Shown here piece by piece: positions 1 to 64,000 of a DNA stretch of 64,000 bases. The DNA lies in NCBI RefSeq assembly GCF_020164485.1, contig NZ_JAIQZA010000017.1:1-64000 (forward strand), read 5' to 3'. Within the stretch, counting starts at the first letter, position 1; each line of letters starts with the position of its first letter. The translations under genes and the position numbers were made by a program. The stretch comes from Salegentibacter tibetensis. Lineage in GTDB: Bacteria; Bacteroidota; Bacteroidia; Flavobacteriales; Flavobacteriaceae. The notes beneath the pieces were generated by a model, which saw only the letters and a list, made by a program, of their open reading frames with translations, made no database searches and was not told the origin of the DNA.

Positions 1-105
1 GCCGTAGGAATTCTTACAGGAAACGTTATTGATAGAGCTGATCTATATTCACAAGGAGTCATACTGGCACTAATACCTTTTAAACACACGAGCTATTACA
101 GCTAA
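1..105 (+). CDS. C-terminal end of an unidentified protein (cut by window edge)
   Basis: Frame 1 is open from the first base to a TAA at 103-105, giving 34 residues that begin AVGILTGNVIDRADLYSQG and end HTSYYS. The start lies outside the window. I do not recognise the family. The stretch could be the end of a real gene or a chance open frame, since 34 codons in AT-rich DNA is weak evidence. It is followed by about 700 bases without genes. Confidence 0.3.
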   Translation, partial: AVGILTGNVIDRADLYSQGVILALIPFKHTSYYS

Positions 106-817
106 GTGGTTCAGCCAACACAAGAGTAAAAAATCTTTAAATCCTGTGACTGTATTGTGAGAAAATGGTTCTCTTGAAATTCTACTATAAGCCCGAGGTT
201 TTTGATTTCAAAAATATCCTGTGAATTGATTGCGGTTTATTACATTTGGGGAAGCTTATTTTTCTGGACTCCCTGAAATAATTTATGAAAGAATGGAAAA
301 CAAAAAAAGCCTCTTTCCGAATACACGGAAAAAAGCTTCTCATTGGTTAGCCAGATCCACACAACATAGGATATAACTGGCCAACTACACGTCCTGAATT
401 AACAGGACAAACAACACAACTTAATTTTAGTGCAAAAACCTTAATTCAAAGACTTTTGCCACACGGTTATAGAACCGGTATTTTTTTTATCAGGCTACCT
501 GAAAAAATTTAGCTCGTACTTACATCAACTTTAAAAAGAGCTGAACTATTTACTTCAGGAATAATTTTAAAAAACAAAGTCTTAAAAGACACAAGTCTCA
601 AAGAGGGCCGGCAAATATACAATTTCTTCTTTCTATTAAACAAATAAAAAAATTTGGCTTCATCACGCGGAAAAGACCTAGTTACTGACTTAAAATTAAG
701 TAATAAATATAAAACCTCAAGATGTACCCCCTAAACCTCTCGATCTTACTCCTTGAATTTAAAAATTAAAAAGAACCTAGAAGACCATAAGCTGGCAGCT
801 TTTTTTATTTTTGAACT
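106..817. other. Non-coding stretch with small hairpins
   Basis: No plausible gene is seen on either strand. Three small inverted repeats are visible: AAGC..TTTCCG pairing with CGGAAA..GCTT at 307-338, GTCCTG pairing with CAGGAC around a 6-base loop at 391-408, and CGGTT pairing with AACCG at 464-477 followed by a T-run. The last looks like a weak rightward terminator. The base composition is very AT-rich. Confidence 0.4.
789..813 (+). promoter_or_regulatory. Hairpin plus T-run and a -7-like box just before the sensor kinase
   Basis: AAGCT pairs with AGCTT (789-801, loop GGC) and is followed directly by a T-run, like an intrinsic terminator. Within the T-run, 806-813 reads TATTTTTG, an exact match to the Bacteroidota -7 consensus TAnnTTTG, only four bases before the ATG at 818. 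No TTTG -33 partner is seen at the usual distance. It may be a terminator or attenuator, a promoter for a nearly leaderless mRNA, or a coincidence in T-rich DNA. Confidence 0.25.
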
Positions 818-2731
818 ATGAAGCACTTTTACTGTGTATGTTTCAGTTTGACTTTTCTGCTTTTGGCTTGTCAAAAAAAGGAGATTAAACCCAACGATGA
901 CATACAACCGACCGATTTGGTTTCTTTTTTCTATGAAAAAGCAAAACAAACTGATTCCATTCCTCAGAGAATCAGTTTTTATAATAAAGGGCTTCGACAG
1001 GTTCAACAAAGTTCCGATACTTTATTACCTTTTCTACTGGATCATAAAATCTACTATCATAACAGATTAAGAGAATATGACAGCGCTCTTTTTTTTGCCG
1101 ACAGTCTGCAGCGGGTAGCGAACTTCCAAAAAGACACGGGCAGGATTGCCCTGTCATTTTACAGAAAAGCCGTGATCCATCGGTATTTAGATAATCAGGA
1201 AGCAGTTTTTAAGAATGCTTTTGAGTCGCGAAAACGGTATCTTCAATTAGGGGATAGCACCAAAGCTGCACGCAGAAGTTTGGAAATGGCGGTTGCCCAA
1301 AGCCGCATGCAAGATTACACAGGCAGCCAGGAATCGGCTACAGAGGCTTTGCGCTATCTTAATAAAGAGAAAGACGGCCAATATTTAAGCAGTGCTTATA
1401 ATATAATTGCTATTGCCTATCGAATTCAGGGCTTTTATATGGATGCGATAAAAGAATACCAAAATGCGCTTCGCAATGCTTCAGACTTAGAAGATAGCCT
1501 GACTTATCAAAATAATATTGGCCTGGTTAATCAGGATCAGAAGGAATATGAAAAAGCCATTTCAATTTTTGAGGATATTTATTCAAAAGTTTCAAAGAAA
1601 GATTACATATCACGTGCACGGTACTTAGACAACCTGGTATTCACCAAATGGTTGCAGGATTCAGAATTGAATATTTCGGCAGAATTAGAACAGGCGCTGC
1701 AATGGCGTAACGAACACAAAGACCATAGCGGTTTAATCTCTAGTTATTATCATCTGTCTGAGTTTTATGAAAATCGGAATAAAGCAAAAGCTATTAATTA
1801 TGCTAAAAAATGGCTCCAAACCGGTGAAGCCAATAATAGCCTTCAAGCCAAAGTGGAAGCCTTAGAGCAATTAATAGATCTCCAGCCTGGAAATGCTGGA
1901 TATGTGCAAAATTATATGCGCTTAAACGACAGTTTGACCAACTCAAATTTACAGGCAAAAAACACCTTTGCAAAAATAAGGTTTGATGAAGAACGAAAGC
2001 AACAGCAAATTTCCGGTTTAGAAGCATCGGCAGCATTGCAGGCCCTCAAAAATCAAGAAATTAAAAACCGAAATTACCTCCTGGCATTTTTGGTTTTTAT
2101 AGTAATAGGATTTGCTGTTTTTATCATTTATTACAATCGGCAAAAACATAAAAAGGAAAAAATCAGGGAAATATATAATACGGAAACCCGTATTTCTAAA
2201 GTAATTCACGACGAGTTAGCCAACGATGTTTACAATGTAATGAGCAGTATGGAAGCAATTGCCCCAACTGAAACGATGGACAAACTTGAGCAAATCTATA
2301 GCCGTACCCGAAATATTTCAAGGGAGAATAGTGATATTACTACCGGACCGGGATATCTAGATCACCTGTTAGCATCACTATCCAGTATTTGCCCAGATGA
2401 CACAAGGTTAATTATTAGCGGAGAGAAGACTATTTTCTGGAATGAATTGAAACCTGAAAAAAAGTTGGTAATCTACAGAGTTCTGCAGGAAATTATGGTG
2501 AATATGAAAAAACACAGCCAGGCCAGCCTTGTTGCCTTAGTCTTTACTGAAGAAGAAAAGCGATTAAAAATAGATTATTCTGATAATGGTGTAGGCTCTT
2601 CTATGAACTCCATTAAAAACGGTAACGGGTTGCAAAATGTGGAAAACCGTATTTTATCTATAAATGGAAAACTTACATTTGAGACGGAAAAGGGGAAGGG
2701 ATTAAAAATTATGATTCATATCCCATTATAA
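818..2731 (+). CDS. TPR-containing membrane sensor histidine kinase
   Basis: A 637-residue kinase of the two-component type common in Flavobacteriia. The N-terminus has a hydrophobic stretch ending in LLAC with a possible lipidation Cys18. TPR-like helical repeats fill about residues 30-390, one strong membrane helix lies at about 418-440, and the cytoplasmic part carries a HisKA_3-like H-box (IHDELAND, His464). A GHKL ATPase follows, with an N-box around Asn562 (VNMKKH), a DNGVGS G1 box and a NGLQNVENR G2 region. It should autophosphorylate and pass phosphate to the response regulator 8 bases downstream, with which it forms an operon. The signal is unknown; TPRs suggest a protein or peptide partner. 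The combined N-terminal lipobox and internal membrane helix leaves topology uncertain. Confidence 0.88.
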   Translation: MKHFYCVCFSLTFLLLACQKKEIKPNDDIQPTDLVSFFYEKAKQTDSIPQRISFYNKGLRQVQQSSDTLLPFLLDHKIYYHNRLREYDSALFFADSLQRVANFQKDTGRIALSFYRKAVIHRYLDNQEAVFKNAFESRKRYLQLGDSTKAARRSLEMAVAQSRMQDYTGSQESATEALRYLNKEKDGQYLSSAYNIIAIAYRIQGFYMDAIKEYQNALRNASDLEDSLTYQNNIGLVNQDQKEYEKAISIFEDIYSKVSKKDYISRARYLDNLVFTKWLQDSELNISAELEQALQWRNEHKDHSGLISSYYHLSEFYENRNKAKAINYAKKWLQTGEANNSLQAKVEALEQLIDLQPGNAGYVQNYMRLNDSLTNSNLQAKNTFAKIRFDEERKQQQISGLEASAALQALKNQEIKNRNYLLAFLVFIVIGFAVFIIYYNRQKHKKEKIREIYNTETRISKVIHDELANDVYNVMSSMEAIAPTETMDKLEQIYSRTRNISRENSDITTGPGYLDHLLASLSSICPDDTRLIISGEKTIFWNELKPEKKLVIYRVLQEIMVNMKKHSQASLVALVFTEEEKRLKIDYSDNGVGSSMNSIKNGNGLQNVENRILSINGKLTFETEKGKGLKIMIHIPL

Positions 2732-2739
2732 AATATACC

Positions 2740-3405
2740 ATGTTTAAAAAGGTCCTTGTAGCAGAAGATATGGACAGTATCAACCAGGCTGTTTCTATTG
2801 TTTTAAAAGATCTCGGAATTGCTGAAGTAGCTCATTCGCAGTATTGTGATCAGGCCTGGTTGAGGGCAAAAAAAGCGATTCAGGATAATAGTGCTTTCGA
2901 CTTACTTATTTGTGACCTTTCATTTAAACAGGATTTTCGGGAGGAAAAGATAAATTCGGGACAAGAGCTTATCTCCATTCTAAAAAAAGAAGATCCCACT
3001 TTGAAAGTTATTGTGAATTCTATTGAAGACCATCCTCAAACTGTTAGGGATCTATGGGATTCTGGCTATATTAACGCTTATGTTTGTAAAGACCGCAATG
3101 GATTGAAAGACCTGAAAGAAGCAATCCTAAAAGTAAGCAACGGCTTAAATTACAATTCCCCAACTATCGAAAAAGCACTCAAGCAAAAAAACCTGCTTAG
3201 CCTTAATGAATTTGAGATTAATATTGTAAAATATCTTTCCAATGGTTATACCCAGGATGAAATAGAGAGGGAATTAAAAAAGAAAAACATTAAACCCTGC
3301 AGTAGAAGCGCCATTGAAAAACGCCTAAAAGAGTTACGCGAAGAATTTAAGGCCAACACCAATCCGCATCTAATTGGGATAATGAAAGACCTTAAATTGA
3401 TTTAG
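2740..3405 (+). CDS. Response regulator with REC and C-terminal helix-turn-helix
   Basis: A 221-residue DNA-binding response regulator. Residues 1-125 form a receiver domain with the acidic pair (AED, residues 8-10), phospho-acceptor Asp59 in LLICDLSF, and a conserved Lys in VCKDRN. Residues about 155-210 form a LuxR/NarL-like helix-turn-helix region (FEINIVKYLSNGYTQDEIE), although the spacing and the long Lys-rich segment differ from classical LuxR. It follows the kinase by 8 bases and is surely its partner. An AT-rich inverted repeat follows the stop. Targets cannot be told from the window. Confidence 0.88.
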   Translation: MFKKVLVAEDMDSINQAVSIVLKDLGIAEVAHSQYCDQAWLRAKKAIQDNSAFDLLICDLSFKQDFREEKINSGQELISILKKEDPTLKVIVNSIEDHPQTVRDLWDSGYINAYVCKDRNGLKDLKEAILKVSNGLNYNSPTIEKALKQKNLLSLNEFEINIVKYLSNGYTQDEIERELKKKNIKPCSRSAIEKRLKELREEFKANTNPHLIGIMKDLKLI

Positions 3406-3419
3406 AGGATTCCCTTTTA

Positions 3420-3470
3420 CAAAAATTATTACTGGGTTCCAGGGTATTTTAAATTGTAAAATAATTTTTG
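3420..3470. terminator. AT-rich inverted repeat between convergent genes
   Basis: CAAAAATTATT (3420-3430) is perfectly complementary to AATAATTTTTG (3460-3470). It lies 14 bases after the response regulator stop and 14 bases before the end of the opposing deacetylase gene. The placement suggests a bidirectional terminator, although the stem is AT-only and the loop is long (29 bases). Confidence 0.4.
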
Positions 3471-3484
3471 GAACAAGCCTAAGA

Positions 3485-4435
3485 TTATTCTGTTCTTACA
3501 ATTTTGTCCCTAAGTTCCCGCCAGGTAACCAGGATAATATTGTTGTCTTCTATTAGTTGTCGTGCCTTATTACTGGTAAAAAAATCGAGATCGTCCTGCC
3601 GCCACTGGCTGCCCCAATCAGGATGTTCTTTTGTTACCGCCATCATTTCTTCATTATTTAAAGCCAGGTGAATAAGGATAACGGAAAGCCCGGGCTGAAG
3701 ATCATTCAATATTTCTTCATAATAAATTTTCATTCCCTTGTTACTGTATATTTCAGGATTCGCCTGATATACATAATCTGTAATAATATCACGAGGTGTA
3801 AGTTCAAGCCTGGATTCTATTTCTTTAAATGAAGGGATATCCCTGGAAAGAAGAACAGGAACTTTGTATTCTCTCCCCTTTCTAATATAAACCTCAAGAA
3901 AATCAGGCGTACTCATAACCGCTCCCATATGCGCATCAAGATGGGTGACATCTATTCCAAAATCCAGTGCCTTTTCTATTTGAGCTGATATTTCCTTTTC
4001 AACATCATTTGCGCGAGAATGCACTATTACACTATCTACAAGAGGGTGAAAATAGCCATATGGATTAATAAGGCTTTTTACTTCATTTTTAGAGCTGGTT
4101 GGGCCCCATTTGTAATCTTTCCATTCGCTGGTAATGGTAAGGTGAAGTCCAAAATCTTTTTCTGCAGCGTTTTCCCGCGCGTATGCCGCTATTTCGGGAA
4201 ACCAGGGACACGGCACCATAATGCTGGCAGAATTCACAATTCCTGCATCCATACCTTTCATAGTCGCGATATTTTCAGAATGGCTCACTCCAGCGTCATC
4301 AGCATGTATTATAAGCAATTTTGCATCGGAAGGATAACCCAATCTTTCAGCAATACTTAAGTTTTTTTGAGCTGAAACTGTAATACCAAAAACAAAATGG
4401 AAAAAGAAAATGATAAAAGCAAATCGTATTTTCAT
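3485..4435 (-). CDS. ChbG/YdjC-family carbohydrate deacetylase, secreted
   Basis: A 316-residue polysaccharide deacetylase-like protein of the YdjC/ChbG family, which removes acetyl groups from sugar N-acetyl positions with a bound metal. The metal-binding start of the family is clear (IIHADDAG, residues 42-49), and a second His-rich segment is present (THLDAHMG). I chose the ATG at 4435 because it begins a good signal peptide (hydrophobic residues 4-20, ending VSA-Q). The frame stays open upstream to 4594, but the extra 53 residues look non-coding. The gene stands alone, divergent from the Dabb gene. The exact substrate is unknown; ChbG itself acts on chito-oligosaccharides, but family members differ. 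Confidence 0.8.
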   Translation of the reverse strand: MKIRFAFIIFFFHFVFGITVSAQKNLSIAERLGYPSDAKLLIIHADDAGVSHSENIATMKGMDAGIVNSASIMVPCPWFPEIAAYARENAAEKDFGLHLTITSEWKDYKWGPTSSKNEVKSLINPYGYFHPLVDSVIVHSRANDVEKEISAQIEKALDFGIDVTHLDAHMGAVMSTPDFLEVYIRKGREYKVPVLLSRDIPSFKEIESRLELTPRDIITDYVYQANPEIYSNKGMKIYYEEILNDLQPGLSVILIHLALNNEEMMAVTKEHPDWGSQWRQDDLDFFTSNKARQLIEDNNIILVTWRELRDKIVRTE

Positions 4436-4664
4436 AATATAGATTTTTATTAAACTAATGAATATAAATAAAAAAAACGGGTAACACTTGAAATATATCT
4501 CTCCGCCGTTATAAATGGCTTTTTGACATCCTTTATTTTGATTCTTCCTCTTAACTGATTTTATATCATAAAATGATCTAAACTGGTCAGTCAAAAGAAT
4601 ACTAAATATTCATAAACTTCAATTTTTATTGTATTTTTCCGGTAATCTCAAAATCAATTTCATA

Positions 4665-5066
4665 ATGATAAAGTTTTTAAAAATCAGCCTGGTATATTTT
4701 GTTATCCTCTTTTCCCAGTCTTCACTGGCGCAGCAAGATCAATCAGAATTCGATAATAATTTCACACATGTGGTTTATTTCTGGCTAAATAATCCGGAAA
4801 ACGAGCAGGATCGATTAGATTTTCAAACTTCTCTTAAAAAATTCCGGGATCACAGCGAGTATGCCAAGACCAAATTCATCGGCACACCTGCTAATACTCC
4901 AAGAGACGTGGTTGACAATTCCTATACTTATTCCCTGATCCTTACTTTTCCTTCAAAAGAAATTCAGGATAAATATCAAAATGAACCTGCCCACCTGTCT
5001 TTTATTGAAGAAGCATCGCATCTTTGGAAAAAGGTTCAGGTATACGATTCTGTCGGTCTGGAATAA
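4665..5066 (+). CDS. Small exported Dabb-domain (stress-responsive A/B barrel) protein
   Basis: A 133-residue protein with an N-terminal signal peptide (FLKISLVYFVILFSQSSLAQ) followed by one Dabb domain. Typical Dabb features are the opening FTHVVYFWL, a helix with spaced Phe/Leu, and an YTYSLILTF strand. Dabb domains form dimeric ferredoxin-like barrels and often bind small hydrophobic or acidic ligands. The start was set at 4665 rather than the in-frame ATG at 4629 because it gives a clean signal peptide. The protein is divergent from the ChbG-like gene and convergent with the propeller gene. Its role is unknown. Confidence 0.72.
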   Translation: MIKFLKISLVYFVILFSQSSLAQQDQSEFDNNFTHVVYFWLNNPENEQDRLDFQTSLKKFRDHSEYAKTKFIGTPANTPRDVVDNSYTYSLILTFPSKEIQDKYQNEPAHLSFIEEASHLWKKVQVYDSVGLE

Positions 5067-5205
5067 GAATTTAAAACCTTACCTACTACTAGTTATTACA
5101 GTGATCTAAAAATTTACTTCTAGTTTATATTTTGTTCCTGTATTTTCTTTTTCAATCCAACGGATTAAAATAATTCTAAAAGCTGAAAAAGTTTTTTGAA
5201 AACAA

Positions 5206-6708
5206 TTATTTACCCGAATTGCTAACAAATGCCAGGTGCTTACTGTCTGGGGACCAGGAAGGAACATTTATACTACCCTGGCCTCCGTACAGGTAAGCAA
5301 TTACCTTTGGCGCACCACCAGCGGTTGGCATAAGATTAAGCGTTACCCTTTTATAGGAAGGATGGTCATTTACAGGGATTTCTGAAGGAAAAGAAATATA
5401 AGCGATCCATTTCCCGTCTGGCGAAATATGTGGAAACCAGTCATTCCGGGCGTCAAAAGTAAGTTGCTCCTTATTGGAGCCATCTGGTCTCATTCTCCAT
5501 ATCTGCATGGTTCCGGAGGCACTACCGTTATAATAAATATATTCCCCATCTGGCGAATATTCGCAGCCATCTACATGTTCACCTTCCCCGGTATTGGTTA
5601 ATGCAACTTCCTCTCCTCCATGAATGGATTTTTTATAAATATCATAAGTGGGATTGTTTTCCCGTGTTGCAACATACACTACTTCTTCATTATTTGGAGC
5701 CCAACCATGCCAATAAGAAGGATCTTCATCAGTAACTAACCTGGGCGTTCCTCCTTCAATGGGCAACACATATACCTTGGAGCCTTCCCCGGGCGGATGA
5801 TGGCTTATTGCGATCATTTCCCCGTTAAAGGAAATGCCGTGATCGTTATTAAGATTATCTGCAAAACCGGTGTCAAATTTTTCCGGATCTCCTCCCTCAA
5901 CATTTATAGTGTATAATGAGCCGTCCATGTTAAACAAGAGTTCATCACCACCTGGCATCCAGTTTGGAGCTTCAAAACGATCTTCTTTTTCATAGATCTG
6001 CTTTCGCATTCCGTTTTCAACATTAATCGTTTCCAGCCGGCAGCCCAGCCATCCCTCTTCCCCGGGATCATAATCATTGGCTACCGGTTTGTCTATTCTT
6101 ACATTCCATGCCGTTGCAGTTTCTACAACTTCTCCATTAGGTGAATCAATAAATAAACCTACCAGGACTTCACCAGCGGGCAAAGGTGAATCTTTAGAAC
6201 CAATCACCTGTAAAGGTTCACCCCAATGGGCTGCCCTCATTATAATTTCTTCTCCCTTGCGCTCCAGCTGAAAAATACCGTAATTCGTTTTTGGAGATGA
6301 GATCTGATCTTCGCGATCCATAGATGTTACTGATTCGCGCCACTGAAAAAACGTTGAGCCATCTGCATGTAGAACTGCTTTGGCATATGCAGCGCCCTCA
6401 TCCTGAGATTCCCTTATCATCAGTCCAACCTTAGAACTGGGAACTGTTCCTTCATCTTTGAATTGGATATTGGCGGTTATAATGAAATCACCTTTAATAA
6501 GATTATACAGATAATTGATTTTATCCTGTTCAACATTGCTCCCAACCCCGTTTAGGGTGTATGTTTGATCTTCAGAATCATAAGTGGAATATCCAGCTTT
6601 TTCAGAATTTCCAGCAACCAGGTTATTATCAAAAATACCCACGCTGTTTTCCTGGGAAATAACCGGAGTTATGGTGAAAATCAAAAATAAGATTATATAT
6701 GCTTTCAT
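5206..6708 (-). CDS. Secreted DUF1349-like plus PD40/TolB-type beta-propeller protein
   Basis: A 500-residue exported protein (signal peptide residues 1-18, ending VISQ). Residues about 30-190 resemble a DUF1349/concanavalin-like module (KVGLMIRES, then FQLERKGEEIIMRAAHWGEP). From about 235 to the end, six PD40/WD40-like blades are visible, for example WMPGGDELLF, YSPDGEYIYYN, ISPDGKWIAYIS and WSPDSKHLAFVS, as in TolB-like propellers. No catalytic motif is seen, so a binding or lectin-like role is possible. It is the last gene of the minus-strand run that starts at the first susC, 45 bases after the isomerase-like gene, so it probably belongs to that locus. Confidence 0.75.
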   Translation of the reverse strand: MKAYIILFLIFTITPVISQENSVGIFDNNLVAGNSEKAGYSTYDSEDQTYTLNGVGSNVEQDKINYLYNLIKGDFIITANIQFKDEGTVPSSKVGLMIRESQDEGAAYAKAVLHADGSTFFQWRESVTSMDREDQISSPKTNYGIFQLERKGEEIIMRAAHWGEPLQVIGSKDSPLPAGEVLVGLFIDSPNGEVVETATAWNVRIDKPVANDYDPGEEGWLGCRLETINVENGMRKQIYEKEDRFEAPNWMPGGDELLFNMDGSLYTINVEGGDPEKFDTGFADNLNNDHGISFNGEMIAISHHPPGEGSKVYVLPIEGGTPRLVTDEDPSYWHGWAPNNEEVVYVATRENNPTYDIYKKSIHGGEEVALTNTGEGEHVDGCEYSPDGEYIYYNGSASGTMQIWRMRPDGSNKEQLTFDARNDWFPHISPDGKWIAYISFPSEIPVNDHPSYKRVTLNLMPTAGGAPKVIAYLYGGQGSINVPSWSPDSKHLAFVSNSGK

Positions 6709-6753
6709 TTTTATAGGTGCATTACGGAATTATTCTAAAAAAAACAGACACTT

Positions 6754-7632
6754 CTAGCTGTTTAAAAGGTCGCTTTTTATATAATTATAACTTTGAGAAA
6801 GACTCTCATAAGGATCCATTTCAAAATTTTCCTGTTCTACTATAAAATGCTTGCCGCCAGCTAATTTAGCTTTTTTAAAAACCTTGTTATAATCGATGGA
6901 ACCACTTCCAATTTCAGTATTCATTTCGTTATTGGATTTACTCATATCCTTTACATGCCAGAGAGGAAATCTTCCGGGATATTTTTCGAACAGTGCTACC
7001 GGATCTATTCCGGCCCTCACTACCCAATAAATATCCAATTCAAAATCTACAAGATCTTCGTCTGTATTTTCAAGAAAAACCTGAAGTCCATTTTCGCCAT
7101 TAAAATCATCAAACTCGAAAGCGTGGTTGTGATAGGCTAATTTTAAACCCGCATCCTTACACATTTCGCCAGCCCTATTAAGTTTTTCGGCCATTCGCTT
7201 ATAATCATCTATAGAGGTTCGCAAGGCTTCGGAAATATGCGGAATAACAAGGTATTTTTGATCAAGACCCTGAGCCACCTCCAAAGCAGTGGCAAAATCA
7301 GCATCGGTTCCATCTTTGCTGAGATAAGGATCAAGACTATAATGACCGCTTGGAGTGGTCATCCCATTTGAATGGATCATATCTTTAAACTCCGCAACAC
7401 TAAAACCCCAAAACTTATTATCTGGTGAATAACCATACGTCTCTACTTCTTTGAAACCTACTTTAGCTACTTTTTCGATGGTTCCTCTTACATCATCTCC
7501 AATAGATTCTCTTAAGGAATATAGTTGAAGCCCCAGCGGAGAACCTTTATCACAGCCATAGAATAAATTGGGTAAAAGCGCTGTGGCAGCGACTGCCAGA
7601 CCTGATTGCTTAATGAATAACCTTCTTTGCAT
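6754..7632 (-). CDS. Tat-exported sugar phosphate isomerase/epimerase-like TIM barrel
   Basis: A 292-residue protein of the xylose isomerase-like/AP endonuclease family 2 group. The N-terminus QRRLFIKQSG is a twin-arginine signal and leads to ALLPNLFYGC, a possible lipobox. Expected metal-site segments are visible: GFKEVETYG, YHNHAFEFD, DFELDIYW, WHVKDM and HFIVEQENF. Members act on sugars or 3-keto sugars. Export implies an unphosphorylated sugar substrate in the periplasm despite the family name. It lies 45 bases upstream of the propeller gene and 168 bases after the VCBS gene. In other Bacteroidota such exported epimerases accompany 3-keto-glycoside systems; here that is only a suggestion. 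Confidence 0.8.
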   Translation of the reverse strand: MQRRLFIKQSGLAVAATALLPNLFYGCDKGSPLGLQLYSLRESIGDDVRGTIEKVAKVGFKEVETYGYSPDNKFWGFSVAEFKDMIHSNGMTTPSGHYSLDPYLSKDGTDADFATALEVAQGLDQKYLVIPHISEALRTSIDDYKRMAEKLNRAGEMCKDAGLKLAYHNHAFEFDDFNGENGLQVFLENTDEDLVDFELDIYWVVRAGIDPVALFEKYPGRFPLWHVKDMSKSNNEMNTEIGSGSIDYNKVFKKAKLAGGKHFIVEQENFEMDPYESLSQSYNYIKSDLLNS

Positions 7633-7800
7633 AATGTTTAGGATTTAAATTTTTATAATTAATTAACCATGGTCCCTCAAAAGGGGATTTGCATATTTTA
7701 AAAGCTATTAAGACTTAAACATACTATCTTATTTATTATTGATCCTCTAAAAAATAATAGTAGTATAACATCCTTCAGATATTACCCCAGTATGCTGCAG

Positions 7801-10800
7801 TCAATTTTTCTCATTTGAAGGGATAGAAACTAACTCATCTATGGATTTTTCATTTACTTTAATCAGCTGGATATAATCATTATTCTTTGCACTGATGATA
7901 TATCGACCATGGGGAGTTTCTATAAACTCCATATCCTTTACATCGCCGGGCATAAAAAAGCCACTTTCCCTTGCCTTTACAGGTTCAAATTTTCCCTGGC
8001 CATCGCCTTTAAGTAAAAGACCTATCCCGGCATCTGCTCTGGGTGTTTCCACTTCTGAAGCATATAGATTGCCGGCTATTAATGCATCAAGATTACCATC
8101 TTTATCAAAATCTTCTACCAGGATTTGGTTAATATTGGATATTTGTGCTTCTACAGGAAGTTTATGAATTTTAAATCCGTCTCCCTGGTTCTCAATATAA
8201 ACACTCGCGAAGGATTTTACCTGGTAATGCAGCGCGTTTTCCAGACGTTTTTCAGTATAAATATCTTCAAGATTCGCTGTGGAAAATGAAGTATAATCTT
8301 CAAATTTATCCTTAATTCCCGGCATTTGCTGAGAGGAACATTCGCGACCACGCACAGGAAATTTCTCTCCATCATTAAAATAACTCAGCACAATATCTTT
8401 TGTACCATTTCCGTCAAAATCATTCAGGTAAACATCAAAGGTCTGTCCCGGGTTTGCCTGGTATTTGTAATTAAGGCCAAGATTACCGATGATGAAATCC
8501 ATATCACCATCATTGTCAAAATCCCCTTCCTTGATACTGAACCACCAGCCGTTGGTATCATCAAAGCCCAACTGCCGGGAAATATCGATAAAATCTCCCC
8601 GGTCATTCTTAAAGATCTTAATTGGCATCCATTCTCCAACGACTATCAGATCTTTCCATCCATCATTGTCGATGTCTGTCCAGCTGGCACTGGTAACGAG
8701 TCCCAAATTCTCAAAATCAGGTGCCTTTTGCGGAGTAACATTCACGAATTTAACAGTTCCTTCTTCCGACCTGTTTTCAAGTAAATAGCTGCTCGCTGGT
8801 GTAGGGTATTCTCCGGGGACCAGTCTTCCCCCTACAAAAAGATCAAGATCGCCGTCATTATCAAAATCTTCGGCATAAACCCTTGATCCACTGGTATACA
8901 TTGGAGGCAATGCTGAAGTAGATCTTGTGAAAGTGCCATTATTATTAATATAAAGCCTGTCCTGAAGCATTTCAGAGTTTTTTTCAAACTCATTACCCCC
9001 GCTTACTACATAAAGGTCATTATCGCCATCGCCATCCGCATCAAAGATCAAGGCCCCAAGGTCTTCATGCATTTTATCTTTTTCAAGAAAATCAAATTCC
9101 TGTCTCTCAAATCCATTTGCTGTCTGAAAATATATCGCACCGGCGTATTGGGAAGCTCCGCCTACAAAAAAATCCTCCAAACCATCACCATTTAGATCAC
9201 CAACGGCCATCCCAGGACCGAACATTGATGTCTTATGTGGAAGTAAGATTTCCTTTTCAAAATCGTTATAATCATTTTCCCTATGCTGATAATCCAGCCC
9301 AAGGGAATCTGCATTCATGGTCAGGAACAATTCAGGCTCCTTATTATTAATAATTTCGGTTTCTTTTTCCGAATTGCTATAATCCAGAACAAGAAGCTGA
9401 TTCGCAGGAACGTTATTTAAAACCTGTATTTTCTTATCTGGCCAGACTACTTTTAGTTTTTCAATAGTATCACTTTTACCTATTCCAAAATGCAATCTCG
9501 GCGCAACCGAGGATTGAAAGCCCCTGGTTAGAGTCAATTCCTGCATTTGTTCCATGCCGTCATTAACTAAATAGACCCTGGTACCTAAACCGAATTTGTT
9601 CTTTTCGGGCCCCTTGAAATCAATAGCCAGATAGTTATTATTTTTGATATTATTATTTTTGAAAATGCTGGCATAATCATCTATATTATTGGTAACGATT
9701 TCCAGGTCCCCGTCATTATCGAGATCCACATACACCGATCCATTGGAAAAACCTTTATAACTTAACCCCCATTCTTCATTCACTTTTTCAAAAGTCATGT
9801 CCCCTTTATTCCTAAAAACGAAATTATCTATTTTTTCAGAAGGAATGGCAAGTGATTTTTCGAGAAGGCTATCATTCTGAGAAGGACGTTTGGCAAGCTC
9901 ATTAAAATAATCCTTGTTATTGATCTCGCGCCTTGTACCGTTAGAAACGAAGATATCTTTCCAACCATCATTATCAAGATCGGCAAACAAAGGTCCCCAA
10001 CTCCAATCTGTAGAAGAAACACCGGCCAACCGTGATGTATTACTGAAGTGCGGTGTGCCATCATTATTTAAATTACCAGCGTTCGTTTGCAGTGTATTAT
10101 GCATATACTGATAGTGAAAACCGGAATTCACCGTACCCCAAAAAAGGGAAGGATTCATACTAGCCATATTGGCTTTAGCCCTACGGTTATCTTTAGCGGC
10201 CATATCTACCTGAAAAATATCCAGCAGGCCGTCATTATTATAATCGGCTATATCAACCCCCATCCCGTAAAAAGAAGTTTGTTGAGTAGCATCCTTAACT
10301 ACATCTGTAAAAGTTCCATCCTGATTATTGATATACATATAATCTGGAGTACTAAAATCATTGGAAATATAAATATCAGGCCAACCGTCTTCATTGAGAT
10401 CAGCAACTGTAGCACTTAAAGAAAGGCCAAAAGATCTTAAACCGGACTCATCAGTAACCTTGGTAAAATGCCCATTATCATTCCTGTAAAGATTATCGGT
10501 TTCAACATCTTTTACATTTTGCATTTTGAATCTATAAAAGCTGTTGGGACTGTCAAATCTTGTTGGAGGATAATTCGTGACATATAAGTCCAGGTCACCA
10601 TCCATATCGTAGTCAAAGAAAGTAGCCTGTACACTATTCCCTGGATCTGCTATTCCAAATTCTTCGGCTTTTTCGGTAAAAGTACCATCGCCATTATTGA
10701 TATATAGCAAATTTTCACGGGGTTCAAACTTACCCGAAACTGAAACATAAATATCTAAATAACCATCGTCATTAACATCGGCCATGGTAACACCTGTGAA

Positions 10801-11163
10801 CCAACGGTCGTCACCCGCAACTCCGGCTTTTTCTGTAATATCCTCAAATTTAAGGTTTCCCTTATTAAGATATAACTTGTTGGGAACCATATTCCCGGTA
10901 AAAAAAAGGTCTATTAGACCATCATTATTAATATCTCCAGCCGCAATACCGCCACCCATATAAAGATAAGAATAGCTGAAATAGTTTAGGCTATCGTTCT
11001 CTGTGAGGGTATTTTGAAAATCAATTCCCGAATGCTCGGCGCTTACCTGGGTGAAATTCTTTTGAACTTCGGTTTCCATTTCACTTTCGGAAGTACAAGC
11101 AATTAAAAAAGAATTCAAAGCAATAAATAGTAAGCTGAGTTTATATAATCTTATTTTCGACAT
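7801..11163 (-). CDS. VCBS/FG-GAP repeat lipoprotein with ASPIC/UnbV domain (CRTAC1-like)
   Basis: A 1120-residue surface lipoprotein. The signal peptide ends LIAC. Many FG-GAP/VCBS repeats with calcium-type DxNxDGxxD loops (DINNDGLIDLFF, DVNDDGYLDIYV, DYDMDGDLDLYV) form probable propellers before and after an ASPIC/UnbV domain at about 515-595, which includes LTRGFQSSVAPRLHFGIG. Such proteins are common next to SusC/SusD pairs in marine Flavobacteriia, where they are thought to be surface binding or scaffold proteins; no enzymatic activity is established. It follows the first susD after a 177-base spacer that holds a large inverted repeat, so read-through may be limited. Confidence 0.85.
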   Translation of the reverse strand: MSKIRLYKLSLLFIALNSFLIACTSESEMETEVQKNFTQVSAEHSGIDFQNTLTENDSLNYFSYSYLYMGGGIAAGDINNDGLIDLFFTGNMVPNKLYLNKGNLKFEDITEKAGVAGDDRWFTGVTMADVNDDGYLDIYVSVSGKFEPRENLLYINNGDGTFTEKAEEFGIADPGNSVQATFFDYDMDGDLDLYVTNYPPTRFDSPNSFYRFKMQNVKDVETDNLYRNDNGHFTKVTDESGLRSFGLSLSATVADLNEDGWPDIYISNDFSTPDYMYINNQDGTFTDVVKDATQQTSFYGMGVDIADYNNDGLLDIFQVDMAAKDNRRAKANMASMNPSLFWGTVNSGFHYQYMHNTLQTNAGNLNNDGTPHFSNTSRLAGVSSTDWSWGPLFADLDNDGWKDIFVSNGTRREINNKDYFNELAKRPSQNDSLLEKSLAIPSEKIDNFVFRNKGDMTFEKVNEEWGLSYKGFSNGSVYVDLDNDGDLEIVTNNIDDYASIFKNNNIKNNNYLAIDFKGPEKNKFGLGTRVYLVNDGMEQMQELTLTRGFQSSVAPRLHFGIGKSDTIEKLKVVWPDKKIQVLNNVPANQLLVLDYSNSEKETEIINNKEPELFLTMNADSLGLDYQHRENDYNDFEKEILLPHKTSMFGPGMAVGDLNGDGLEDFFVGGASQYAGAIYFQTANGFERQEFDFLEKDKMHEDLGALIFDADGDGDNDLYVVSGGNEFEKNSEMLQDRLYINNNGTFTRSTSALPPMYTSGSRVYAEDFDNDGDLDLFVGGRLVPGEYPTPASSYLLENRSEEGTVKFVNVTPQKAPDFENLGLVTSASWTDIDNDGWKDLIVVGEWMPIKIFKNDRGDFIDISRQLGFDDTNGWWFSIKEGDFDNDGDMDFIIGNLGLNYKYQANPGQTFDVYLNDFDGNGTKDIVLSYFNDGEKFPVRGRECSSQQMPGIKDKFEDYTSFSTANLEDIYTEKRLENALHYQVKSFASVYIENQGDGFKIHKLPVEAQISNINQILVEDFDKDGNLDALIAGNLYASEVETPRADAGIGLLLKGDGQGKFEPVKARESGFFMPGDVKDMEFIETPHGRYIISAKNNDYIQLIKVNEKSIDELVSIPSNEKN

Positions 11164-11190
11164 CGTCCTTTCGTATTATTTTAATAAAAA

Positions 11191-11308
11191 CGAGACTGTT
11201 TAAAAGTTTTTGATGATCAAATTGAGCCGATCGATATAAATTCCTATTAGAATTGATAAGATACGAAAAGCTCAGCTGAGCAACTAAAACTATCTTTAAA
11301 CAGTCTCG
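11191..11308. repeat. 118-bp element bounded by 16-bp inverted repeats
   Basis: CGAGACTGTTTAAAAG at 11191-11206 matches the complement of 11293-11308 at 15 of 16 positions. Inside lies a perfect 12-bp palindrome, GCTCAGCTGAGC (11270-11281). It occupies the space between susD and the VCBS gene. It may be a small non-autonomous element (MITE-like) or a long terminator or processing hairpin that lowers expression of genes downstream of susD. Confidence 0.5.
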
Positions 11309-11340
11309 TCTATTACTTAATCAAATATTAGATTTAGTTA

Positions 11341-13029
11341 TTAATAACCCGGATTTTGAGTTAAAATTCCACCGCTTAAATCTATCGCGGTTAAAGGAAT
11401 AGGCATTATTGTCATATGCGGTTCGAAGTTACTCGCTTTCTGCGGGAAACTTGAAATCGTTCTACCTTCATTGTCAATGTATTCATTCAGGACTTCTACA
11501 GCTGTCGACCATCGAGATAAATCGAAGAATCTATGTCCTTCCATAGCCAGTTCAAGTCTACGCTCAAATCTTATAGCTTTAATAGCAAATTCTTCACTTG
11601 GGAACGAATCGTATAGTTCTATTTGATAATTAGCAGCAGGTCCAGAACCGTCAACATCCTGAACATAAGTCATATCCTTGGCACGACTCCTAACCATATT
11701 CACATAGTCCAGCGCAGTGTCCAGGTCTCCAAGTTCAGCCGCGGCTTCTGCAGCCATCAATAAAACTCCGGAATATCTTATCACATTATAGTTTATTCCT
11801 GAATGTTGTTGCCCCCAGGCCCCGGTTCCCATATTAACATCATCGCCGTTATAGTATACATTCTTTTTAGGAAGATAAGGTCCTGAAATATCGGCAGAAC
11901 TGGCACGAATCCATTCTTTCCCAGGATGTAATCCATAACCATTATAATCTATTCCCCTTCTACCAACGGTGTAATCTAACCGTGGATCCAGAGGTCCTGT
12001 TTCAGGTGTAAAAGGATCACCACTTTCAAGACCGAAGTCATTTGCGACATCAGTATCACTATAATTATCCAACAAAGGCAGTCCATCTGTTCCGGTTTGA
12101 TAAGCGTTTACCAGATCCTGGGTAGGCTGATAGAAACCACAGCAAGAACCAAAAGGACCCCCACCGGGAAAATTCAGTGTGCTTCCAACGTTCCCATTAA
12201 AAGACTGACCTTCGTCTGCAGCAAACTGAATTGCGAATACTGACTCCGGGCTGTTTTCGCCACCTGCACGAAAATTAGCCACAAATTCTTCATTTAGTGA
12301 ATAAGGACCATTCTGAATTACATCCTGCAGAATAGTAAAAGCTCCCTGCCATTCTTCCTGGAACAAAAGAGTTTTTCCCATAAAGGCCTTGGCTGTCCAT
12401 GAGGTTGGTCGTCCAGCCTCATCCTGTGTCTCAGGAAGATTTTCTATAGCAAACTGGTAATCGGCTTCAATTTCATCCCAGATAGGACCGGGATTTGGCT
12501 GATTAAACTCGGTATTGGCGTAGTTCTCAGCTGAAATAAAAGGAACATTTTCAAACATCTTCTGTAATTCAAAGTTAAAATAACCTCTCAGAAATCTGGC
12601 TTCAGCAAGTTTACTGTTAAAATCACCACCTTCAATACCTTCTATAACCGAAATCACAGCATTTGCCCGGTTTACCCCGGCAAAAAGTGCCTCCCATTTT
12701 CCTAACACATAAGGATTGTCACTCGTGAAATTATAAGTTTCAATCAAAAATAAATCGACCTGATCACCATCAGTACTACCTTTATGAGCATCATCAGAAA
12801 GCACATCGAACCACCAGTTATCTGGACTAACAGCAAAGCCATTACCTCCATTTTGATTAACCACACCACTCAGAGAAGAATAAGCTCCCGTAAGCAGTAA
12901 ATCTACACCCTGGGCATTCTGTAATGCCTCATCACTCAATGCTCCTACAGCAGGAGTCTCCGTAAATTCCTCACTACATGCAAAAAAGGCCAGTAGTGGA
13001 AAGATATAATAAATTATTTTCCTTTTCAT
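11341..13029 (-). CDS. SusD/RagB-type outer-membrane substrate-binding lipoprotein (first SusCD pair)
   Basis: A 562-residue SusD-family lipoprotein. The signal peptide ends FFAC with lipidation Cys18. Family features include the N-terminal TPR-like region (LLLTGAYSSLSG), GKWEALFAGVNRANAVI, EARFLRGYFNFEL and the C-terminal IRFERRLELAMEGHRFFDLSRW. It sits 5 bases after its susC and forms the lid of the TonB-dependent import complex. The substrate is not evident: no glycoside hydrolase or lyase lies in this locus, so a small sugar, glycoside or other nutrient is possible. Confidence 0.93.
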   Translation of the reverse strand: MKRKIIYYIFPLLAFFACSEEFTETPAVGALSDEALQNAQGVDLLLTGAYSSLSGVVNQNGGNGFAVSPDNWWFDVLSDDAHKGSTDGDQVDLFLIETYNFTSDNPYVLGKWEALFAGVNRANAVISVIEGIEGGDFNSKLAEARFLRGYFNFELQKMFENVPFISAENYANTEFNQPNPGPIWDEIEADYQFAIENLPETQDEAGRPTSWTAKAFMGKTLLFQEEWQGAFTILQDVIQNGPYSLNEEFVANFRAGGENSPESVFAIQFAADEGQSFNGNVGSTLNFPGGGPFGSCCGFYQPTQDLVNAYQTGTDGLPLLDNYSDTDVANDFGLESGDPFTPETGPLDPRLDYTVGRRGIDYNGYGLHPGKEWIRASSADISGPYLPKKNVYYNGDDVNMGTGAWGQQHSGINYNVIRYSGVLLMAAEAAAELGDLDTALDYVNMVRSRAKDMTYVQDVDGSGPAANYQIELYDSFPSEEFAIKAIRFERRLELAMEGHRFFDLSRWSTAVEVLNEYIDNEGRTISSFPQKASNFEPHMTIMPIPLTAIDLSGGILTQNPGY

Positions 13030-13034
13030 CTTTA

Positions 13035-16000
13035 TTATAATTTAATATTAACACCTAATGTAAACAATTGTGAAATAGGATAAACCGGAGCGATATTACC
13101 ATCTACTCCTAAAGTTAAGCTGTCAAAAGAAGCTATTTCCGGATCAAGCCCATCATATCCTGTAATAGTAAATAAATTGGTTCCCTGAACGAATAAACGA
13201 AGATCCTGAACCCTTAATCTTTCCACAATTCCTTCTGCAAAATTATATCCTATTTGCAGGTTTCTTAATCTTAAATAAGACCCATCTTCTACAAAATACG
13301 AATTTGGAGTGGTCTCTCCATTTCTAATCGTCTGACTCAATGCCGGCAATGCAGCGTTGGTATTGTCTGGAGTAAAAGAATTCTGCACTCTTACACTTCT
13401 ATTACCGTTAAAGAAGGTTGGGAAATCAGTAAATATTTTCTGATAGTTATAAATATCGTTTCCCTGAGATCCGGCAAAAAATATTGAAACATCAAAACCT
13501 TTATACCCCGCATTTAAATTAAGACCGTAAGTAAAGTCGGGATGAGGGGAACCTATATATGTCCTGTCCTCATCATTGATTACTCCATCATTATTAATAT
13601 CGGCATATTGAAAACGTCCTACTCCATCAGCCGGAGATCCAAAACCCTGATCTGCTGCTGCAGAAACCTCAGCCTCAGATGCAAAGATACCAATTACTTC
13701 TCTACCATAAAAAGATGATAAAGGTCTTCCAACCTCAGTTCTTGTGATGGCCCCTCCCCTATAAGCAGAGCTACCTGTCTGAAAGTCACTAATAAGCTCT
13801 GTTACTTCATTTCTATAATGAGAAAGATTAAAATTAAATCCATAGGTAAAATCCCTGGTTGCTGTACTTTGATAACCTAAGCTGAAATCTACTCCGGTAT
13901 TCTTTATAGAACCAAGGTTTACTAGAGGAGCAGTAGCATCTATAGCAGTAGTACTAATCAAGCTGTTATCCCTTGTAATAAGATCTTTAGTAACTATCTC
14001 ATAAGCCTCCACGGAAACATCCAGTTTATCACCAAACATTCCTAAATTAAAACCAATATTTTTAGAAACACTGGTTTCCCATTTAAGATTAGGATTTCCT
14101 ACCTGGCTTAAAACCGCACCGTTAGTAATTGCTCCACTACCATTAAATGCATAGTTAGCAAATTGCTCATCTAATCTGGAAATATTAATAGTTGGGTTAG
14201 CTGCCGGCAAGGTCTGGTTTCCTAATTCACCATAAGAGGCTTTTAGTTTCAACCTGTTTACCACTCCTCCATCAGGGAAAAATTCTTCATCACTTATTAC
14301 CCATCCTGCACTAAAAGAGGGGAAAATATCACTTTGGTTGTCTCCTCTAAATCTGGAGGATTTATCCCTACGCAAGGTAGCTGTAAAAAGATATTTTCCT
14401 AAATAATTATAGTTTGCAGTTCCAAAAAGCGAATAAAGTGTTGAGGTTTGATCATAGGCGAAGTTCACAATCGCCGGACTTGAACCATTACTCAATAAGT
14501 AAAAATCAGGATTTTCAAACAGGTAACCATTTCTACTGATCCCCTTGCCTTTACCTTGTTGATACAAAGCTTCTACACCCGCTACAGCATTTATACTGTG
14601 ATCTCCAAAATTCTTATTATAGTTAACGGTATTTGTCCAGATCCACTCGTAATTATTAAAGTCATTCTCCGTAAGGGTATTGGTAGACCGTGGCTCTGAA
14701 TGTTCGGGATTTACAGGCAAAAAACTTCTGCTATTAAAAGACTGAATATCTGCAGCTATAGAAGTCTTTACGCTTAGCCCATCCATAACATCCAGTACCG
14801 CATAAACATCACCAAAAATACGCAAAGATTTATTAAAGTTATCAGATCCTCTTAAAAGCTCAGCTACGGGATTCGGCGGGTTTGACAATCCGGCAGAAGC
14901 CACATAAGTTCCTGCAAACTCTCCGTTATCGGCCCTTACAGGTACTAAAGGACTACTTCTCAAGGCATTGTTTACCTGATTTCCACCACGTGTATTACTA
15001 AATGATACGTTCAGGTGTTCTCCAACCCGAAGATTATCCTTGATTTTAAACTCAGAATTCAACCTGGTCGAAGCTCTTTCAAAACCCGTTGCCAATTGAA
15101 TTCCCTCTCTTTTAAGATAGTTCAGGGACATCAAATATTTTCCATATTCATTACCATTCTGAAGGGAAACAGAAGCACTATGAGTTGGTGCAGTTTGAAA
15201 TATCTCATCTAACCAGTCGGTTCCTCCGGGCGGTACAGTGGCGTCCACTGAAATTCCCTGAAGCATACTCGGTACTACCGGCTCAGCCCCGCTTCCATAT
15301 TGAGGATGCGATACTTCTACACCGTCATTTCGCAAACTTTGAAAAATCATTTCCCCATGTTGTTGTGGATTAAGCAGACCAGGTAAATTAGATGCGCGGG
15401 AAAAGCCCGTATAACTATCTATAGATATTGTTGGCTTTGACATATTATAGCCTCCACCTTTGGTAGTAATAATTACAACCCCATTGGATGCCCTGGCACC
15501 GTATATCGCAGCTGCCCCATCTTTAAGGACGTTCATCTGCTCAATATCATTAGGGTTCAGGTTATTTAAAATTGAAGGATCATCGGTTTGTACCCCGTCA
15601 ATAATATATAAAGGGTTGTTGTTATTACTAGTACCAAACCCCCTGATTCTAACAACAGGTGATCCACCAGGTGCACCGTTATTTTGTACGGTCACCCCGG
15701 TTACTCTTCCTTCAAGAGCCTCCGCAGCATTTACTATAGGTGCTTTTGTTGCTTCGGAAACATCTACCGAAGATACCGCTCCTGTAAGATCCCCACGAGT
15801 TTGAGCTGTATACCCAAGAACAACGATTTCATCCAGCTGACTTGCATCCTCCGGCAATGTTACATCTATCTGCCGCTGCTGACCTACAACGATTTCTTTG
15901 GTTTCATAGCCAACATAGCTAAATACAAGGGTTTGACCCTCTGCAACTTCCAGACTATAGTTTCCATCAAAGTCAGTTTGAGTTCCAACAGTTGTACCTT

Positions 16001-16214
16001 TAACAAAGACATTTACACCAGGTAATGGCATTCCAATTTGGTCGGTAACCATCCCGGCTACCGTCTCCTGGTCAGTAATTTCAATCGCATTGCTCGCAAA
16101 TACATTTGTATTACCTGCAGTTAAAACTAACGCAGTAATACAAATACATAAGAAAATACTCTTTCTTTTTCCCCGGCAAAACCACGAAGGACTAGTAGAA
16201 ATTTTCATGTTCAT
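13035..16214 (-). CDS. SusC/RagA-type TonB-dependent outer-membrane transporter (first SusCD pair)
   Basis: A 1059-residue TonB-dependent receptor. After a long signal peptide (hydrophobic about 20-40) comes a carboxypeptidase regulatory-like domain at about 50-125 (MPLPGVNVFVKGT, GNYSLEV). It is followed by the TonB-box-like DEIVVLGYTAQ near 130, a plug domain (RIRGFGTSNNNNPLYIIDG, then GAAAIYGARASNGVVIITTK) and a beta-barrel to the C-terminus. The start may be either ATG at 16214 or the one two codons later. It is the first gene of the locus, with 1.1 kb of repeat-rich DNA upstream. No anti-sigma/ECF pair is seen nearby. Confidence 0.94.
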   Translation of the reverse strand: MNMKISTSPSWFCRGKRKSIFLCICITALVLTAGNTNVFASNAIEITDQETVAGMVTDQIGMPLPGVNVFVKGTTVGTQTDFDGNYSLEVAEGQTLVFSYVGYETKEIVVGQQRQIDVTLPEDASQLDEIVVLGYTAQTRGDLTGAVSSVDVSEATKAPIVNAAEALEGRVTGVTVQNNGAPGGSPVVRIRGFGTSNNNNPLYIIDGVQTDDPSILNNLNPNDIEQMNVLKDGAAAIYGARASNGVVIITTKGGGYNMSKPTISIDSYTGFSRASNLPGLLNPQQHGEMIFQSLRNDGVEVSHPQYGSGAEPVVPSMLQGISVDATVPPGGTDWLDEIFQTAPTHSASVSLQNGNEYGKYLMSLNYLKREGIQLATGFERASTRLNSEFKIKDNLRVGEHLNVSFSNTRGGNQVNNALRSSPLVPVRADNGEFAGTYVASAGLSNPPNPVAELLRGSDNFNKSLRIFGDVYAVLDVMDGLSVKTSIAADIQSFNSRSFLPVNPEHSEPRSTNTLTENDFNNYEWIWTNTVNYNKNFGDHSINAVAGVEALYQQGKGKGISRNGYLFENPDFYLLSNGSSPAIVNFAYDQTSTLYSLFGTANYNYLGKYLFTATLRRDKSSRFRGDNQSDIFPSFSAGWVISDEEFFPDGGVVNRLKLKASYGELGNQTLPAANPTINISRLDEQFANYAFNGSGAITNGAVLSQVGNPNLKWETSVSKNIGFNLGMFGDKLDVSVEAYEIVTKDLITRDNSLISTTAIDATAPLVNLGSIKNTGVDFSLGYQSTATRDFTYGFNFNLSHYRNEVTELISDFQTGSSAYRGGAITRTEVGRPLSSFYGREVIGIFASEAEVSAAADQGFGSPADGVGRFQYADINNDGVINDEDRTYIGSPHPDFTYGLNLNAGYKGFDVSIFFAGSQGNDIYNYQKIFTDFPTFFNGNRSVRVQNSFTPDNTNAALPALSQTIRNGETTPNSYFVEDGSYLRLRNLQIGYNFAEGIVERLRVQDLRLFVQGTNLFTITGYDGLDPEIASFDSLTLGVDGNIAPVYPISQLFTLGVNIKL

Positions 16215-16294
16215 AATTTAATTTTAGGTGAATTAGTTAACAAATTGTGATTAAAAGTATAAAAAAACCTTAAACAAGCATAAAGGTTTCCTAA

Positions 16295-16302
16295 CAAATT
16301 TA
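16295..16302 (-). promoter_or_regulatory. Candidate -7 box for the first susC
   Basis: On the minus strand this reads TAAATTTG, an exact match to the Bacteroidota -7 consensus TAnnTTTG, 80 bases upstream of the susC start. No TTTG -33 box is seen at the normal 19-21 base spacing, so the call rests on one element in AT-rich DNA. Confidence 0.25.
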
Positions 16303-16548
16303 AAATTTTATTTCTAAAGTTGTTTTAGTTCTATCAATTTTTACATAAAGCTCCACCTTTAAAATCATTTTTTAAATAATTATAATATCTTATTAGGCAG
16401 TAGGAATAAAACTAGGAATTGAAATGGCAAGTTGTAGTATTGCTGTATCATTAAGATATTAGCATGAGATTTTTTTGATCTAAATTCTTTAAATCATCTT
16501 TGTATATCGGCTAAGAGACCCAAAAGGCAAAATTGAAATAAAGTGTCA

Positions 16549-16592
16549 CGTCGAGCGCCAGCCCGACTAGGTACTGGCGGGCAGTCGAGACG
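16549..16592. repeat. 44-bp semi-palindromic intergenic repeat, copy 1
   Basis: This core is identical over 44 bases to 19696-19739. It begins CGTCGAGCGCCAG and ends CAGTCGAGACG, with an internal CGCCAG/CTGGCG hairpin. In copy 1 the sequence after it (GACCCTTCGAC, about 16603-16613) is separated by some 320 bases from the part that normally follows (GGTCTCAGGGTGACA, 16936-16950, then TAAACGGATAAACATA), so the element looks interrupted. The two copies bracket the YyaL-like gene as direct repeats. Confidence 0.7.
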
Positions 16593-17060
16593 TTTTTTTT
16601 TTGACCCTTCGACTGCGCTACCATTGACGTATTTTTAAAACCCTGATATTTAGGTTTGTTTTTTTTATATTTTTATAATTCAAAAAGAAACTTACCTGGT
16701 TTGGAAGTTTCCTTTTTCATTTTTTGCTCGCCCAAAAAACGAAACAAAAAAGGGCGTCCTATGTGGAGGTGTTTTTTTGGCAACAAGGCCAAAAAATTGC
16801 AAATCATCAGCTAAATTTTTTCCAGGGCTTCAAAAATTTTTAACGCTGCTGATTTTCTACACTCACACACGGAGTTTAAAACTCGCTATTCTCGAAACGT
16901 CATTCTCCTACGCTAGATAAAGCTTCTTTATCACGGGTCTCAGGGTGACAAAAACTGTTTTTAGGTTTCTAAACGGATAAACATAATAATTTTATAAATA
17001 AAATATTAATGCAGCCAAATCTCAAGAACATCGATTAGCTTAATAACTTACCAAAAAAGA

Positions 17061-17191
17061 GGCTGTCTGAAGGCAATATAAATCGTCATTCTGAATTTAT
17101 TTCAGAATCTAAGATATGGATAGTCAAAAACATGTTGGAATCCGAAGTAAATTCGGGACAGCTTGATGAAACCAGATCTTTGCAGACAGCC
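17061..17191. repeat. 131-bp MITE-like element with GGCTGTCTG inverted ends
   Basis: GGCTGTCTG (17061-17069) is the exact complement of CAGACAGCC (17183-17191). The interior contains GTCATTCTGAATTTATTTCAGAATC, whose CTGAA..TTCAG halves are themselves complementary. No reading frame is present. It resembles the small dispersed intergenic repeats of Flavobacteriaceae; copy number elsewhere in the genome is unknown. Confidence 0.45.
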
Positions 17192-17337
17192 ACTTTTTCA
17201 TTATTGAAGTCCCGGAACACTTCTAATTAGTGAATATCTTCCCTGTTGGGAAACCGTATAAAAAAGCATTTTTCTTTTAGTGTAAGAAAGATTTTACAAC
17301 GAAAAAAACATCGAATTATCGCCTATTAAAAATGAAC

Positions 17338-19482
17338 TTAATTCCACCAGCCGGTAGATTCGGGCTCCTTCTTGTAGCTTTCCAGTAAACCCAAGGCTTC
17401 GCTCACTTCTGATACGGGATATTTACAGGTTTTATTCTGGCATACGTAAATTAAAGTTTCGCCTTTGGTAAGTTTAGCCTTAAGCAGCGGTAAATTTTCG
17501 GTTTCACCTCCCATATATATTGAAGTAGGTAAATATTTCCGATTCATTTCCTTATTCTTTTGAAAAGCATCTTCTCCCACTATGGCAATTTCGTAAGCTC
17601 CAAAGGCTTTTATGCCAAGAAGTTTAGTCCAGTTAGCAAAGGATGAAGGATTGTTGATAGTTACCTGCGAAATCTGCCGAAGCATTTTATCACTTAAATC
17701 CAGGTATTGTTTATTTTCCAGCAGGTTTCCCAATACATATAAATTTTTGGCCATTACCGAATTGGAAGAAGGCATTATATTATCCTGAATTTCGGTCTTT
17801 CTTACAATAAGATCGTTTTGACCGGTGGCCGTATAGTAGAACATAACCTCCTGTTCATCCCTGAAACGCTTCATTGTTTGATTCGTAAGGTTTTCGGCCT
17901 TTTCCAGCCATTGCATATCAAAAGTTATCTGATATAGGTTTATATAGGCACTGCCTACAAAGGCATAGTCATCCAGAAATCCAGAAATCTTTTTCTCGCC
18001 ATCTTTATAACTTCTCCATAGTGTTTGATCTTTACCCGACATTTCCCTGCTTAAAAAATTTCCGGTCTTGAGCGCACGCTCCAAATACTCCTGGTCACCA
18101 AATGCAGTAAAGGCATCTATATAAGACTGGAGCATAAGGGCATTCCAGGAAGCAAGAACCTTATCATCTATAGTTGGTTTTATTCTTGCCTCTCTTTGCT
18201 TAAGTAACTTATTTTTTGCAGAATTAAGAGTTTCAATTATATCGGGAGACGGAATATTGTTTTCTTCAGAAAACTCTTTAAGGGAAATGTTACGATAGAG
18301 AATGTTTTTTCCTGCTTCCCAGTTTCCATAGGACTCTACATTATAATATTTCTTAAATATTTTTGCTTCCCAAGTATTTAGCGTCTTATCTATTTCTTTA
18401 GAAGACCACACATAATATTTTCCTTCCTCTCCATCACTATCGGCATTTATTGAAGAAAAGTAAGCACCGTTACCATTAGATAATTCTCTTTCAACAAATT
18501 CAATGCTTTCTTCTACAACCTGTCTATACTCTTCATTGCCGGTAACTTTATAGGCTTTGGAATACAAGCTGATTAATTGTGCATTATCATAAAGCATTTT
18601 TTCGAAATGCGGGATCAACCATTTTGGATCTGTAGTATATCTTGCGAAACCACCACCTAACTGATCATAGATGCCTCCCCGGGCCATTTTTTGCAAGCTT
18701 GTATTTACAATTTTTAGTGCATCCTCATCGCCGGTTAAATAATAATACTGCAGTAGCGCTTCCCAGGACACAGGCAACGGGAACTTTTGAGCACCTGTAT
18801 AACCACCGTTATACACATCCCATTGTTCCTGCCAACCACTAATTATAGAAACATACTCTGCTTCAGAAAATTCAGTATTATTTATATTAAGACTGTCAAG
18901 ATCATTGCCACTTCGGATGCCCTCGGTTAAGGCCTCAGCAGTATCAACCAAACCTGGTTTGTTATTTTGGTAAGCTTCGGCAACCTTTACTAATATATTT
19001 TTCCACTGCTCTTTAGGGAAATAAGTCCCTGCAAAAAAAGGCCTGCCATCCGGCAGGGCAATGGCATTTAAAGGCCATCCTCCACTGCCGTTGAGTAACA
19101 CTGCAGCATTCATATAAATCTTATCTATATCGGGGCGCTCTTCACGATCTATTTTTATCGAAACAAAATCTTTGTTCATAATTGCCGCCACGCTTGAATC
19201 CATAAAACTTTCTTCTTCCATCACGTGGCACCAGTGACAGGCAGCGTAACCTACACTAATTATTACAGGTTTATCTTCTTTTTTTGCCTTCTGCAGAGCT
19301 TCCGAACCCCATTCATACCAATCCACAGGATTGTCGGCATGTTGAATCAAATAAGGGCTGCTAGCCTGAGCTAGCCTGTTCTTAGCAGCATCCGGATTCG
19401 AATTATCTTTTTTTTCTGAATTGCAACCTGAAAAAGTAAAGAATACTAAAAGAAACAAAAAACAGATACCAGAACTCTTCAT
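17338..19482 (-). CDS. YyaL/DUF255 thioredoxin-domain lipoprotein
   Basis: A 714-residue member of the YyaL/spermatogenesis-associated-protein-20 family. The signal peptide ends FSGC (Cys20). A thioredoxin-like DUF255 domain follows with the family signatures [19 protein letters not shown] and CHWC at residues 82-85, then [11 protein letters not shown] and [23 protein letters not shown]. The C-terminal two thirds form an (alpha/alpha)6 barrel related to N-acylglucosamine epimerases. The biochemical role of the family is unclear. The lipobox is notable because many homologues are cytoplasmic. The gene stands alone between two copies of the 44-bp repeat. Confidence 0.85.
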
Positions 19483-19532
19483 ATATAGGGGAAATTGTTA
19501 AAGCCTAAATATAGGTCTTCATTTAAAATTTA

Positions 19533-19562
19533 CAAACTTAAAATTTCAAATGATTGAAGCAA
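19533..19562 (-). promoter_or_regulatory. Candidate promoter of the YyaL-like gene
   Basis: On the minus strand TAAGTTTG (19533-19540) matches the TAnnTTTG -7 consensus, with a TTG at 19560-19562, 19 bases upstream, as a minimal -33 element. Transcription would begin roughly 45 bases before the start codon at 19482. Confidence 0.35.
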
Positions 19563-19695
19563 TATTAGACATTCAAATTTATACAGAAACCAGGTTTAAT
19601 TCGGTGTCACCTTAATAATGCTATTAATTTTATTTAAAAAAAGAAATGGCTGTCCGTGAAGACACCTAACAAGTAATTTAAATTTAAAATTGCCT

Positions 19696-19810
19696 CGTCG
19701 AGCGCCAGCCCGACTAGGTACTGGCGGGCAGTCGAGACGTTTTTGTTTGACCCTTCGACAGGTCTCAGGGTGACAGAAACTAATATTAGGAATTTAAACG
19801 GATATACATA
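19696..19810. repeat. Intergenic repeat, copy 2 (uninterrupted form)
   Basis: The 44-bp core at 19696-19739 is identical to 16549-16592. It is followed directly by TTTGACCCTTCGACAGGTCTCAGGGTGACA-like sequence and TTTAAACGGATATACATA, which match the split halves of copy 1. This shows what the intact element looks like, about 115 bp. No coding capacity. Confidence 0.6.
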
Positions 19811-19889
19811 AAAAGAGGATAAATTTTGCTTTAAATAAAAAGAAGGAAAAAAGATTTTTGTTAATTATTTAACAGAAAGAACATTTGAT

Positions 19890-19897
19890 TATATTTG
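19890..19897 (+). promoter_or_regulatory. Candidate -7 box for the M20 peptidase gene
   Basis: TATATTTG matches TAnnTTTG exactly and ends 22 bases before the ATG at 19920. The nearest TTTG upstream (19857-19860) is about 29 bases away, longer than the usual spacer, so the -33 element is not convincing. Confidence 0.3.
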
Positions 19898-19919
19898 GAA
19901 GACTTCAAAATATTAATTT

Positions 19920-21206
19920 ATGAAATATCAAGGTATATTTTTACTGTTTTTTATAACGATAAGCATACAGGCTCAGAAGATTTCTTCAGAAGAAGAAGAA
20001 ATGTTAAACTTCTTAAAAGAAAAAGAGCAGGAGCAAATAAACTTTCTTGAAAAGACGGTTAATATCAATAGCGGCACCCTCAATCTTGCTGGAGTACGAG
20101 AAGTAGGAATGGTATATAAAGAAGAATTAGACGATTTGGGTTTTGAAACCCGCTGGATCAGTATGCCAGACAGTCTAAACAGAGCTGGACATCTTTTTGC
20201 TGAATTGAACGGGGGTAACGAAAAAACAATTTTATTAATAGGTCATTTAGATTCGGTTTTTGAAGAAGATCATGAATTTCAGTCGTTCTCACGTTCGGGC
20301 AAAAGTGCTGCAGGGCCTGCTGCCAATGATATGAAAGGAGGTAACGCAGTTATCATTTTTGCGCTTAAGGCTTTACAGGCTGCAGGCGAGTTGGAAGGAA
20401 AAAATATAATCGTAGCCTTTACTGGAGATGAAGAAAAACCAGGACATCCGCTCAGTGTAAGCCGGTACGATCTTATTGAAGCAGCAAAAAAAGCCGATAT
20501 CGCATTGGGTTTTGAAACGGCTTCAGGAATGAATTACGCTACTATTGCCAGAAGAGGGTCCAGTGGTTGGAATTTAAAAGTAAATGGCAAACAAGCGCAT
20601 TCATCGGGGATCTTTAGTGAAAATACCGGAGCCGGTGCTATCTTTGAAGCAGCTAGAATTCTTAATTCTTTTTATAGTTATATAAGAGGTGATGAATTAC
20701 TAAGCTTTAATCCGGGAGTAATCCTTGGAGGAACAAATGTAGATTACAATCCCAGCAAATCTATGGGAACCGCCTTTGGAAAGACAAATGTGGTGGCGAG
20801 TGAACTGGAAGTCTACGGAGGTTTACGTTTTATCTCTGAGGAACAGAAAGAGGAAACCCGAAATAAGATGAGGGAGATTGTAAAAAATAATTTACCCCAC
20901 ACCTCTGCTGCTATTAGCTTCACAGATTCATATCCAGCCATGGAGCCTACCAAAGGAAATATAAAACTTCTTGAAGTCCTGGATGAAATAAGCCAAGATT
21001 TAGGATATGGAAAAGTAGAGGCTTACGATCCGGGACGCCGTGGTGCTGCTGATATTTCTTTTATAGCAGAATATGTTGATGGTTTAGATGGTTTAGGAGT
21101 AATGGGCAGCGGAGCACACTCTCCATCTGAGACTATTAATCTGGAAACATTTATTCCACTCACAGAAAGAGCCGCTCTCTTAATCCATCGTCTAAGCAGC
21201 AATTAA
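19920..21206 (+). CDS. Exported M20-family zinc metallopeptidase (glutamate carboxypeptidase-like)
   Basis: A 428-residue peptidase with a signal peptide (residues 1-18, ending IQA). The di-zinc site is complete: His109 in IGHLDSV, bridging Asp137 in AANDMKGG, catalytic Glu171 and ligand Glu172 in GDEEKPG, Glu199 in GFETASG, and a C-terminal His near 399 in GSGAHSPSE. The arrangement is closest to carboxypeptidase G2-type enzymes, which remove C-terminal glutamate or similar groups. It is a single gene, convergent with the uronate operon across a strong hairpin, and shows no obvious link to pectin. Confidence 0.87.
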   Translation: MKYQGIFLLFFITISIQAQKISSEEEEMLNFLKEKEQEQINFLEKTVNINSGTLNLAGVREVGMVYKEELDDLGFETRWISMPDSLNRAGHLFAELNGGNEKTILLIGHLDSVFEEDHEFQSFSRSGKSAAGPAANDMKGGNAVIIFALKALQAAGELEGKNIIVAFTGDEEKPGHPLSVSRYDLIEAAKKADIALGFETASGMNYATIARRGSSGWNLKVNGKQAHSSGIFSENTGAGAIFEAARILNSFYSYIRGDELLSFNPGVILGGTNVDYNPSKSMGTAFGKTNVVASELEVYGGLRFISEEQKEETRNKMREIVKNNLPHTSAAISFTDSYPAMEPTKGNIKLLEVLDEISQDLGYGKVEAYDPGRRGAADISFIAEYVDGLDGLGVMGSGAHSPSETINLETFIPLTERAALLIHRLSSN

Positions 21207-21338
21207 GTCAGGTATAAGATTCAAGAATAAATTAGATACATTATACAAAGGCTTAAGTTTTCATAAAATCCAGAGAGACGAGTCGTAACAAATGCCCCGG
21301 CAAGCTGTATTAACGAAAAATAAAATCCGTTGTTCAGC

Positions 21339-21381
21339 TTTTTGAGTAGAGTAAAATTGAAGATTTTACTCTACTCAAAAA
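21339..21381. terminator. Strong bidirectional terminator hairpin
   Basis: A perfect 19-base inverted repeat (21339-21357 with 21363-21381) around a 5-base loop TGAAG. The stem starts TTTTTGAGTAGAG and ends CTCTACTCAAAAA, giving a U-rich tail on either strand. It lies between the M20 gene (+) and the end of the uronate operon (-), so it can terminate both. Confidence 0.8.
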
Positions 21382-21469
21382 CCTCGGGATAAGCCCACGA
21401 GGTATGCATTGGAAAATACTTTTAAAAAATTCGAGGCAAGCTTTGGGGAATTAAACCCTCAATGAGGGA

Positions 21470-22711
21470 TTAAAAAATCTGCTTTAAATGCTTTTGATAT
21501 AAGTTGTGAGTAACCGCTTCCTCTATAGGTTTTCTGTATTTTTCCAGAAGCTTAAAAAAAGTTTGCTCTTTTTCAGCGGCTAATTTATAGGCGCAGTGCA
21601 TTAATTGCCTGAAATGCGGATTGAAGTCTTTTTCCTGTTGATCATGCCGAAGGGCTTTCGCCATTTTTTCCCGACCAGCTTTTTTAAGATCAGTGACATT
21701 TGGAAGTTTACTTTTGTCAATATCCAGCACATCTGGATAGGGAGACGTTAATTCGTCAAAACGCTTTAATGCTTCTTCGTAAATTGAAAGCGCAAATTCA
21801 AATCCATCTTCACCGCTTTCGGCAATCACATTAATTTCTTCAAGCCAGGTAGTTCCTGCTGTCTTTACGTGTAAACCTGCATTGTGCTTTTTTATCAGTC
21901 TATTCATAATCGGATAAATGGAAAATTTGTCGCTTCCGCTATGAATACTCAGCTTTAAATCCTTGGGTAAACCGAATTCTTTTTTTGCGAAATCCAGCAC
22001 CAATAAATCCTCTTCAAATTCCTGGGTAAATTTATCCAAATCGCCTTCATAATCTATTCCCTTATTAAACCTTCCTGTAAATTTTGGTGCAATGGTATTT
22101 ACCGGAATTTCATAAAATGCAAAGGCAGCAAGGACGAAAAACAACTCTTCCGGAGTCTGCGGTTTTTCAACTTCATCCATCGAAACCTCAACCACAAATT
22201 CTTCCGACTTATTTTCTTTGATATACAAATAAACTTCCGAAGCTTTTTTTACAGCGAATAAAAAAGTGTCGAGAATTTGATTTAAGGTTGCTTCGGAAAT
22301 CTCAAATTCCGTAGAAATTCCAGGGATATTAACCTTCTGTTGAAATTTGGCTATGAATTTTAAAAACTCATCTTTCTCTTTTTTCGCAGCATTTTTCCCA
22401 ATATAATCAGCCACATCTATGGTGAAAAAATTACTCACCGATAAATATGCATCTACTATATCAAGATTAATATGATCAGCATCTACAAAATATTTCCCGG
22501 AATAATCCAGGGATTCTGTAGCGGCATCTGCTTCTTCCCAAACTAAATGTGGTTTAGAATTCACTGTTTCGTGCTCCCGATGTGATTTATTCCAAACGGG
22601 AGTAACTTCAACACCATTTTCCCTGGCTTTTAGCACAGCTTTCAACTGCGCCTTACCTTCTTTCCCAAATCGATCTCCTGTTCCAAATGAATATTTTCCT
22701 AAACCTGACAT
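21470..22711 (-). CDS. uxaE: Tagaturonate epimerase UxaE
   Basis: A 413-residue protein I recognise as the UxaE family, which interconverts D-tagaturonate and D-fructuronate by C-3 epimerisation, linking the galacturonate and glucuronate routes. Family features are the opening GKYSFGTGDRFGKEG, PVWNKSHREH and YFVDADHINLD, with His and Asp residues that probably bind metal. I chose the ATG at 22711 because MSGLGKY is the expected start; the frame is open to 22759 but overlaps the upstream SDR gene. It is the last gene of the operon, next to the enzymes that use its product (SDR oxidoreductase and UxuA). The strong hairpin at 21339-21381 follows. Confidence 0.82.
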   Translation of the reverse strand: MSGLGKYSFGTGDRFGKEGKAQLKAVLKARENGVEVTPVWNKSHREHETVNSKPHLVWEEADAATESLDYSGKYFVDADHINLDIVDAYLSVSNFFTIDVADYIGKNAAKKEKDEFLKFIAKFQQKVNIPGISTEFEISEATLNQILDTFLFAVKKASEVYLYIKENKSEEFVVEVSMDEVEKPQTPEELFFVLAAFAFYEIPVNTIAPKFTGRFNKGIDYEGDLDKFTQEFEEDLLVLDFAKKEFGLPKDLKLSIHSGSDKFSIYPIMNRLIKKHNAGLHVKTAGTTWLEEINVIAESGEDGFEFALSIYEEALKRFDELTSPYPDVLDIDKSKLPNVTDLKKAGREKMAKALRHDQQEKDFNPHFRQLMHCAYKLAAEKEQTFFKLLEKYRKPIEEAVTHNLYQKHLKQIF

Positions 22712-22727
22712 ATCTATTGATTTTGTA

Positions 22728-23534
22728 TTAAACGCCGCTAAAAGCGCCAAAACCACCATCTATCGGCACTACAATTCCGGTTACAAATGAGGCCTCATCG
22801 CTCGCAAGCCAATTGGTTACGCCCTGTAATTCTTCGGGTTTTCCAAAGCGTTTCATTGGGGTATTGGAAACAATTGTTTCCCCCCTTGCCGTTAAACTTT
22901 CATCTTTATTCAGCAATAAGTCACGGTTTTGCTCCCCGATAAAAAATCCGGGGGCAATAGCATTTATACGAATTCCATCCCCATATTTTTGCGCCATCTC
23001 CACAGCCAGCCATTTGGTAAAATTATCTACCGCTGCTTTGGCAGCACTATAACCTAAAACCCGGGTAAGGGCATTTTGCGCGGCCATAGAAGAAATATTA
23101 ATTACACTCCCCTTCCCTACCTCTGCAATGCTTTTTCCAAAAATGTAAGTAGGCAGCACGGTTCCTTTAAAATTCAAGTCGTTCACTTTACTCAAATCAT
23201 CCAGCGAAAGATCAAAAAAGTTTTGATCGGGTCCAATGGTGGCTCCTTTCATATTTCCTCCCGCGCCATTAATCAAAATGTCAATTTTATTCCAGGCCTT
23301 TAAAACCTTGTCTTTAGCTTCTTCCAGGCTCTTTTTGTCCAATACATCGGCTACCAGGCTCATTGCTGTTCCACCGGCTTCTTCAATCTCTTTTACCCGT
23401 TTTTTAACCGTTTCAGCAGATCTCCCCAGAATCCCTACTTTCACACCCTGGGATGCAAGGCCGTGCGCCATCGCACCGCCAAGCACTCCGTTTCCTCCTG
23501 TAATTATTGCTACTTTTCCGTCTAAATTGAACAT
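22728..23534 (-). CDS. SDR-family D-mannonate oxidoreductase (UxuB-like)
   Basis: A 268-residue short-chain dehydrogenase. The nucleotide-binding motif TGGNGVLGGAM is at 12-22, NGAGG follows, and the catalytic Ser...Tyr-x3-Lys set appears in INISSMAAQ and YSAAK. Its position between uxuA and uxaE points to reduction of D-fructuronate to D-mannonate, the role of SDR-type mannonate oxidoreductases in Bacillus-like and Bacteroidota gene clusters. It starts 6 bases after uxuA ends. A related role on another keto-uronate cannot be excluded from sequence alone. Confidence 0.82.
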   Translation of the reverse strand: MFNLDGKVAIITGGNGVLGGAMAHGLASQGVKVGILGRSAETVKKRVKEIEEAGGTAMSLVADVLDKKSLEEAKDKVLKAWNKIDILINGAGGNMKGATIGPDQNFFDLSLDDLSKVNDLNFKGTVLPTYIFGKSIAEVGKGSVINISSMAAQNALTRVLGYSAAKAAVDNFTKWLAVEMAQKYGDGIRINAIAPGFFIGEQNRDLLLNKDESLTARGETIVSNTPMKRFGKPEELQGVTNWLASDEASFVTGIVVPIDGGFGAFSGV

Positions 23535-23540
23535 TGTTTT

Positions 23541-24728
23541 TTATTTAAAGGTATTTATAATTCCTGTTTCCAATCCTCGTAATTCTGCTAAACCACGCAT
23601 TCTTCCAATTGCGGAATATCCGGGATAAAATTGTTTTTCCTGATCATCCATCATTTCATGACCGTGATCGGGCCGCATTGGCAATGGTTTTCTGTCGTTC
23701 TTCTGCTGAAGCTCAAAGAAGATTTTTACCAGATCATACATTCCGGCACTACCTTCCAAATGATTGGCTTCATAGAAGTAATCTGATTTTTCGCGCTGCA
23801 CCGAACGCAAATGCAGGAAATGGATACGCTCATAATATTTTGAAATAATTTCCGTCAAATTATTTTTCGCCGAAGCCCCTAAACTACCACTGCAAAAGGT
23901 AAGTCCGTTGGCAGTTGAAGGCACGGCATTAAACAAATAATTCAAATCTTCAGCATTGCTTACAATTCTCGGTAAACCAAATACCGGCCACGGTGGATCA
24001 TCTGGATGAATGGCCATATTCACTCCGCTTTGTTCGGCTACCGGAATAACTTCTTTCAGAAAATAAACCAAATGCTCTCGCAATCTGTCAGCGGAAATTC
24101 CATCGTAAGCCGCAAGTTCGTTTTTTAATTTTTCAAGTGTGAAACCTTCTTCATCACCAGGAAGTGCCATCAACATACTTTTCTTCAAAACCTCAAGTTC
24201 TTCGCTGGTTTTAGCCTCAAAGCGTTTTTTAGCCTCTTTCTGAATTTCTTCGGAATAATCGCTTTCCGCATTTTCCCTTTTCAGAATAAACAAATCGAAA
24301 ACAGCGAGTTCAACTTTATCGTGAAGCAGCGCAGTACTTCCGTCTTCAAGTTTGAATTTCACATTGGTTCTCAACCAATCCAGTACAGGCATAAAATTGT
24401 AACAAATGGTTTTTACCCCGCATTTTCCTAAATTCCTGAGGCTTATTTTATAGTTTTCAATAAACTTATCGCGCTCGGATTTTCCAAGTTTTATAGCATC
24501 GTGCAGCGGCAAACTTTCTACCACGTTCCAGTGCAGCTTAAAAGGATGCTTTTTATTGCTTTCTTCAAGGTCAGCAATCCTTTTCTCAATTTCTTCCACA
24601 CTCCATACTTCACCTACCGGAATATGATGCAAAGCGGTTACCACTCCGTGGGCTCCGGCTTGCTTTATCATTTCCAGGTTTACCGGGTCTTTTGGACCGT
24701 ACCACCGCCAGCTTTGTTCAAATATCAT
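23541..24728 (-). CDS. uxuA: Mannonate dehydratase UxuA
   Basis: A 395-residue enzyme that dehydrates D-mannonate to 2-keto-3-deoxy-D-gluconate. Recognisable family segments are QSWRWYGPKDPV, GAHGVVTALHHIP, WNVVESLPLHDAIKLG, MAIHPDDPPWPVFGLPRIV, FCSGSLGA and the C-terminal RPDHGHEMMDD. The length is normal for the family. It is followed closely by the SDR mannonate oxidoreductase and uxaE, completing a fructuronate-to-KDG branch. A 182-base gap upstream separates it from fbp and may hold a short peptide frame. Confidence 0.95.
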   Translation of the reverse strand: MIFEQSWRWYGPKDPVNLEMIKQAGAHGVVTALHHIPVGEVWSVEEIEKRIADLEESNKKHPFKLHWNVVESLPLHDAIKLGKSERDKFIENYKISLRNLGKCGVKTICYNFMPVLDWLRTNVKFKLEDGSTALLHDKVELAVFDLFILKRENAESDYSEEIQKEAKKRFEAKTSEELEVLKKSMLMALPGDEEGFTLEKLKNELAAYDGISADRLREHLVYFLKEVIPVAEQSGVNMAIHPDDPPWPVFGLPRIVSNAEDLNYLFNAVPSTANGLTFCSGSLGASAKNNLTEIISKYYERIHFLHLRSVQREKSDYFYEANHLEGSAGMYDLVKIFFELQQKNDRKPLPMRPDHGHEMMDDQEKQFYPGYSAIGRMRGLAELRGLETGIINTFK

Positions 24729-24797
24729 ATTAAATTATTAATTTTTTGGTCAATTTTTAAGTTACAAAGTTTCCAAAGCTTTTATGTGAAATTTATT

Positions 24798-24905
24798 CTA
24801 AAAGGTCTTCGCGTAACGCGATTGTCTTGAGATTCCTTCAGAAATCAATTCCCGTTCTTTAGATTCTTCTTTAAAGAATTTTTTCCTCTGTTTCAGCTTT
24901 TTCAT
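24798..24905 (-). CDS. Possible 35-residue basic peptide between fbp and uxuA
   Basis: An ATG at 24905 opens a frame of 35 codons ending TAG at 24798. The product is rich in Lys, Arg and Glu (MKKLKQRKKFFKEESKE..., ending SRYAKTF) and has no hydrophobic segment. It sits in the fbp-uxuA gap and begins 8 bases downstream of the fbp stop. No domain is recognisable. It may be a genuine small protein, a decayed gene end or chance. Confidence 0.25.
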   Translation of the reverse strand: MKKLKQRKKFFKEESKERELISEGISRQSRYAKTF

Positions 24906-24910
24906 AATTA

Positions 24911-25918
24911 CTAATCATATTTTCTTAAAAACTCCTCTGCTTTCTCCACTAAAACCTTATTTCCGCAATAAAAAGGTATCCGTTCATGAAGTTCTTTTGG
25001 TTGAATTTCCATTATTCGCCGCAAACCATTAGTGCATTTTCCGCCAGCCTGCTCGGTGACAAATGCTATGGGATTAGCTTCATATAAAAGTCGCAATTTT
25101 CCTTTTGGTGCAGTAGTTCCTTCAGGATAAAAATACACTCCTCCTAATAGGATATTTCGATGAAAATCGGCTACCAGCGATCCGGTATACCTGGCCGTAT
25201 AAGGCCTTCGGTCATTTTCATCCAACTCCTGCAACCATTTGATGAATTTCTTTACTCCCTTCGGAAAATGAACATAATTTCCTTCATTAACAGAATAAAT
25301 ATTTCCAAACTCCGGGATTTTCATGTTGGGATGGGAAAGAAAAAATGAACCAATACCCGGGTCAAAAGTGAAACCGTTCACTCCCTTTCCTGTGGTATAA
25401 ACCAGTAAAGTAGAAGTGCCGTAAAGAATATATCCCGCTGCAACCTGGTTAACTCCCGGCTGGAGAAAATCTTCAAGTTCTACTTTATTCCCAACTTCGG
25501 ATTTTCTTCGGTAAATACTAAAAATTGTCCCAACAGTTATTCCTACGTCGATGTTCGAGGAACCGTCCAAAGGATCCATAAGAACAACGTATTTAGCACC
25601 TTTATTTATATCTCCCTCAAAAGCGATGAAATCTTCCAGTTCTTCAGAAACAAGACCACATATTTCCCCGCGATTCCGCAAAGTTTCCACAAAAACATCA
25701 TTGGCCATAACATCTAGTTTAGCCTGGGATTCACCCTGAATATTCTCCTGGCCCGCTTTTCCAAGAATTTCTGCCAGACCCGCTTTGTTTATAACCTGAT
25801 TAACCACTTTACCGGCCAGTCTTATAGAACTAAGCAACCCGCTTAACTCTCCTTTTGCATAGGGAAAATCTTTTTGATTTTCTACAATAAATTCGCCCAG
25901 GGTAATATGTCTATCCAT
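24911..25918 (-). CDS. fbp: Class I fructose-1,6-bisphosphatase
   Basis: A 335-residue FBPase I. Metal and substrate motifs are clear: [23 protein letters not shown] near 112-124, [26 protein letters not shown], and [18 protein letters not shown]. It hydrolyses fructose-1,6-bisphosphate in gluconeogenesis. Its place inside the pectin operon, between CE12 and uxuA, makes metabolic sense: uronate breakdown yields only pyruvate and triose phosphate, so growth on pectin requires hexose synthesis. Whether this is the only fbp of the genome cannot be seen. Confidence 0.93.
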
Positions 25919-25993
25919 AATTGAAAAGCTATATAGTTATAAAATAATAACTACAGTTAAGTAGTAAGTCCTCCCCCGGCATTGAAGCTCCAA

Positions 25994-26779
25994 TTATTTA
26001 TTATGACCAGGGATTTTCTTTTGCAATACGCTTTCTTTGATAAATGATTTAAATTCTGAATCCAGTTCTGCCAGTCCTTTTAAAGCAAGACTTGCCACCA
26101 ATGTTGCTCCTTTTTCAGAAAGATGGGTCTCGTCTGTTTTTCCATTAGGATAATAGTCGTTTTCTCCTGGTGCAAAATGCAGGTGTAGACTTTTAGAATC
26201 CTCTTCTCCGTAAAAAAGTTCTAATTCTCCGGTAGCTCTTTGTAAATCTACAAACGGAACTTTCAAGTCATCGGCTACCATGCGTACTACCAGGGGGTAT
26301 TCGCCGTGGGTATCAACTAAAGTTCCGTGTTCATTAAAATTCCGCCTTACGATAGAGCTGAAAAGTATAGGATGAGCACCTTTTTCCTGGGTTTCCTTCA
26401 CGAACTTTTCGAGGTTCCTTCTGTAACCTGTGAAGGGGTTGGTAAATCTTTCGGGAGATTTGAATTTTTGGTCGTTATGTCCAAACTGTATAAACACATA
26501 ATCACCGGGCTCTAACTTTTCTAATACCGCTTCCCAACGACCTTCATCAATAAAGCTTTTGGTGCTGCGACCATTTACGGCATGATTTTCAACCTTAATT
26601 TTATCGGTTAGAAGCTCTGGTAAAACCTGTCCCCAGCCGTGTTCGGGATTTTTATCTGGATCTTTTTTATCAGACATTGTAGAATCGCCAATTAAGAACA
26701 GATTGAGCTCCTGGGCCTGTAAATTTGTGATCCCAATTGTAAACCACAACAGGAAAAAGACATTTTTAAAGTGCTTCAC
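25994..26779 (-). CDS. CE12-type rhamnogalacturonan acetylesterase (SGNH hydrolase)
   Basis: A 261-residue secreted SGNH hydrolase with a signal peptide (residues 1-22). Block I is GDST at 31-34 (nucleophile Ser33), block II Gly lies in [11 protein letters not shown], block III is FGHND, and block V is DETHLS, which contains the catalytic Asp and His. This set and the length match carbohydrate esterase family 12, which removes acetyl groups from rhamnogalacturonan and homogalacturonan. It lies directly after the CE8 gene, so methyl and acetyl removal are co-expressed. A second CE12 domain is found in the triple-fusion protein at 49234-52173. Confidence 0.9.
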
Positions 26780-26819
26780 TTTTCTTTTCTACTTATTTTC
26801 ATTAATAATTACCAAAAAA

Positions 26820-27812
26820 TCACTCCACAGGATTCCAGAAATCCTTACGGTTAAAAATAATCGCAGCGGTGTATTTTTTTGATTCTTTATTACTTAGCTG
26901 TTTGGACCATTTAACCCTATTTGAAGTCTTAGCTCCGGCGCCGTAATTTTTATATTCCGCATAAAAAGTAGTTTCCTGTTTTTCTGGAAACATCTCATCG
27001 CCTTTCCAAGGGTCCCAACCGGCGGGAACAATATGTTCTCCAAATTCAGAATTGACAAATACTGTTTGGGCATAAGGACGCCAGGGTCTTCCCAGGTAAA
27101 CTTCATTTACATCTTCAGCAGCAATAAGTTTACAATTTAAAAATACAAAACCGAATTCCTGATTTGGGGTTGTGGCCGCTGCAGTGATATAAGAATTCTT
27201 CAAACTTTTAATGGTACAACTTTGAAATAAGACTGTAGCCTGCCCGAAAATAAAGTCAGTTGTCCCTTCTATATAACAATTTTTATAATACTGCCGGCTG
27301 CTTCCGGTTGCGGCATAAATAGTATCCTGGCAGCCTAAAATATTTACATTTCTACTTATAAATTTATCGCCTGCTACGTGCAAGGCCACAGCCTGTCCTT
27401 CCCCGCAAGAACTGTTTTTTATTGTAAGATTTTTGATTTCAATTTCATCACCTGAAACCAGCAACGTAAAAGAGGTAAAAGTGGAAAGTGTTTCTTTAGT
27501 TATGCTATCTTTTTTTCCCGAATAGTCATTATTGGTGACGATGGTTTTCTCCTGATCTTCCCCAATTAAACGAAGTTTATGTTTCCAGGTTGGAATCTCC
27601 AGTTTTTCATTATAAATACCGTTTTTAATATGAATTTCAACAAAACCCGGTCCTAAATCACGGGTAGAATTAATAGCTTCCTGAATTTCGGTATAATCGC
27701 CAGTACCGTTTTTATCTACTGTTATAGATCGATACACTTGGTTAGTTTCCTGAGCAGAAAGACCCAGAATCAGAAAAAAGATGGGAAGAAATGTTAGTTT
27801 TTTTAAGTTCAT
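26820..27812 (-). CDS. Pectin methylesterase, CE8 (first copy)
   Basis: A 330-residue secreted pectinesterase with a signal peptide ending LSAQE. The family motifs are present: GEGQAVALHV, the first catalytic Asp in GCQDTIYA, the second in CYIEGTTDFIFGQATVLF, and the substrate-binding Arg-Trp in LGRPWRPYAQTVF. It hydrolyses methyl esters of galacturonan, opening the polymer to lyases and GH28. It is followed by CE12 and preceded by GH28 in one operon. It is clearly related to, but diverged from, the CE8 at 47018-47983. Confidence 0.94.
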   Translation of the reverse strand: MNLKKLTFLPIFFLILGLSAQETNQVYRSITVDKNGTGDYTEIQEAINSTRDLGPGFVEIHIKNGIYNEKLEIPTWKHKLRLIGEDQEKTIVTNNDYSGKKDSITKETLSTFTSFTLLVSGDEIEIKNLTIKNSSCGEGQAVALHVAGDKFISRNVNILGCQDTIYAATGSSRQYYKNCYIEGTTDFIFGQATVLFQSCTIKSLKNSYITAAATTPNQEFGFVFLNCKLIAAEDVNEVYLGRPWRPYAQTVFVNSEFGEHIVPAGWDPWKGDEMFPEKQETTFYAEYKNYGAGAKTSNRVKWSKQLSNKESKKYTAAIIFNRKDFWNPVE

Positions 27813-27901
27813 TTAAAATTTATTCAAGGTTTTAAATCACAGAAAATAAGCCAATTGGCACCAAATTTAAGAGGTTCAAATATTTTAATAATATGATATA
27901 A

Positions 27902-27939
27902 GGGCGTGCTCAACTTAATGTGCAGATACCTGCACGCCC
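27902..27939. promoter_or_regulatory. GC-rich hairpin between GH28 and CE8 genes, with an alternative inner fold
   Basis: GGGCGTGC (27902-27909) pairs perfectly with GCACGCCC (27932-27939). Inside it GTGCAG (27920-27925) pairs with CTGCAC (27930-27935) around ATAC, so the two folds share GCAC and exclude each other. The surroundings are AT-rich. It lacks a U-tail of terminator type and may act as a processing or stability element, or partial terminator, within the operon. Confidence 0.4.
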
Positions 27940-28009
27940 AAATACCATAATCACACACTATAAACCACATTTAGATATCTGCATGGAAAAACTAACTAAC
28001 CCAAACTAT

Positions 28010-29473
28010 CTACTCATTTGTTATTTGCTTACCGTTTATGTTTGTATTCTTGAATTCTACATTATTAGCATTTTCTATCAAAAGAGGGGTTTGGGCCTTT
28101 TTAATGGTGACATCTGTTAAATAAATTCCTGTTACTGGAGACTCTTCTCGTCCTCTAATTAAAATCCCATATTCACCACCGTTCTCAACATCTACATTTT
28201 CTAAGAATATATTTCTTATTACCGGCATATGTTCTCCTTCCTGATTATCATAAATTGCGTAGTGTGTATTTATTTTCAAGACAGCTTCTTTAACCTGACC
28301 AACTTTTAAATTTTTTACATATATATCCTCGATCGTTCCACCACGACGCGTATTGGTTTTTATCCTAATAGCCCTATCAAGGTTCGGACTGTTCATTTCA
28401 CAGTTTCTAACATAAACATTTCGAACCCCTCCGGAAATCTCACTACCCATCACTACACCACCGTGACCATCTTTCATTATACAGTCTTCAACCACTATGT
28501 TTTCACTACTTATTCCTACGCGCCTACCATCGTTATCCCTTCCAGATTTTATAGCGATACAATCATCGCCGGTATCAAAAAGACAATTTTTAATGTGCAC
28601 ATCCTTACTGTACTCTGGATTACAACCATCATTATTTGGTCCGTGACTTTCAACCGTTACATTATCTACAGTTATATTATTAGATTTTGTAGGGTGCATT
28701 ACCCAGAATGGTGCTTTTATAAATTTCACATCTTTTATCAATACATTTTCACATTCAAATGGCTCAAAAAATGACACACGAAATTGATGACCTTCACCAA
28801 AAATCCTTTCTTCTACGGCAACACCATCTTCAACCATTTTACTCAAACGTGGAAGGTTGTGTTCATCTCGCTGTTGTGGCTCGCCTTCTTTATGACCATA
28901 ACTCTCTTTACCACTCCAGGGCCACCAATTTTCATTATCGGCCTGACCGTTAAAAACGCCCTTCCCGGTTACGGCAATATTCTTCTGCTTGTAAGCATAA
29001 ATCATAGGAGAATAATTCATAAACTCCATACCTTCATAAGAAGTATGAACTACCGGCAAGTAGGCCTTTTTATCTTTTGTAAATAATATTTCAGTGTTTT
29101 CTGCAATATGAAAATTCACATTACTTTTTAAATGTATAGGACCTGTTAGATATTTCCCCTCAGGAACTAAAACTTTTCCTCCTCCCGATTCTGAACAGGC
29201 CTTTATCGCATCGGCGAAAGCTTTAGAATTATTTGTTTCTCCATCAGCTACTGCCCCAAAGTCTTTTACATTAAAAACAGTGTCCTTAAACTGTGGAACC
29301 ACTATATTTTTAATAATTTCATCGGCATTTAGCCAGGCTTTTTCAGACTGACTCATTTCTGAATTTTTAGAGGTTTCAGAATCATCATTTGAATTATTCT
29401 TACAGGAAAAGGCTAGAACACCTAGTAGTATTAAAAATAAAATCTTAAATCCACCTTTAGTCTTTACATTCAT
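28010..29473 (-). CDS. GH28 polygalacturonase-family lipoprotein (first copy)
   Basis: A 487-residue lipoprotein; the signal peptide ends AFSC. The catalytic core of family GH28 is intact: GPNNDGCNPE with the first Asp, DTGDDCIAIKSG with the Asp pair, GHGGVVMGSE with the conserved His, and RAIRIKT. It should hydrolyse galacturonan or rhamnogalacturonan ends, probably on the cell surface or in the periplasm. It is the first gene of the operon that runs through CE8, CE12, fbp, uxuA, the SDR and uxaE, and starts 22 bases downstream of a perfect LacI-type palindrome. Confidence 0.93.
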   Translation of the reverse strand: MNVKTKGGFKILFLILLGVLAFSCKNNSNDDSETSKNSEMSQSEKAWLNADEIIKNIVVPQFKDTVFNVKDFGAVADGETNNSKAFADAIKACSESGGGKVLVPEGKYLTGPIHLKSNVNFHIAENTEILFTKDKKAYLPVVHTSYEGMEFMNYSPMIYAYKQKNIAVTGKGVFNGQADNENWWPWSGKESYGHKEGEPQQRDEHNLPRLSKMVEDGVAVEERIFGEGHQFRVSFFEPFECENVLIKDVKFIKAPFWVMHPTKSNNITVDNVTVESHGPNNDGCNPEYSKDVHIKNCLFDTGDDCIAIKSGRDNDGRRVGISSENIVVEDCIMKDGHGGVVMGSEISGGVRNVYVRNCEMNSPNLDRAIRIKTNTRRGGTIEDIYVKNLKVGQVKEAVLKINTHYAIYDNQEGEHMPVIRNIFLENVDVENGGEYGILIRGREESPVTGIYLTDVTIKKAQTPLLIENANNVEFKNTNINGKQITNE

Positions 29474-29494
29474 AATTAGCTAATTAAAAATATT

Positions 29495-29508
29495 TGTAAT
29501 CGATTACA
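29495..29508. promoter_or_regulatory. Probable LacI-family operator before the GH28 operon
   Basis: TGTAATCGATTACA is a perfect 14-bp palindrome with a central CG, the form typical of LacI/GalR operators. It ends 22 bases before the GH28 start codon. The same 14 bases occur at 44238-44251 upstream of kduI, and the regulator gene begins 308 bases away on the opposite strand. A TATTTTAG (minus strand, 29509-29516) close to the -7 consensus adjoins it, so a bound regulator would overlap the transcription start. Confidence 0.7.
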
Positions 29509-29637
29509 CTAAAATAGAAAATAAATGACAGGAGGCATAAATAAATCATTAAAATATTATTTTTTTGGCATCTTAGATTAAGAAAATTCTATGATTACTC
29601 GTAATCAAACCTTTAAACCATAATGATAATCTAAAAA

Positions 29638-29651
29638 TGGCATCGATTACC
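29638..29651. promoter_or_regulatory. Degenerate operator-like site near the LacI regulator
   Basis: TGGCATCGATTACC matches the perfect palindrome TGTAATCGATTACA at 11 of 14 positions, with the central ATCGATTAC intact. It lies midway in the divergent region, 165 bases before the regulator start, and could serve autoregulation or looping with 29495-29508. Confidence 0.4.
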
Positions 29652-29765
29652 CATTTTATTCCATCTATTCTGTATTTTCAAGAAGCAGAAATATTATAAT
29701 GTTATGAATAATTCGATTTTGAATCCAATTTCCTTAATTTAAGGACATTTTATAAGCTTTTTTTA

Positions 29766-29773
29766 TATTTTTG
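29766..29773 (+). promoter_or_regulatory. Candidate -7 box for the LacI-family gene
   Basis: TATTTTTG matches the TAnnTTTG consensus exactly, 43 bases before the ATG at 29817. No -33 TTTG is seen at 19-21 bases upstream. Confidence 0.35.
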
Positions 29774-29816
29774 TAATGCAACAAATTACAATTACAATAT
29801 CCCCCTACTCAACCTT

Positions 29817-30836
29817 ATGAAAGATAAAGTAACCATATATGATATTGCAAAAAAGCTAGATGTTAGTGCAGCTACGGTATCGCGTGCACTAAACAATAAT
29901 TCAAAAATAAGCTTAAGTACCCGGGAATTGGTACTACAGACAGCAAAAAAAATGAATTATAAGCAAAACCGCCTTGCACAGGCCTTAAAAAGTGGCAGGA
30001 GTAATAATGTTGGGGTTATTGTACCTTATATAAATCGCAGCTTTTTTTCTTCAGTGATTAGGGGAATTGAAGAAGAACTTACCCCGCACGGCTATCACGT
30101 GATAATTTGTCAAACCCACGAGAATTACGAATACGAAATTGAACAAATGAATACGCTTATCAATACACAAATAGATGGGATTTTCATGTCAGTTTCAAAA
30201 ACCACACTGAATACCGATCATATTGAAAAGGCCTTAGCGGGAGGTACACCTTTGGTGTTTTTTGACAGGAAAAAGAATGTGCCTGGAGTTAGTTCCGTTG
30301 TTATAGATGATTTTAAAGCTGGTTACCTCGCCACACAACAGCTTATTGATCAGGGTTGCAAAAAAATAGCCCATTTATCAGGGGATCTCAATCTTGAAAT
30401 TTATCGAAATAGACATGATGGTTATATTAAAGCTTTGGAAGATAATAACCTGGAAGTAAAACCGGAATACATCATAAAATCTAATAGTAAAGTAGAATCG
30501 GGCGCATCTGCTATAGAAGAATTATGGAAATTAAAGGAAAAACCGGATGCTGTTTTCTCTGCAAGTGATTATACTGCATTAGGTGCCATTCAGGAACTTA
30601 GAAGAATGGGGATTAAAATACCAAAAGATGTTTGTGTTACAGGTTTTAGTAACGAACCCTTTACAAAATATATGGAGCTTCCAATTAGTACTATAGATCA
30701 GACACCCCAAACCATGGGAAAAATTGCTGCACAGGTTTTTTTGGAACAAATGAATGAAAACAAGAAAGTAAGTATTGAAAAAAAAGTAGTACTCACTCCT
30801 GAACTTATTGCTAGAGGTTCTTCTATTAGAAAATAA
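29817..30836 (+). CDS. LacI/GalR-family transcriptional regulator
   Basis: A 339-residue regulator. The helix-turn-helix is at the N-terminus (VTIYDIAKKLDVSAATVSRA), followed by the hinge helix (NRLAQALKSGRS). A periplasmic-binding-protein-like effector domain follows, with NVGVIVPYINRSFFSSVI, FDRKK, FSASDYTALGA and GVTGFSNEP-type segments (here VCVTGFSNEP). It stands alone on the plus strand between the two minus-strand pectin operons. The shared palindromes before GH28 and kduI make it the probable local regulator. The effector is likely a uronate intermediate such as KDG, which is inference. It could repress or activate. Confidence 0.9.
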   Translation: MKDKVTIYDIAKKLDVSAATVSRALNNNSKISLSTRELVLQTAKKMNYKQNRLAQALKSGRSNNVGVIVPYINRSFFSSVIRGIEEELTPHGYHVIICQTHENYEYEIEQMNTLINTQIDGIFMSVSKTTLNTDHIEKALAGGTPLVFFDRKKNVPGVSSVVIDDFKAGYLATQQLIDQGCKKIAHLSGDLNLEIYRNRHDGYIKALEDNNLEVKPEYIIKSNSKVESGASAIEELWKLKEKPDAVFSASDYTALGAIQELRRMGIKIPKDVCVTGFSNEPFTKYMELPISTIDQTPQTMGKIAAQVFLEQMNENKKVSIEKKVVLTPELIARGSSIRK

Positions 30837-30852
30837 AAAAACCATTTCCTCA

Positions 30853-32283
30853 TTAACCCCATTTATTTTTTCTAGGCATCAATTCGGTAAGTTCGGCTAT
30901 TTTAACCGGTCTTTTCTCATTAATGCTGGTTCTGGCTGCAATTCCTATTAATACCGCCAGGGAACCATCGCGAACATCAGCTGCGTGATTTAATTTGGGA
31001 TCTATTACTTCACCTCTAAAGATTTCGTCAAACATTAGTTTATCACCACCCCAATGCCCGGCTCGAAAATAGGGATATTCAATGCGGTTAGGTTTTTCAA
31101 AATTACGCTGGTACACGATCTCGTGATACTGTAGATCTGCTTCAGTATGTGAGGACTGGTTCATTTCTTTTTCATGAACCTTAGACTGATCAACACTTTC
31201 AGAATCTCTCCATGGAATTCCTTCATGAGTTTCCAGTCTGCCATCTTTTCCGTTAAAACCAAAACGGAAACCTTCAAAAGGAGAATAAGTAGTCAAAGAA
31301 TAATTTACAATTACGTTATTGGCATATTTAATCTGTACGCTGTGTTTATCAAAAATATCGATTTCTTCCCTCCACACACAGTTGTCCCTTATGTATCCAT
31401 CATACTCTTCATTCTCGACATAGAGTTTCATATAGGTATCATTTTTAGTAATATCCCAGTAAAATTTACATTCATCCTTAAGGGAACATGACCTACAGTT
31501 TTCTCCACGGAAGGAATTATTTTTACCATATTTCTCTAAATCACCATAGGCAGTAACCTCAACGGGGTCTGACCCTATAAACCAGTTTAAAAGGTCAAAA
31601 TGATGTGCAGATTTATGAAGAAGAAGAGTTCCTGATTTTGCCGTTATTCCATGCCACCTTCTAAAGTAAGAAGCACCATGATAAGTATTGAGATACCAGT
31701 TAAGATCTATTGAAACAAGTTCTCCTATTTCCCTGGCTTCAATAATTTCTTTCAATTTGGTGAATAATTTCCCATAGCGATAATTAAAAGCCATTATGAG
31801 TTTTGCTTTTGAATTTCTCTGGGCATCTATTATACTCTGGCACTTTTCCTCATCGGTGGTCATTGGTTTCTCCGTAACCACGTTGATATTCTTTTCCAGA
31901 CCTTTTACTATAAACTCGTCGTGTGTTGAATCTACGGTGGTCACCATTAAGATATCTATTTCCTCTTTTGCCAGCATCTCATCAAAATCGGTGTAAAGCG
32001 GACAATCCACCCCAATATGTTCTTTAGCATATTTCAGGCGGCCGGGATTGATATCACATAATCCCACGAATTCAACCACATCAGCGTATTCATCGTTTAA
32101 AAATTTTCCAAAGAAAGAAACTCCCCTAATACCTGTACCTACCAGAGCCACACGTTTTTTTCGATTTAAATCGTTTAAAATGTTGCTAAATGCCGGTGAA
32201 ATCACCATAGACCCCGCTGCTGTAATCCCGGTTTTTTGAATAAAACTCCTACGAGATAATCCTGTTTTTTCTGGTTTAGTCAT
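30853..32283 (-). CDS. Tat-exported Gfo/Idh/MocA-family oxidoreductase
   Basis: A 476-residue NAD(P)-dependent oxidoreductase-like protein. A twin-arginine signal (SRRSFIQKTG) starts the chain. The dinucleotide fold shows VALVGTGIRGVSFFG, then EKPMTTDEEKC with the catalytic Lys of the family, and an HKSAHHFDLLNW segment. Between about 250 and 310 there is a Cys cluster (CRSCSLKDEC) and two further Cys. It is the last gene of the kdu/uxa operon, 36 bases after a second Gfo/Idh gene. Tat export fits a protein folded with its cofactor. The substrate is unknown; a pectin-derived sugar is plausible from position. Confidence 0.82.
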   Translation of the reverse strand: MTKPEKTGLSRRSFIQKTGITAAGSMVISPAFSNILNDLNRKKRVALVGTGIRGVSFFGKFLNDEYADVVEFVGLCDINPGRLKYAKEHIGVDCPLYTDFDEMLAKEEIDILMVTTVDSTHDEFIVKGLEKNINVVTEKPMTTDEEKCQSIIDAQRNSKAKLIMAFNYRYGKLFTKLKEIIEAREIGELVSIDLNWYLNTYHGASYFRRWHGITAKSGTLLLHKSAHHFDLLNWFIGSDPVEVTAYGDLEKYGKNNSFRGENCRSCSLKDECKFYWDITKNDTYMKLYVENEEYDGYIRDNCVWREEIDIFDKHSVQIKYANNVIVNYSLTTYSPFEGFRFGFNGKDGRLETHEGIPWRDSESVDQSKVHEKEMNQSSHTEADLQYHEIVYQRNFEKPNRIEYPYFRAGHWGGDKLMFDEIFRGEVIDPKLNHAADVRDGSLAVLIGIAARTSINEKRPVKIAELTELMPRKNKWG

Positions 32284-32319
32284 AATAAACTGATTTAAGT
32301 TATTACGGAAAATTGTATT

Positions 32320-33504
32320 TTAAAAGCTTTGGATTTCCACTTCAATTCCCTTCCTTTCTGCAGAAACATAGGCCGCATAAATAGTGGAAATCACGTTCGC
32401 GGCAAGACTGCTGTCACTTTCAATATTTCCCCCAAAAACCGAAGATCTGTAAAAAGCCTCCATCTCATGTTGGTAGCCGTTAAACCAGGCCTCATCTGGC
32501 GAAATATTGGACCAACCTTGTTTAGTGCCAGTTTTTTCTACCACGTAGATATCCTTAAAATTCTCATCATCGGGATTGTAGGTTTGCATGGCATTGTTAG
32601 GTGTGAGATTGCAAATTGTGCGATGATCGTTGGCATGAACTTCCAGGTAATTTTTCACCCCGCCGTGCAACAATTCACTCGCAACAATATCGGCCACGCT
32701 TCCGTCTTCAAAAACGACATGAGTAAAAGCATAATCTTCCACATCGGTATAAGAATCGCGCAAATGGCCTTTATTTTTGAAATTTTCCTGGCGGGTTATG
32801 GCGTGGGTTCTGCACGACACAGATTTTGGCCGAATTGGTTTCCCGTTTAATGCTTTTCCTTCAACCGCTTTTAAATAAAGTGCTCCGGCTAATGGATGAC
32901 AACCTTTTCCCATCAGCGAGCCACCACCAGACAAATGCCATTTTCCATAATCCTGAGAATGGGAGCCTGAATGCGACTGTTGTGCCTGGATCCAGTGAAT
33001 CTGTCCACCGGCTTTTTCAAGAATTTCTCTTTCCTTCTGAATAGCAGGCGCATAAATCCAGTTTTCTGCATACATCACCCGTCCCTTGCTTTTCTTTTCA
33101 GCATCGAGAATACGGCTAATACTTTCCAGGGCATTTTTAAGTCCGGTTTTCTTTGAAAAATTATCTCCAGAAAAAGCTTCTTCTCCTTCCCCAAAATAGC
33201 CGGTAAGTGGTTTTTCAATGATGATATCTTTATCGAGTTTCAGCACTTCAATGGCAACGCTCTCGTGAGTAACGGGCGGCGTACAAAGATGAAGAATGTC
33301 TGAAGCCTGAATGAGATCTGGTAAAGAAGAAAAGGATTTCAAACCTCTTTCTGCAGCAAAAGATTGAGAATTAGTAGGGGTTTTTGAGTAAACCCCTACT
33401 AATTCAACATCACAACTAAAAACTCTTTGAATGGCATCAAAATGGAATTTGGCGGCAAAGCCCGATCCTATAATTCCTGCCTTAATAGTTTTTTTTTCTG
33501 CCAT
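32320..33504 (-). CDS. Cytoplasmic Gfo/Idh/MocA-family oxidoreductase
   Basis: A 394-residue protein without a signal peptide. The NAD(P) motif is GIIGSGFAAKFHFDAI (residues 10-25), the family EKPL motif follows in IIIEKPLTGYF, and a GKGCHPLAGALYL segment supplies the active-site His. It lies 15 bases after uxaA in the uronate operon and before the Tat-exported relative, so the two may act on the same substrate in different compartments. Candidate reactions are oxidation or reduction of a uronate, methyl-uronate or other pectin side sugar; none can be assigned from sequence. Confidence 0.82.
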   Translation of the reverse strand: MAEKKTIKAGIIGSGFAAKFHFDAIQRVFSCDVELVGVYSKTPTNSQSFAAERGLKSFSSLPDLIQASDILHLCTPPVTHESVAIEVLKLDKDIIIEKPLTGYFGEGEEAFSGDNFSKKTGLKNALESISRILDAEKKSKGRVMYAENWIYAPAIQKEREILEKAGGQIHWIQAQQSHSGSHSQDYGKWHLSGGGSLMGKGCHPLAGALYLKAVEGKALNGKPIRPKSVSCRTHAITRQENFKNKGHLRDSYTDVEDYAFTHVVFEDGSVADIVASELLHGGVKNYLEVHANDHRTICNLTPNNAMQTYNPDDENFKDIYVVEKTGTKQGWSNISPDEAWFNGYQHEMEAFYRSSVFGGNIESDSSLAANVISTIYAAYVSAERKGIEVEIQSF

Positions 33505-33519
33505 TTTTCAATATTTAAT

Positions 33520-35136
33520 CTATAATGAAACTCCTCGTTTCCAGGGAATAAAATCGTCCTGATTTAATTGATCGGCTTTAGACTCAACTTCTCCACTGGC
33601 AACCTGAACAATGAATTCCAGGATTTCTTCACCCATTTCTTCTATAGTCTTTTCTCCTCGAATCACTCCGCCAGAATCTATATCGATAATATCTGGCATC
33701 GTCCTAGCCAGGGTTGAATTAGAAGATACTTTTATTACCGGAGCAACAGGGTTTCCGGTAGGTGTCCCCAGGCCGGTTGTAAACACAACTACACTTGCTC
33801 CTGCACCTACCATAGCGGTAGTGCTTTCCACATCATTTCCCGGAGTATTTAGAAGGTTTAAGCCCGGTTTTGTAACATAATCGCCATAATCCAACACGTC
33901 TTCGATTGGCGAAGTACCGCCTTTCTTTGCAGCTCCTGCCGATTTCATTGCATCAGTAATTAAACCATCTTTAATATTTCCTGGAGATGGATTCATATCA
34001 AACCCAGAACCGGATGCGATTGCTGCCTTTTCATAAGCCCGGGTAAGTTCAATAAATCTTTCGGCTGCTTCATCGGAGACGCAACGATTCACTAGTTCCT
34101 GTTCTATTCCGCATAATTCGGGAAATTCAGCAAGAATAGGTGATCCTCTTAACGCTGCTAATAGATCTGACGCATATCCAAGAGCGGGATTTGCAGAAAT
34201 ACCCGAGAAACCATCTGAACCACCACATTCCAATCCTAATTTTATTTTGGAAAGTGGTGCCGGTTGGCGCTTAATTTCATTTGCTTTTTTAATTTCAGCG
34301 AACGATTCCTTAATAATGGTATCCATCATTTCATCTACCGTACCCATTTGCTGTTGCTCATAAATGAGTACAGGTTTTTGAATGTCCGGATTAATTCTCT
34401 TTAGTGCATTTTTAAAAATATCGATTTGTAAATTCTGACAACCCAAGCTAAGCACTGTAGCCCCAGCCACATTAGGATTATTGACATACCCAGATAACAA
34501 TCTTGCCAAGGAGGCACTATCCTGCCTGATTCCGCCACATCCGCCCTGGTGGGTAATAAACTTAACTTCTATATTGTCAAAAACCGCACTTTCTTCCGGT
34601 TCGGTATCAACCAAAGTCTCAGTATTCTCCCCGTGGATTAAGCTGCGCAACAATATGCGTTGTCTTGTTGATTTATGAAAAGACAATTCCTTTTCAAATA
34701 CGTCTTTTAAAACTTCAATATTCCTGTTTTCACAAAATACCAATGGAAAAAATAACCATACATTTTTGGTTCCCACCTGCCCATCGGGGCGATGATATCC
34801 GTTAAAAGTCCTGTCTCTCCATTTTGAAATATCGGGGGCATTCCAGGAAGTGGTTTCTGTTTTTTTATAAGCCTGATTGCTTTCGTGTTTTACATTATCT
34901 ACCGTTAAAACCGCCCCTTTTTTTATAGGTTTTGTGGCCTTTCCCACCAAAACCCCGTACATAAAAATCCTGTCGCCTTCAGCTAGGTCTACCAGGCTAA
35001 ATTTATGTTTAGCTTTAGTATCAGTCTTTAATTCTACTTTATCGTTCTCAACCTGAATCACATTATCTTTCCACACATCTATAAGGGCTACGGCCACATT
35101 ATCGTCAGGATGAACTTTTATCGCTTTCTTTTCCAT
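33520..35136 (-). CDS. uxaA: Altronate dehydratase UxaA
   Basis: A 538-residue enzyme of the UxaA family that dehydrates D-altronate to 2-keto-3-deoxy-D-gluconate. An N-terminal SAF-like domain (KVHPDDNVAVALIDVW, then YGVLVGKATKPIKKG) is joined to the large dehydratase domain with GYHRPDGQVGTKN, THQGGCGGIRQD, LGCQNLQ, LGLECGGSDGFSG and TGLGTPTGNP. I chose the ATG at 35136. A GTG at 35157 overlapping the uxaB stop is also possible and would add seven Lys-rich residues. It follows uxaB directly, completing tagaturonate to altronate to KDG. Confidence 0.93.
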   Translation of the reverse strand: MEKKAIKVHPDDNVAVALIDVWKDNVIQVENDKVELKTDTKAKHKFSLVDLAEGDRIFMYGVLVGKATKPIKKGAVLTVDNVKHESNQAYKKTETTSWNAPDISKWRDRTFNGYHRPDGQVGTKNVWLFFPLVFCENRNIEVLKDVFEKELSFHKSTRQRILLRSLIHGENTETLVDTEPEESAVFDNIEVKFITHQGGCGGIRQDSASLARLLSGYVNNPNVAGATVLSLGCQNLQIDIFKNALKRINPDIQKPVLIYEQQQMGTVDEMMDTIIKESFAEIKKANEIKRQPAPLSKIKLGLECGGSDGFSGISANPALGYASDLLAALRGSPILAEFPELCGIEQELVNRCVSDEAAERFIELTRAYEKAAIASGSGFDMNPSPGNIKDGLITDAMKSAGAAKKGGTSPIEDVLDYGDYVTKPGLNLLNTPGNDVESTTAMVGAGASVVVFTTGLGTPTGNPVAPVIKVSSNSTLARTMPDIIDIDSGGVIRGEKTIEEMGEEILEFIVQVASGEVESKADQLNQDDFIPWKRGVSL

Positions 35137-35156
35137 ACTCTTTTTCTTGTTTTTCA

Positions 35157-36608
35157 CTACACCTTTAGTTCTTCCGAAAAAATGGAAAAACCTTGTTCCA
35201 CACCTTTGTTTTCAATTAATTCCAAAGCATATGCAATATGCTTCTTTAAACCCGGGATTGCAGTAAGGTCTTCCCCCCAGAGTTCTTTCTTCTGAAGAAT
35301 ATCCCTGGAAATATCTTTATAACTATGCTCTTCCCATACTTTTTTGAAGAAATCGGTAATCTCAGCATCGTCTTTTACCGGAAGTAATTTGCTTTCCCAC
35401 TCCCCACGGTAGAACCTGATTAAACAAGCCATTGCATAAGTAAGACGAGGTGGCAATTCGCTATTTTTCTTTTGATAAGCAAGCAAACTAGGCAAAACAC
35501 GCACTTTAAATTTTGAAATGGAATTAAGGGCTATACTCTCCAATTGGTGCTTTATAAAAGGGTTTCGAAAACGATCAAAAACTTCCCTGGCGAAAGTGTC
35601 TAATTCTTCTTTGTCCAAAGAAAGGGTAGGATTGATTTCTTCAAAAACAGCTTCTTTCACAAATTCTCCGGTAAAATTATTGTCTATGGTTTCTTTCACC
35701 GTTTCATTTCCATACAGCAAAGAAAAAGGCACCATAGTAGTATGTGCTCCATTTAGAATTCTTACTTTTCTGGTGCGGTAAGGCTGCATATTCTTTACAA
35801 CCAGTATATTTTCATCTATTTTATCAAATGGGATTTTTTCTTTTAATTTTTCATCTCCCTCAATAACCCAAAGCAGAAAAACTTCAGCAGTCACAATAAG
35901 TTTATCTTCAAAATCAAGTTTTTTCTGATAAGCTTCAACATCATCTTTTGGATATCCGGGAACTATGCGATCTACCAGGGTATTATGAAAACTATTAGAT
36001 TGATTAATCCATTCACCGAATTCCTTTTCAAGCTTCCACAATTCTGAATATTTCAGAATAATCTCTTTAAGTGCATCTGCATTATGGTTAATTAATTCAC
36101 AAGGAATTATGCTTAAGCCTTTATTTTTATCTCCTCTAAAATGCTGAAAACGCTTATAAAGTAAAGCGGTAAGCTTGGCCGGAAAACTATTATGTGGAGT
36201 TCCTTCCAGAGCATCCTTTTCATCGTATGCAATACCTGCTTCTGTAGTATTAGAAATAACGAATTGTAACTGCTCTTCTTTTGCCAGTGACATATACTCC
36301 GCATAATCATCCCAAGGATTAATTCCTTTTTGTATACAGGAAATGGTTCGTTGCTCCTCAATCTCCTTTCCATTTTTAATTCCGCGCATAAAAAGGTTGT
36401 ACAAGCCATCCTGCTCGTTAAGCATAGATATCATTCCCGAAGCAATAGGTTGCACCACCGCCACCCCGGCATTAAACCCAGCCTGTTCATTCATCTTATC
36501 TATCACATAATCTACAAAGGCTCGCAAAAAATTTCCTTCGCCAAACTGAATTACTTTTATTGGAAGTTTGTTATCAATTCCTGTATTTTTTCTGTTTAGT
36601 TTTTTCAT
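35157..36608 (-). CDS. uxaB: Tagaturonate reductase UxaB
   Basis: A 483-residue NAD-dependent enzyme of the mannitol dehydrogenase superfamily that reduces D-tagaturonate to D-altronate. The N-terminal nucleotide-binding region begins KVIQFGEGNFLRAFVDYVID. Other family segments are VISNTTEAGIAYDE, PCELINHNAD, DRIVPGYP, and KVRILNGAHTTMVPFSLL with the catalytic Lys. It could in principle be a fructuronate reductase, but adjacency to uxaA and the existence of a separate SDR next to uxuA favour UxaB. It lies 25 bases after the TRAP large permease gene. Confidence 0.92.
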   Translation of the reverse strand: MKKLNRKNTGIDNKLPIKVIQFGEGNFLRAFVDYVIDKMNEQAGFNAGVAVVQPIASGMISMLNEQDGLYNLFMRGIKNGKEIEEQRTISCIQKGINPWDDYAEYMSLAKEEQLQFVISNTTEAGIAYDEKDALEGTPHNSFPAKLTALLYKRFQHFRGDKNKGLSIIPCELINHNADALKEIILKYSELWKLEKEFGEWINQSNSFHNTLVDRIVPGYPKDDVEAYQKKLDFEDKLIVTAEVFLLWVIEGDEKLKEKIPFDKIDENILVVKNMQPYRTRKVRILNGAHTTMVPFSLLYGNETVKETIDNNFTGEFVKEAVFEEINPTLSLDKEELDTFAREVFDRFRNPFIKHQLESIALNSISKFKVRVLPSLLAYQKKNSELPPRLTYAMACLIRFYRGEWESKLLPVKDDAEITDFFKKVWEEHSYKDISRDILQKKELWGEDLTAIPGLKKHIAYALELIENKGVEQGFSIFSEELKV

Positions 36609-36633
36609 AAAATTAAATTTTCGGGATAATTAA

Positions 36634-37923
36634 TTATTCAAATAAGGCCGGTAACCAAAGGCTAATAGCCGGGATAAATGTGATTAGCAAAAGAACAATA
36701 GCCATCACCACATAAAGTGGTAACAAGGGTTTAATTACTTTTTGTATAGTTGTTTTGGCGACACTAACCCCAATAAAGAGCACTGAACCTACTGGTGGTG
36801 TGCAAAGACCAACACATAAATTCATTACCATAATAATCCCAAAATGTACCGGATCTATACCTAGGTTTTCCATTATCGGTAAAAATATTGGAGTAAAAAT
36901 CAGGATTGCAGGGGTCATATCCATAAAAGTCCCTACAAACAGTAGTAAGAGGTTAATTATCAATAGAATCACAAATTTATTATCGCTCAATCCTAATAAA
37001 ACATCACTAACCGATTGTGGGATATTTTCAAAAGACATTACCCAGGACATACTCATAGATGTAGCTATAAGCAACATTACTATAGCTGTCGTTCCTACGG
37101 AATTAAGAAATATATCATACAGCTTTTTTAAGTTTAATTGCCGGTAAATTCCTGAAAGTATCAGGGTATACAAAACTGCAATAGCTGAAGCCTCTGTTGC
37201 TGTAAATATTCCCGAAACGATCCCTCCAATTACCACAATAAGTAAAAACAGACTGGGGAAGGCATCTAAAAAAGTATAGCCAATTCTTTTAAAACTACTT
37301 CTCTCCCCCGGTGGATACTTTTTCTTTTTAATCCAAAAAGCTGCAGTAAGCATAAGTGCAAGTCCCATTAAAATACCGGGGATATAACCCGCAAGAAAAA
37401 GAGCAGCAATAGACACCCCTCCACTGGCCAAAGAATAAACTATTAAAACGTTAGATGGTGGAATAACCAAACCTGTAGTAGATGCAGTAACATTGATTGC
37501 GGCACCAAATTCTTTTGAATAATTTTCTTTTTCCATTCTTGGCCCCAAAATCCCACCAATAGCCGAAGTAGCCGCTACCGCAGATCCAGAAATTGCACCA
37601 AAAAGCATGGCTGCAATTACATTTACGTAAATCAATCCACCGGGTAAGGCGCCAATAAGCGCTTTAGCAAAATCTATGAGTTTTGTAGCAATTCCGCCCT
37701 GATTCATAATTTGTCCTGCCAGGATAAAAAATGGAATGGCCAGTAAGGAGAAACTATCTAAACCTGTTGCCATTCTTTGCGCTACCGTAGTATATGCTGC
37801 CATGGAATCTATAGAAACCAACATGGTAAGTACGCAGGATATACCTATAGACCAGGCTACAGGCACCCCGATACTAAGCAGGATTAAAAATGAAATTACC
37901 AGTATTAATACTTCTAACATCAT
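36634..37923 (-). CDS. dctM: TRAP transporter large permease (DctM-type)
   Basis: A 429-residue membrane protein with about 12 hydrophobic helices. Typical DctM segments are FFILAGQIMNQGG, FGAISGSAVAATSAIGGILGP and VGTFMDMTPAILIFTPIFLPI. It forms the ion-coupled transport channel of a tripartite ATP-independent periplasmic system. It overlaps the small permease gene by 4 bases and precedes uxaB. In this operon the cargo is very probably galacturonate, an unsaturated uronate or a related acid sugar. Confidence 0.95.
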   Translation of the reverse strand: MMLEVLILVISFLILLSIGVPVAWSIGISCVLTMLVSIDSMAAYTTVAQRMATGLDSFSLLAIPFFILAGQIMNQGGIATKLIDFAKALIGALPGGLIYVNVIAAMLFGAISGSAVAATSAIGGILGPRMEKENYSKEFGAAINVTASTTGLVIPPSNVLIVYSLASGGVSIAALFLAGYIPGILMGLALMLTAAFWIKKKKYPPGERSSFKRIGYTFLDAFPSLFLLIVVIGGIVSGIFTATEASAIAVLYTLILSGIYRQLNLKKLYDIFLNSVGTTAIVMLLIATSMSMSWVMSFENIPQSVSDVLLGLSDNKFVILLIINLLLLFVGTFMDMTPAILIFTPIFLPIMENLGIDPVHFGIIMVMNLCVGLCTPPVGSVLFIGVSVAKTTIQKVIKPLLPLYVVMAIVLLLITFIPAISLWLPALFE

Positions 37924-38387
37924 ACTAAATACTGTTTAGGGTTCAATAGTTCATTTATTTTATAGATAATTACAAGCACCCCACTAATTGGAATAACGGT
38001 ATAAACAGCCCCAAGGGGAATATTAAGTGCGGCCGAGGTTTGTCCCAGTAAATAATTCAGGTATACTAAATTACTACCACCAATTACCAGCACTAAAAGA
38101 CAGAAAAGGATAATAAGCAAGTTGATTCCCATTCGGAGTTTTACTCGGTTTTTGAGACTTAGTTTGGGCGCTAAAATATCTATGGAAAGGTGCTGTTGTT
38201 GACCAGCAACATAAGCTGCCCCCAAGATGCCTATCCAAATTAATAGATACCGTGCAATCTCTTCAGTAAAAGAACTGGAGGCCTGTAGGATATACCTGGA
38301 AAACACCTGCCAGGAAACGGCTGTTACCATAACTGCCATTAAAAACACCAGCAGCGATCCTAAAATTTTATCTAGAATATGTTTCAT
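37920..38387 (-). CDS. dctQ: TRAP transporter small permease (DctQ-type)
   Basis: A 155-residue protein with four hydrophobic helices and the family segments MAVMVTAVSWQVFSRYIL and SFTEEIARYLLIWIGILGAA. It pairs with the large permease, whose gene overlaps it by 4 bases. The solute-binding protein gene ends 4 bases upstream. The length is normal for DctQ. Confidence 0.93.
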   Translation of the reverse strand: MKHILDKILGSLLVFLMAVMVTAVSWQVFSRYILQASSSFTEEIARYLLIWIGILGAAYVAGQQQHLSIDILAPKLSLKNRVKLRMGINLLIILFCLLVLVIGGSNLVYLNYLLGQTSAALNIPLGAVYTVIPISGVLVIIYKINELLNPKQYLV

Positions 38388-38391
38388 AGTT

Positions 38392-39387
38392 TTACTTTAC
38401 TGCCTGTATAGCATCAATAATTTTTTTCATTTCCGGGTCTTTGGAGAATTCTTCATACATAGGCTGAACCATTTCCCTAAAGTCCTCCTTTTTAGGATAA
38501 GTTACTTTCACACCGGCTTTTTGTATCTCTTCCAGGGCTTCCAATTCGGCCTCACGCCATAGTTTCTTCTCATATTCAGAAGATTCCATAGCAGCCTCTT
38601 TAAGCCATACTTTTTCCTCTTCAGAAAGTTTTTCCCACACAATTGTACTTATAAGCAATTCATCGGGAAGCGCGGTATGCTCATCTACCATATAATATTT
38701 ACACACCTCATAATGCCTGGATAAATAGAAACTAGGCAGGTTATTTTCGGCCCCATCTACTATTCCCTGTTGTAAGGCAGTGTAAAGTTCGCCCCAGGCA
38801 ATTGGTGTTGGGGAACCACCAAGCATTTGCACCATATTCATCGCAGTATTACTTTCCATAACCCGAAGTTTGAGCCCCTTAAGGTCTTCCGGGCTTTCCA
38901 TTGGCTTTTTACCGTAGAAGCTTCTACTTCCCGCATCGTAAAAGGTTAAACCTTTCAATCGTTTTCCTAATCCGTCATTTAAAAGTTTTTCGCCTAACTC
39001 GCTCTCCAAAACTTTAAACCGATGCTCGCGGTCACGGAATAAAAAAGGAAGTCCAAAAACCTTTAAACTGGGAATAAAATTCTCTAAAACTCCTGTCGAA
39101 ACCTTTGTCATTCCCAAACTACCAATTTGAAGAAGTTCCAAAGACTCCCGCTCTGAACCTAATTGCTGATTAGGGTAAATATCAATTTCTATACTGCCGT
39201 TTGATTTTTCTTTAGCACGTTCTGCCATATAAAGCATCGCTTCATGCACAGGATGTGAAGTATCCAACCCGTGCCCAAGTTTTATAACGGTAACATCCCT
39301 CTTTATCGCATCACAAGCACTAAGGCTGAAAATCACCAAAAAACAAAGACTAATTTTTAATGCACCAAGAAACCCTGCATTTCTCAT
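38392..39387 (-). CDS. dctP: TRAP transporter solute-binding protein (DctP-type lipoprotein)
   Basis: A 331-residue DctP-family receptor. The signal peptide ends SLSAC, so it is probably a lipoprotein anchored in the periplasm. Family segments are IKLGHGLDTSHPVHEAML, YPNQQLGSERESLELLQIG, LKLRVMESNTAMNMVQMLGG with the conserved Arg that binds the substrate carboxylate, and PIAWGELYTALQQGIVDGAENN. It overlaps kdgA by 4 bases, indicating translational coupling of transport and catabolism. The substrate is most likely a uronate, judged from operon context and homology of the system type. Confidence 0.93.
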   Translation of the reverse strand: MRNAGFLGALKISLCFLVIFSLSACDAIKRDVTVIKLGHGLDTSHPVHEAMLYMAERAKEKSNGSIEIDIYPNQQLGSERESLELLQIGSLGMTKVSTGVLENFIPSLKVFGLPFLFRDREHRFKVLESELGEKLLNDGLGKRLKGLTFYDAGSRSFYGKKPMESPEDLKGLKLRVMESNTAMNMVQMLGGSPTPIAWGELYTALQQGIVDGAENNLPSFYLSRHYEVCKYYMVDEHTALPDELLISTIVWEKLSEEEKVWLKEAAMESSEYEKKLWREAELEALEEIQKAGVKVTYPKKEDFREMVQPMYEEFSKDPEMKKIIDAIQAVK

Positions 39388-40055
39388 GATTTGAATTTTT
39401 GAACGATTTCAAGAGCCGACTTTACTTTGTTGGTTATCTCTTTATAATCATAAGTGCCATCTAGATTCTTCTGAAATAATTTTGATCCTATACCTACACA
39501 ATGCACTCCAGAGTCGAACCACTCCTTTAAATTTTCTTCGGAAGGACTTACTCCGCCTGTAGGCATTATACTACTCCATGGCATTGGTCCTTTAACGGCT
39601 TTTACAAAAGAAGGCCCGCCAACTTGCGCGCCTGGAAATATCTTTACTACTTCTGCACCCAGTTCCTGGGCATAGGAAATTTCTGTTACAGTGCCACAGC
39701 CAGGCATCCAGGCCACTTTTCTACGGTTACAGGTTTTGGCCATTTCCGCTTGTACAATTGGAGAAACTATAAAATTAGCACCCAGCTGAAGGTATAAAGA
39801 AGTAGTTCCTTCATCTATTACCGAGCCCACGCCAAGAATCATCCCGTCTAATTCTTTTGAAACATATTTATTGAGTTCTGCAAAAACCTCGTGGGCGAAA
39901 TCGCCCCTGTTAGTAAATTCAAAAACCCTGGCACCGCCATCATAACAAGCTTTAATTACTTTTTTGCAAACCTCTAGTTCCTTATTATAGAAAACAGGTA
40001 CTATTCCGGTTTTCCGCATAACCTGCACTGTTTCAATCCTAGTATATTTTGCCAT
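39384..40055 (-). CDS. kdgA: KDPG aldolase
   Basis: A 223-residue 2-keto-3-deoxy-6-phosphogluconate aldolase (Eda family) that splits KDPG to pyruvate and glyceraldehyde-3-phosphate. The catalytic Glu46 lies in FEFTNR and the Schiff-base Lys138 in VVKIFPG. GVGSVID and IMPTGGVSP are also typical. It lies between kdgK and the TRAP genes, overlapping dctP by 4 bases. Some Eda enzymes also cleave 2-keto-4-hydroxyglutarate, but the context favours KDPG. Confidence 0.95.
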   Translation of the reverse strand: MAKYTRIETVQVMRKTGIVPVFYNKELEVCKKVIKACYDGGARVFEFTNRGDFAHEVFAELNKYVSKELDGMILGVGSVIDEGTTSLYLQLGANFIVSPIVQAEMAKTCNRRKVAWMPGCGTVTEISYAQELGAEVVKIFPGAQVGGPSFVKAVKGPMPWSSIMPTGGVSPSEENLKEWFDSGVHCVGIGSKLFQKNLDGTYDYKEITNKVKSALEIVQKFKS

Positions 40056-40070
40056 AATTTTTTCTAAATA

Positions 40071-41096
40071 TTATCTTTTAATCCTTCCACTGGTATTTCC
40101 GCGGGTAACTTCCATCACTTCCTCTACGCTAACCAGGTTCGCATCTCCCAAAATAGTATGCTTTAAAGCACAGGCAGCATTGGCAAATTCCAATGTTTTT
40201 TGATCGTCAAAATTTTGCAAACCATATAAAAGTCCCGCAGCATAAGCATCACCGGTACCAATTCTATCCACAACATCGGTAATTTCGAGTTCTTCGGTAG
40301 TAATGTATTCAGAGCCCGTCCAGGCCTGTCCGTAAATTTTCTGCCAGGAAGCGCTGAGACCGGTGCGTACCTTATCAAAAACTTTTTCAATTGAAGGATA
40401 TGTTTGCATCAGCTTTTTGCTTGCGCTAATAAAGCCTTCCTCGTCAAATTTAAAATCGGTTTTTAAAATTTCATTGATTTCGTTTACTCCACCAATAAAA
40501 ATATTGGAAAGTCCGGTAAGTTCTGCCAGGACTTCGCGTCCTTCCCTTCCGTATTTCCAGAGATTGCTGCGATAAGCCGGATCGGCCGAAACTGTAACAG
40601 CTTGCTTTTTTGCTTCTTTAAGTCCTGCTTTTAAAGTTTCGTAAGCTCCCTTAGAAATTCCGGGAGTGATTCCTGTCCAATGAAAATAGTCAGCATCTTT
40701 AAATATATTCTCCCAATCTACTTCTTCCGGAGAAATATTAGCAAAAGCGGCATTTAGACGATTATAGGCAATTTGGCTTGGGCGTATTGCTGCCCCCACT
40801 TCCAGGAAATAAAGACCTAACGGATGGTCAACTCTATTTATAGCAGACACATCCACCCCAAACTGACGGATAAAAGCTAAAGCCGCATCCCCAACCAAAT
40901 CCTTGGAAACATTCGAAACATGCTTTACTTCCAATCCAAAATAGGAAAGGGATTCCGCTACATTGAGTTCAGTCCCGCCAAAGAAAAACTCCAGGCTATT
41001 TGACTGTTGAAGTTTTTTGTTCCCTGAAGGAGACAAACGCATCAGCACTTCTCCAAAAGTCACTACCTTCCCGTTATTTCCACCTGATTTTTCCAT
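40071..41096 (-). CDS. kdgK: 2-keto-3-deoxygluconate kinase
   Basis: A 341-residue PfkB/ribokinase-family sugar kinase. The substrate-side motif GGTELNVAESLSYFG is near residue 40, and the ATP/anion-hole signature DRIGTGDAYAAGLLYG with catalytic Asp is near 280. It phosphorylates KDG to KDPG, the common intermediate of the galacturonate, glucuronate and unsaturated-uronate routes. Its start overlaps the uxaC stop (TAATG), and kdgA follows after 15 bases. The context makes the KDG assignment strong among PfkB kinases. Confidence 0.93.
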   Translation of the reverse strand: MEKSGGNNGKVVTFGEVLMRLSPSGNKKLQQSNSLEFFFGGTELNVAESLSYFGLEVKHVSNVSKDLVGDAALAFIRQFGVDVSAINRVDHPLGLYFLEVGAAIRPSQIAYNRLNAAFANISPEEVDWENIFKDADYFHWTGITPGISKGAYETLKAGLKEAKKQAVTVSADPAYRSNLWKYGREGREVLAELTGLSNIFIGGVNEINEILKTDFKFDEEGFISASKKLMQTYPSIEKVFDKVRTGLSASWQKIYGQAWTGSEYITTEELEITDVVDRIGTGDAYAAGLLYGLQNFDDQKTLEFANAACALKHTILGDANLVSVEEVMEVTRGNTSGRIKR

Positions 41097-42499
41097 TAAA
41101 AACCGAAATATTCTTTTGCATTGTGATAACTAATATCGGCTATTGTTTTACCTACTAATTCCATATCATTAGGTAATTCTCCGCTAGCCATTTCCTGGCC
41201 AAACAAATTACATACAACCCTTCTAAAATATTCGTGTCTCGGGTAAGAGAGAAAGCTTCTAGAATCTGTAAGCATTCCTATAAAGCAACTCACCATTCCC
41301 ATATTTGAAAGGGCATTAAGTTGCTTAATAATCCCATCTTTTTGGTCTAAAAACCACCAACCAGAGCCCAATTGCACTTTCCCTTTTATACTGCCATCAT
41401 TGAAATTTCCAACCATCGTGGCGAACACTTCATTGTCTGAAGGATTCAGATTATATAAAATGGTTTTGGTTAATTTATCTTTGCCGTCCAGAGTATCGAG
41501 AAATTTTGAAAGATTTTCAGCTTGTTCGTAATCGCCAATAGAATCCCAACCTGTATCAGGACCAAGTTGACGTAGCATACGTTTATTGTTATTACGCAAA
41601 GCGCCTAAATGGAATTGTTGCACCCAACCAAACTCGTGGTAAGTTTCTCCCAAATACAATAAAATTGCACTTTTAAATTTTTCAGCCTCCAAATCTGAAA
41701 TCGCTTCCCCTTTTCGTTTTTTACTGAAAATCTGATTTATTTCGTTATCATTAAACTTTTCTGAAGATATAAAATTCAATCCGTGGTCACATAATTTGCA
41801 GCCATTCTCATCAAAATGCTGAATTCGTTTTCGTAGCGCGTTTCGAAGATCTTCATAAGAATCTATTGAAATCTCAGCTACTTCACCCAGTTTGTCAAGA
41901 TAATCATTATAATTATCGGCATCTATTAAAATTGATTTATCAGGACGAAAAGCCGTACTTACCTCTATTCCGAAATCACTTTTTGCTAACTGCTGGTGGT
42001 ATTTCAAAGTATCCACAGGATCTTCTGTAGTACAAACAGTCTCAACATTCATCTGTTTTAAAAGTCCGCGACACGAATTTTCGGGCCTTTGCAATTGCTT
42101 GTTTACTTCCTCGTAAATCCGTTCAGCGGAATCTTCATTTAGCAATTCATCAATTCCGAAGTATCGTTTCAATTCTAAATGCGTCCAGTGATACAAAGGA
42201 TTTCTTAAGGTATGCGGCACTGTTTTGGCCCATGCCATAAATTTCTCCTTATCGGAAGCATCTCCGGTTATATATTTTTCATTTACTCCCAAAGTTCGCA
42301 TAGCACGCCATTTATAATGGTCTCCAGCAATCCATACCTGGGTAATATTTTCATAAACCCGATCTTCAGCTATTTCTTTGGGTGATAAATGGCAGTGATA
42401 ATCTATAATAGGTTGCTTTGAAGCATATTTAGTATAAAGCTCTTTTGCATATTTATTATCCAGAAGAAAATCGTCTTTTATAAATTTTTCTTTACTCAT
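41096..42499 (-). CDS. uxaC: Glucuronate/galacturonate isomerase UxaC
   Basis: A 467-residue uronate isomerase of the amidohydrolase superfamily that converts D-galacturonate to D-tagaturonate and D-glucuronate to D-fructuronate. Typical segments are IIDYHCHLSPKEIAED (metal-binding HCH), WIAGDHYKWRAMRTLG, ETVCTTEDPVDTLKYH, AFRPDKS, MVGNFNDGS and MLTDSRSFLSYPRHEYFRR. Its length equals the usual family length. It lies between kduD and kdgK in the long uronate operon. Confidence 0.96.
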   Translation of the reverse strand: MSKEKFIKDDFLLDNKYAKELYTKYASKQPIIDYHCHLSPKEIAEDRVYENITQVWIAGDHYKWRAMRTLGVNEKYITGDASDKEKFMAWAKTVPHTLRNPLYHWTHLELKRYFGIDELLNEDSAERIYEEVNKQLQRPENSCRGLLKQMNVETVCTTEDPVDTLKYHQQLAKSDFGIEVSTAFRPDKSILIDADNYNDYLDKLGEVAEISIDSYEDLRNALRKRIQHFDENGCKLCDHGLNFISSEKFNDNEINQIFSKKRKGEAISDLEAEKFKSAILLYLGETYHEFGWVQQFHLGALRNNNKRMLRQLGPDTGWDSIGDYEQAENLSKFLDTLDGKDKLTKTILYNLNPSDNEVFATMVGNFNDGSIKGKVQLGSGWWFLDQKDGIIKQLNALSNMGMVSCFIGMLTDSRSFLSYPRHEYFRRVVCNLFGQEMASGELPNDMELVGKTIADISYHNAKEYFGF

Positions 42500-42534
42500 C
42501 TTTTTTGTTTTGAGGATCTTAATTAAAAGTAATT

Positions 42535-43302
42535 TTATCGTCCCATCCAGCCACCATCAACCAGCATAACCGATCCATTCATATAATTTCCGGCAGCTGA
42601 AGCCAGTAATAAGGTTGGTCCTTTGAAGTCTTCTGGTTTCCCCCAACGCCCGGCTGGGATTCGTGCTAGAATAGCTTCGCTTCGGTCTTCATCTTCTCTT
42701 AATGCCTGGGTATTATCGGTTGCAATATAACCCGGAGCAATAGCATTTACCTGAATACCCTTAGCAGCCCATTCGTTGGCAAAAGCTTTGGTAAGCTGAC
42801 CAATCGCTCCTTTAGAAGCAGCATAGCCCGGCACAGTAATTCCGCCCTGAAAAGTAAGTAGTGAAGCCGTGAAAATGACTTTACCACTTCCGTTTTTCAC
42901 CATTTCCTTACCAATTTCCCGGGTAAGGATAAACTGCGCGTTTTGATTCACTTCTATTACTTTATCCCAATATTCATCGGGATGCTCAGCAGCAGGTTTT
43001 CGCATAATTGTACCCGCATTATTGACTAATATATCAATTTGCTTATTTTCTGATTTCACCTTCTCAATAAACTGGTAAAGTGATTTTCTATCGGAAAAGT
43101 CACATTGATAGCCTTTAAAATTTTGACCGATTTCATTAATACGTTTCTCTATTTTAGAACCATCCGGATCTAAAGACGCAGAAACTCCCAAAATATAGGC
43201 ACCGGCCTCAGCCAAAGCTTCAGCCATTGCAAAGCCAATCCCGCGCTTACAACCGGTAATTAAAGCAGTTTTCCCTTTTAAACTAAACAATTCCTCTATC
43301 AT
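42535..43302 (-). CDS. kduD: 2-dehydro-3-deoxy-D-gluconate 5-dehydrogenase KduD
   Basis: A 255-residue SDR enzyme that reduces 2,5-diketo-3-deoxygluconate (DKII) to KDG. The NAD motif TGCKRGIG is at 16-23, NNAG at 94-97, catalytic Ser147, Tyr160 and Lys164 in GYAASKGAIGQL, and the C-terminus VDGGWMGR is typical of KduD. It follows kduI by 7 bases. The pair turns the unsaturated uronate released after pectate lyase action into KDG. Confidence 0.94.
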   Translation of the reverse strand: MIEELFSLKGKTALITGCKRGIGFAMAEALAEAGAYILGVSASLDPDGSKIEKRINEIGQNFKGYQCDFSDRKSLYQFIEKVKSENKQIDILVNNAGTIMRKPAAEHPDEYWDKVIEVNQNAQFILTREIGKEMVKNGSGKVIFTASLLTFQGGITVPGYAASKGAIGQLTKAFANEWAAKGIQVNAIAPGYIATDNTQALREDEDRSEAILARIPAGRWGKPEDFKGPTLLLASAAGNYMNGSVMLVDGGWMGR

Positions 43303-43309
43303 CTTTGGC

Positions 43310-44146
43310 TTATTTTAATTCGTGAGGTTCAACCCCGTCCATATCTCCATAATCAAGGTTTTCTCCTGCCATACCCCAAATAAAAGTATAGTTAGAAGTC
43401 CCAGCGCCGGAGTGAATGGACCATTCAGGAGAAATCACCGCCTGGTGGTTTTTCATAAAAATATGACGTGTTTCTTGCGGTTGCCCCATAAAATGACTAA
43501 TAGTTTGCCTCTCTTCCAGGTCGAAATAGAAATATACTTCCATCCTACGAGTGTGAGTATGTGGCGGCATGGTATTCCAAACGTTACCTTCTTTAAGCTC
43601 AGTCATTCCCATTTGCAGCTGGCAGGTATCTACTATACTATTCACTAACAATTTGTTGATTTTACGTTTATTGGAATATTTACTATCCCCAAGCTCAACA
43701 ACTTCAGCCTCAGCCATGGTAACTTTCTTTACGGGATATTCTTTATGAGCGGGAGCGGAATTCAAATAAAAATAAGGTTGCTCGCCATCGGCTGCTTCAA
43801 AGAATACTTCTTTATTTCCACGGCCTACGTAAAGGGCTTCTTTGTGACCCAATTCATAAACTTCACCATCTACAGTGACTTGACCCTTACCGCCTACGTT
43901 GATCACACCAAGTTCACGGCGCTCCAGAAAGTAATCGGCTTTAAGGTAATCAATTGTATCTAATTTAATTTTCTTACTTACCGGAAAGGCACCTCCCGCA
44001 ATATAGCGATCGTACATCGTGTAGGTTAGATTGATCTCATCTTTTTTGAACAAATCAGGGATTAGAAAGTGTTCCCGAAGTTCTTCTGTTGTATACTTTT
44101 TTACATCATCAGGGTGATGTGCAAATCTAAATTCTGAATTGGTCAT
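43310..44146 (-). CDS. kduI: 5-keto-4-deoxyuronate isomerase KduI
   Basis: A 278-residue cupin-type isomerase converting 5-keto-4-deoxyuronate (DKI) to DKII. The zinc ligands expected from the Escherichia coli enzyme are in the same numbered positions: His196 and His198 (PPHTHTRRME), Glu203 and His245 (WSIHSGAGTSNY). The length is the family norm. It is the first gene of the 12-gene uronate operon. A perfect -7 box lies 56 bases before its start and a perfect operator palindrome 92 bases before it. Confidence 0.96.
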   Translation of the reverse strand: MTNSEFRFAHHPDDVKKYTTEELREHFLIPDLFKKDEINLTYTMYDRYIAGGAFPVSKKIKLDTIDYLKADYFLERRELGVINVGGKGQVTVDGEVYELGHKEALYVGRGNKEVFFEAADGEQPYFYLNSAPAHKEYPVKKVTMAEAEVVELGDSKYSNKRKINKLLVNSIVDTCQLQMGMTELKEGNVWNTMPPHTHTRRMEVYFYFDLEERQTISHFMGQPQETRHIFMKNHQAVISPEWSIHSGAGTSNYTFIWGMAGENLDYGDMDGVEPHELK

Positions 44147-44201
44147 AATTAAAAAAATTTTGATTAATTAAAAAAATCAATGAGTACGATATCAGGTTTC
44201 C

Positions 44202-44209
44202 CAAATTTA
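44202..44209 (-). promoter_or_regulatory. Candidate -7 box of the kduI operon
   Basis: On the minus strand this reads TAAATTTG, an exact TAnnTTTG match. It is placed between the operator palindrome and the kduI start, giving a leader of about 50 bases. The -33 region is not conserved, which may mean a regulator-dependent promoter. Confidence 0.45.
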
Positions 44210-44237
44210 AAGCATCCTGTACATACCTGATGAAAAA

Positions 44238-44251
44238 TGTAATCGATTACA
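44238..44251. promoter_or_regulatory. Probable LacI-family operator upstream of kduI
   Basis: TGTAATCGATTACA, identical to the palindrome before the GH28 operon at 29495-29508, and shared also in the following C on its right side. It sits about 29 bases upstream of the -7 box, i.e. centred near -43. That is further upstream than in the GH28 promoter, so the mode of action may differ at the two sites. Confidence 0.7.
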
Positions 44252-44313
44252 CAAATGTACTGTTTACATCTTAAAAATCAAATTCTCCAGTCTATTCTTT
44301 CCCGATACTGCAT

Positions 44314-45987
44314 TTATTCTATGTTAATTACAGATTCGGAAACATTATCATAAACCTGAAACTGTTTTTCTAAATCTGAAAAATCATCCTTATTGAGTTT
44401 TATGTTTTCAGAACCTTCTCCCATTATTCTAACAGAAGGATTTTTACTTTCCGTAAACTGGAATCCTTTTACCTCTACATTTTTAGAGTTGTAAAGAGTA
44501 AGCGCTGCATCTTTTGAAAGCACTTTTACATCAATCAATTTCAAACCATCGGCATCAATAGCAGTTATACCTTCCTCAGCTTCAAAAACAGCATTTTCAA
44601 GGCTTACATTCTTCAGGCTCATTTCGGGTAAGCCCATAAAAAAGGCAGCCTTTTTAGATCCCGTAGCCGTTATATTCTTCATCGAAATATTTCTGAAGGA
44701 GGGGGTTTTTTCAGTTACCGGTACCGTTTCTTCATCTCTTGCTTCATCCTGAGCACTTTGATCTTCTTCTAAAACTGGAGCATTTCCTTCGTAAAACATA
44801 TTAAAGCGAATAGTTTCGGTAGGAATATTAATCATATCGATATCACTGATAAAAATGTTTTCCACAACTCCGCCACGTCCACGGGTACTTTTAAAACGCA
44901 AACCAACATCGGTACCTATAAACGTACATTTAGAAATGTGCACATTCTTAACCCCACCAGACATTTCGCTACCAATTACAAAGCCGCCGTGCCCATGATA
45001 AACTATATTGTTTTTTACAATTACATTTTCCGTTGGCATTCCTCGATCACGCCCATCCTTGTTTTTACCCGATTTTAAACAAATAGCATCGTCGCCTACA
45101 TCAAAGGTATTGTTATAAACCAAGGCGTTTTTACAAGACTCCAGATCGAGCCCATCACCATTTTGGGAATACCAGGGATTACGCACATTCAGGTTTCTAA
45201 TGATTATATTTTCACTCATTAGTGGATGAATATTCCAGGCCGGGGAATTTTGAAAAGTCGGGCCGTCCAGCAATACGGTCTTACTCTTAACAATACTTAC
45301 CATAACGGGGCGCAGGAAATCTTTTACTGAAGCTAATTCATCATCATCAATTAAATCGGGAACATTAAAATTACTACTGCTTTCATGGCCTTTTTTTGAT
45401 TTCTCTGAAGGAAACCACATTTTCTCATCTTCAGAAAGCACCCCTCCTGAATTTAAGAGCGTTTTCCACTGACTTGAGGTCATTTTTCCCTTTTTTACCG
45501 GACGCCATGCATCACCGTTTCCATCTATAGTCCCTTTTCCGGTTATTGCGATATTTTCAACTTCCCGGGCTGAAATCGGGGATTGGTTCCTTACGGTATT
45601 TAAACCTTCAAAGCTCGTTTTCACTAACTCATAATCATCAAAATCACGGCTAAATAGTAAAAGGGCACCGGCTTCCAAATGCAGATTGATATTGCTTTTG
45701 AATTCTATAGGGCCGGTAAGCCAGATTCCACGAGGAATAATGACTTTTCCACCACCATTATCGTGCACATCGGCAATAGCATCGGTAATGGCTTTAGTAT
45801 TTTTTGTTAGTCCGCCGGCTTTAGCTCCAAAATCAGTAATTTCTACTGAATAATCAGGAAATTCAGGTTCGGATACGCGGGACATATCGAATTCAATGCC
45901 TTCGTAAACTTCATCCATCGTCATTTCCTGTGCGGAGATAGTACTTATAAAAAGCATTACTAAAATGCGTAAACCTAATTTTTCCAT
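44314..45987 (-). CDS. GH28-family glycoside hydrolase (second copy)
   Basis: A 557-residue exported protein (signal peptide ending ISAQE). GH28 catalytic segments are present: QNGDGLDLESC, DVGDDAICLKSG, GHGGFVIGSE and RFKSTRGRGG, the last a variant of the usual RIK. It should act on galacturonan or rhamnogalacturonan oligomers. An acidic insertion near 405-430 (EEDQSAQDEARDEE) is unusual. I chose the ATG at 45987, which gives a good signal peptide; an in-frame ATG at 46005 is also possible. It ends the extracellular-enzyme operon, 62 bases before the kduI operator. Confidence 0.9.
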   Translation of the reverse strand: MEKLGLRILVMLFISTISAQEMTMDEVYEGIEFDMSRVSEPEFPDYSVEITDFGAKAGGLTKNTKAITDAIADVHDNGGGKVIIPRGIWLTGPIEFKSNINLHLEAGALLLFSRDFDDYELVKTSFEGLNTVRNQSPISAREVENIAITGKGTIDGNGDAWRPVKKGKMTSSQWKTLLNSGGVLSEDEKMWFPSEKSKKGHESSSNFNVPDLIDDDELASVKDFLRPVMVSIVKSKTVLLDGPTFQNSPAWNIHPLMSENIIIRNLNVRNPWYSQNGDGLDLESCKNALVYNNTFDVGDDAICLKSGKNKDGRDRGMPTENVIVKNNIVYHGHGGFVIGSEMSGGVKNVHISKCTFIGTDVGLRFKSTRGRGGVVENIFISDIDMINIPTETIRFNMFYEGNAPVLEEDQSAQDEARDEETVPVTEKTPSFRNISMKNITATGSKKAAFFMGLPEMSLKNVSLENAVFEAEEGITAIDADGLKLIDVKVLSKDAALTLYNSKNVEVKGFQFTESKNPSVRIMGEGSENIKLNKDDFSDLEKQFQVYDNVSESVINIE

Positions 45988-46005
45988 CTCGTATATTTTA
46001 ATCAA

Positions 46006-47013
46006 TTATTCCAGTTTCCCATTTTGCTGAAGGGTTTCCAGCTTTTGATTTAGATCGGCTTTAAAATCTTCTTTTGAAGTAATTCCGCCGGGTTCCTGTT
46101 CCCAGGCTGCCAGAAAATAATAAGTTACCGGCGCCTCTTGCTCTTTGAACACCACCAGGTGATCATGAGGGCCTTCGGTAATTTCTTCTACTTCTTCAGT
46201 GTTATAAAAAATTGCCATCCCCAGTTGATCTTCGTCATCTACAAGGGTCTGCGCACCGTAAGTGGCGATATAACCCCACTGGCCGTCTTCGCTTTCCTTT
46301 TTTATTAATTCAACATCATCAAATTTCACAATTCCGGTGGTTAAACCTGAAATCGCTTCAGAAGGCGTTAATTCTGCTTTTGTAAACCTGTCTTCCTTAA
46401 AAATGCTAAGGTTCACGGTAAGGTCTATAGTTTTATCACCGGTAGTCCAGCCTGAATATTCAATTTTCACTTCAGAAGAATTCTCTGAATTTGACACCTC
46501 AGCAACCGTATTTTCTACTTCTCTGAAATGCGCTACTGTGTCATTTATGTAACGGCCGTAACTCCCTATTCCAAGAGATTTTCCAGCTTTCAGGATATCC
46601 ATTCCCCAATCTGCTTCTTCATGATAGGAATCAAAACCATCCTGTCCCACCTGATGCAAAATCATCGTATCGGTCTTTTTTCCGAAGATATCTATCGCAT
46701 TACGCCAGTCAAGGTAAAGTCGATAACCAACCTGAGAGTTTTCCCAACCCGGTCCTTCATATCTGATATACCATGAATGATCGGTATGCTCTTCAGGCAA
46801 CTCTACACGAGAAACATTTTCAAACTTACCATTCATATATTCACGGCCTTCCCAGGCTCCACCTTTTTTCACTGAAATTTCAGCATAGGTGGTTCTGTCA
46901 TCCTTTTGTTCCGTTTCAGTAACTTCCTCTTGTTTTTCCTGTTCTTTATTTTCTTTACAGGAAACCGTAAGAACGGCAAGAGCAAGCATTGTTAATTGCA
47001 GTTTTAATTTCAT
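46006..47013 (-). CDS. DUF4861-family lipoprotein
   Basis: A 335-residue lipoprotein; the signal peptide ends LTVSC. The body matches what I know as DUF4861, with GGAWEGREYMNGKFENVSRVE, SWYIRYEGPGWENSQVGYRLYLDWRNAIDIFG and HQVGQDGFDSYHEEADWGMDILK. The family is frequent in pectin and rhamnogalacturonan loci of Bacteroidota but has no established reaction that I can name. Conserved Asp, His and Trp residues in the central part would suit a sugar-active enzyme. It lies 4 bases after the CE8 gene and just before GH28. Confidence 0.78.
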   Translation of the reverse strand: MKLKLQLTMLALAVLTVSCKENKEQEKQEEVTETEQKDDRTTYAEISVKKGGAWEGREYMNGKFENVSRVELPEEHTDHSWYIRYEGPGWENSQVGYRLYLDWRNAIDIFGKKTDTMILHQVGQDGFDSYHEEADWGMDILKAGKSLGIGSYGRYINDTVAHFREVENTVAEVSNSENSSEVKIEYSGWTTGDKTIDLTVNLSIFKEDRFTKAELTPSEAISGLTTGIVKFDDVELIKKESEDGQWGYIATYGAQTLVDDEDQLGMAIFYNTEEVEEITEGPHDHLVVFKEQEAPVTYYFLAAWEQEPGGITSKEDFKADLNQKLETLQQNGKLE

Positions 47014-47017
47014 TGTA

Positions 47018-47983
47018 TTATTTTTTAAATGTTAGTTGCCAATTGTCATTTCCTTTTAAAATATTTTCTGCGGAATATTTTTGCGATTCTTCTTCACTTA
47101 GTTGTTTAGACCAGGAAACCCTTTCTTCCACATTTGCACCGGGCCCGGTGGAATTATATTCAGCATAAAACGCGGTTTTTTCGGTTTCTGGTTTACTCCA
47201 GTTATACCAGCCTTCTTTTTTAATATGATCGCCCATTTCAGTATTGATAAAAACAGTTTGGGCATAATCGCGCCAGGGTCTGCCAAGATAAACGCTTTCT
47301 TTTGGGGCATCGCCGGTAAGTTTACAATTGATGAAAACAAAACCGTGTTCAGCATCTTTTTCTGTGGAAGCGGCGGTAATATAATGCCCGCCATTTTTGG
47401 AATAAATTTCGCAATCCTCAAAAACCGCAGTTGACCACCCAAATATGAAATCGGTGCCACCTTCTATATAACAGTTTTTATAGTATTGTCTACTATCGCG
47501 ACCGTGCGGGTAAAGCGTATCCTGGAACCCGAGAAAACGGCAATTTTCAAAAATAACCTTATCACCATCTATCCGAACCGCCACAGCCTGGCCTACCGGC
47601 CCTGCCGAATTTTCAAAAGTGATATTCTTTGCCTGAAACCCATCACCAAAAACAAAAAAACTGGTTGATCCTGTGGTTCCCATTTCTTCACCGAACTTGT
47701 TCTCTTTAGAAGCATAATCGTCGTAAGTCACTATGGTTTCCTCTGCTTTTTCTGCAATAAGTTGCACATTCGTTTTTGAATCGGGTAACACTAACTTTTC
47801 TTTATATGTCCCCGTTTTCAGGAAAATTGTAGTCGGTTTTTTCTTAAAATCGGGCACAGCCATAAATGCTTCCTGTAATTGGGTATAGTCGCCGCTACCA
47901 TCGGCAGCCACAATTATATCATAATCCTGCGCCTGAAGACAGTTTATTGTAAAAAATAGTATAAAGGATAAGCGATATAACAT
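47018..47983 (-). CDS. Pectin methylesterase, CE8 (second copy)
   Basis: A 321-residue secreted pectinesterase; signal peptide ends LQAQD. CE8 motifs are intact: GPVGQAVAVRIDGD, catalytic Asp in GFQDTLYPHGRDSRQYYKNCY, second Asp in EGGTDFIFGWSTAVFE, and LGRPWRDYAQTVFINTEMG. It lies 5 bases after GH105. Its C-terminal segment ERVSWSKQLSEEE closely resembles a segment in the relic at 53358-53825. Confidence 0.94.
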   Translation of the reverse strand: MLYRLSFILFFTINCLQAQDYDIIVAADGSGDYTQLQEAFMAVPDFKKKPTTIFLKTGTYKEKLVLPDSKTNVQLIAEKAEETIVTYDDYASKENKFGEEMGTTGSTSFFVFGDGFQAKNITFENSAGPVGQAVAVRIDGDKVIFENCRFLGFQDTLYPHGRDSRQYYKNCYIEGGTDFIFGWSTAVFEDCEIYSKNGGHYITAASTEKDAEHGFVFINCKLTGDAPKESVYLGRPWRDYAQTVFINTEMGDHIKKEGWYNWSKPETEKTAFYAEYNSTGPGANVEERVSWSKQLSEEESQKYSAENILKGNDNWQLTFKK

Positions 47984-47988
47984 CGGGC

Positions 47989-49224
47989 TTATTGATCAAG
48001 GTTTTCATAATAAATGGAAGCTAAAATAAAAGGTCCAACTCCTTTTGGATCGTCGTCCCTAATGATCTCGTTGATATAATATTCATAAGAACCATCACGA
48101 TAAGGATCGCCTCCCAATCCGGCTACACCATTTACCTTTGTAAGACTAACGGTACCATCTTCATTTTCACGAACAAATTCTTCTAAAACACCTTCGTAAG
48201 CTTTAATTCCGGCTTGTTTATGTTCTTCAGTTAAATAACCTTTTTCCGCTCCTTTCAGCAGAAAATAAGAAAACATATTTGAGGCTGATGCTTCAAGATA
48301 ATTACCTTCACGTTCTCCCTGATCCATCACCTGATACCAGGTTCCGGTTTCATGCTGATATTTTAAGATTCCATCGGCAAGTTTTTGGGCTACATCAATG
48401 ATATTTCCCCTCTCCGGGTGATCTTCCGGTAGAAAATCTAATACATCTACCAAGGCCATACTAAACCAGCCAATACTTCTCCCCCAGTAATTCGAGGAAA
48501 GCCCCGTTTCTGGATCTGCCCAACGTTGCTCTTTACTTTCGTCCCAGGCGTGGTGAAAAAGACCACTTTCTTCGCTATAATGGTATTTATTCACCAGGGA
48601 AATTTGATTGGCCACGTCATCAAACAATTCCGGCTCGTCGAAATTTTTGGCGTAACGAGCCAAAAATGGTGAGCCCATATACAAACCGTCCAACCACATT
48701 TGAGAAGGATAGATTTTTTTATGCCAAAAACCACCTTCTTCTGTTCTTGGATGTTCCCGCATTTGGTCACGCAACATCTCTATGGCTTTTTTATATTTTT
48801 CCTTATCGGTTTCTTTATAAAGTCCGATTAGGAAACGTCCACCCTGAACGCGGTCAATATTATAATCTGACTGTTTGTAGGTTTTGATAGATCCGTCTTC
48901 TTCAACCATAAAATCGGCGAAATTCTTAATGTAATCCAGGTATTTCTCATCTCCGGTTTCTTTATAAAGCTTCTCCATGGAAGTCATTATAAGTCCGTGA
49001 GAGTATTCCCATTTCGGTTTTTCATTAAAATCCAATGACCAGCCTTCGGGGTTTCTTTTAATCTCCGAATCTGCCATCCAGGTAGAATACTTTTTTGTTG
49101 CAGTAGTATCCTGTTTTTCTGCCTGAGCAATATCTTTATTTTCTCCCCCATTTTTGCAGGAAAAAAACATTCCCGTAATGAGAAAAAGTAGAAGTGATTT
49201 TTTTAATAGCTGCGGTTTTTTCAT
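47989..49224 (-). CDS. GH105 unsaturated rhamnogalacturonyl/galacturonyl hydrolase
   Basis: A 411-residue lipoprotein (signal peptide ending FFSC). It is an (alpha/alpha)6 barrel of the GH105 (YteR/YesR) type, with WEYSHGLIMTSMEKLYKETG, MWLDGLYMGSPFLARYAK holding the catalytic Asp, and NYWGRSIGWFSMALVDVLDFLP. It removes the unsaturated uronate left at the non-reducing end by pectate or rhamnogalacturonan lyases, giving the substrate of KduI. It lies between the triple-fusion protein and CE8 in the operon. The lipobox suggests a periplasmic or membrane-attached location. Confidence 0.93.
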   Translation of the reverse strand: MKKPQLLKKSLLLFLITGMFFSCKNGGENKDIAQAEKQDTTATKKYSTWMADSEIKRNPEGWSLDFNEKPKWEYSHGLIMTSMEKLYKETGDEKYLDYIKNFADFMVEEDGSIKTYKQSDYNIDRVQGGRFLIGLYKETDKEKYKKAIEMLRDQMREHPRTEEGGFWHKKIYPSQMWLDGLYMGSPFLARYAKNFDEPELFDDVANQISLVNKYHYSEESGLFHHAWDESKEQRWADPETGLSSNYWGRSIGWFSMALVDVLDFLPEDHPERGNIIDVAQKLADGILKYQHETGTWYQVMDQGEREGNYLEASASNMFSYFLLKGAEKGYLTEEHKQAGIKAYEGVLEEFVRENEDGTVSLTKVNGVAGLGGDPYRDGSYEYYINEIIRDDDPKGVGPFILASIYYENLDQ

Positions 49225-49233
49225 TGTTATAAA

Positions 49234-52173
49234 TTATTTAAGGTCGTTTTTTAAAGTTTTATCCAGAAAATCCAGAGTATAGGTTAATGTGTTTTCAAAC
49301 CAGGGTTCCATTAGCCAAAAAGAATGTGGGGAATTGGGAATTGTGTGTACTTCGGAATAAATATTATGTTTTTCCATTATTCCTATCATATCGTCCCGAC
49401 CGGCGTGAAAACGTGGTTGTGCGCTGTTTATAAAAAGTGTTGGTGGCGTATTCTCATCTACATATTCCAAAGGAGAAGCATTTTGCCAGTTTTGCGGATT
49501 TTCAGCCTGAAGTCCGCCTAACCATAAACCGGCAATTTCACTTTCTTCGGCTTCGGGATGGATAAAAGATACAATCCCGTCAATATTTATTATAGCCTGA
49601 ACCTGATCCTGGTTTTTAAAATCATCTTTAAGAAACTTTTTATTTCCTGAAGTAACCCCGAGTAATGTTGCGAGTTGTGCTCCGGCTGAAGTTCCCAAGA
49701 CAGCAATTTTATCCGGATCTATTCCAAATTCTGAAGCATTTTTTCGCATCCAGGAAAGTGTGGTTTTTAAATCTTGAACTGCAGCGGGAAATTTAGCTTC
49801 CCTACTTAATCGGTAATTGGCTACCACTGCGACATACCCGTTTTTGGCAAGATGTTGTCCCATAGTTTGCTGGTTCTCCTTGCTTCCAGAAACCCAGCCT
49901 CCCCCGTGAATTAAAAGCACGGCAGGATGATTTTTTCCTTTTTTTGGTGAGTACACATCGGCTTTTAATTCACTGCCGTCTATTTCTCGGTAAATCAGGT
50001 TTTCCCGGGCTATAATTTTATCAGAATCTAAGGGTTGAATCGGTTTTATAAACGGATAATTCTTCTTAAGCTTTTCGTAGGTGGTTTCAATGGTGTAAGG
50101 TGATATTGAAATAGGTTCTTCATTAAAGAGCGTAAGGTTTTTCATTTCATCAAAAACCAGCTGAGCAACTGCCTTAGCGCCTGCCGGCTGAAAATGAGTG
50201 TTATCATCCTGCCCATCAGGATAAGCTTCGTATTTTCCGGCAGGCAGATTCATAAAATAATTTTCAGTTACATAATCCTTTCCTTTTTTGGTAAAAAACT
50301 CCTGTGAACTTTGATTCAAATCGATTAGATGCACGTTAAGCTCTTTCGCTACTTCTTTAACAGCAGGATCATATTCACCGTGAATATTGCCTAGTTTCCT
50401 CTCTTCCCAGGGATAATTTCTGGCTACCGGAGTAAGTAAAATTGGAATCGCATTTTTTTCCCTCGTTTGTTTCACGAAAAGTCTTAAAAATTCTTTGTAA
50501 CCTTCTACATCTACATATCTTTCATGCTTCTCTTTTGAAGCATCATTGTGCCCCAACTGAATTAATACCAAATCGTTTTCTTCCAAATCTTCATAAATCG
50601 CCCGCCAACGTCCTTCCTGAAAAAAAGTTCTTGTACTGCGACCACCCCTGGCGCGATTATCAACTTCAACACTATCAGTTTTTAACAGCCCGTTTACATT
50701 TTGAAGGCTATCCTTTGAAAAAAACTGTTGAAAAACCTGCCCCCATCCCATAAGTGGATAACGGGTTGTCATATAATCCTTTCCGGATTCATAATTATCG
50801 GAATAATCGGCCATTGTAGAATCGCCGGCAAGATAGATAGTGGTGATAGCAGGGTTTCCTACTAATTCATTCAAATATACTTCCAGGTTAGTATATGTTT
50901 CATGAAGGTCATTAGCCGCATCATCAGCTTTTTGGGGATTTAAATTATTGGCAATTTCCCAGGTATCGGGCATACCATCGTTGTCAGAATCCTTTTCGGG
51001 TTCACCAGACTTTAACTCCGGCCAACCACCTACGTCTTCCTGTGAATCAATTATGCCATTTTTAAAGCTTGCAGTGCTTTTTCGAAGATCGTTAATGACC
51101 CGTTTATCAACCGCATCCTGGCGCATACTGGCTCCTGCATTTTTCAACACCAGTTCATAGGCCTCGCGGGCATTTTGTGTCTTTACATTTTCTGATACAT
51201 TCCTCGCTTTTTCCATTCGAGCGGCATTGGGATCTTTAATGTCCACTCCCCTCCAGTTATTTTGAGTCACTTCTTCAGAACCTTCCATGATATTTCCATC
51301 AATGTAAAAATCGCCATAAGGTTCATAAGGCTCCAAAATTCTTTCTCTTTTTGAAGAAGAAGTTGCGGGTCCAGGTTTATAATAATTATTGATCATATTA
51401 TAGGTGCCACTTTCACCTCCATAAACGCTGTTGCTACCCCAGTTATAAATAACGTTATTCCTGAAATCAACAAATTCATCCTCCGAATTAGCAGTAGTCT
51501 CTGAACCGCTAAATCTTGGATTCCGACTGTTGTTATTGGCTATCAAATTATGATGGAAAGAAGCTTTTTCACCCCCCCAAATGCTTCCATATCCATGAGC
51601 GCCTTTACCGTGAACCGAACGGTTTAAAGCTTCAGAAATTATACACCATTGCATAGTAAAATTTTTGTTCCCATAAAACGATGCATTCTCATCGGTCGCC
51701 CAACTTATTGAGCAATGGTCAATGATCACGTTCTTGGTATCTCTACCTCCCAGGGCATCGCCAACTGCTTCATTACTATCTCCCATTCTAAACCGCATAT
51801 ACCTAATAATCACATTATCGGCTTTTACTGAAACTGGATAACCCTTTAAGGTGATTCCTTCTCCGGGAGCGGTTTGCCCGGCTATGGTAAGATTGCCCTT
51901 GCCTCTATTTATATCTAATGGCGATTTAAGTTCTATTGTACCGGAGACTTCAAAAACAATGGTTCGTGAACTGCTTTTTACAATACCTTTTCTAAGACTT
52001 CCCTCTCCATCGTCATTAAGATTGGTTACTTTATAAATTTCACCCCCTCTTCCTCCTGTAGCATAACGGCCAAAACCTTCGGCGGAAGGAAAGGCCAATT
52101 CTTGCGCCTCTGCCAGGAACGGAGCGGAGAGAAGACTAATAACCATTAAACATTTTTTAAAAAAGGAAAGCAT
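49234..52173 (-). CDS. Trifunctional fusion: PL1 pectate lyase, CE12 acetylesterase and alpha/beta-hydrolase esterase
   Basis: A 979-residue secreted protein (signal peptide 1-23, ending AEAQ). Residues about 25-430 form a PL1-type right-handed beta-helix (AEGFGRYATGGRGGEIYKVT, IIDHCSISWATDEN, NNNSRNPRFSG) ending with a calcium-type DSDNDGMPD linker. Residues about 446-700 are a CE12 SGNH domain with GDST (450-453), RARGGRSTRTF, LGHND and DDNTHF. Residues about 715-979 are an alpha/beta hydrolase of the BD-FAE type, with the oxyanion HGGGW (about 757), nucleophile GTSAG (about 829) and a C-terminal SPHSF His. All three active sites look complete. It would cleave the chain and remove acetyl and perhaps other ester groups at the same place. 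Confidence 0.9.
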   Translation of the reverse strand: MLSFFKKCLMVISLLSAPFLAEAQELAFPSAEGFGRYATGGRGGEIYKVTNLNDDGEGSLRKGIVKSSSRTIVFEVSGTIELKSPLDINRGKGNLTIAGQTAPGEGITLKGYPVSVKADNVIIRYMRFRMGDSNEAVGDALGGRDTKNVIIDHCSISWATDENASFYGNKNFTMQWCIISEALNRSVHGKGAHGYGSIWGGEKASFHHNLIANNNSRNPRFSGSETTANSEDEFVDFRNNVIYNWGSNSVYGGESGTYNMINNYYKPGPATSSSKRERILEPYEPYGDFYIDGNIMEGSEEVTQNNWRGVDIKDPNAARMEKARNVSENVKTQNAREAYELVLKNAGASMRQDAVDKRVINDLRKSTASFKNGIIDSQEDVGGWPELKSGEPEKDSDNDGMPDTWEIANNLNPQKADDAANDLHETYTNLEVYLNELVGNPAITTIYLAGDSTMADYSDNYESGKDYMTTRYPLMGWGQVFQQFFSKDSLQNVNGLLKTDSVEVDNRARGGRSTRTFFQEGRWRAIYEDLEENDLVLIQLGHNDASKEKHERYVDVEGYKEFLRLFVKQTREKNAIPILLTPVARNYPWEERKLGNIHGEYDPAVKEVAKELNVHLIDLNQSSQEFFTKKGKDYVTENYFMNLPAGKYEAYPDGQDDNTHFQPAGAKAVAQLVFDEMKNLTLFNEEPISISPYTIETTYEKLKKNYPFIKPIQPLDSDKIIARENLIYREIDGSELKADVYSPKKGKNHPAVLLIHGGGWVSGSKENQQTMGQHLAKNGYVAVVANYRLSREAKFPAAVQDLKTTLSWMRKNASEFGIDPDKIAVLGTSAGAQLATLLGVTSGNKKFLKDDFKNQDQVQAIINIDGIVSFIHPEAEESEIAGLWLGGLQAENPQNWQNASPLEYVDENTPPTLFINSAQPRFHAGRDDMIGIMEKHNIYSEVHTIPNSPHSFWLMEPWFENTLTYTLDFLDKTLKNDLK

Positions 52174-52214
52174 ATATTTAGTTTATTCGATTAAGTTAAG
52201 GTTCTGATTTTGGA

Positions 52215-53342
52215 TTATTTTATTAGTCGACCTTCCCAGGCGGGGTAATCGGTTTCGAGTAGTCCCTGAGCATAGTTCTTTAAATAGCTATAGCCCATTC
52301 GGCGCTCGTGTTCTATTTCGTTCAGTTCATCTTTTACAATTCCGTCCCTTCCAACAAACATTGGACGTCCTGTCCCAATTTCATTAAATCTAGCCCAAAG
52401 GGGATCGCCATTTGGATCGTTAACCACCACCCGGTCACGCCCTCCGGGCAAATTAGGCGCATCTACGAAGACAACTTTCTTTCCGGTTATTTTGTGTTCT
52501 TTAAACCAGTTAATAGACTCTCGTATAGCCATTTTAACTTCATCAGAAGGATTTTGTATTTCCATGAGGTATTTAATAATTCCCACGCTCTCACCGCCGC
52601 TTAAGGAAGGTAATTCATAATCCCTTGCTTTTGCCGGACTCAAATCTTCCCGGTGATGTTGGGCACACCAAACAGTGCCTTTTCCATCTATGCGCACCTG
52701 CATTTTAAGAATTACCTCCAGGCCTTTATCAATTGCTTCTTTCGCGTTCTGGCGGCGTTCGATATCCACAAAATCATAAGGTTCTTTTTGAAAAGCGATA
52801 TCCCGCAATAAATTCATTACACCCATCATTGCGCCATCATTAAAAGTAATATGCTCGTAATAGCCTTCTCTAACTGGATAAAACTGCGGCCATCCCCCAT
52901 TCTCATATTGAGCTGCCAGAAGAAAATCAACTCCTTTGAGAAAAGCATCCCCGTATTTTTTATCGCCGGTTTCATCATAAACTTTTGCGAGATATCGCAT
53001 TTGCGTATGGGTAGCATCATTATCGATGGTAGTACCAAATTTCCCAGACTTCTTCTCCTCTAAGGAAGCCTTATCCTGGGAGTCGAGGCGCTTGGCCATA
53101 TCAATATTCTTTAGCCAGCCTCCGTTATTATTTTGGTAGAGCAAGACATTATCCGCTATTCTTTTTGCATTCTGAGAAGCATACCATTGTTTTTCCTGTC
53201 GCTGCGCTTCTTCCCAGGAAATTTGTTCAGAGTTTTGAGCATTTGTTTTTCCCGAAATCAGTATAAAAAGAGGGATAAAGGCAAAAACCAGGACATTTTG
53301 GCAATTGATTTTTTCACTAGCTATAATTTGGAAAAGTCTCAT
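52215..53342 (-). CDS. PL10 pectate lyase
   Basis: A 375-residue secreted lyase (signal peptide to about 36, ending TNAQN). PL10 features are LLYQNNNGGWLKNIDMA, TTIDNDATHTQMRYLAKVY, NGGWPQFYP, TFNDGAMMGVMNLL, WCAQHHREDLSPAKARDYELPSLSGGES and the C-terminal GRPMFVGRDG. The Arg of AKARDYELPS is the expected catalytic base, and the Asp and Asn residues of the earlier segments bind calcium. It cuts polygalacturonate by beta-elimination. It heads the extracellular-enzyme operon and is preceded by a gene relic rather than by a clear promoter. Confidence 0.93.
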   Translation of the reverse strand: MRLFQIIASEKINCQNVLVFAFIPLFILISGKTNAQNSEQISWEEAQRQEKQWYASQNAKRIADNVLLYQNNNGGWLKNIDMAKRLDSQDKASLEEKKSGKFGTTIDNDATHTQMRYLAKVYDETGDKKYGDAFLKGVDFLLAAQYENGGWPQFYPVREGYYEHITFNDGAMMGVMNLLRDIAFQKEPYDFVDIERRQNAKEAIDKGLEVILKMQVRIDGKGTVWCAQHHREDLSPAKARDYELPSLSGGESVGIIKYLMEIQNPSDEVKMAIRESINWFKEHKITGKKVVFVDAPNLPGGRDRVVVNDPNGDPLWARFNEIGTGRPMFVGRDGIVKDELNEIEHERRMGYSYLKNYAQGLLETDYPAWEGRLIK

Positions 53343-53357
53343 ATTAAAATCTATTTT

Positions 53358-53825
53358 TTATCGGAATCTCTTCATCTTTTCGATCTTATCACGTGGATCC
53401 CAGTTGTAAGTATTTGGAGGATTGGTATAACTGCTACCTAAAACATTCTCTATCGTGTATTCCTGAATCTCAGATTCAGAGATCTGGACTGCCCAATCTA
53501 CCCTTTCTTCTGGAGTTGCCTTCACCTGATGAATTATATTCTGCATAGCGTGCTGTTTCCTCATTATCTTCTTCTCCCCAATTAAAGAAACATTATTTTT
53601 ATTTTCGGGAAGATCAAGATCACCTGAAGTGCCAAGGGATGGCTCCTCTAAAGAAAGCTCAGGCCAACCTCCAACATCTGCCTGAGTATCTATAACTCCT
53701 AAACCACTTCCGTTAGAAGCTTCATAGGTATAGGTCCCGGTTTTTACTTCTTCAGAAATACGCTCATCAACTTCATCCCGAACCAAAGATGCTCCCAATT
53801 CGGATTCGAGTTTGAAGCCCAGCAA
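53358..53825 (-). pseudogene. Relic joining the C-terminal parts of a PL1 lyase and a CE8 esterase
   Basis: A 155-codon frame that has only a TTG to start from and no signal peptide. Its first part, LGASLVRDEVDERISEEVK...GVIDTQADVGGWPEL, matches the end of the PL1 domain in the neighbouring fusion protein (GASMRQDAVDKRVINDLRK, IIDSQEDVGGWPEL). Its last part, ERVDWAVQISESEIQEYTIENVLG, matches the C-terminal end of the CE8 proteins (ERVSWSKQLSEEESQKYSAENILK). Both catalytic domains are missing. The simplest reading is a former PL1-CE8 gene, or two genes, that lost its core by deletion. It lies between the terminator after PL9 and the PL10 gene. Confidence 0.75.
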
Positions 53826-53845
53826 ACCTGTCTTCTTAAATAAAA

Positions 53846-53889
53846 GGCACTATTAACCGAATTATGAAAAAAATTCAGTCAATAGTGCC
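53846..53889. terminator. Hairpin terminator after the PL9 gene
   Basis: GGCACTATT (53846-53854) pairs with AATAGTGCC (53881-53889). The pairing continues inward to 18 bases with two mismatches, around a loop of A residues. On the minus strand it is followed by TTTTA. It begins 20 bases after the PL9 stop and should end the PL9 transcript. Confidence 0.65.
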
Positions 53890-53908
53890 AAATTATAAAT
53901 AATTCAGT

Positions 53909-55759
53909 TTAATATTCAAACGCCCCTAAATCTGGTGCCGAGCCGTTAAAAGGCAAGCCTACATCCACTCCTTTGTCGATCAAATCGCTACCAGGGGTTA
54001 GATGGAAAAAGCTAACATCCGGAAGACTTCCATCTTCTTTTCTAGGCCCCGTCAACTCTTCATAATCAATGCTTTCAAAGTCTTCAAAAGTCGTCTCAAT
54101 ACCATCCATCCAGCTATTGTTTGTAACATCGAGAGTAGTTGCATTGATGCTTCCTACTTCTCCAAGTACATTACTATTCTTTATGGTTAACTTCTCCAGA
54201 GGATTTGTATTGCCAAAAGCATAATTCCTACCATTATCATAAGCAGAGCAGTTGTATAGAGTTACATTACCCCTATTACTGTTATGATCGAAACCATCAG
54301 ATGCGTTACCAACTGCTAAACAATTCAAATAAATAGCATCATGCTTTAAATCCTTGTTATCGCTTCCTCCGGTTTTAAATCCGTTGCCATCACCTCCGCT
54401 AGGAGTGCCGTCTTTTAAATAGCCATTTTCTATGGCCCAGCAATTTTCGTAAATAGTAGTAACATTATCGGCATTCCTTAAATAGCCATCCCAGCCATCA
54501 TCCAGATTTCGCCACGCCCTGCAACCAACAAATTTGTTGCCGGTGCCAACGTCTAACTTGCTTGCAAACCCGTCGGCATTCTCAATTGTAGAGTCAGCGT
54601 TAAAGTATGAGTCGCAATTTAGGATTGTGTTGTTAGATGCACCACTATCCAGCTGAAGCCCTGTATCTGCACATTCAGAAAAAGTACAGAATTCAATGAA
54701 GTTATTGTTACCTGTTATATTTAATCCGTTATCCCCCGCTTTATAAACATCAATGCCTTTAATATGCCAGTAACTGGCCTCTAGTTCGATTCCTCTGTTA
54801 GAAGAATTTTCAGACATTGAGGAAAAATCAAATTTTGGCCTGGAATCATCTTCCGGGTGTGCTAGTAATGAGATCATATTACTTGCACTACCACTAGTGT
54901 TAATTTTAATGGTTGAATCAAAAGCATACTCACCTCCACGGATATAGATATTTTCACCCGGCATAGCCGCTGCTATAGCATCTAAAATTTCCTGCGAAGT
55001 ACTTACCACTTCACCTTGTATAGAAGATGTATTCTCACCAGTCCTAAAGGAAAATGTGTTGCTTATAGCTGTATTCTTCCCATCGGTGGTTTCTACGTGC
55101 CAGTAATAAATACTATTAGGCTCAACCTCAATTTCTATAGAGGTTTCTGTAAGACCTGTCCATTCCTCAGGTGGGTCCTGATCGCCGTCTACTGTATCTG
55201 CATACAAGGTATAGGTTAAAGGATCTCCATCTGTATCGGTTGAGGCAGCTTCCCATTCTAGGGTAACTTTTCCATCTACGGGTGAAACCATTACCCCAGA
55301 GGCAGGTGATATAAGCGTTGCAGGAAAAGGTACATTATTAGATCCGGGAACGCCAGCAACATAAAACCTGTAAGGTTCTGAGGCTGTAGTTTCTTCTCCA
55401 TCATTCTTTGAAATAACCTTCCAGGTGTAAGGATTACCTCTTTCAAGTCTTACAATTATAGAGGTCGTATTAAGGTTTGGTCTCTGAGTAACTTCCTGAG
55501 TAGCCAAATTAGTGATCACGAGATCATATCTTTCGGCATCACTCGCTTCACTCCATTCAAAAGCTACTTCTGCCATATTAGCTATAACATCTCCAACCTC
55601 ACATTCTGTATTGTTCTCCGGAAGTACCAAACTGGCTACTCCAGGGACCGCATCATTAATTACCTCAGCATCATCGTCTTTAGAGCATGACACCGTTATA
55701 GCACCCATCATAAAAATCAGGAGCAGTTTGTAATAAGGTATATTTATAGGTTTTTTCAT
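53909..55759 (-). CDS. PL9 pectate lyase lipoprotein with two fibronectin III-like domains
   Basis: A 616-residue surface lipoprotein (signal peptide ends ITVSC). Two FnIII-like domains lie at about 35-140 and 145-245 ([20 protein letters not shown]). The rest is a right-handed beta-helix of family PL9. The calcium and catalytic residues known from Dickeya Pel9A fit: an Asp in NADGFASK, then 24 residues later the pair in LDDGWDGYL and the Asp three further on, and the catalytic Lys in [10 protein letters not shown]. It cleaves polygalacturonate by beta-elimination. Its ATG overlaps the stop of the upstream T9SS protein gene by 4 bases, so the two are translationally coupled. Confidence 0.88.
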
Positions 55760-58700
55760 GATTTAATAACTTTTATAGTTTTACTTACAGTGGCTGACTT
55801 TAATAGAAGTAAATAAATTCCATTTCTATAATTGGTAAGGTCAAGCTGTATAACTCTGTCTGCAGGAACTTCCATATTTTCTGATATATATTCCTTTCCG
55901 CTAAGATTAATCAGGGATACATTTACGTTAGTATCTGTTCCATTAATATATACCTTAAGGTCGCCTTTGGTAGGGTTTGGGAACACTACAATATCTTCAG
56001 ACAGTAAGACCTCTTTATAAAAAATGTCCTGACATTCAGAATCTGTAGAGATGGTAAACTTGTTTTTACCAGCTTCCAAATCTAAAACCACTCTTGATTG
56101 TGATGTGGTTGAGATTTTACCATTGTGCTCAATCTTATAAAGATTAGCTCCATCCAGTGAGAAGCTCACCGTGTTATTTGCATAATTCACAGAAGAATAG
56201 GCTTCTAAAGGCGTTGGTCCTTCTATGGTTACATTAAAACATTGCTCATATTCCTGTCCATCTATAGTTATACATATATCATATGTACCCGCAGAGAGAT
56301 TCTCAATATTCGCCGAAAAATCATTAGAAGATGATAAGGTTGCAGATCCGCTACCTGCACCAGATACTGATACATTATAAGTGTAATTAGGATCTTCTGC
56401 GCTGATGCTTATAAACCCGTCACCGTTTCCATTACAACTTACATCATGCACAGATATACTAAAATTATCTGCCGCCAGGTTGAAAATTTCACAACCAAAA
56501 ACATCGACAATGGCACCTTCGGGAGAATCTGGACAATTATCCTCAAAATTTATGATTCCGTCTCCATCATCGTCTTCACATACATCTCCAATACCATTAT
56601 TATCAGAATCTGCCTGATCTGGGTTAGGGGTATACATACAATTATCATCAGCATTCAGAATTCCGTCATTGTCGATATCGCCAAAAGGCCCAAGAGGTTC
56701 AGGTTCAAAAACTATATCGCTCGTGGTTTCACCAGTTATTTCCAATTGATTTTCCGGAATAAAATAACCATCTACCCCTTCACTCTCTATAGTATATTCA
56801 ATATTTGGCTCGAGTTTTACGGAGTATGTGGCCGCCTCTGTATCAATTATTGGTTTTGGAACATAAAGCCCATCAGCACCAGGATCAGGAGTAAATGTTA
56901 AAACTAAATCTCCGATATTCTCGTTAAGACCGGTTATCGATCCGGTAACGGAATAAATTTCGACTTTTTTAATAGTTATATCATGGTTAGTTGTGCTCTC
57001 AGTAACTTCTAATGAAGTACCATTAGAAATTATGTAACCATCAGCGCCTTCGAGGGAAATACTATACTCAAAGCCCGTTGGTAAGTCAACCTGGTACGAC
57101 CCATCAGTTGGCGTAACGTTCCAGGTTTTTCCTTCTTCAATAGTAAATACTATTGAATAGTCTTCGGGGATTCCTGGAGCATCTGCTACTTCTACATTAC
57201 CAGTTATGTTGGAATAAGTGGCAGGTTTGCGAATAATTCTAAAATAACTGGGTTTGTCGGCCGTATCATAAATATGATAGGTTCCACTAGCCTTTGCCAC
57301 AAAACTTACCTCTTGAAGATCACCACCCACATTTACAACATCATTCTGTAGTTCAGGATCTGCGACATTTTCAAAATGAAGCTCACCAACACCATCCTGT
57401 CCAAGCACCCAAAGGCTTACTTTATCATCTTCATTAAGATTCAAACTCATGAACCGGTCGGTAGCACCTCTGGAATTAATATAAACTCTTCCTTTGAACT
57501 CCTCGTAATCATTAATGTTTTCATCATATCGGGTCAAATTCGTATTGGTGGTTCGTAGACGGTCACTTCCGCCTCCGGTAAAGCTAAGATCACCAGCTGT
57601 AAAATCGGGCAAAGTATGATCTGAGGTTCCTGGCGTAATGGATTCATCATACCACGAGTTGATAATATCTTCCGTTAACATATTGTTGAACTGAGATTCG
57701 TCCAGTTGTGTTGCACCAAAATCCCAAACATCACTAAGAACATTGCTCCCACCGCTTCCAACATCCTGGTCAGCACTTTTTCGTGTAATTCTAAAATAGC
57801 TGGGTTTATCGGTATCATCATAGATATGATAAGTCCCTGTAGCTGTTGCAGTAAATTTTAACTCAGTGAGCTCACTTCCTAAAGCTACTACATCGTCTTG
57901 TAATGCCGGATCAGCCACATATTCAAAATGAATATTACCATTACCATTCTGAGTAAGAGCCCAAATAGTTACTTCGTCGCCCTCGTTTAATTCAAGACTT
58001 AAATACCTGTCTGTAGCTCCAGATGAATTAATATAAACTCTTCCTTTGAACTCCTCGTAATCATCAATGTTTTCATCATAACGGGTCAAATTCGTATTGG
58101 TGGTTCGTAAACGATCACTTCCACCTCCAACAAAACTAAGATCACCAACTGTAAAATCTGGCAAAGTATTGCCCGAACTTCCTGGTGTAATGGATTCATC
58201 ATACCACGAGTTGATAATATCTTCTGTCAACATATTGTTGAACTGTGACTCGTCCAGTTGTGTTGCACCAAAATCCCAAACATCGGTAAGACCATTGCTC
58301 CCACTGCCTCCAGCATCCTGGTCAGCACTTTTTCGTGTAATTCTAAAATAGCTGGGCTTATCAGTATCATCATAGATATGATAAGTTCCTGTAGCTGTTG
58401 CAGTAAAATTTAATTCGGTGAGCTCACTTCCTAAAGCTACTACATCGTCTTGTAATGTCGGATCAGCCACATATTCAAAATGAATATTACCATTACCATT
58501 CTGAGTAAGTGCCCAAATAGTTACTTCGTCGCCCTCGTTTAATTCAAGACTTAAATACCTGTCTGTAGCTCCAGATGAATTAATATAAACTCTTCCTTTG
58601 AACTCCTCGTAATCATCAATGTTTTCATCATAACGGGTCAAATTCGTATTGGTGGTTCGTAAACGATCACTTCCACCTCCAACAAAACTAAGATCACCAG

Positions 58701-59484
58701 CTGTAAAATCGGGCAAAGTATTGCCCGAACTTCCTGGTGTAATGGATTCATCATACCACGAGTTGATAATATCTTCTGTCAACATATTGTTGAACTGTGA
58801 CTCGTCCAGTTGTGTTGCACCAAAATCCCAAACATCGGTAAGACCATTGCTCCCACCGCCTCCAGCATCCTGGTCAGCACTTTTTCGTGTAATTCTAAAA
58901 TAGCTGGGTTTATCAGTATCATCATAGATATGATAAGTCCCTGTAGCTGATGCAGTAAAATTTAATTCGGTGAGTTCACCTCCTACGGCTACAGAATCGT
59001 CTTGTAAGGCCGGATCGGCCACATATTCAAAATGAATATTACCATTACCATTCTGAGTAAGTGCCCAAATAGTTACTTCGTCGCCCTCCTTTAATTCCAG
59101 ACTTAAATACCTGTCTGTAGCTCCAGATGAATTAATATAAACCCTTCCTTTGAATTCCTCGTAATCATCAATGTTTTCATCATAACGGGTCAAATTCGTA
59201 TTGGTGGTTCGTAAACGATCACTTCCACCTCCGGTAAAACTAAGATCACCTACTATGAAATCAGGCAAAGTATTGCCCGAACTTCCTGGTGTAACTGATT
59301 CATCATACCACGAGTTTATAATAACTTCTGTTAACTTGTTATCAAACTGTGACTCGTCCAGTTGTGTTGCACCAAAATCCCAAACATCGGTAAGACCATC
59401 TGATGGTTCTGGTTGGTTTTGTGAAAAGCCCTGAGTAATTCCCAACAAAAGGATAAGGCCTAAAAGATGTAATCGTTTCATCAT
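55756..59484 (-). CDS. T9SS-secreted multidomain protein with four 184-residue modules (putative pectin-binding)
   Basis: A 1242-residue secreted protein (signal peptide 1-21). Four consecutive modules start at about residues 31, 215, 399 and 583, each opening [15 protein letters not shown] and closing [18 protein letters not shown] (the fourth is diverged). Two regulatory-like beta domains follow (about 760-930), then thrombospondin type 3 calcium repeats ([30 protein letters not shown]). A beta-rich region comes next, and finally a type A T9SS sorting domain from about 1165 ([15 protein letters not shown] to KTIKVIKS). No catalytic motif is visible. Aromatic-rich modules and coupling to the PL9 gene suggest polysaccharide binding on the cell surface, which is inference. 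Confidence 0.78.
57219..59394 (-). repeat. Four tandem 552-bp in-frame repeats
   Basis: The segment repeats with an exact 552-base period (184 codons), seen for example in the recurring TGTTGCACCAAAATCCCAAA near 57710, 58260, 58812 and 59364. The second and third units differ at only about six of 184 residues; the first is slightly diverged and the fourth most. This points to recent tandem duplication or gene conversion within the T9SS protein gene. Confidence 0.85.
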
Positions 59485-59625
59485 TCCATAAAAGATTTAA
59501 TTAATAATGTATTCTATTCTAGTCTTAGAATTGTTAACTGCTTTTATATTAAAAGCGCGTTGCTCTTTTCCTTTTACCTGTTGAGCAGGCTTCAGAGGTT
59601 ACTCTTAAAAGCCAAAAAAATAAAT

Positions 59626-59662
59626 AAAAAGGGTGTGCATCATTACGATGCATACCCTTTTT
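59626..59662. terminator. Strong hairpin terminator after the DUF5123-type gene
   Basis: AAAAAGGGTGTGCATC (59626-59641) pairs with GATGCATACCCTTTTT (59647-59662), with one G-T position and a 5-base loop. A-run and T-run flanks make it work on both strands. It lies 23 bases after the DUF5123-type stop and separates the SusCD transcript from the T9SS/PL9 unit. Confidence 0.75.
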
Positions 59663-59685
59663 AATATTTATAGTTTCGATACATA

Positions 59686-61242
59686 TTATCTCCAGCGGGG
59701 GTCACCTATGTTGTTATCTATTAAAGTTTGATTAGTGATCGTAAAATCTCCAGTTGATGGGTCTACAAACCCTGGATCTAAATTGAAATAATTACTGTCA
59801 TCAAAAATATACTGAGACGTATCATAGAATCCAGGTGCATTAAAGTAATTATTATTACTAAATGAAGGAGATTCATCTATTCCCTCTCTATCGGCATAAC
59901 CTTCTGATTCAGTCTCGGCGATCAAAGTATTTCTCACCGTTACGTCATTCGATACAAATCGAACATATAATAATCTTCTACTATCATCATCAGAAACTGC
60001 GTAAAAGGTGCAGCTATCAATAACAATATTAGCAGTTACACCAGTATCATTGGAGGTGCCACTGGCATCCATCCTTATAAAGTCCCGGCCTGGAGCACAA
60101 TTATAAAAAGTACTCGATAAGATGTTAATATTAAGTACATCAGAATTCCTGAAGTCAATAAAATCCCCTCCCGAAGTAAAAATGTTGTACACAATACTGT
60201 TTTCAACCGTTAGCGTTTGTAAAATTGCATCGGTTTCGTTACCGGCAATGAAGGAACGTCCATAATCATGGATGTTACAACCACTTATTAGAAGAGAATT
60301 ATAATTTCCTGGACCGGTGTACCTTACAACATCCTGTAGATCTGATGATCCTTCACCTAGTCCCTGTAAATTCAGATCGATTAATTCAACATTCTCAGCT
60401 CCCGCAACCAGTTCAAAATTTAATTTTAGAAGTGGTTTATCGAAACTCCTCAAACCTCTAATGGTTAAAGATTTATCAAGGGTAATAGTACCAGTTTGTT
60501 CGGTATAATCACCAGGTTCCAGGACCAGAATATCTCCTGTACTGGCATCTGCGATCTTTTGCAACAAGTCATCCTCAGGAGTTACCAAAATACCTGTACC
60601 GATATCGATTCCAGTTGTAAAAGTTTTAACGCCTCTTATTTGACTGCCGTTAAGTAAGGTCGCGGTATAATCTGTTTCGGGAGTGAGACCAGTTACGGTA
60701 GCTGTACCGCTGGATTTATCTTCACCTGTAATGGTGTAAGTGATATCACCTGGGCTAAAGCTTATTTCAGTAACCTCACTGTCAGGCACCCATCTCAGGA
60801 TAGCCTCCTTGGCCTTAACATCACCGGGTTCACCTTCTATAAAAATTTGTTCTGTTAAAGTTCGTGCTCTGATAGTTGCCCAGGAGGAATCATCAAGCCC
60901 CCTCTCACTTATGGCTTTCACTCTTATAGAATAAAAAGTTTCACTTTCTAATGGAACCAGAACTGGCAATTCATCTGGATTAACTTCAACAGTTTTTACA
61001 ATATTGTCGAAGCTTGTTGAATCATCAGAAATCTCAACAATATAACTATTATGGTTTTCATCAGCTGTCCAGTTTAGCTCTACATTTACCTGATTCCTTA
61101 CGAAGGCCCTGAGATTTACCGGAGCAAATTCTCTGTTAACCGGAAGCTCTTCGATAAGTTCTTTATCATAGTCGCAACCTGTAACGGTAACCGCTAGTAG
61201 AAGAGCTATTAGCAAACTTTTAAAGATATATTTTACTTTCAT
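59686..61242 (-). CDS. DUF4957/DUF5123-type beta-helix lipoprotein with FnIII-like domains
   Basis: A 518-residue lipoprotein (signal peptide ends VTGC, Cys23). The first 210 residues contain two FnIII-like domains (VELNWTADENHNSYIVEI, YTATLLNGSQIRGVKTFTTG). Residues about 215-518 form a beta-helix of the chondroitinase-B-like type, with DDLLQKIADASTGDILVLEPGDYT, FIDFRNSD, DFIRMDASG and the terminal NQTLIDNNIGDPRWR typical of DUF5123 proteins. Such proteins usually follow susD in pectin loci and are thought to bind or cleave pectin at the surface. No certain catalytic residues can be named. Confidence 0.8.
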   Translation of the reverse strand: MKVKYIFKSLLIALLLAVTVTGCDYDKELIEELPVNREFAPVNLRAFVRNQVNVELNWTADENHNSYIVEISDDSTSFDNIVKTVEVNPDELPVLVPLESETFYSIRVKAISERGLDDSSWATIRARTLTEQIFIEGEPGDVKAKEAILRWVPDSEVTEISFSPGDITYTITGEDKSSGTATVTGLTPETDYTATLLNGSQIRGVKTFTTGIDIGTGILVTPEDDLLQKIADASTGDILVLEPGDYTEQTGTITLDKSLTIRGLRSFDKPLLKLNFELVAGAENVELIDLNLQGLGEGSSDLQDVVRYTGPGNYNSLLISGCNIHDYGRSFIAGNETDAILQTLTVENSIVYNIFTSGGDFIDFRNSDVLNINILSSTFYNCAPGRDFIRMDASGTSNDTGVTANIVIDSCTFYAVSDDDSRRLLYVRFVSNDVTVRNTLIAETESEGYADREGIDESPSFSNNNYFNAPGFYDTSQYIFDDSNYFNLDPGFVDPSTGDFTITNQTLIDNNIGDPRWR

Positions 61243-61273
61243 AACTTATAAATTAAATCTGTTTTATTAGGTT

Positions 61274-63073
61274 CTAGTAACCGTAATCATTTACCAATTG
61301 GCCATTACTGGCGTCAATAAAGACTTGCCAAATTGGCCAGAATTGTCTGTCATCTGGATTGACTCCCGGCTTATAAAGCGTGTTTATCACCTCATCAAGT
61401 GGCTGATCCCAATTGAATGCGGAATACTCAGGCCCAGGATTACCGGTTTCACCTCTATTTAAACCGTAGATATCCAAAGTATAACCATCATCTTCATATT
61501 TATAATAAAGTGTGGTGGGCACATTGGCATAGTCTCCCGTTCTATTTTCCAGATTTTCTAGTTCTTGCTTTTCTTCGTCAAGTTTTGTACTAAGAAGGTT
61601 CCAGCGAATAAGGTCCATTTTTCGACTCATTTCCCCTGTAAATTCGTATTTATATTCTTCTACAATAGCATTGAACATCTCTTCTTTAGAACCAAGGGCA
61701 TCAACATAAGCATCTACTTTTTCCGCTTGAAGATCGGAAGGGAATGCCCTACGACGAATTTCCTTAAGATATGGTGCTGCCGCTCCCGGACCTTCCAGTT
61801 CATTGGCTGCTTCTGCTGCAGTTAAGAGAACCTCTGCATATCTCATATAAATCCAATTTACTCCATCGTCATTTGTAGAAGTTACATAACGATCCATCCA
61901 TTCGTATCTATATTTACCAAAATACCAGGTATCAATACCCCCAAGTTCCTGCTGCGCAACCCCCTCTACTGCAGCACCCCATTCATAGGGAACACTTGTA
62001 ACATCTCTCCTGGTATCATCTTCATCGAAATCGTACCAAACCGTAGGTGTAGGACCTGCATCACCACCTCTGGGCTGACCGGTAAACTGATCCACACTAT
62101 TGTGAGGAACGGCGAATGAAAATAATACCCTACCGCGCCCATCAGCAAAAGGAATTTCCCATAATGATTCACCGCCGGCATTTATATTTTCTTCATTGTA
62201 TTTTCTCCAGAATCCTTCAAATGAAGGGTCAAGGTGAGCCCTTCCACTATTAATAACTGATCGACTTTCCTCAAGTGCTAAACGATACATATTCTCAACA
62301 GAAAGATCTGGATCATTACTTCTCCTTATCCCATCGGGGTATTGTTGAAAACCGCCGGCCACAAGTGCAAGCCTTGCTCTCAGTCCCTTGACAAATGCTT
62401 TATTAATGCGTTCTACTGAAGTAGTGGCGGGAGTTTCATTAGGCCATGCAACTAATGTTGAGGCTTCACCAAGATCAGCGATAAGACGTTTGTATATTGT
62501 GTCGCGACTTGTTTTTGGTAAATACAGCGTCTCTGATGTGATAGGTTCAAAACGGGCGGGAACATCCCCCCAGGCTTTCATAAGGTCTGTATAATAAATA
62601 GCCCTGTATGTAAGTGCTGCTCCCAAAAGTTGTCCAAATTCGCTACCTGGCTCAGGATTACCAAAATTTCTTAAACCACGTATTACAATATTTGCTCGTT
62701 CTATCCCCTGATACATCATGGCCCAGGCGTTATTATCAGTATTCATTCTGGAATTGCCAGGTTTGGCATCGTAATAAAGTAGATCAGCATCTGAACCTTC
62801 ATTACCAGCACGATAATGATATTCCACATCTGTATTAAATCCATAAAAAGGGATAAACCGACCACGATAAGAGTTCGTTTGTCCCATGGGTTCAAGAATA
62901 CCATCAACGGCACCTCTTGCTAAACCAACCGTTGAAAAAATAGTAGATTCATCCAGGGTTGATTTTGCCGGAGCCTCCAAAAAGTCCTCATCTAAAAAAT
63001 CCTCCTCGCAGGATAAAATCAGGCTGGTTAAAACAAATACCGAACAGATTTTTATTAAGTTTTTCATTTTCAT
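61274..63073 (-). CDS. SusD/RagB-type lipoprotein (pectin SusCD pair)
   Basis: A 599-residue SusD-family protein. The signal peptide ends LILSC (Cys22). Family segments are ARGAVDGILEPMGQ, NNAWAMMYQGIERANIVI, GAALTYRAIYYTDLMKAWGDVP, WIYMRYAEVLLTAAEAANEL and MSRKMDLIRWNLL. It lies 7 bases after the susC end and 31 bases before the DUF5123-type gene. It differs clearly from the other SusD in the window, and its neighbourhood marks it as the galacturonan or pectin oligosaccharide binder. Confidence 0.93.
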   Translation of the reverse strand: MKMKNLIKICSVFVLTSLILSCEEDFLDEDFLEAPAKSTLDESTIFSTVGLARGAVDGILEPMGQTNSYRGRFIPFYGFNTDVEYHYRAGNEGSDADLLYYDAKPGNSRMNTDNNAWAMMYQGIERANIVIRGLRNFGNPEPGSEFGQLLGAALTYRAIYYTDLMKAWGDVPARFEPITSETLYLPKTSRDTIYKRLIADLGEASTLVAWPNETPATTSVERINKAFVKGLRARLALVAGGFQQYPDGIRRSNDPDLSVENMYRLALEESRSVINSGRAHLDPSFEGFWRKYNEENINAGGESLWEIPFADGRGRVLFSFAVPHNSVDQFTGQPRGGDAGPTPTVWYDFDEDDTRRDVTSVPYEWGAAVEGVAQQELGGIDTWYFGKYRYEWMDRYVTSTNDDGVNWIYMRYAEVLLTAAEAANELEGPGAAAPYLKEIRRRAFPSDLQAEKVDAYVDALGSKEEMFNAIVEEYKYEFTGEMSRKMDLIRWNLLSTKLDEEKQELENLENRTGDYANVPTTLYYKYEDDGYTLDIYGLNRGETGNPGPEYSAFNWDQPLDEVINTLYKPGVNPDDRQFWPIWQVFIDASNGQLVNDYGY

Positions 63074-63080
63074 CTAATTT

Positions 63081-64000
63081 TTAAAAATTAAGGTTTAGTC
63101 CAAATACTATTTGTCTGTTTCTAGGAAACGGAGAAAAATCAACTCCCGGAGTTAGAGGGGTACTTCTCCTTGTAGAAACTTCTGGATCAAGACCTGAATA
63201 ATCGGTTAGGATAAACACATTATTTGCCGTTGCGTAAAATCTTAGTTTAGTAATATTATATTTTGACATAAGCGAGCTAGGTATTGTGTAACCTAAACTA
63301 AGTGTATTCAACCTGAGAAATGACCCATCTTCTACTGCCCAATCACTAAATACGTAACTTCGCATATTTGGAGACCACATAGTCGTGTTTGTGTTTGCAG
63401 CTGCAAGCGCATCAGGATCAGTTATAAGCTGCCCGGTTTCAGGATTAAGATTCGTCCACCTACGTCCATCTCCCATGATCGTGCTTAAGTTACGATACTG
63501 ACTGTTTTCGTTGGCTGTGGTATACTGAACTTTGTTAGCATTATAAACATCATTCCCCACGCTAAAGTTAAAAGCCGCAGTAAGATCGAATCCGTATGCA
63601 TAAGCATCTAACACAAAACCACCGGTAAAATCCGGGTTAGAATCCCCAATAATAGAGTTATCATTAATATCTACTATTCCATCGCCATTAATATCCTTCA
63701 ACTTCAAAGAGCCAGGCATTACTTCACCAATAAGGTCACTATTATCTACCACTTCTGGTTTTAACGTATAGGTATTTGTTACGGCATCAAAATCAAAATC
63801 TGATACTTCATAGCGTCCATCATTCTGATAGCCAAACATCGCTCCTACAGGTTGGCCGACCCATACAGCATAATCACTTCCAATTTCTGAAGAGGCCCAG
63901 CCTGAGTACTCCTGATAATCTTCCAGAGAACCTAAGGAATTAATTTTGTTCCTGTTCGCTGATGCATTAACAGCGAAACTTAATCCATAGTTTTGTTTAG
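63081..64000 (-). CDS. SusC/RagA-type TonB-dependent transporter, C-terminal part (cut by window edge)
   Basis: The frame is open from the stop at 63081 to the window end, about 306 codons. The internal ATG at 63839 is not the start, because coding sequence continues upstream (for example NYGLSFAVNASANRNKINSL). Typical SusC C-terminal features are LKDINGDGIVDINDNSIIGDSNPDFTGG-like calcium-like loop sequence, WAVEDGSFLRLNTLSLGYTIP, LRFYATANNVFILTDYSGLDPE and a final aromatic strand ending in Phe. It pairs with the SusD gene 7 bases downstream. The signal peptide, plug and TonB box lie outside the window. Confidence 0.93.
   Translation of the reverse strand, partial: KQNYGLSFAVNASANRNKINSLGSLEDYQEYSGWASSEIGSDYAVWVGQPVGAMFGYQNDGRYEVSDFDFDAVTNTYTLKPEVVDNSDLIGEVMPGSLKLKDINGDGIVDINDNSIIGDSNPDFTGGFVLDAYAYGFDLTAAFNFSVGNDVYNANKVQYTTANENSQYRNLSTIMGDGRRWTNLNPETGQLITDPDALAAANTNTTMWSPNMRSYVFSDWAVEDGSFLRLNTLSLGYTIPSSLMSKYNITKLRFYATANNVFILTDYSGLDPEVSTRRSTPLTPGVDFSPFPRNRQIVFGLNLNF

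Follow-up and report, generated by a model that had tools for sequence, protein, structure and literature searches.

A four-module relative of CE8 pectin methylesterases is a probable pectin-binding partner of a PL9 lipoprotein in Salegentibacter tibetensis

The window (the whole stretch of DNA analysed, 64,000 nucleotides) holds on its minus strand an open reading frame at 55756-59484 that starts with ATG and encodes a protein of 1242 amino acids. A hydrophobic leader ending in GFSQ is the putative N-terminal signal peptide (about residues 1–21, 59422..59484, boundary set by eye). It is followed by four repeat modules designated M1 (residues 33–201, 58882..59388), M2 (217–385, 58330..58836), M3 (401–569, 57778..58284) and M4 (585–753, 57226..57732), the last on the stalk side. 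All were located by repeat comparison, together with the module profile family for M1, an AlphaFold2 model with PDB entry 8x8h as best Foldseek match for M2, the 98% identity with M2 for M3, and the module tree for M4. The stalk consists of two Ig-like (pilin-type) domains (residues 754–931, 56692..57225) that were recognized with AlphaFold2 and Foldseek and separated by eye; they match pilins such as SpaA and PitA. Beyond a junction defined by alignment (residues 931–938, 56671..56694), where homologues hold approximately 608 additional residues with a CE8 domain, lie a thrombospondin type 3 segment (residues 936–996, 56497..56679; PF02412, E = 1.8e-11, with COMP/thrombospondin matches) and the T9SS type A sorting domain (residues 1167–1239, 55768..55986). 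The tail passes both PF18962 (E = 8.4e-12, 45.7 bits against a cut-off of 27) and TIGR04183 (35.9 bits against 23). The host genome contains SprA (TIGR04189, 2797.8 bits); the T9SS_sortase model NF033707 is unmatched there and gave two sub-threshold matches in control genomes.

The adjoining gene on the same strand (53909..55759) encodes a lipoprotein with an fn3-like part, for which fn3 and SusE were matched only below cut-off, and a PL9 pectate lyase domain (PF22842, E = 4.5e-21). Its lipobox TVSC, read by eye, is followed by SKDDD, which we take to be a surface-export signal. The stop codon (TGA) of the module gene overlaps the PL9 start codon by 4 nt (ATGA). The initial annotation of a T9SS protein with four modules and a stop overlapping a PL9 start was thus borne out by PF18962, TIGR04183, PF22842 and the repeat comparison. 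Terminator-like hairpins are located between a DUF4957/DUF5123 gene and the module gene (59625..59663, no strand assigned) and 3' of the PL9 gene (18 pairs, 53846..53889, minus strand); the consensus scan behind both gave 4 sites in the region, whereas shuffled sequence would be expected to give 4.1. The surrounding pectin/hexuronate cluster comprises two CE8 genes, a PL10-type lyase, two GH28, GH88/105, KduI, altronate dehydratase, a TRAP transporter and LacI.

The module core spans 169 residues, reads [10 protein letters not shown]...SYFRI(T/I)RK at its limits, and recurs with a period of 184/184/184 in four copies. At the protein level, M2 and M3 are 98% identical, M1 shares 92–93% identity with these two, and M4 76–79% with the others; DNA identity among the four modules is 78–98%. 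The earlier description as near-identical therefore fits M1–M3 and, less so, M4. A chance repeat was rejected, as the module identity is far above chance. The richness in Trp, Tyr and Phe first attributed to the modules is not distinctive: the three residues make up 11.2–11.8% of each module, and the median of the 40 window ORFs compared, module protein included, is 10.3%. Nothing suggesting a catalytic module was found, in agreement with the initial annotation, and a catalytic reading of the repeats was rejected on this ground. Each module is net acidic, with 31 Asp/Glu against 10–13 Lys/Arg, which does not favor a polyanionic ligand unless conserved arginines or Ca2+ mediate the contact. Eight of the 10 basic residues of M2 are conserved at 90% or more among 27 modules, compared with only 4 of its 31 acidic residues, and this better conservation fits an acidic ligand. 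The conserved basic positions are R58, R60, R68, R82, R93, K160, R165 and R168.

No model in Pfam or NCBIfam was above cut-off on the module within the window protein. Likewise, none of the 27 modules of the alignment (27 of 43, near copies left out) matched any Pfam CBM model at E 0.1. The PPC model (PF04151) scored 19.4 bits on the window protein, below its cut-off of 25.9, and was weakly matched in 9 of the 27 modules (best E = 1.7e-4). Among homologues scored as whole proteins, PPC was above cut-off on L039 (46.6 bits against 25.9), Cohesin on L040 (25.3 against 24.1 bits, no single stretch being significant) and NMT1 on L042 (20.8 against 20.5 bits). In each of these three cases the best stretch lies in a module, and the cut-off is passed narrowly or through summed repeats. 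A protein-mode search of a plasmid collection gave no match, and among the papers listed by literature searches none described the module in its title or displayed abstract.

Comparison with solved structures was more informative. A profile of the 27 modules ranked 8x8h first (E = 1.1e-4) and 8wc1 second (E = 0.012) among 177,635 PDB sequences in hmmsearch. The AlphaFold2 model of M2, which is confident only for about residues 65–168, gave the same two entries at ranks 1 and 2 in Foldseek (E = 2.1e-6 and 8.5e-5, TM by query 0.50). Both are titled "A carbohydrate binding domain of a putative pectate lyase" in the Foldseek listing, and below them are CBM6, CBM36 and CBM61 domains amid other beta-sandwiches. 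Single comparisons by hhalign on typed segments (8x8h, E = 1.4e-6; 8wc1, E = 1.8e-5) are not independent, because the stretches were picked for having matched already. In a second model, comprising M4 and the stalk, 8x8h was absent from the best 50 Foldseek rows. Approximately 60 N-terminal residues of the module are poorly modelled in both (pLDDT mostly <50), so no binding site could be mapped. A search of 296 Bacteroidota genomes with the 8x8h segment returned no match and, being run without a positive control, is uninformative; no paper naming 8x8h or 8wc1 was found in the literature collection searched. We infer that the module is not an orphan and is related to solved binding domains of pectate lyases. 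The proposal of a new CBM family is weakened by these distant, already solved relatives and is supported only in part.

The PPC matches bear on a different reading, in which the module would be a structural or adhesive PPC-like beta-sandwich and the protein would serve as a stalk or adhesin on the surface, with cells or proteins as its targets instead of sugar. The weak hits in nine modules, the PPC score of L039, the Cohesin score of L040, the thrombospondin type 3 and pilin-like segments and a match to SprB below cut-off are consistent with it. We nevertheless regard an adhesin as quite improbable, since the top profile and structure matches are pectate-lyase binding domains and module and CE8 occur in one protein in 16 of 25 cases. 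Moreover, two single-module proteins of ~300 residues (L037 and L038) adjoin pectin or hexuronate genes, although a third (L036) does not.

The relationship to CE8 enzymes was evident from the homologues. Of 25 module proteins examined, 16 are long proteins with the CE8-bearing segment, and PF01095 was above cut-off in 9 of the 15 scanned. This count of 25 omits the later finds L046–L048 (from G628, G379 and G576; open frames of 1500, 1083 and 1088 aa), G683 (four modules and the frame length of L039, probably the same species), G781 (three modules and the frame length of L040, probably the same), G690 (match truncated where the contig ends) and two very distant hits, L062 and L064. The window protein does not match PF01095 at E 1, and the CE8 motifs GRQDx(F/L)Y, D(Y/F)(I/V)FG and GRPW are all absent from it. 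L041, a Salinimicrobium profundisediminis homologue of 1690 aa in the same locus, has two modules and CE8, and its alignment shows a clean gap: residues 356–931 and 936–1241 of the window protein align to residues 127–774 and 1383–1689 of L041, and the 608 residues missing from the window protein hold CE8. One module is found in 15 of the 16 proteins with the segment and two in the other, and all six proteins without it in this architecture have three or four. The window gene occupies a conserved locus and is homologous to long CE8 pectin methylesterases of modular build. From the gap and the module counts, its product looks like a former pectinesterase in which the catalytic part has been lost and the binding module amplified. 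The initial annotation did not recognize this relationship to an enzyme form that keeps its catalytic segment. The junction peptide GP(F/Y)GD(I/L)D, common to all six proteins without the segment, favors a single CE8 loss with later exchange. L041 nests among other proteins on weak to moderate forks of the PL9, SusD and C-terminus trees, and these trees did not decide between single and several losses.

Absence of the whole catalytic segment could also indicate a functionless, decaying leftover of a pectin methylesterase. We rejected this reading as very improbable. All six multi-module proteins without CE8 are encoded by intact reading frames, each keeps the PL9 overlap, and PF18962 was above cut-off in all four of them that were scanned. 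In the module tree (39 of 43 modules, L035–L038 left out), M1–M3 of the window protein form one group (support 98/94), as do M1 and M2 of L040 (100/99) and of L043 (100/99), and the window M4 clusters with the last module of L039–L044. This branching indicates that the modules have multiplied within lineages.

The locus itself is conserved: the order SusC-SusD-DUF4957-module-PL9, each time with the 4-nt overlap, is kept in six of seven loci taken from genome contigs. Directly downstream of the module gene lies the PL9 lipoprotein gene in 10 of the 25 loci and its lipoprotein half in three (L024, L028 and L034, with no PL9 in this neighbor; L028 has a separate PL9 nearby). Retention of the half may point to the partnership itself as the conserved feature. 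The module might instead bind another carbohydrate, such as rhamnogalacturonan side chains, acetylated pectin, alginate or an algal glycan. GDSL and acetyl-esterase-like genes in the window cluster would suit such a ligand, as would six loci (L025, L029, L030, L032, L036 and L045) with no ORF similar to the cluster within the 16–20 kb compared; however, in all of these except L036 the module protein includes the CE8 segment, and we consider a different ligand rather unlikely. Two published observations count against the pectin reading. The available text of one report states that C. echinicola, the source of L043, does not hydrolyse pectin (PMC4891872). For G. flava, that of another describes up-regulation on pectin of endopolygalacturonase and hexuronate genes and no significant up-regulation of the pectin-PUL susC-susD pair (PMC5306329).

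We therefore favor, with reasonable confidence, a T9SS-secreted, probably cell-surface and catalytically empty pectin-binding protein that derives from a CE8 enzyme and is partnered with the PL9 lipoprotein. After loss of the CE8 segment and amplification of the module, a beta-sandwich carbohydrate-binding module for galacturonan-type pectin would be presented in four copies on a stalk, which may provide avidity. The protein would retain pectin on the cell surface for the PL9 lipoprotein encoded alongside it, and de-esterification would be left to the two separate stand-alone CE8 enzymes of the cluster. The multivalent pectin-binding partner first proposed is thus supported by the CE8 association, the PL9 pairing and the 8x8h and 8wc1 matches, with pectin binding by the module itself being predicted. 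More tentatively, the enzyme may have turned into a scaffold-like binder, a multivalent pectin "rope" that, together with the PL9 lipoprotein of the overlapping gene, would act as a two-part surface pectinase and form a conserved T9SS-protein/lipoprotein pair.

The module is a tractable pectin-binding candidate, and the protein hints at how Flavobacteriaceae may keep pectin at the surface via T9SS. With this gene one can test whether binding modules may survive the enzyme they once served and take its place. Because L041 has an intermediate make-up in the same locus, the gene can be compared directly in its enzyme form and its binder form.

The closest known systems include the modular pectin methylesterases of Flavobacteriaceae (e.g., L041, L022 and L023). 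The stretch of M4 plus stalk aligns in 16 of 16; the end from thrombospondin type 3 to tail is also as in the window protein in L022, L024, L028, L033 and L041, and PL9 or its lipoprotein half adjoins in 7 of 16. These enzymes keep the ~608-residue CE8 segment together with a single module, or two in the case of L041, whereas the window protein has four modules and no segment. The 8x8h and 8wc1 chains (174 and 178 aa) are similar in size to the module, and arginines at module positions 82 and 93 align in both. They differ in sequence, with 16–27% identity over 81–110 aligned columns (24–27% to 8x8h over part of the module, 16–22% to 8wc1), and in being parts of lyases, while the window modules are four tandem copies with no catalytic domain alongside. 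CBM77, a homogalacturonan-binding family, would share its class of ligand with the module; its model PF18283 is matched weakly by the typed 8x8h segment (E = 0.085, 13.7 bits, cut-off 25) and by none of the 27 modules at E 0.1. Surface glycan-binding proteins of Bacteroidota PULs are, like the window protein, multi-domain surface binders without a catalytic domain beside SusC/SusD, but typical ones are lipoproteins, whereas the window protein has a T9SS tail and seems enzyme-derived. Finally, PmeC5 of Butyrivibrio fibrisolvens is described in the available text as a large secreted multidomain pectinesterase that joins CE8, PL9 and likely binding domains in one protein (PMC12109409), whereas the window encodes PL9 and the binder in separate, overlapping genes, and the binder no longer has CE8.

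The module protein is encoded on the minus strand of the window (55756–59484, 1242 aa) and carries four tandem copies of one module at aa 33–201 (M1), 217–385 (M2), 401–569 (M3), and 585–753 (M4), confirming the repeat recognized in the initial annotation. At the protein level, M2 and M3 are 98% identical, M1 is 92–93% identical to these two, and M4 is 76–79% identical to the rest. A thrombospondin type 3 (TSP3) segment lies upstream of the T9SS tail, whose assignment was borne out by PF18962 and TIGR04183, both above the curated cut-offs. The proposed coupling to the PL9 gene was also found, with the module-gene stop overlapping the PL9 start by four bases. The Trp/Tyr/Phe richness attributed to the modules is not distinctive (11.2–11.8% vs. 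a median of 10.3% in 40 window ORFs). The M3–M4 linker (57733–57777) has only 15 aa, and the homologues L039–L044 have a spacer of ~97 aa before the last module. The spacer of L041, a 1690-aa protein of Salinimicrobium profundisediminis, looks like the first domain of the stalk (two predicted Ig-like domains after M4) when the sequences are compared by eye. The short linker may be the trace of a lineage-specific deletion or of recombination.

The AlphaFold2 model of M2 built from 26 sequences (mean pLDDT 67.9, pTM 0.69) is confident at approximately residues 65–168 and poor at residues 7–60. A Foldseek search of this model against the PDB ranked 8x8h first (E = 2.1e-6) and 8wc1 second (8.5e-5), both with the title "A carbohydrate binding domain of a putative pectate lyase", followed by CBM6, CBM36, CBM61, and other beta-sandwiches, some of which are non-carbohydrate-binding. 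The same two entries headed hmmsearch with 27 modules (1.1e-4 and 0.012), and hhalign gave 1.4e-6 and 1.8e-5, respectively, in single comparisons of typed segments with the stretches chosen beforehand. The module is related to these solved binding domains; a weak alternative assignment is PPC (PF04151). In a second model comprising M4 and the stalk (pLDDT 73.5), the N-terminus of the module was again poor. Pilin hits dominated its Foldseek result, which suggests that the stalk consists of pilin-type Ig-like domains; 8x8h was absent among the 50 matches listed.

Of 299 genomes sampled from the same family, 17 contained the module, as did 18 of 397 by profile, 7 of 395 from the phylum (all seven from this family), and 3 of 15 from the genus, one being a fragment at a contig end. 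The window's own genome is part of every count, and there is overlap between the samples. A genome_contigs scan gave seven loci from Salegentibacter lacus, four Salinimicrobium species, Christiangramia echinicola, and Mesonia oceanica. The window protein, 17 from the genome samples, and these seven constitute a set of 25. Very distant relatives, L065:9255–10400 (381 aa) and L066:8625–9830 (401 aa), contain KYWDFGAKELGAGY shortly past the leader. The former directly follows a SusD-like gene and matches the T9SS tail at a score under the cut-off, and the latter has SusC/SusD-like genes within the same 20 kb, suggesting a wider family of secreted binders.

Sixteen of the 25 proteins, including L041, contain a segment 57–100% identical to L041 aa 775–1382, which bears a pectin methylesterase (CE8) domain. 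Among the 15 proteins scanned, PF01095 was above the cut-off in nine and PF18962 in eight. The motifs GRQD(S/A)FY, DYIFG, and GRPW, which we take to hold the catalytic residues, occur in 15, 11, and 16 of the 16 proteins, respectively. The Asp/Asp/Arg triad described in PMC12109409 is consistent with this assignment. One module was detected in 15 of these proteins and two in L041, and the stretch of M4 plus stalk (window aa 585–931) is alignable in all 16. The CE8 segment is absent from six proteins (the window protein, L039, L040, L042, L043, and L044, with 4, 4, 3, 4, 4, and 4 modules), and L036–L038 are single-module proteins of ~300 aa. The window protein is homologous to the CE8 proteins in its modules, lacks the catalytic segment, and has a raised module number. 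A 2573-aa protein (L024:6209–13930) combines a pectate lyase domain (PF00544), one module, CE8, TSP3, and a T9SS tail.

Window aa 356–931 align with L041 aa 127–774, and aa 936–1241 with 1383–1689; the same break point was found in L024 and L033, and likewise in L022 and L028, where the two pieces briefly overlap. The simplest reading of these alignments would be an ancestor with the CE8 segment that was lost in the window's group. All six CE8-less proteins share the joint peptide GP(F/Y)GD(I/L)D, which L041 lacks. L041 is nested among the CE8-less loci in the PL9 tree at a weak to moderate fork (85/96), so that one loss with later exchange or several losses are both possible. The module tree covers 39 of the 43 modules; in it, the final modules from the seven loci cluster together (94/97), as do window M1–M3 (98/94) and M1–M2 of L040, of L039, and of L043 (100/99 each). 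It is the module next to the stalk that is stable, and the remaining ones are mostly copies specific to a lineage.

The upstream genes on this strand encode a fragment of SusC at the edge of the window, SusD, and a DUF4957/DUF5123 protein; SusC and SusD are presumed identities based on sequence. Downstream are PL9, a PF09492 pectate lyase (presumably PL10), a PelZ-like/esterase protein, GH88/105, CE8, DUF4861, GH28, KduI, a DctM transporter, a mannitol-dehydrogenase-type oxidoreductase, altronate dehydratase, a second GH28, and a second CE8; the opposite strand encodes a LacI regulator. Together these genes form a cluster for pectin and hexuronate, and the two PF01095 genes of the genome are both inside the window and stand-alone. 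The PelZ-like/esterase protein (49234–52173, 979 aa) has a PelZ-like N-terminus, a GDSL esterase, and a BD-FAE/acetyl-esterase-like domain, and is possibly a pectate lyase/double esterase fusion. Terminator-like hairpins flank the module–PL9 pair, although their total in the region (4 vs. 4.1 in shuffles) is not enriched.

The PL9 partner is a lipoprotein with an fn3-like part and a PL9 domain. The SusC–SusD–DUF4957–module–PL9 order is retained in six of the seven genome_contigs loci, with a 4-nt overlap in each. Immediately downstream of the module gene, 10 of the 25 loci encode the full PL9 protein and three the lipoprotein half alone, beside CE8-bearing module proteins (L024:5474–6202, L028:13637–14356, and L034:13398–14126; 239–242 aa). 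The latter are homologous only to the N-terminal fn3-like part, without a lyase domain, pointing to a domain fused or lost in the partner as well; in L028, PL9 is present as a separate gene close by. The module protein probably cooperates with PL9.

Aligning the 27 modules gave 36 columns out of 169 with ≥90% conservation. These contain 8 of the 10 basic and 4 of the 31 acidic residues of M2; the basic enrichment has a hypergeometric probability of 7e-5 in a test that treats columns as independent, and arginine frequently has a structural role. Despite these residues, the modules are net acidic. They would bind pectin, with avidity from the tandem copies.

No description of the module was found among the open-licence papers searched. 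According to PMC4891872, C. echinicola DSM 19838, the genome source of L043, has a pectin-like PUL as well as one PL9 gene and one CE8 gene, but showed no hydrolysis of pectin; L043 is probably this PUL. The pectin PUL of G. flava, with PL9 and two pemA, was reported to be similar to that of G. echinicola, and on pectin the endopolygalacturonase and hexuronate genes were up, with no significant rise of its susC–susD (PMC5306329). In PmeC5 of Butyrivibrio, CE8 and PL9 are found within one secreted protein, likely with binding domains (PMC12109409).
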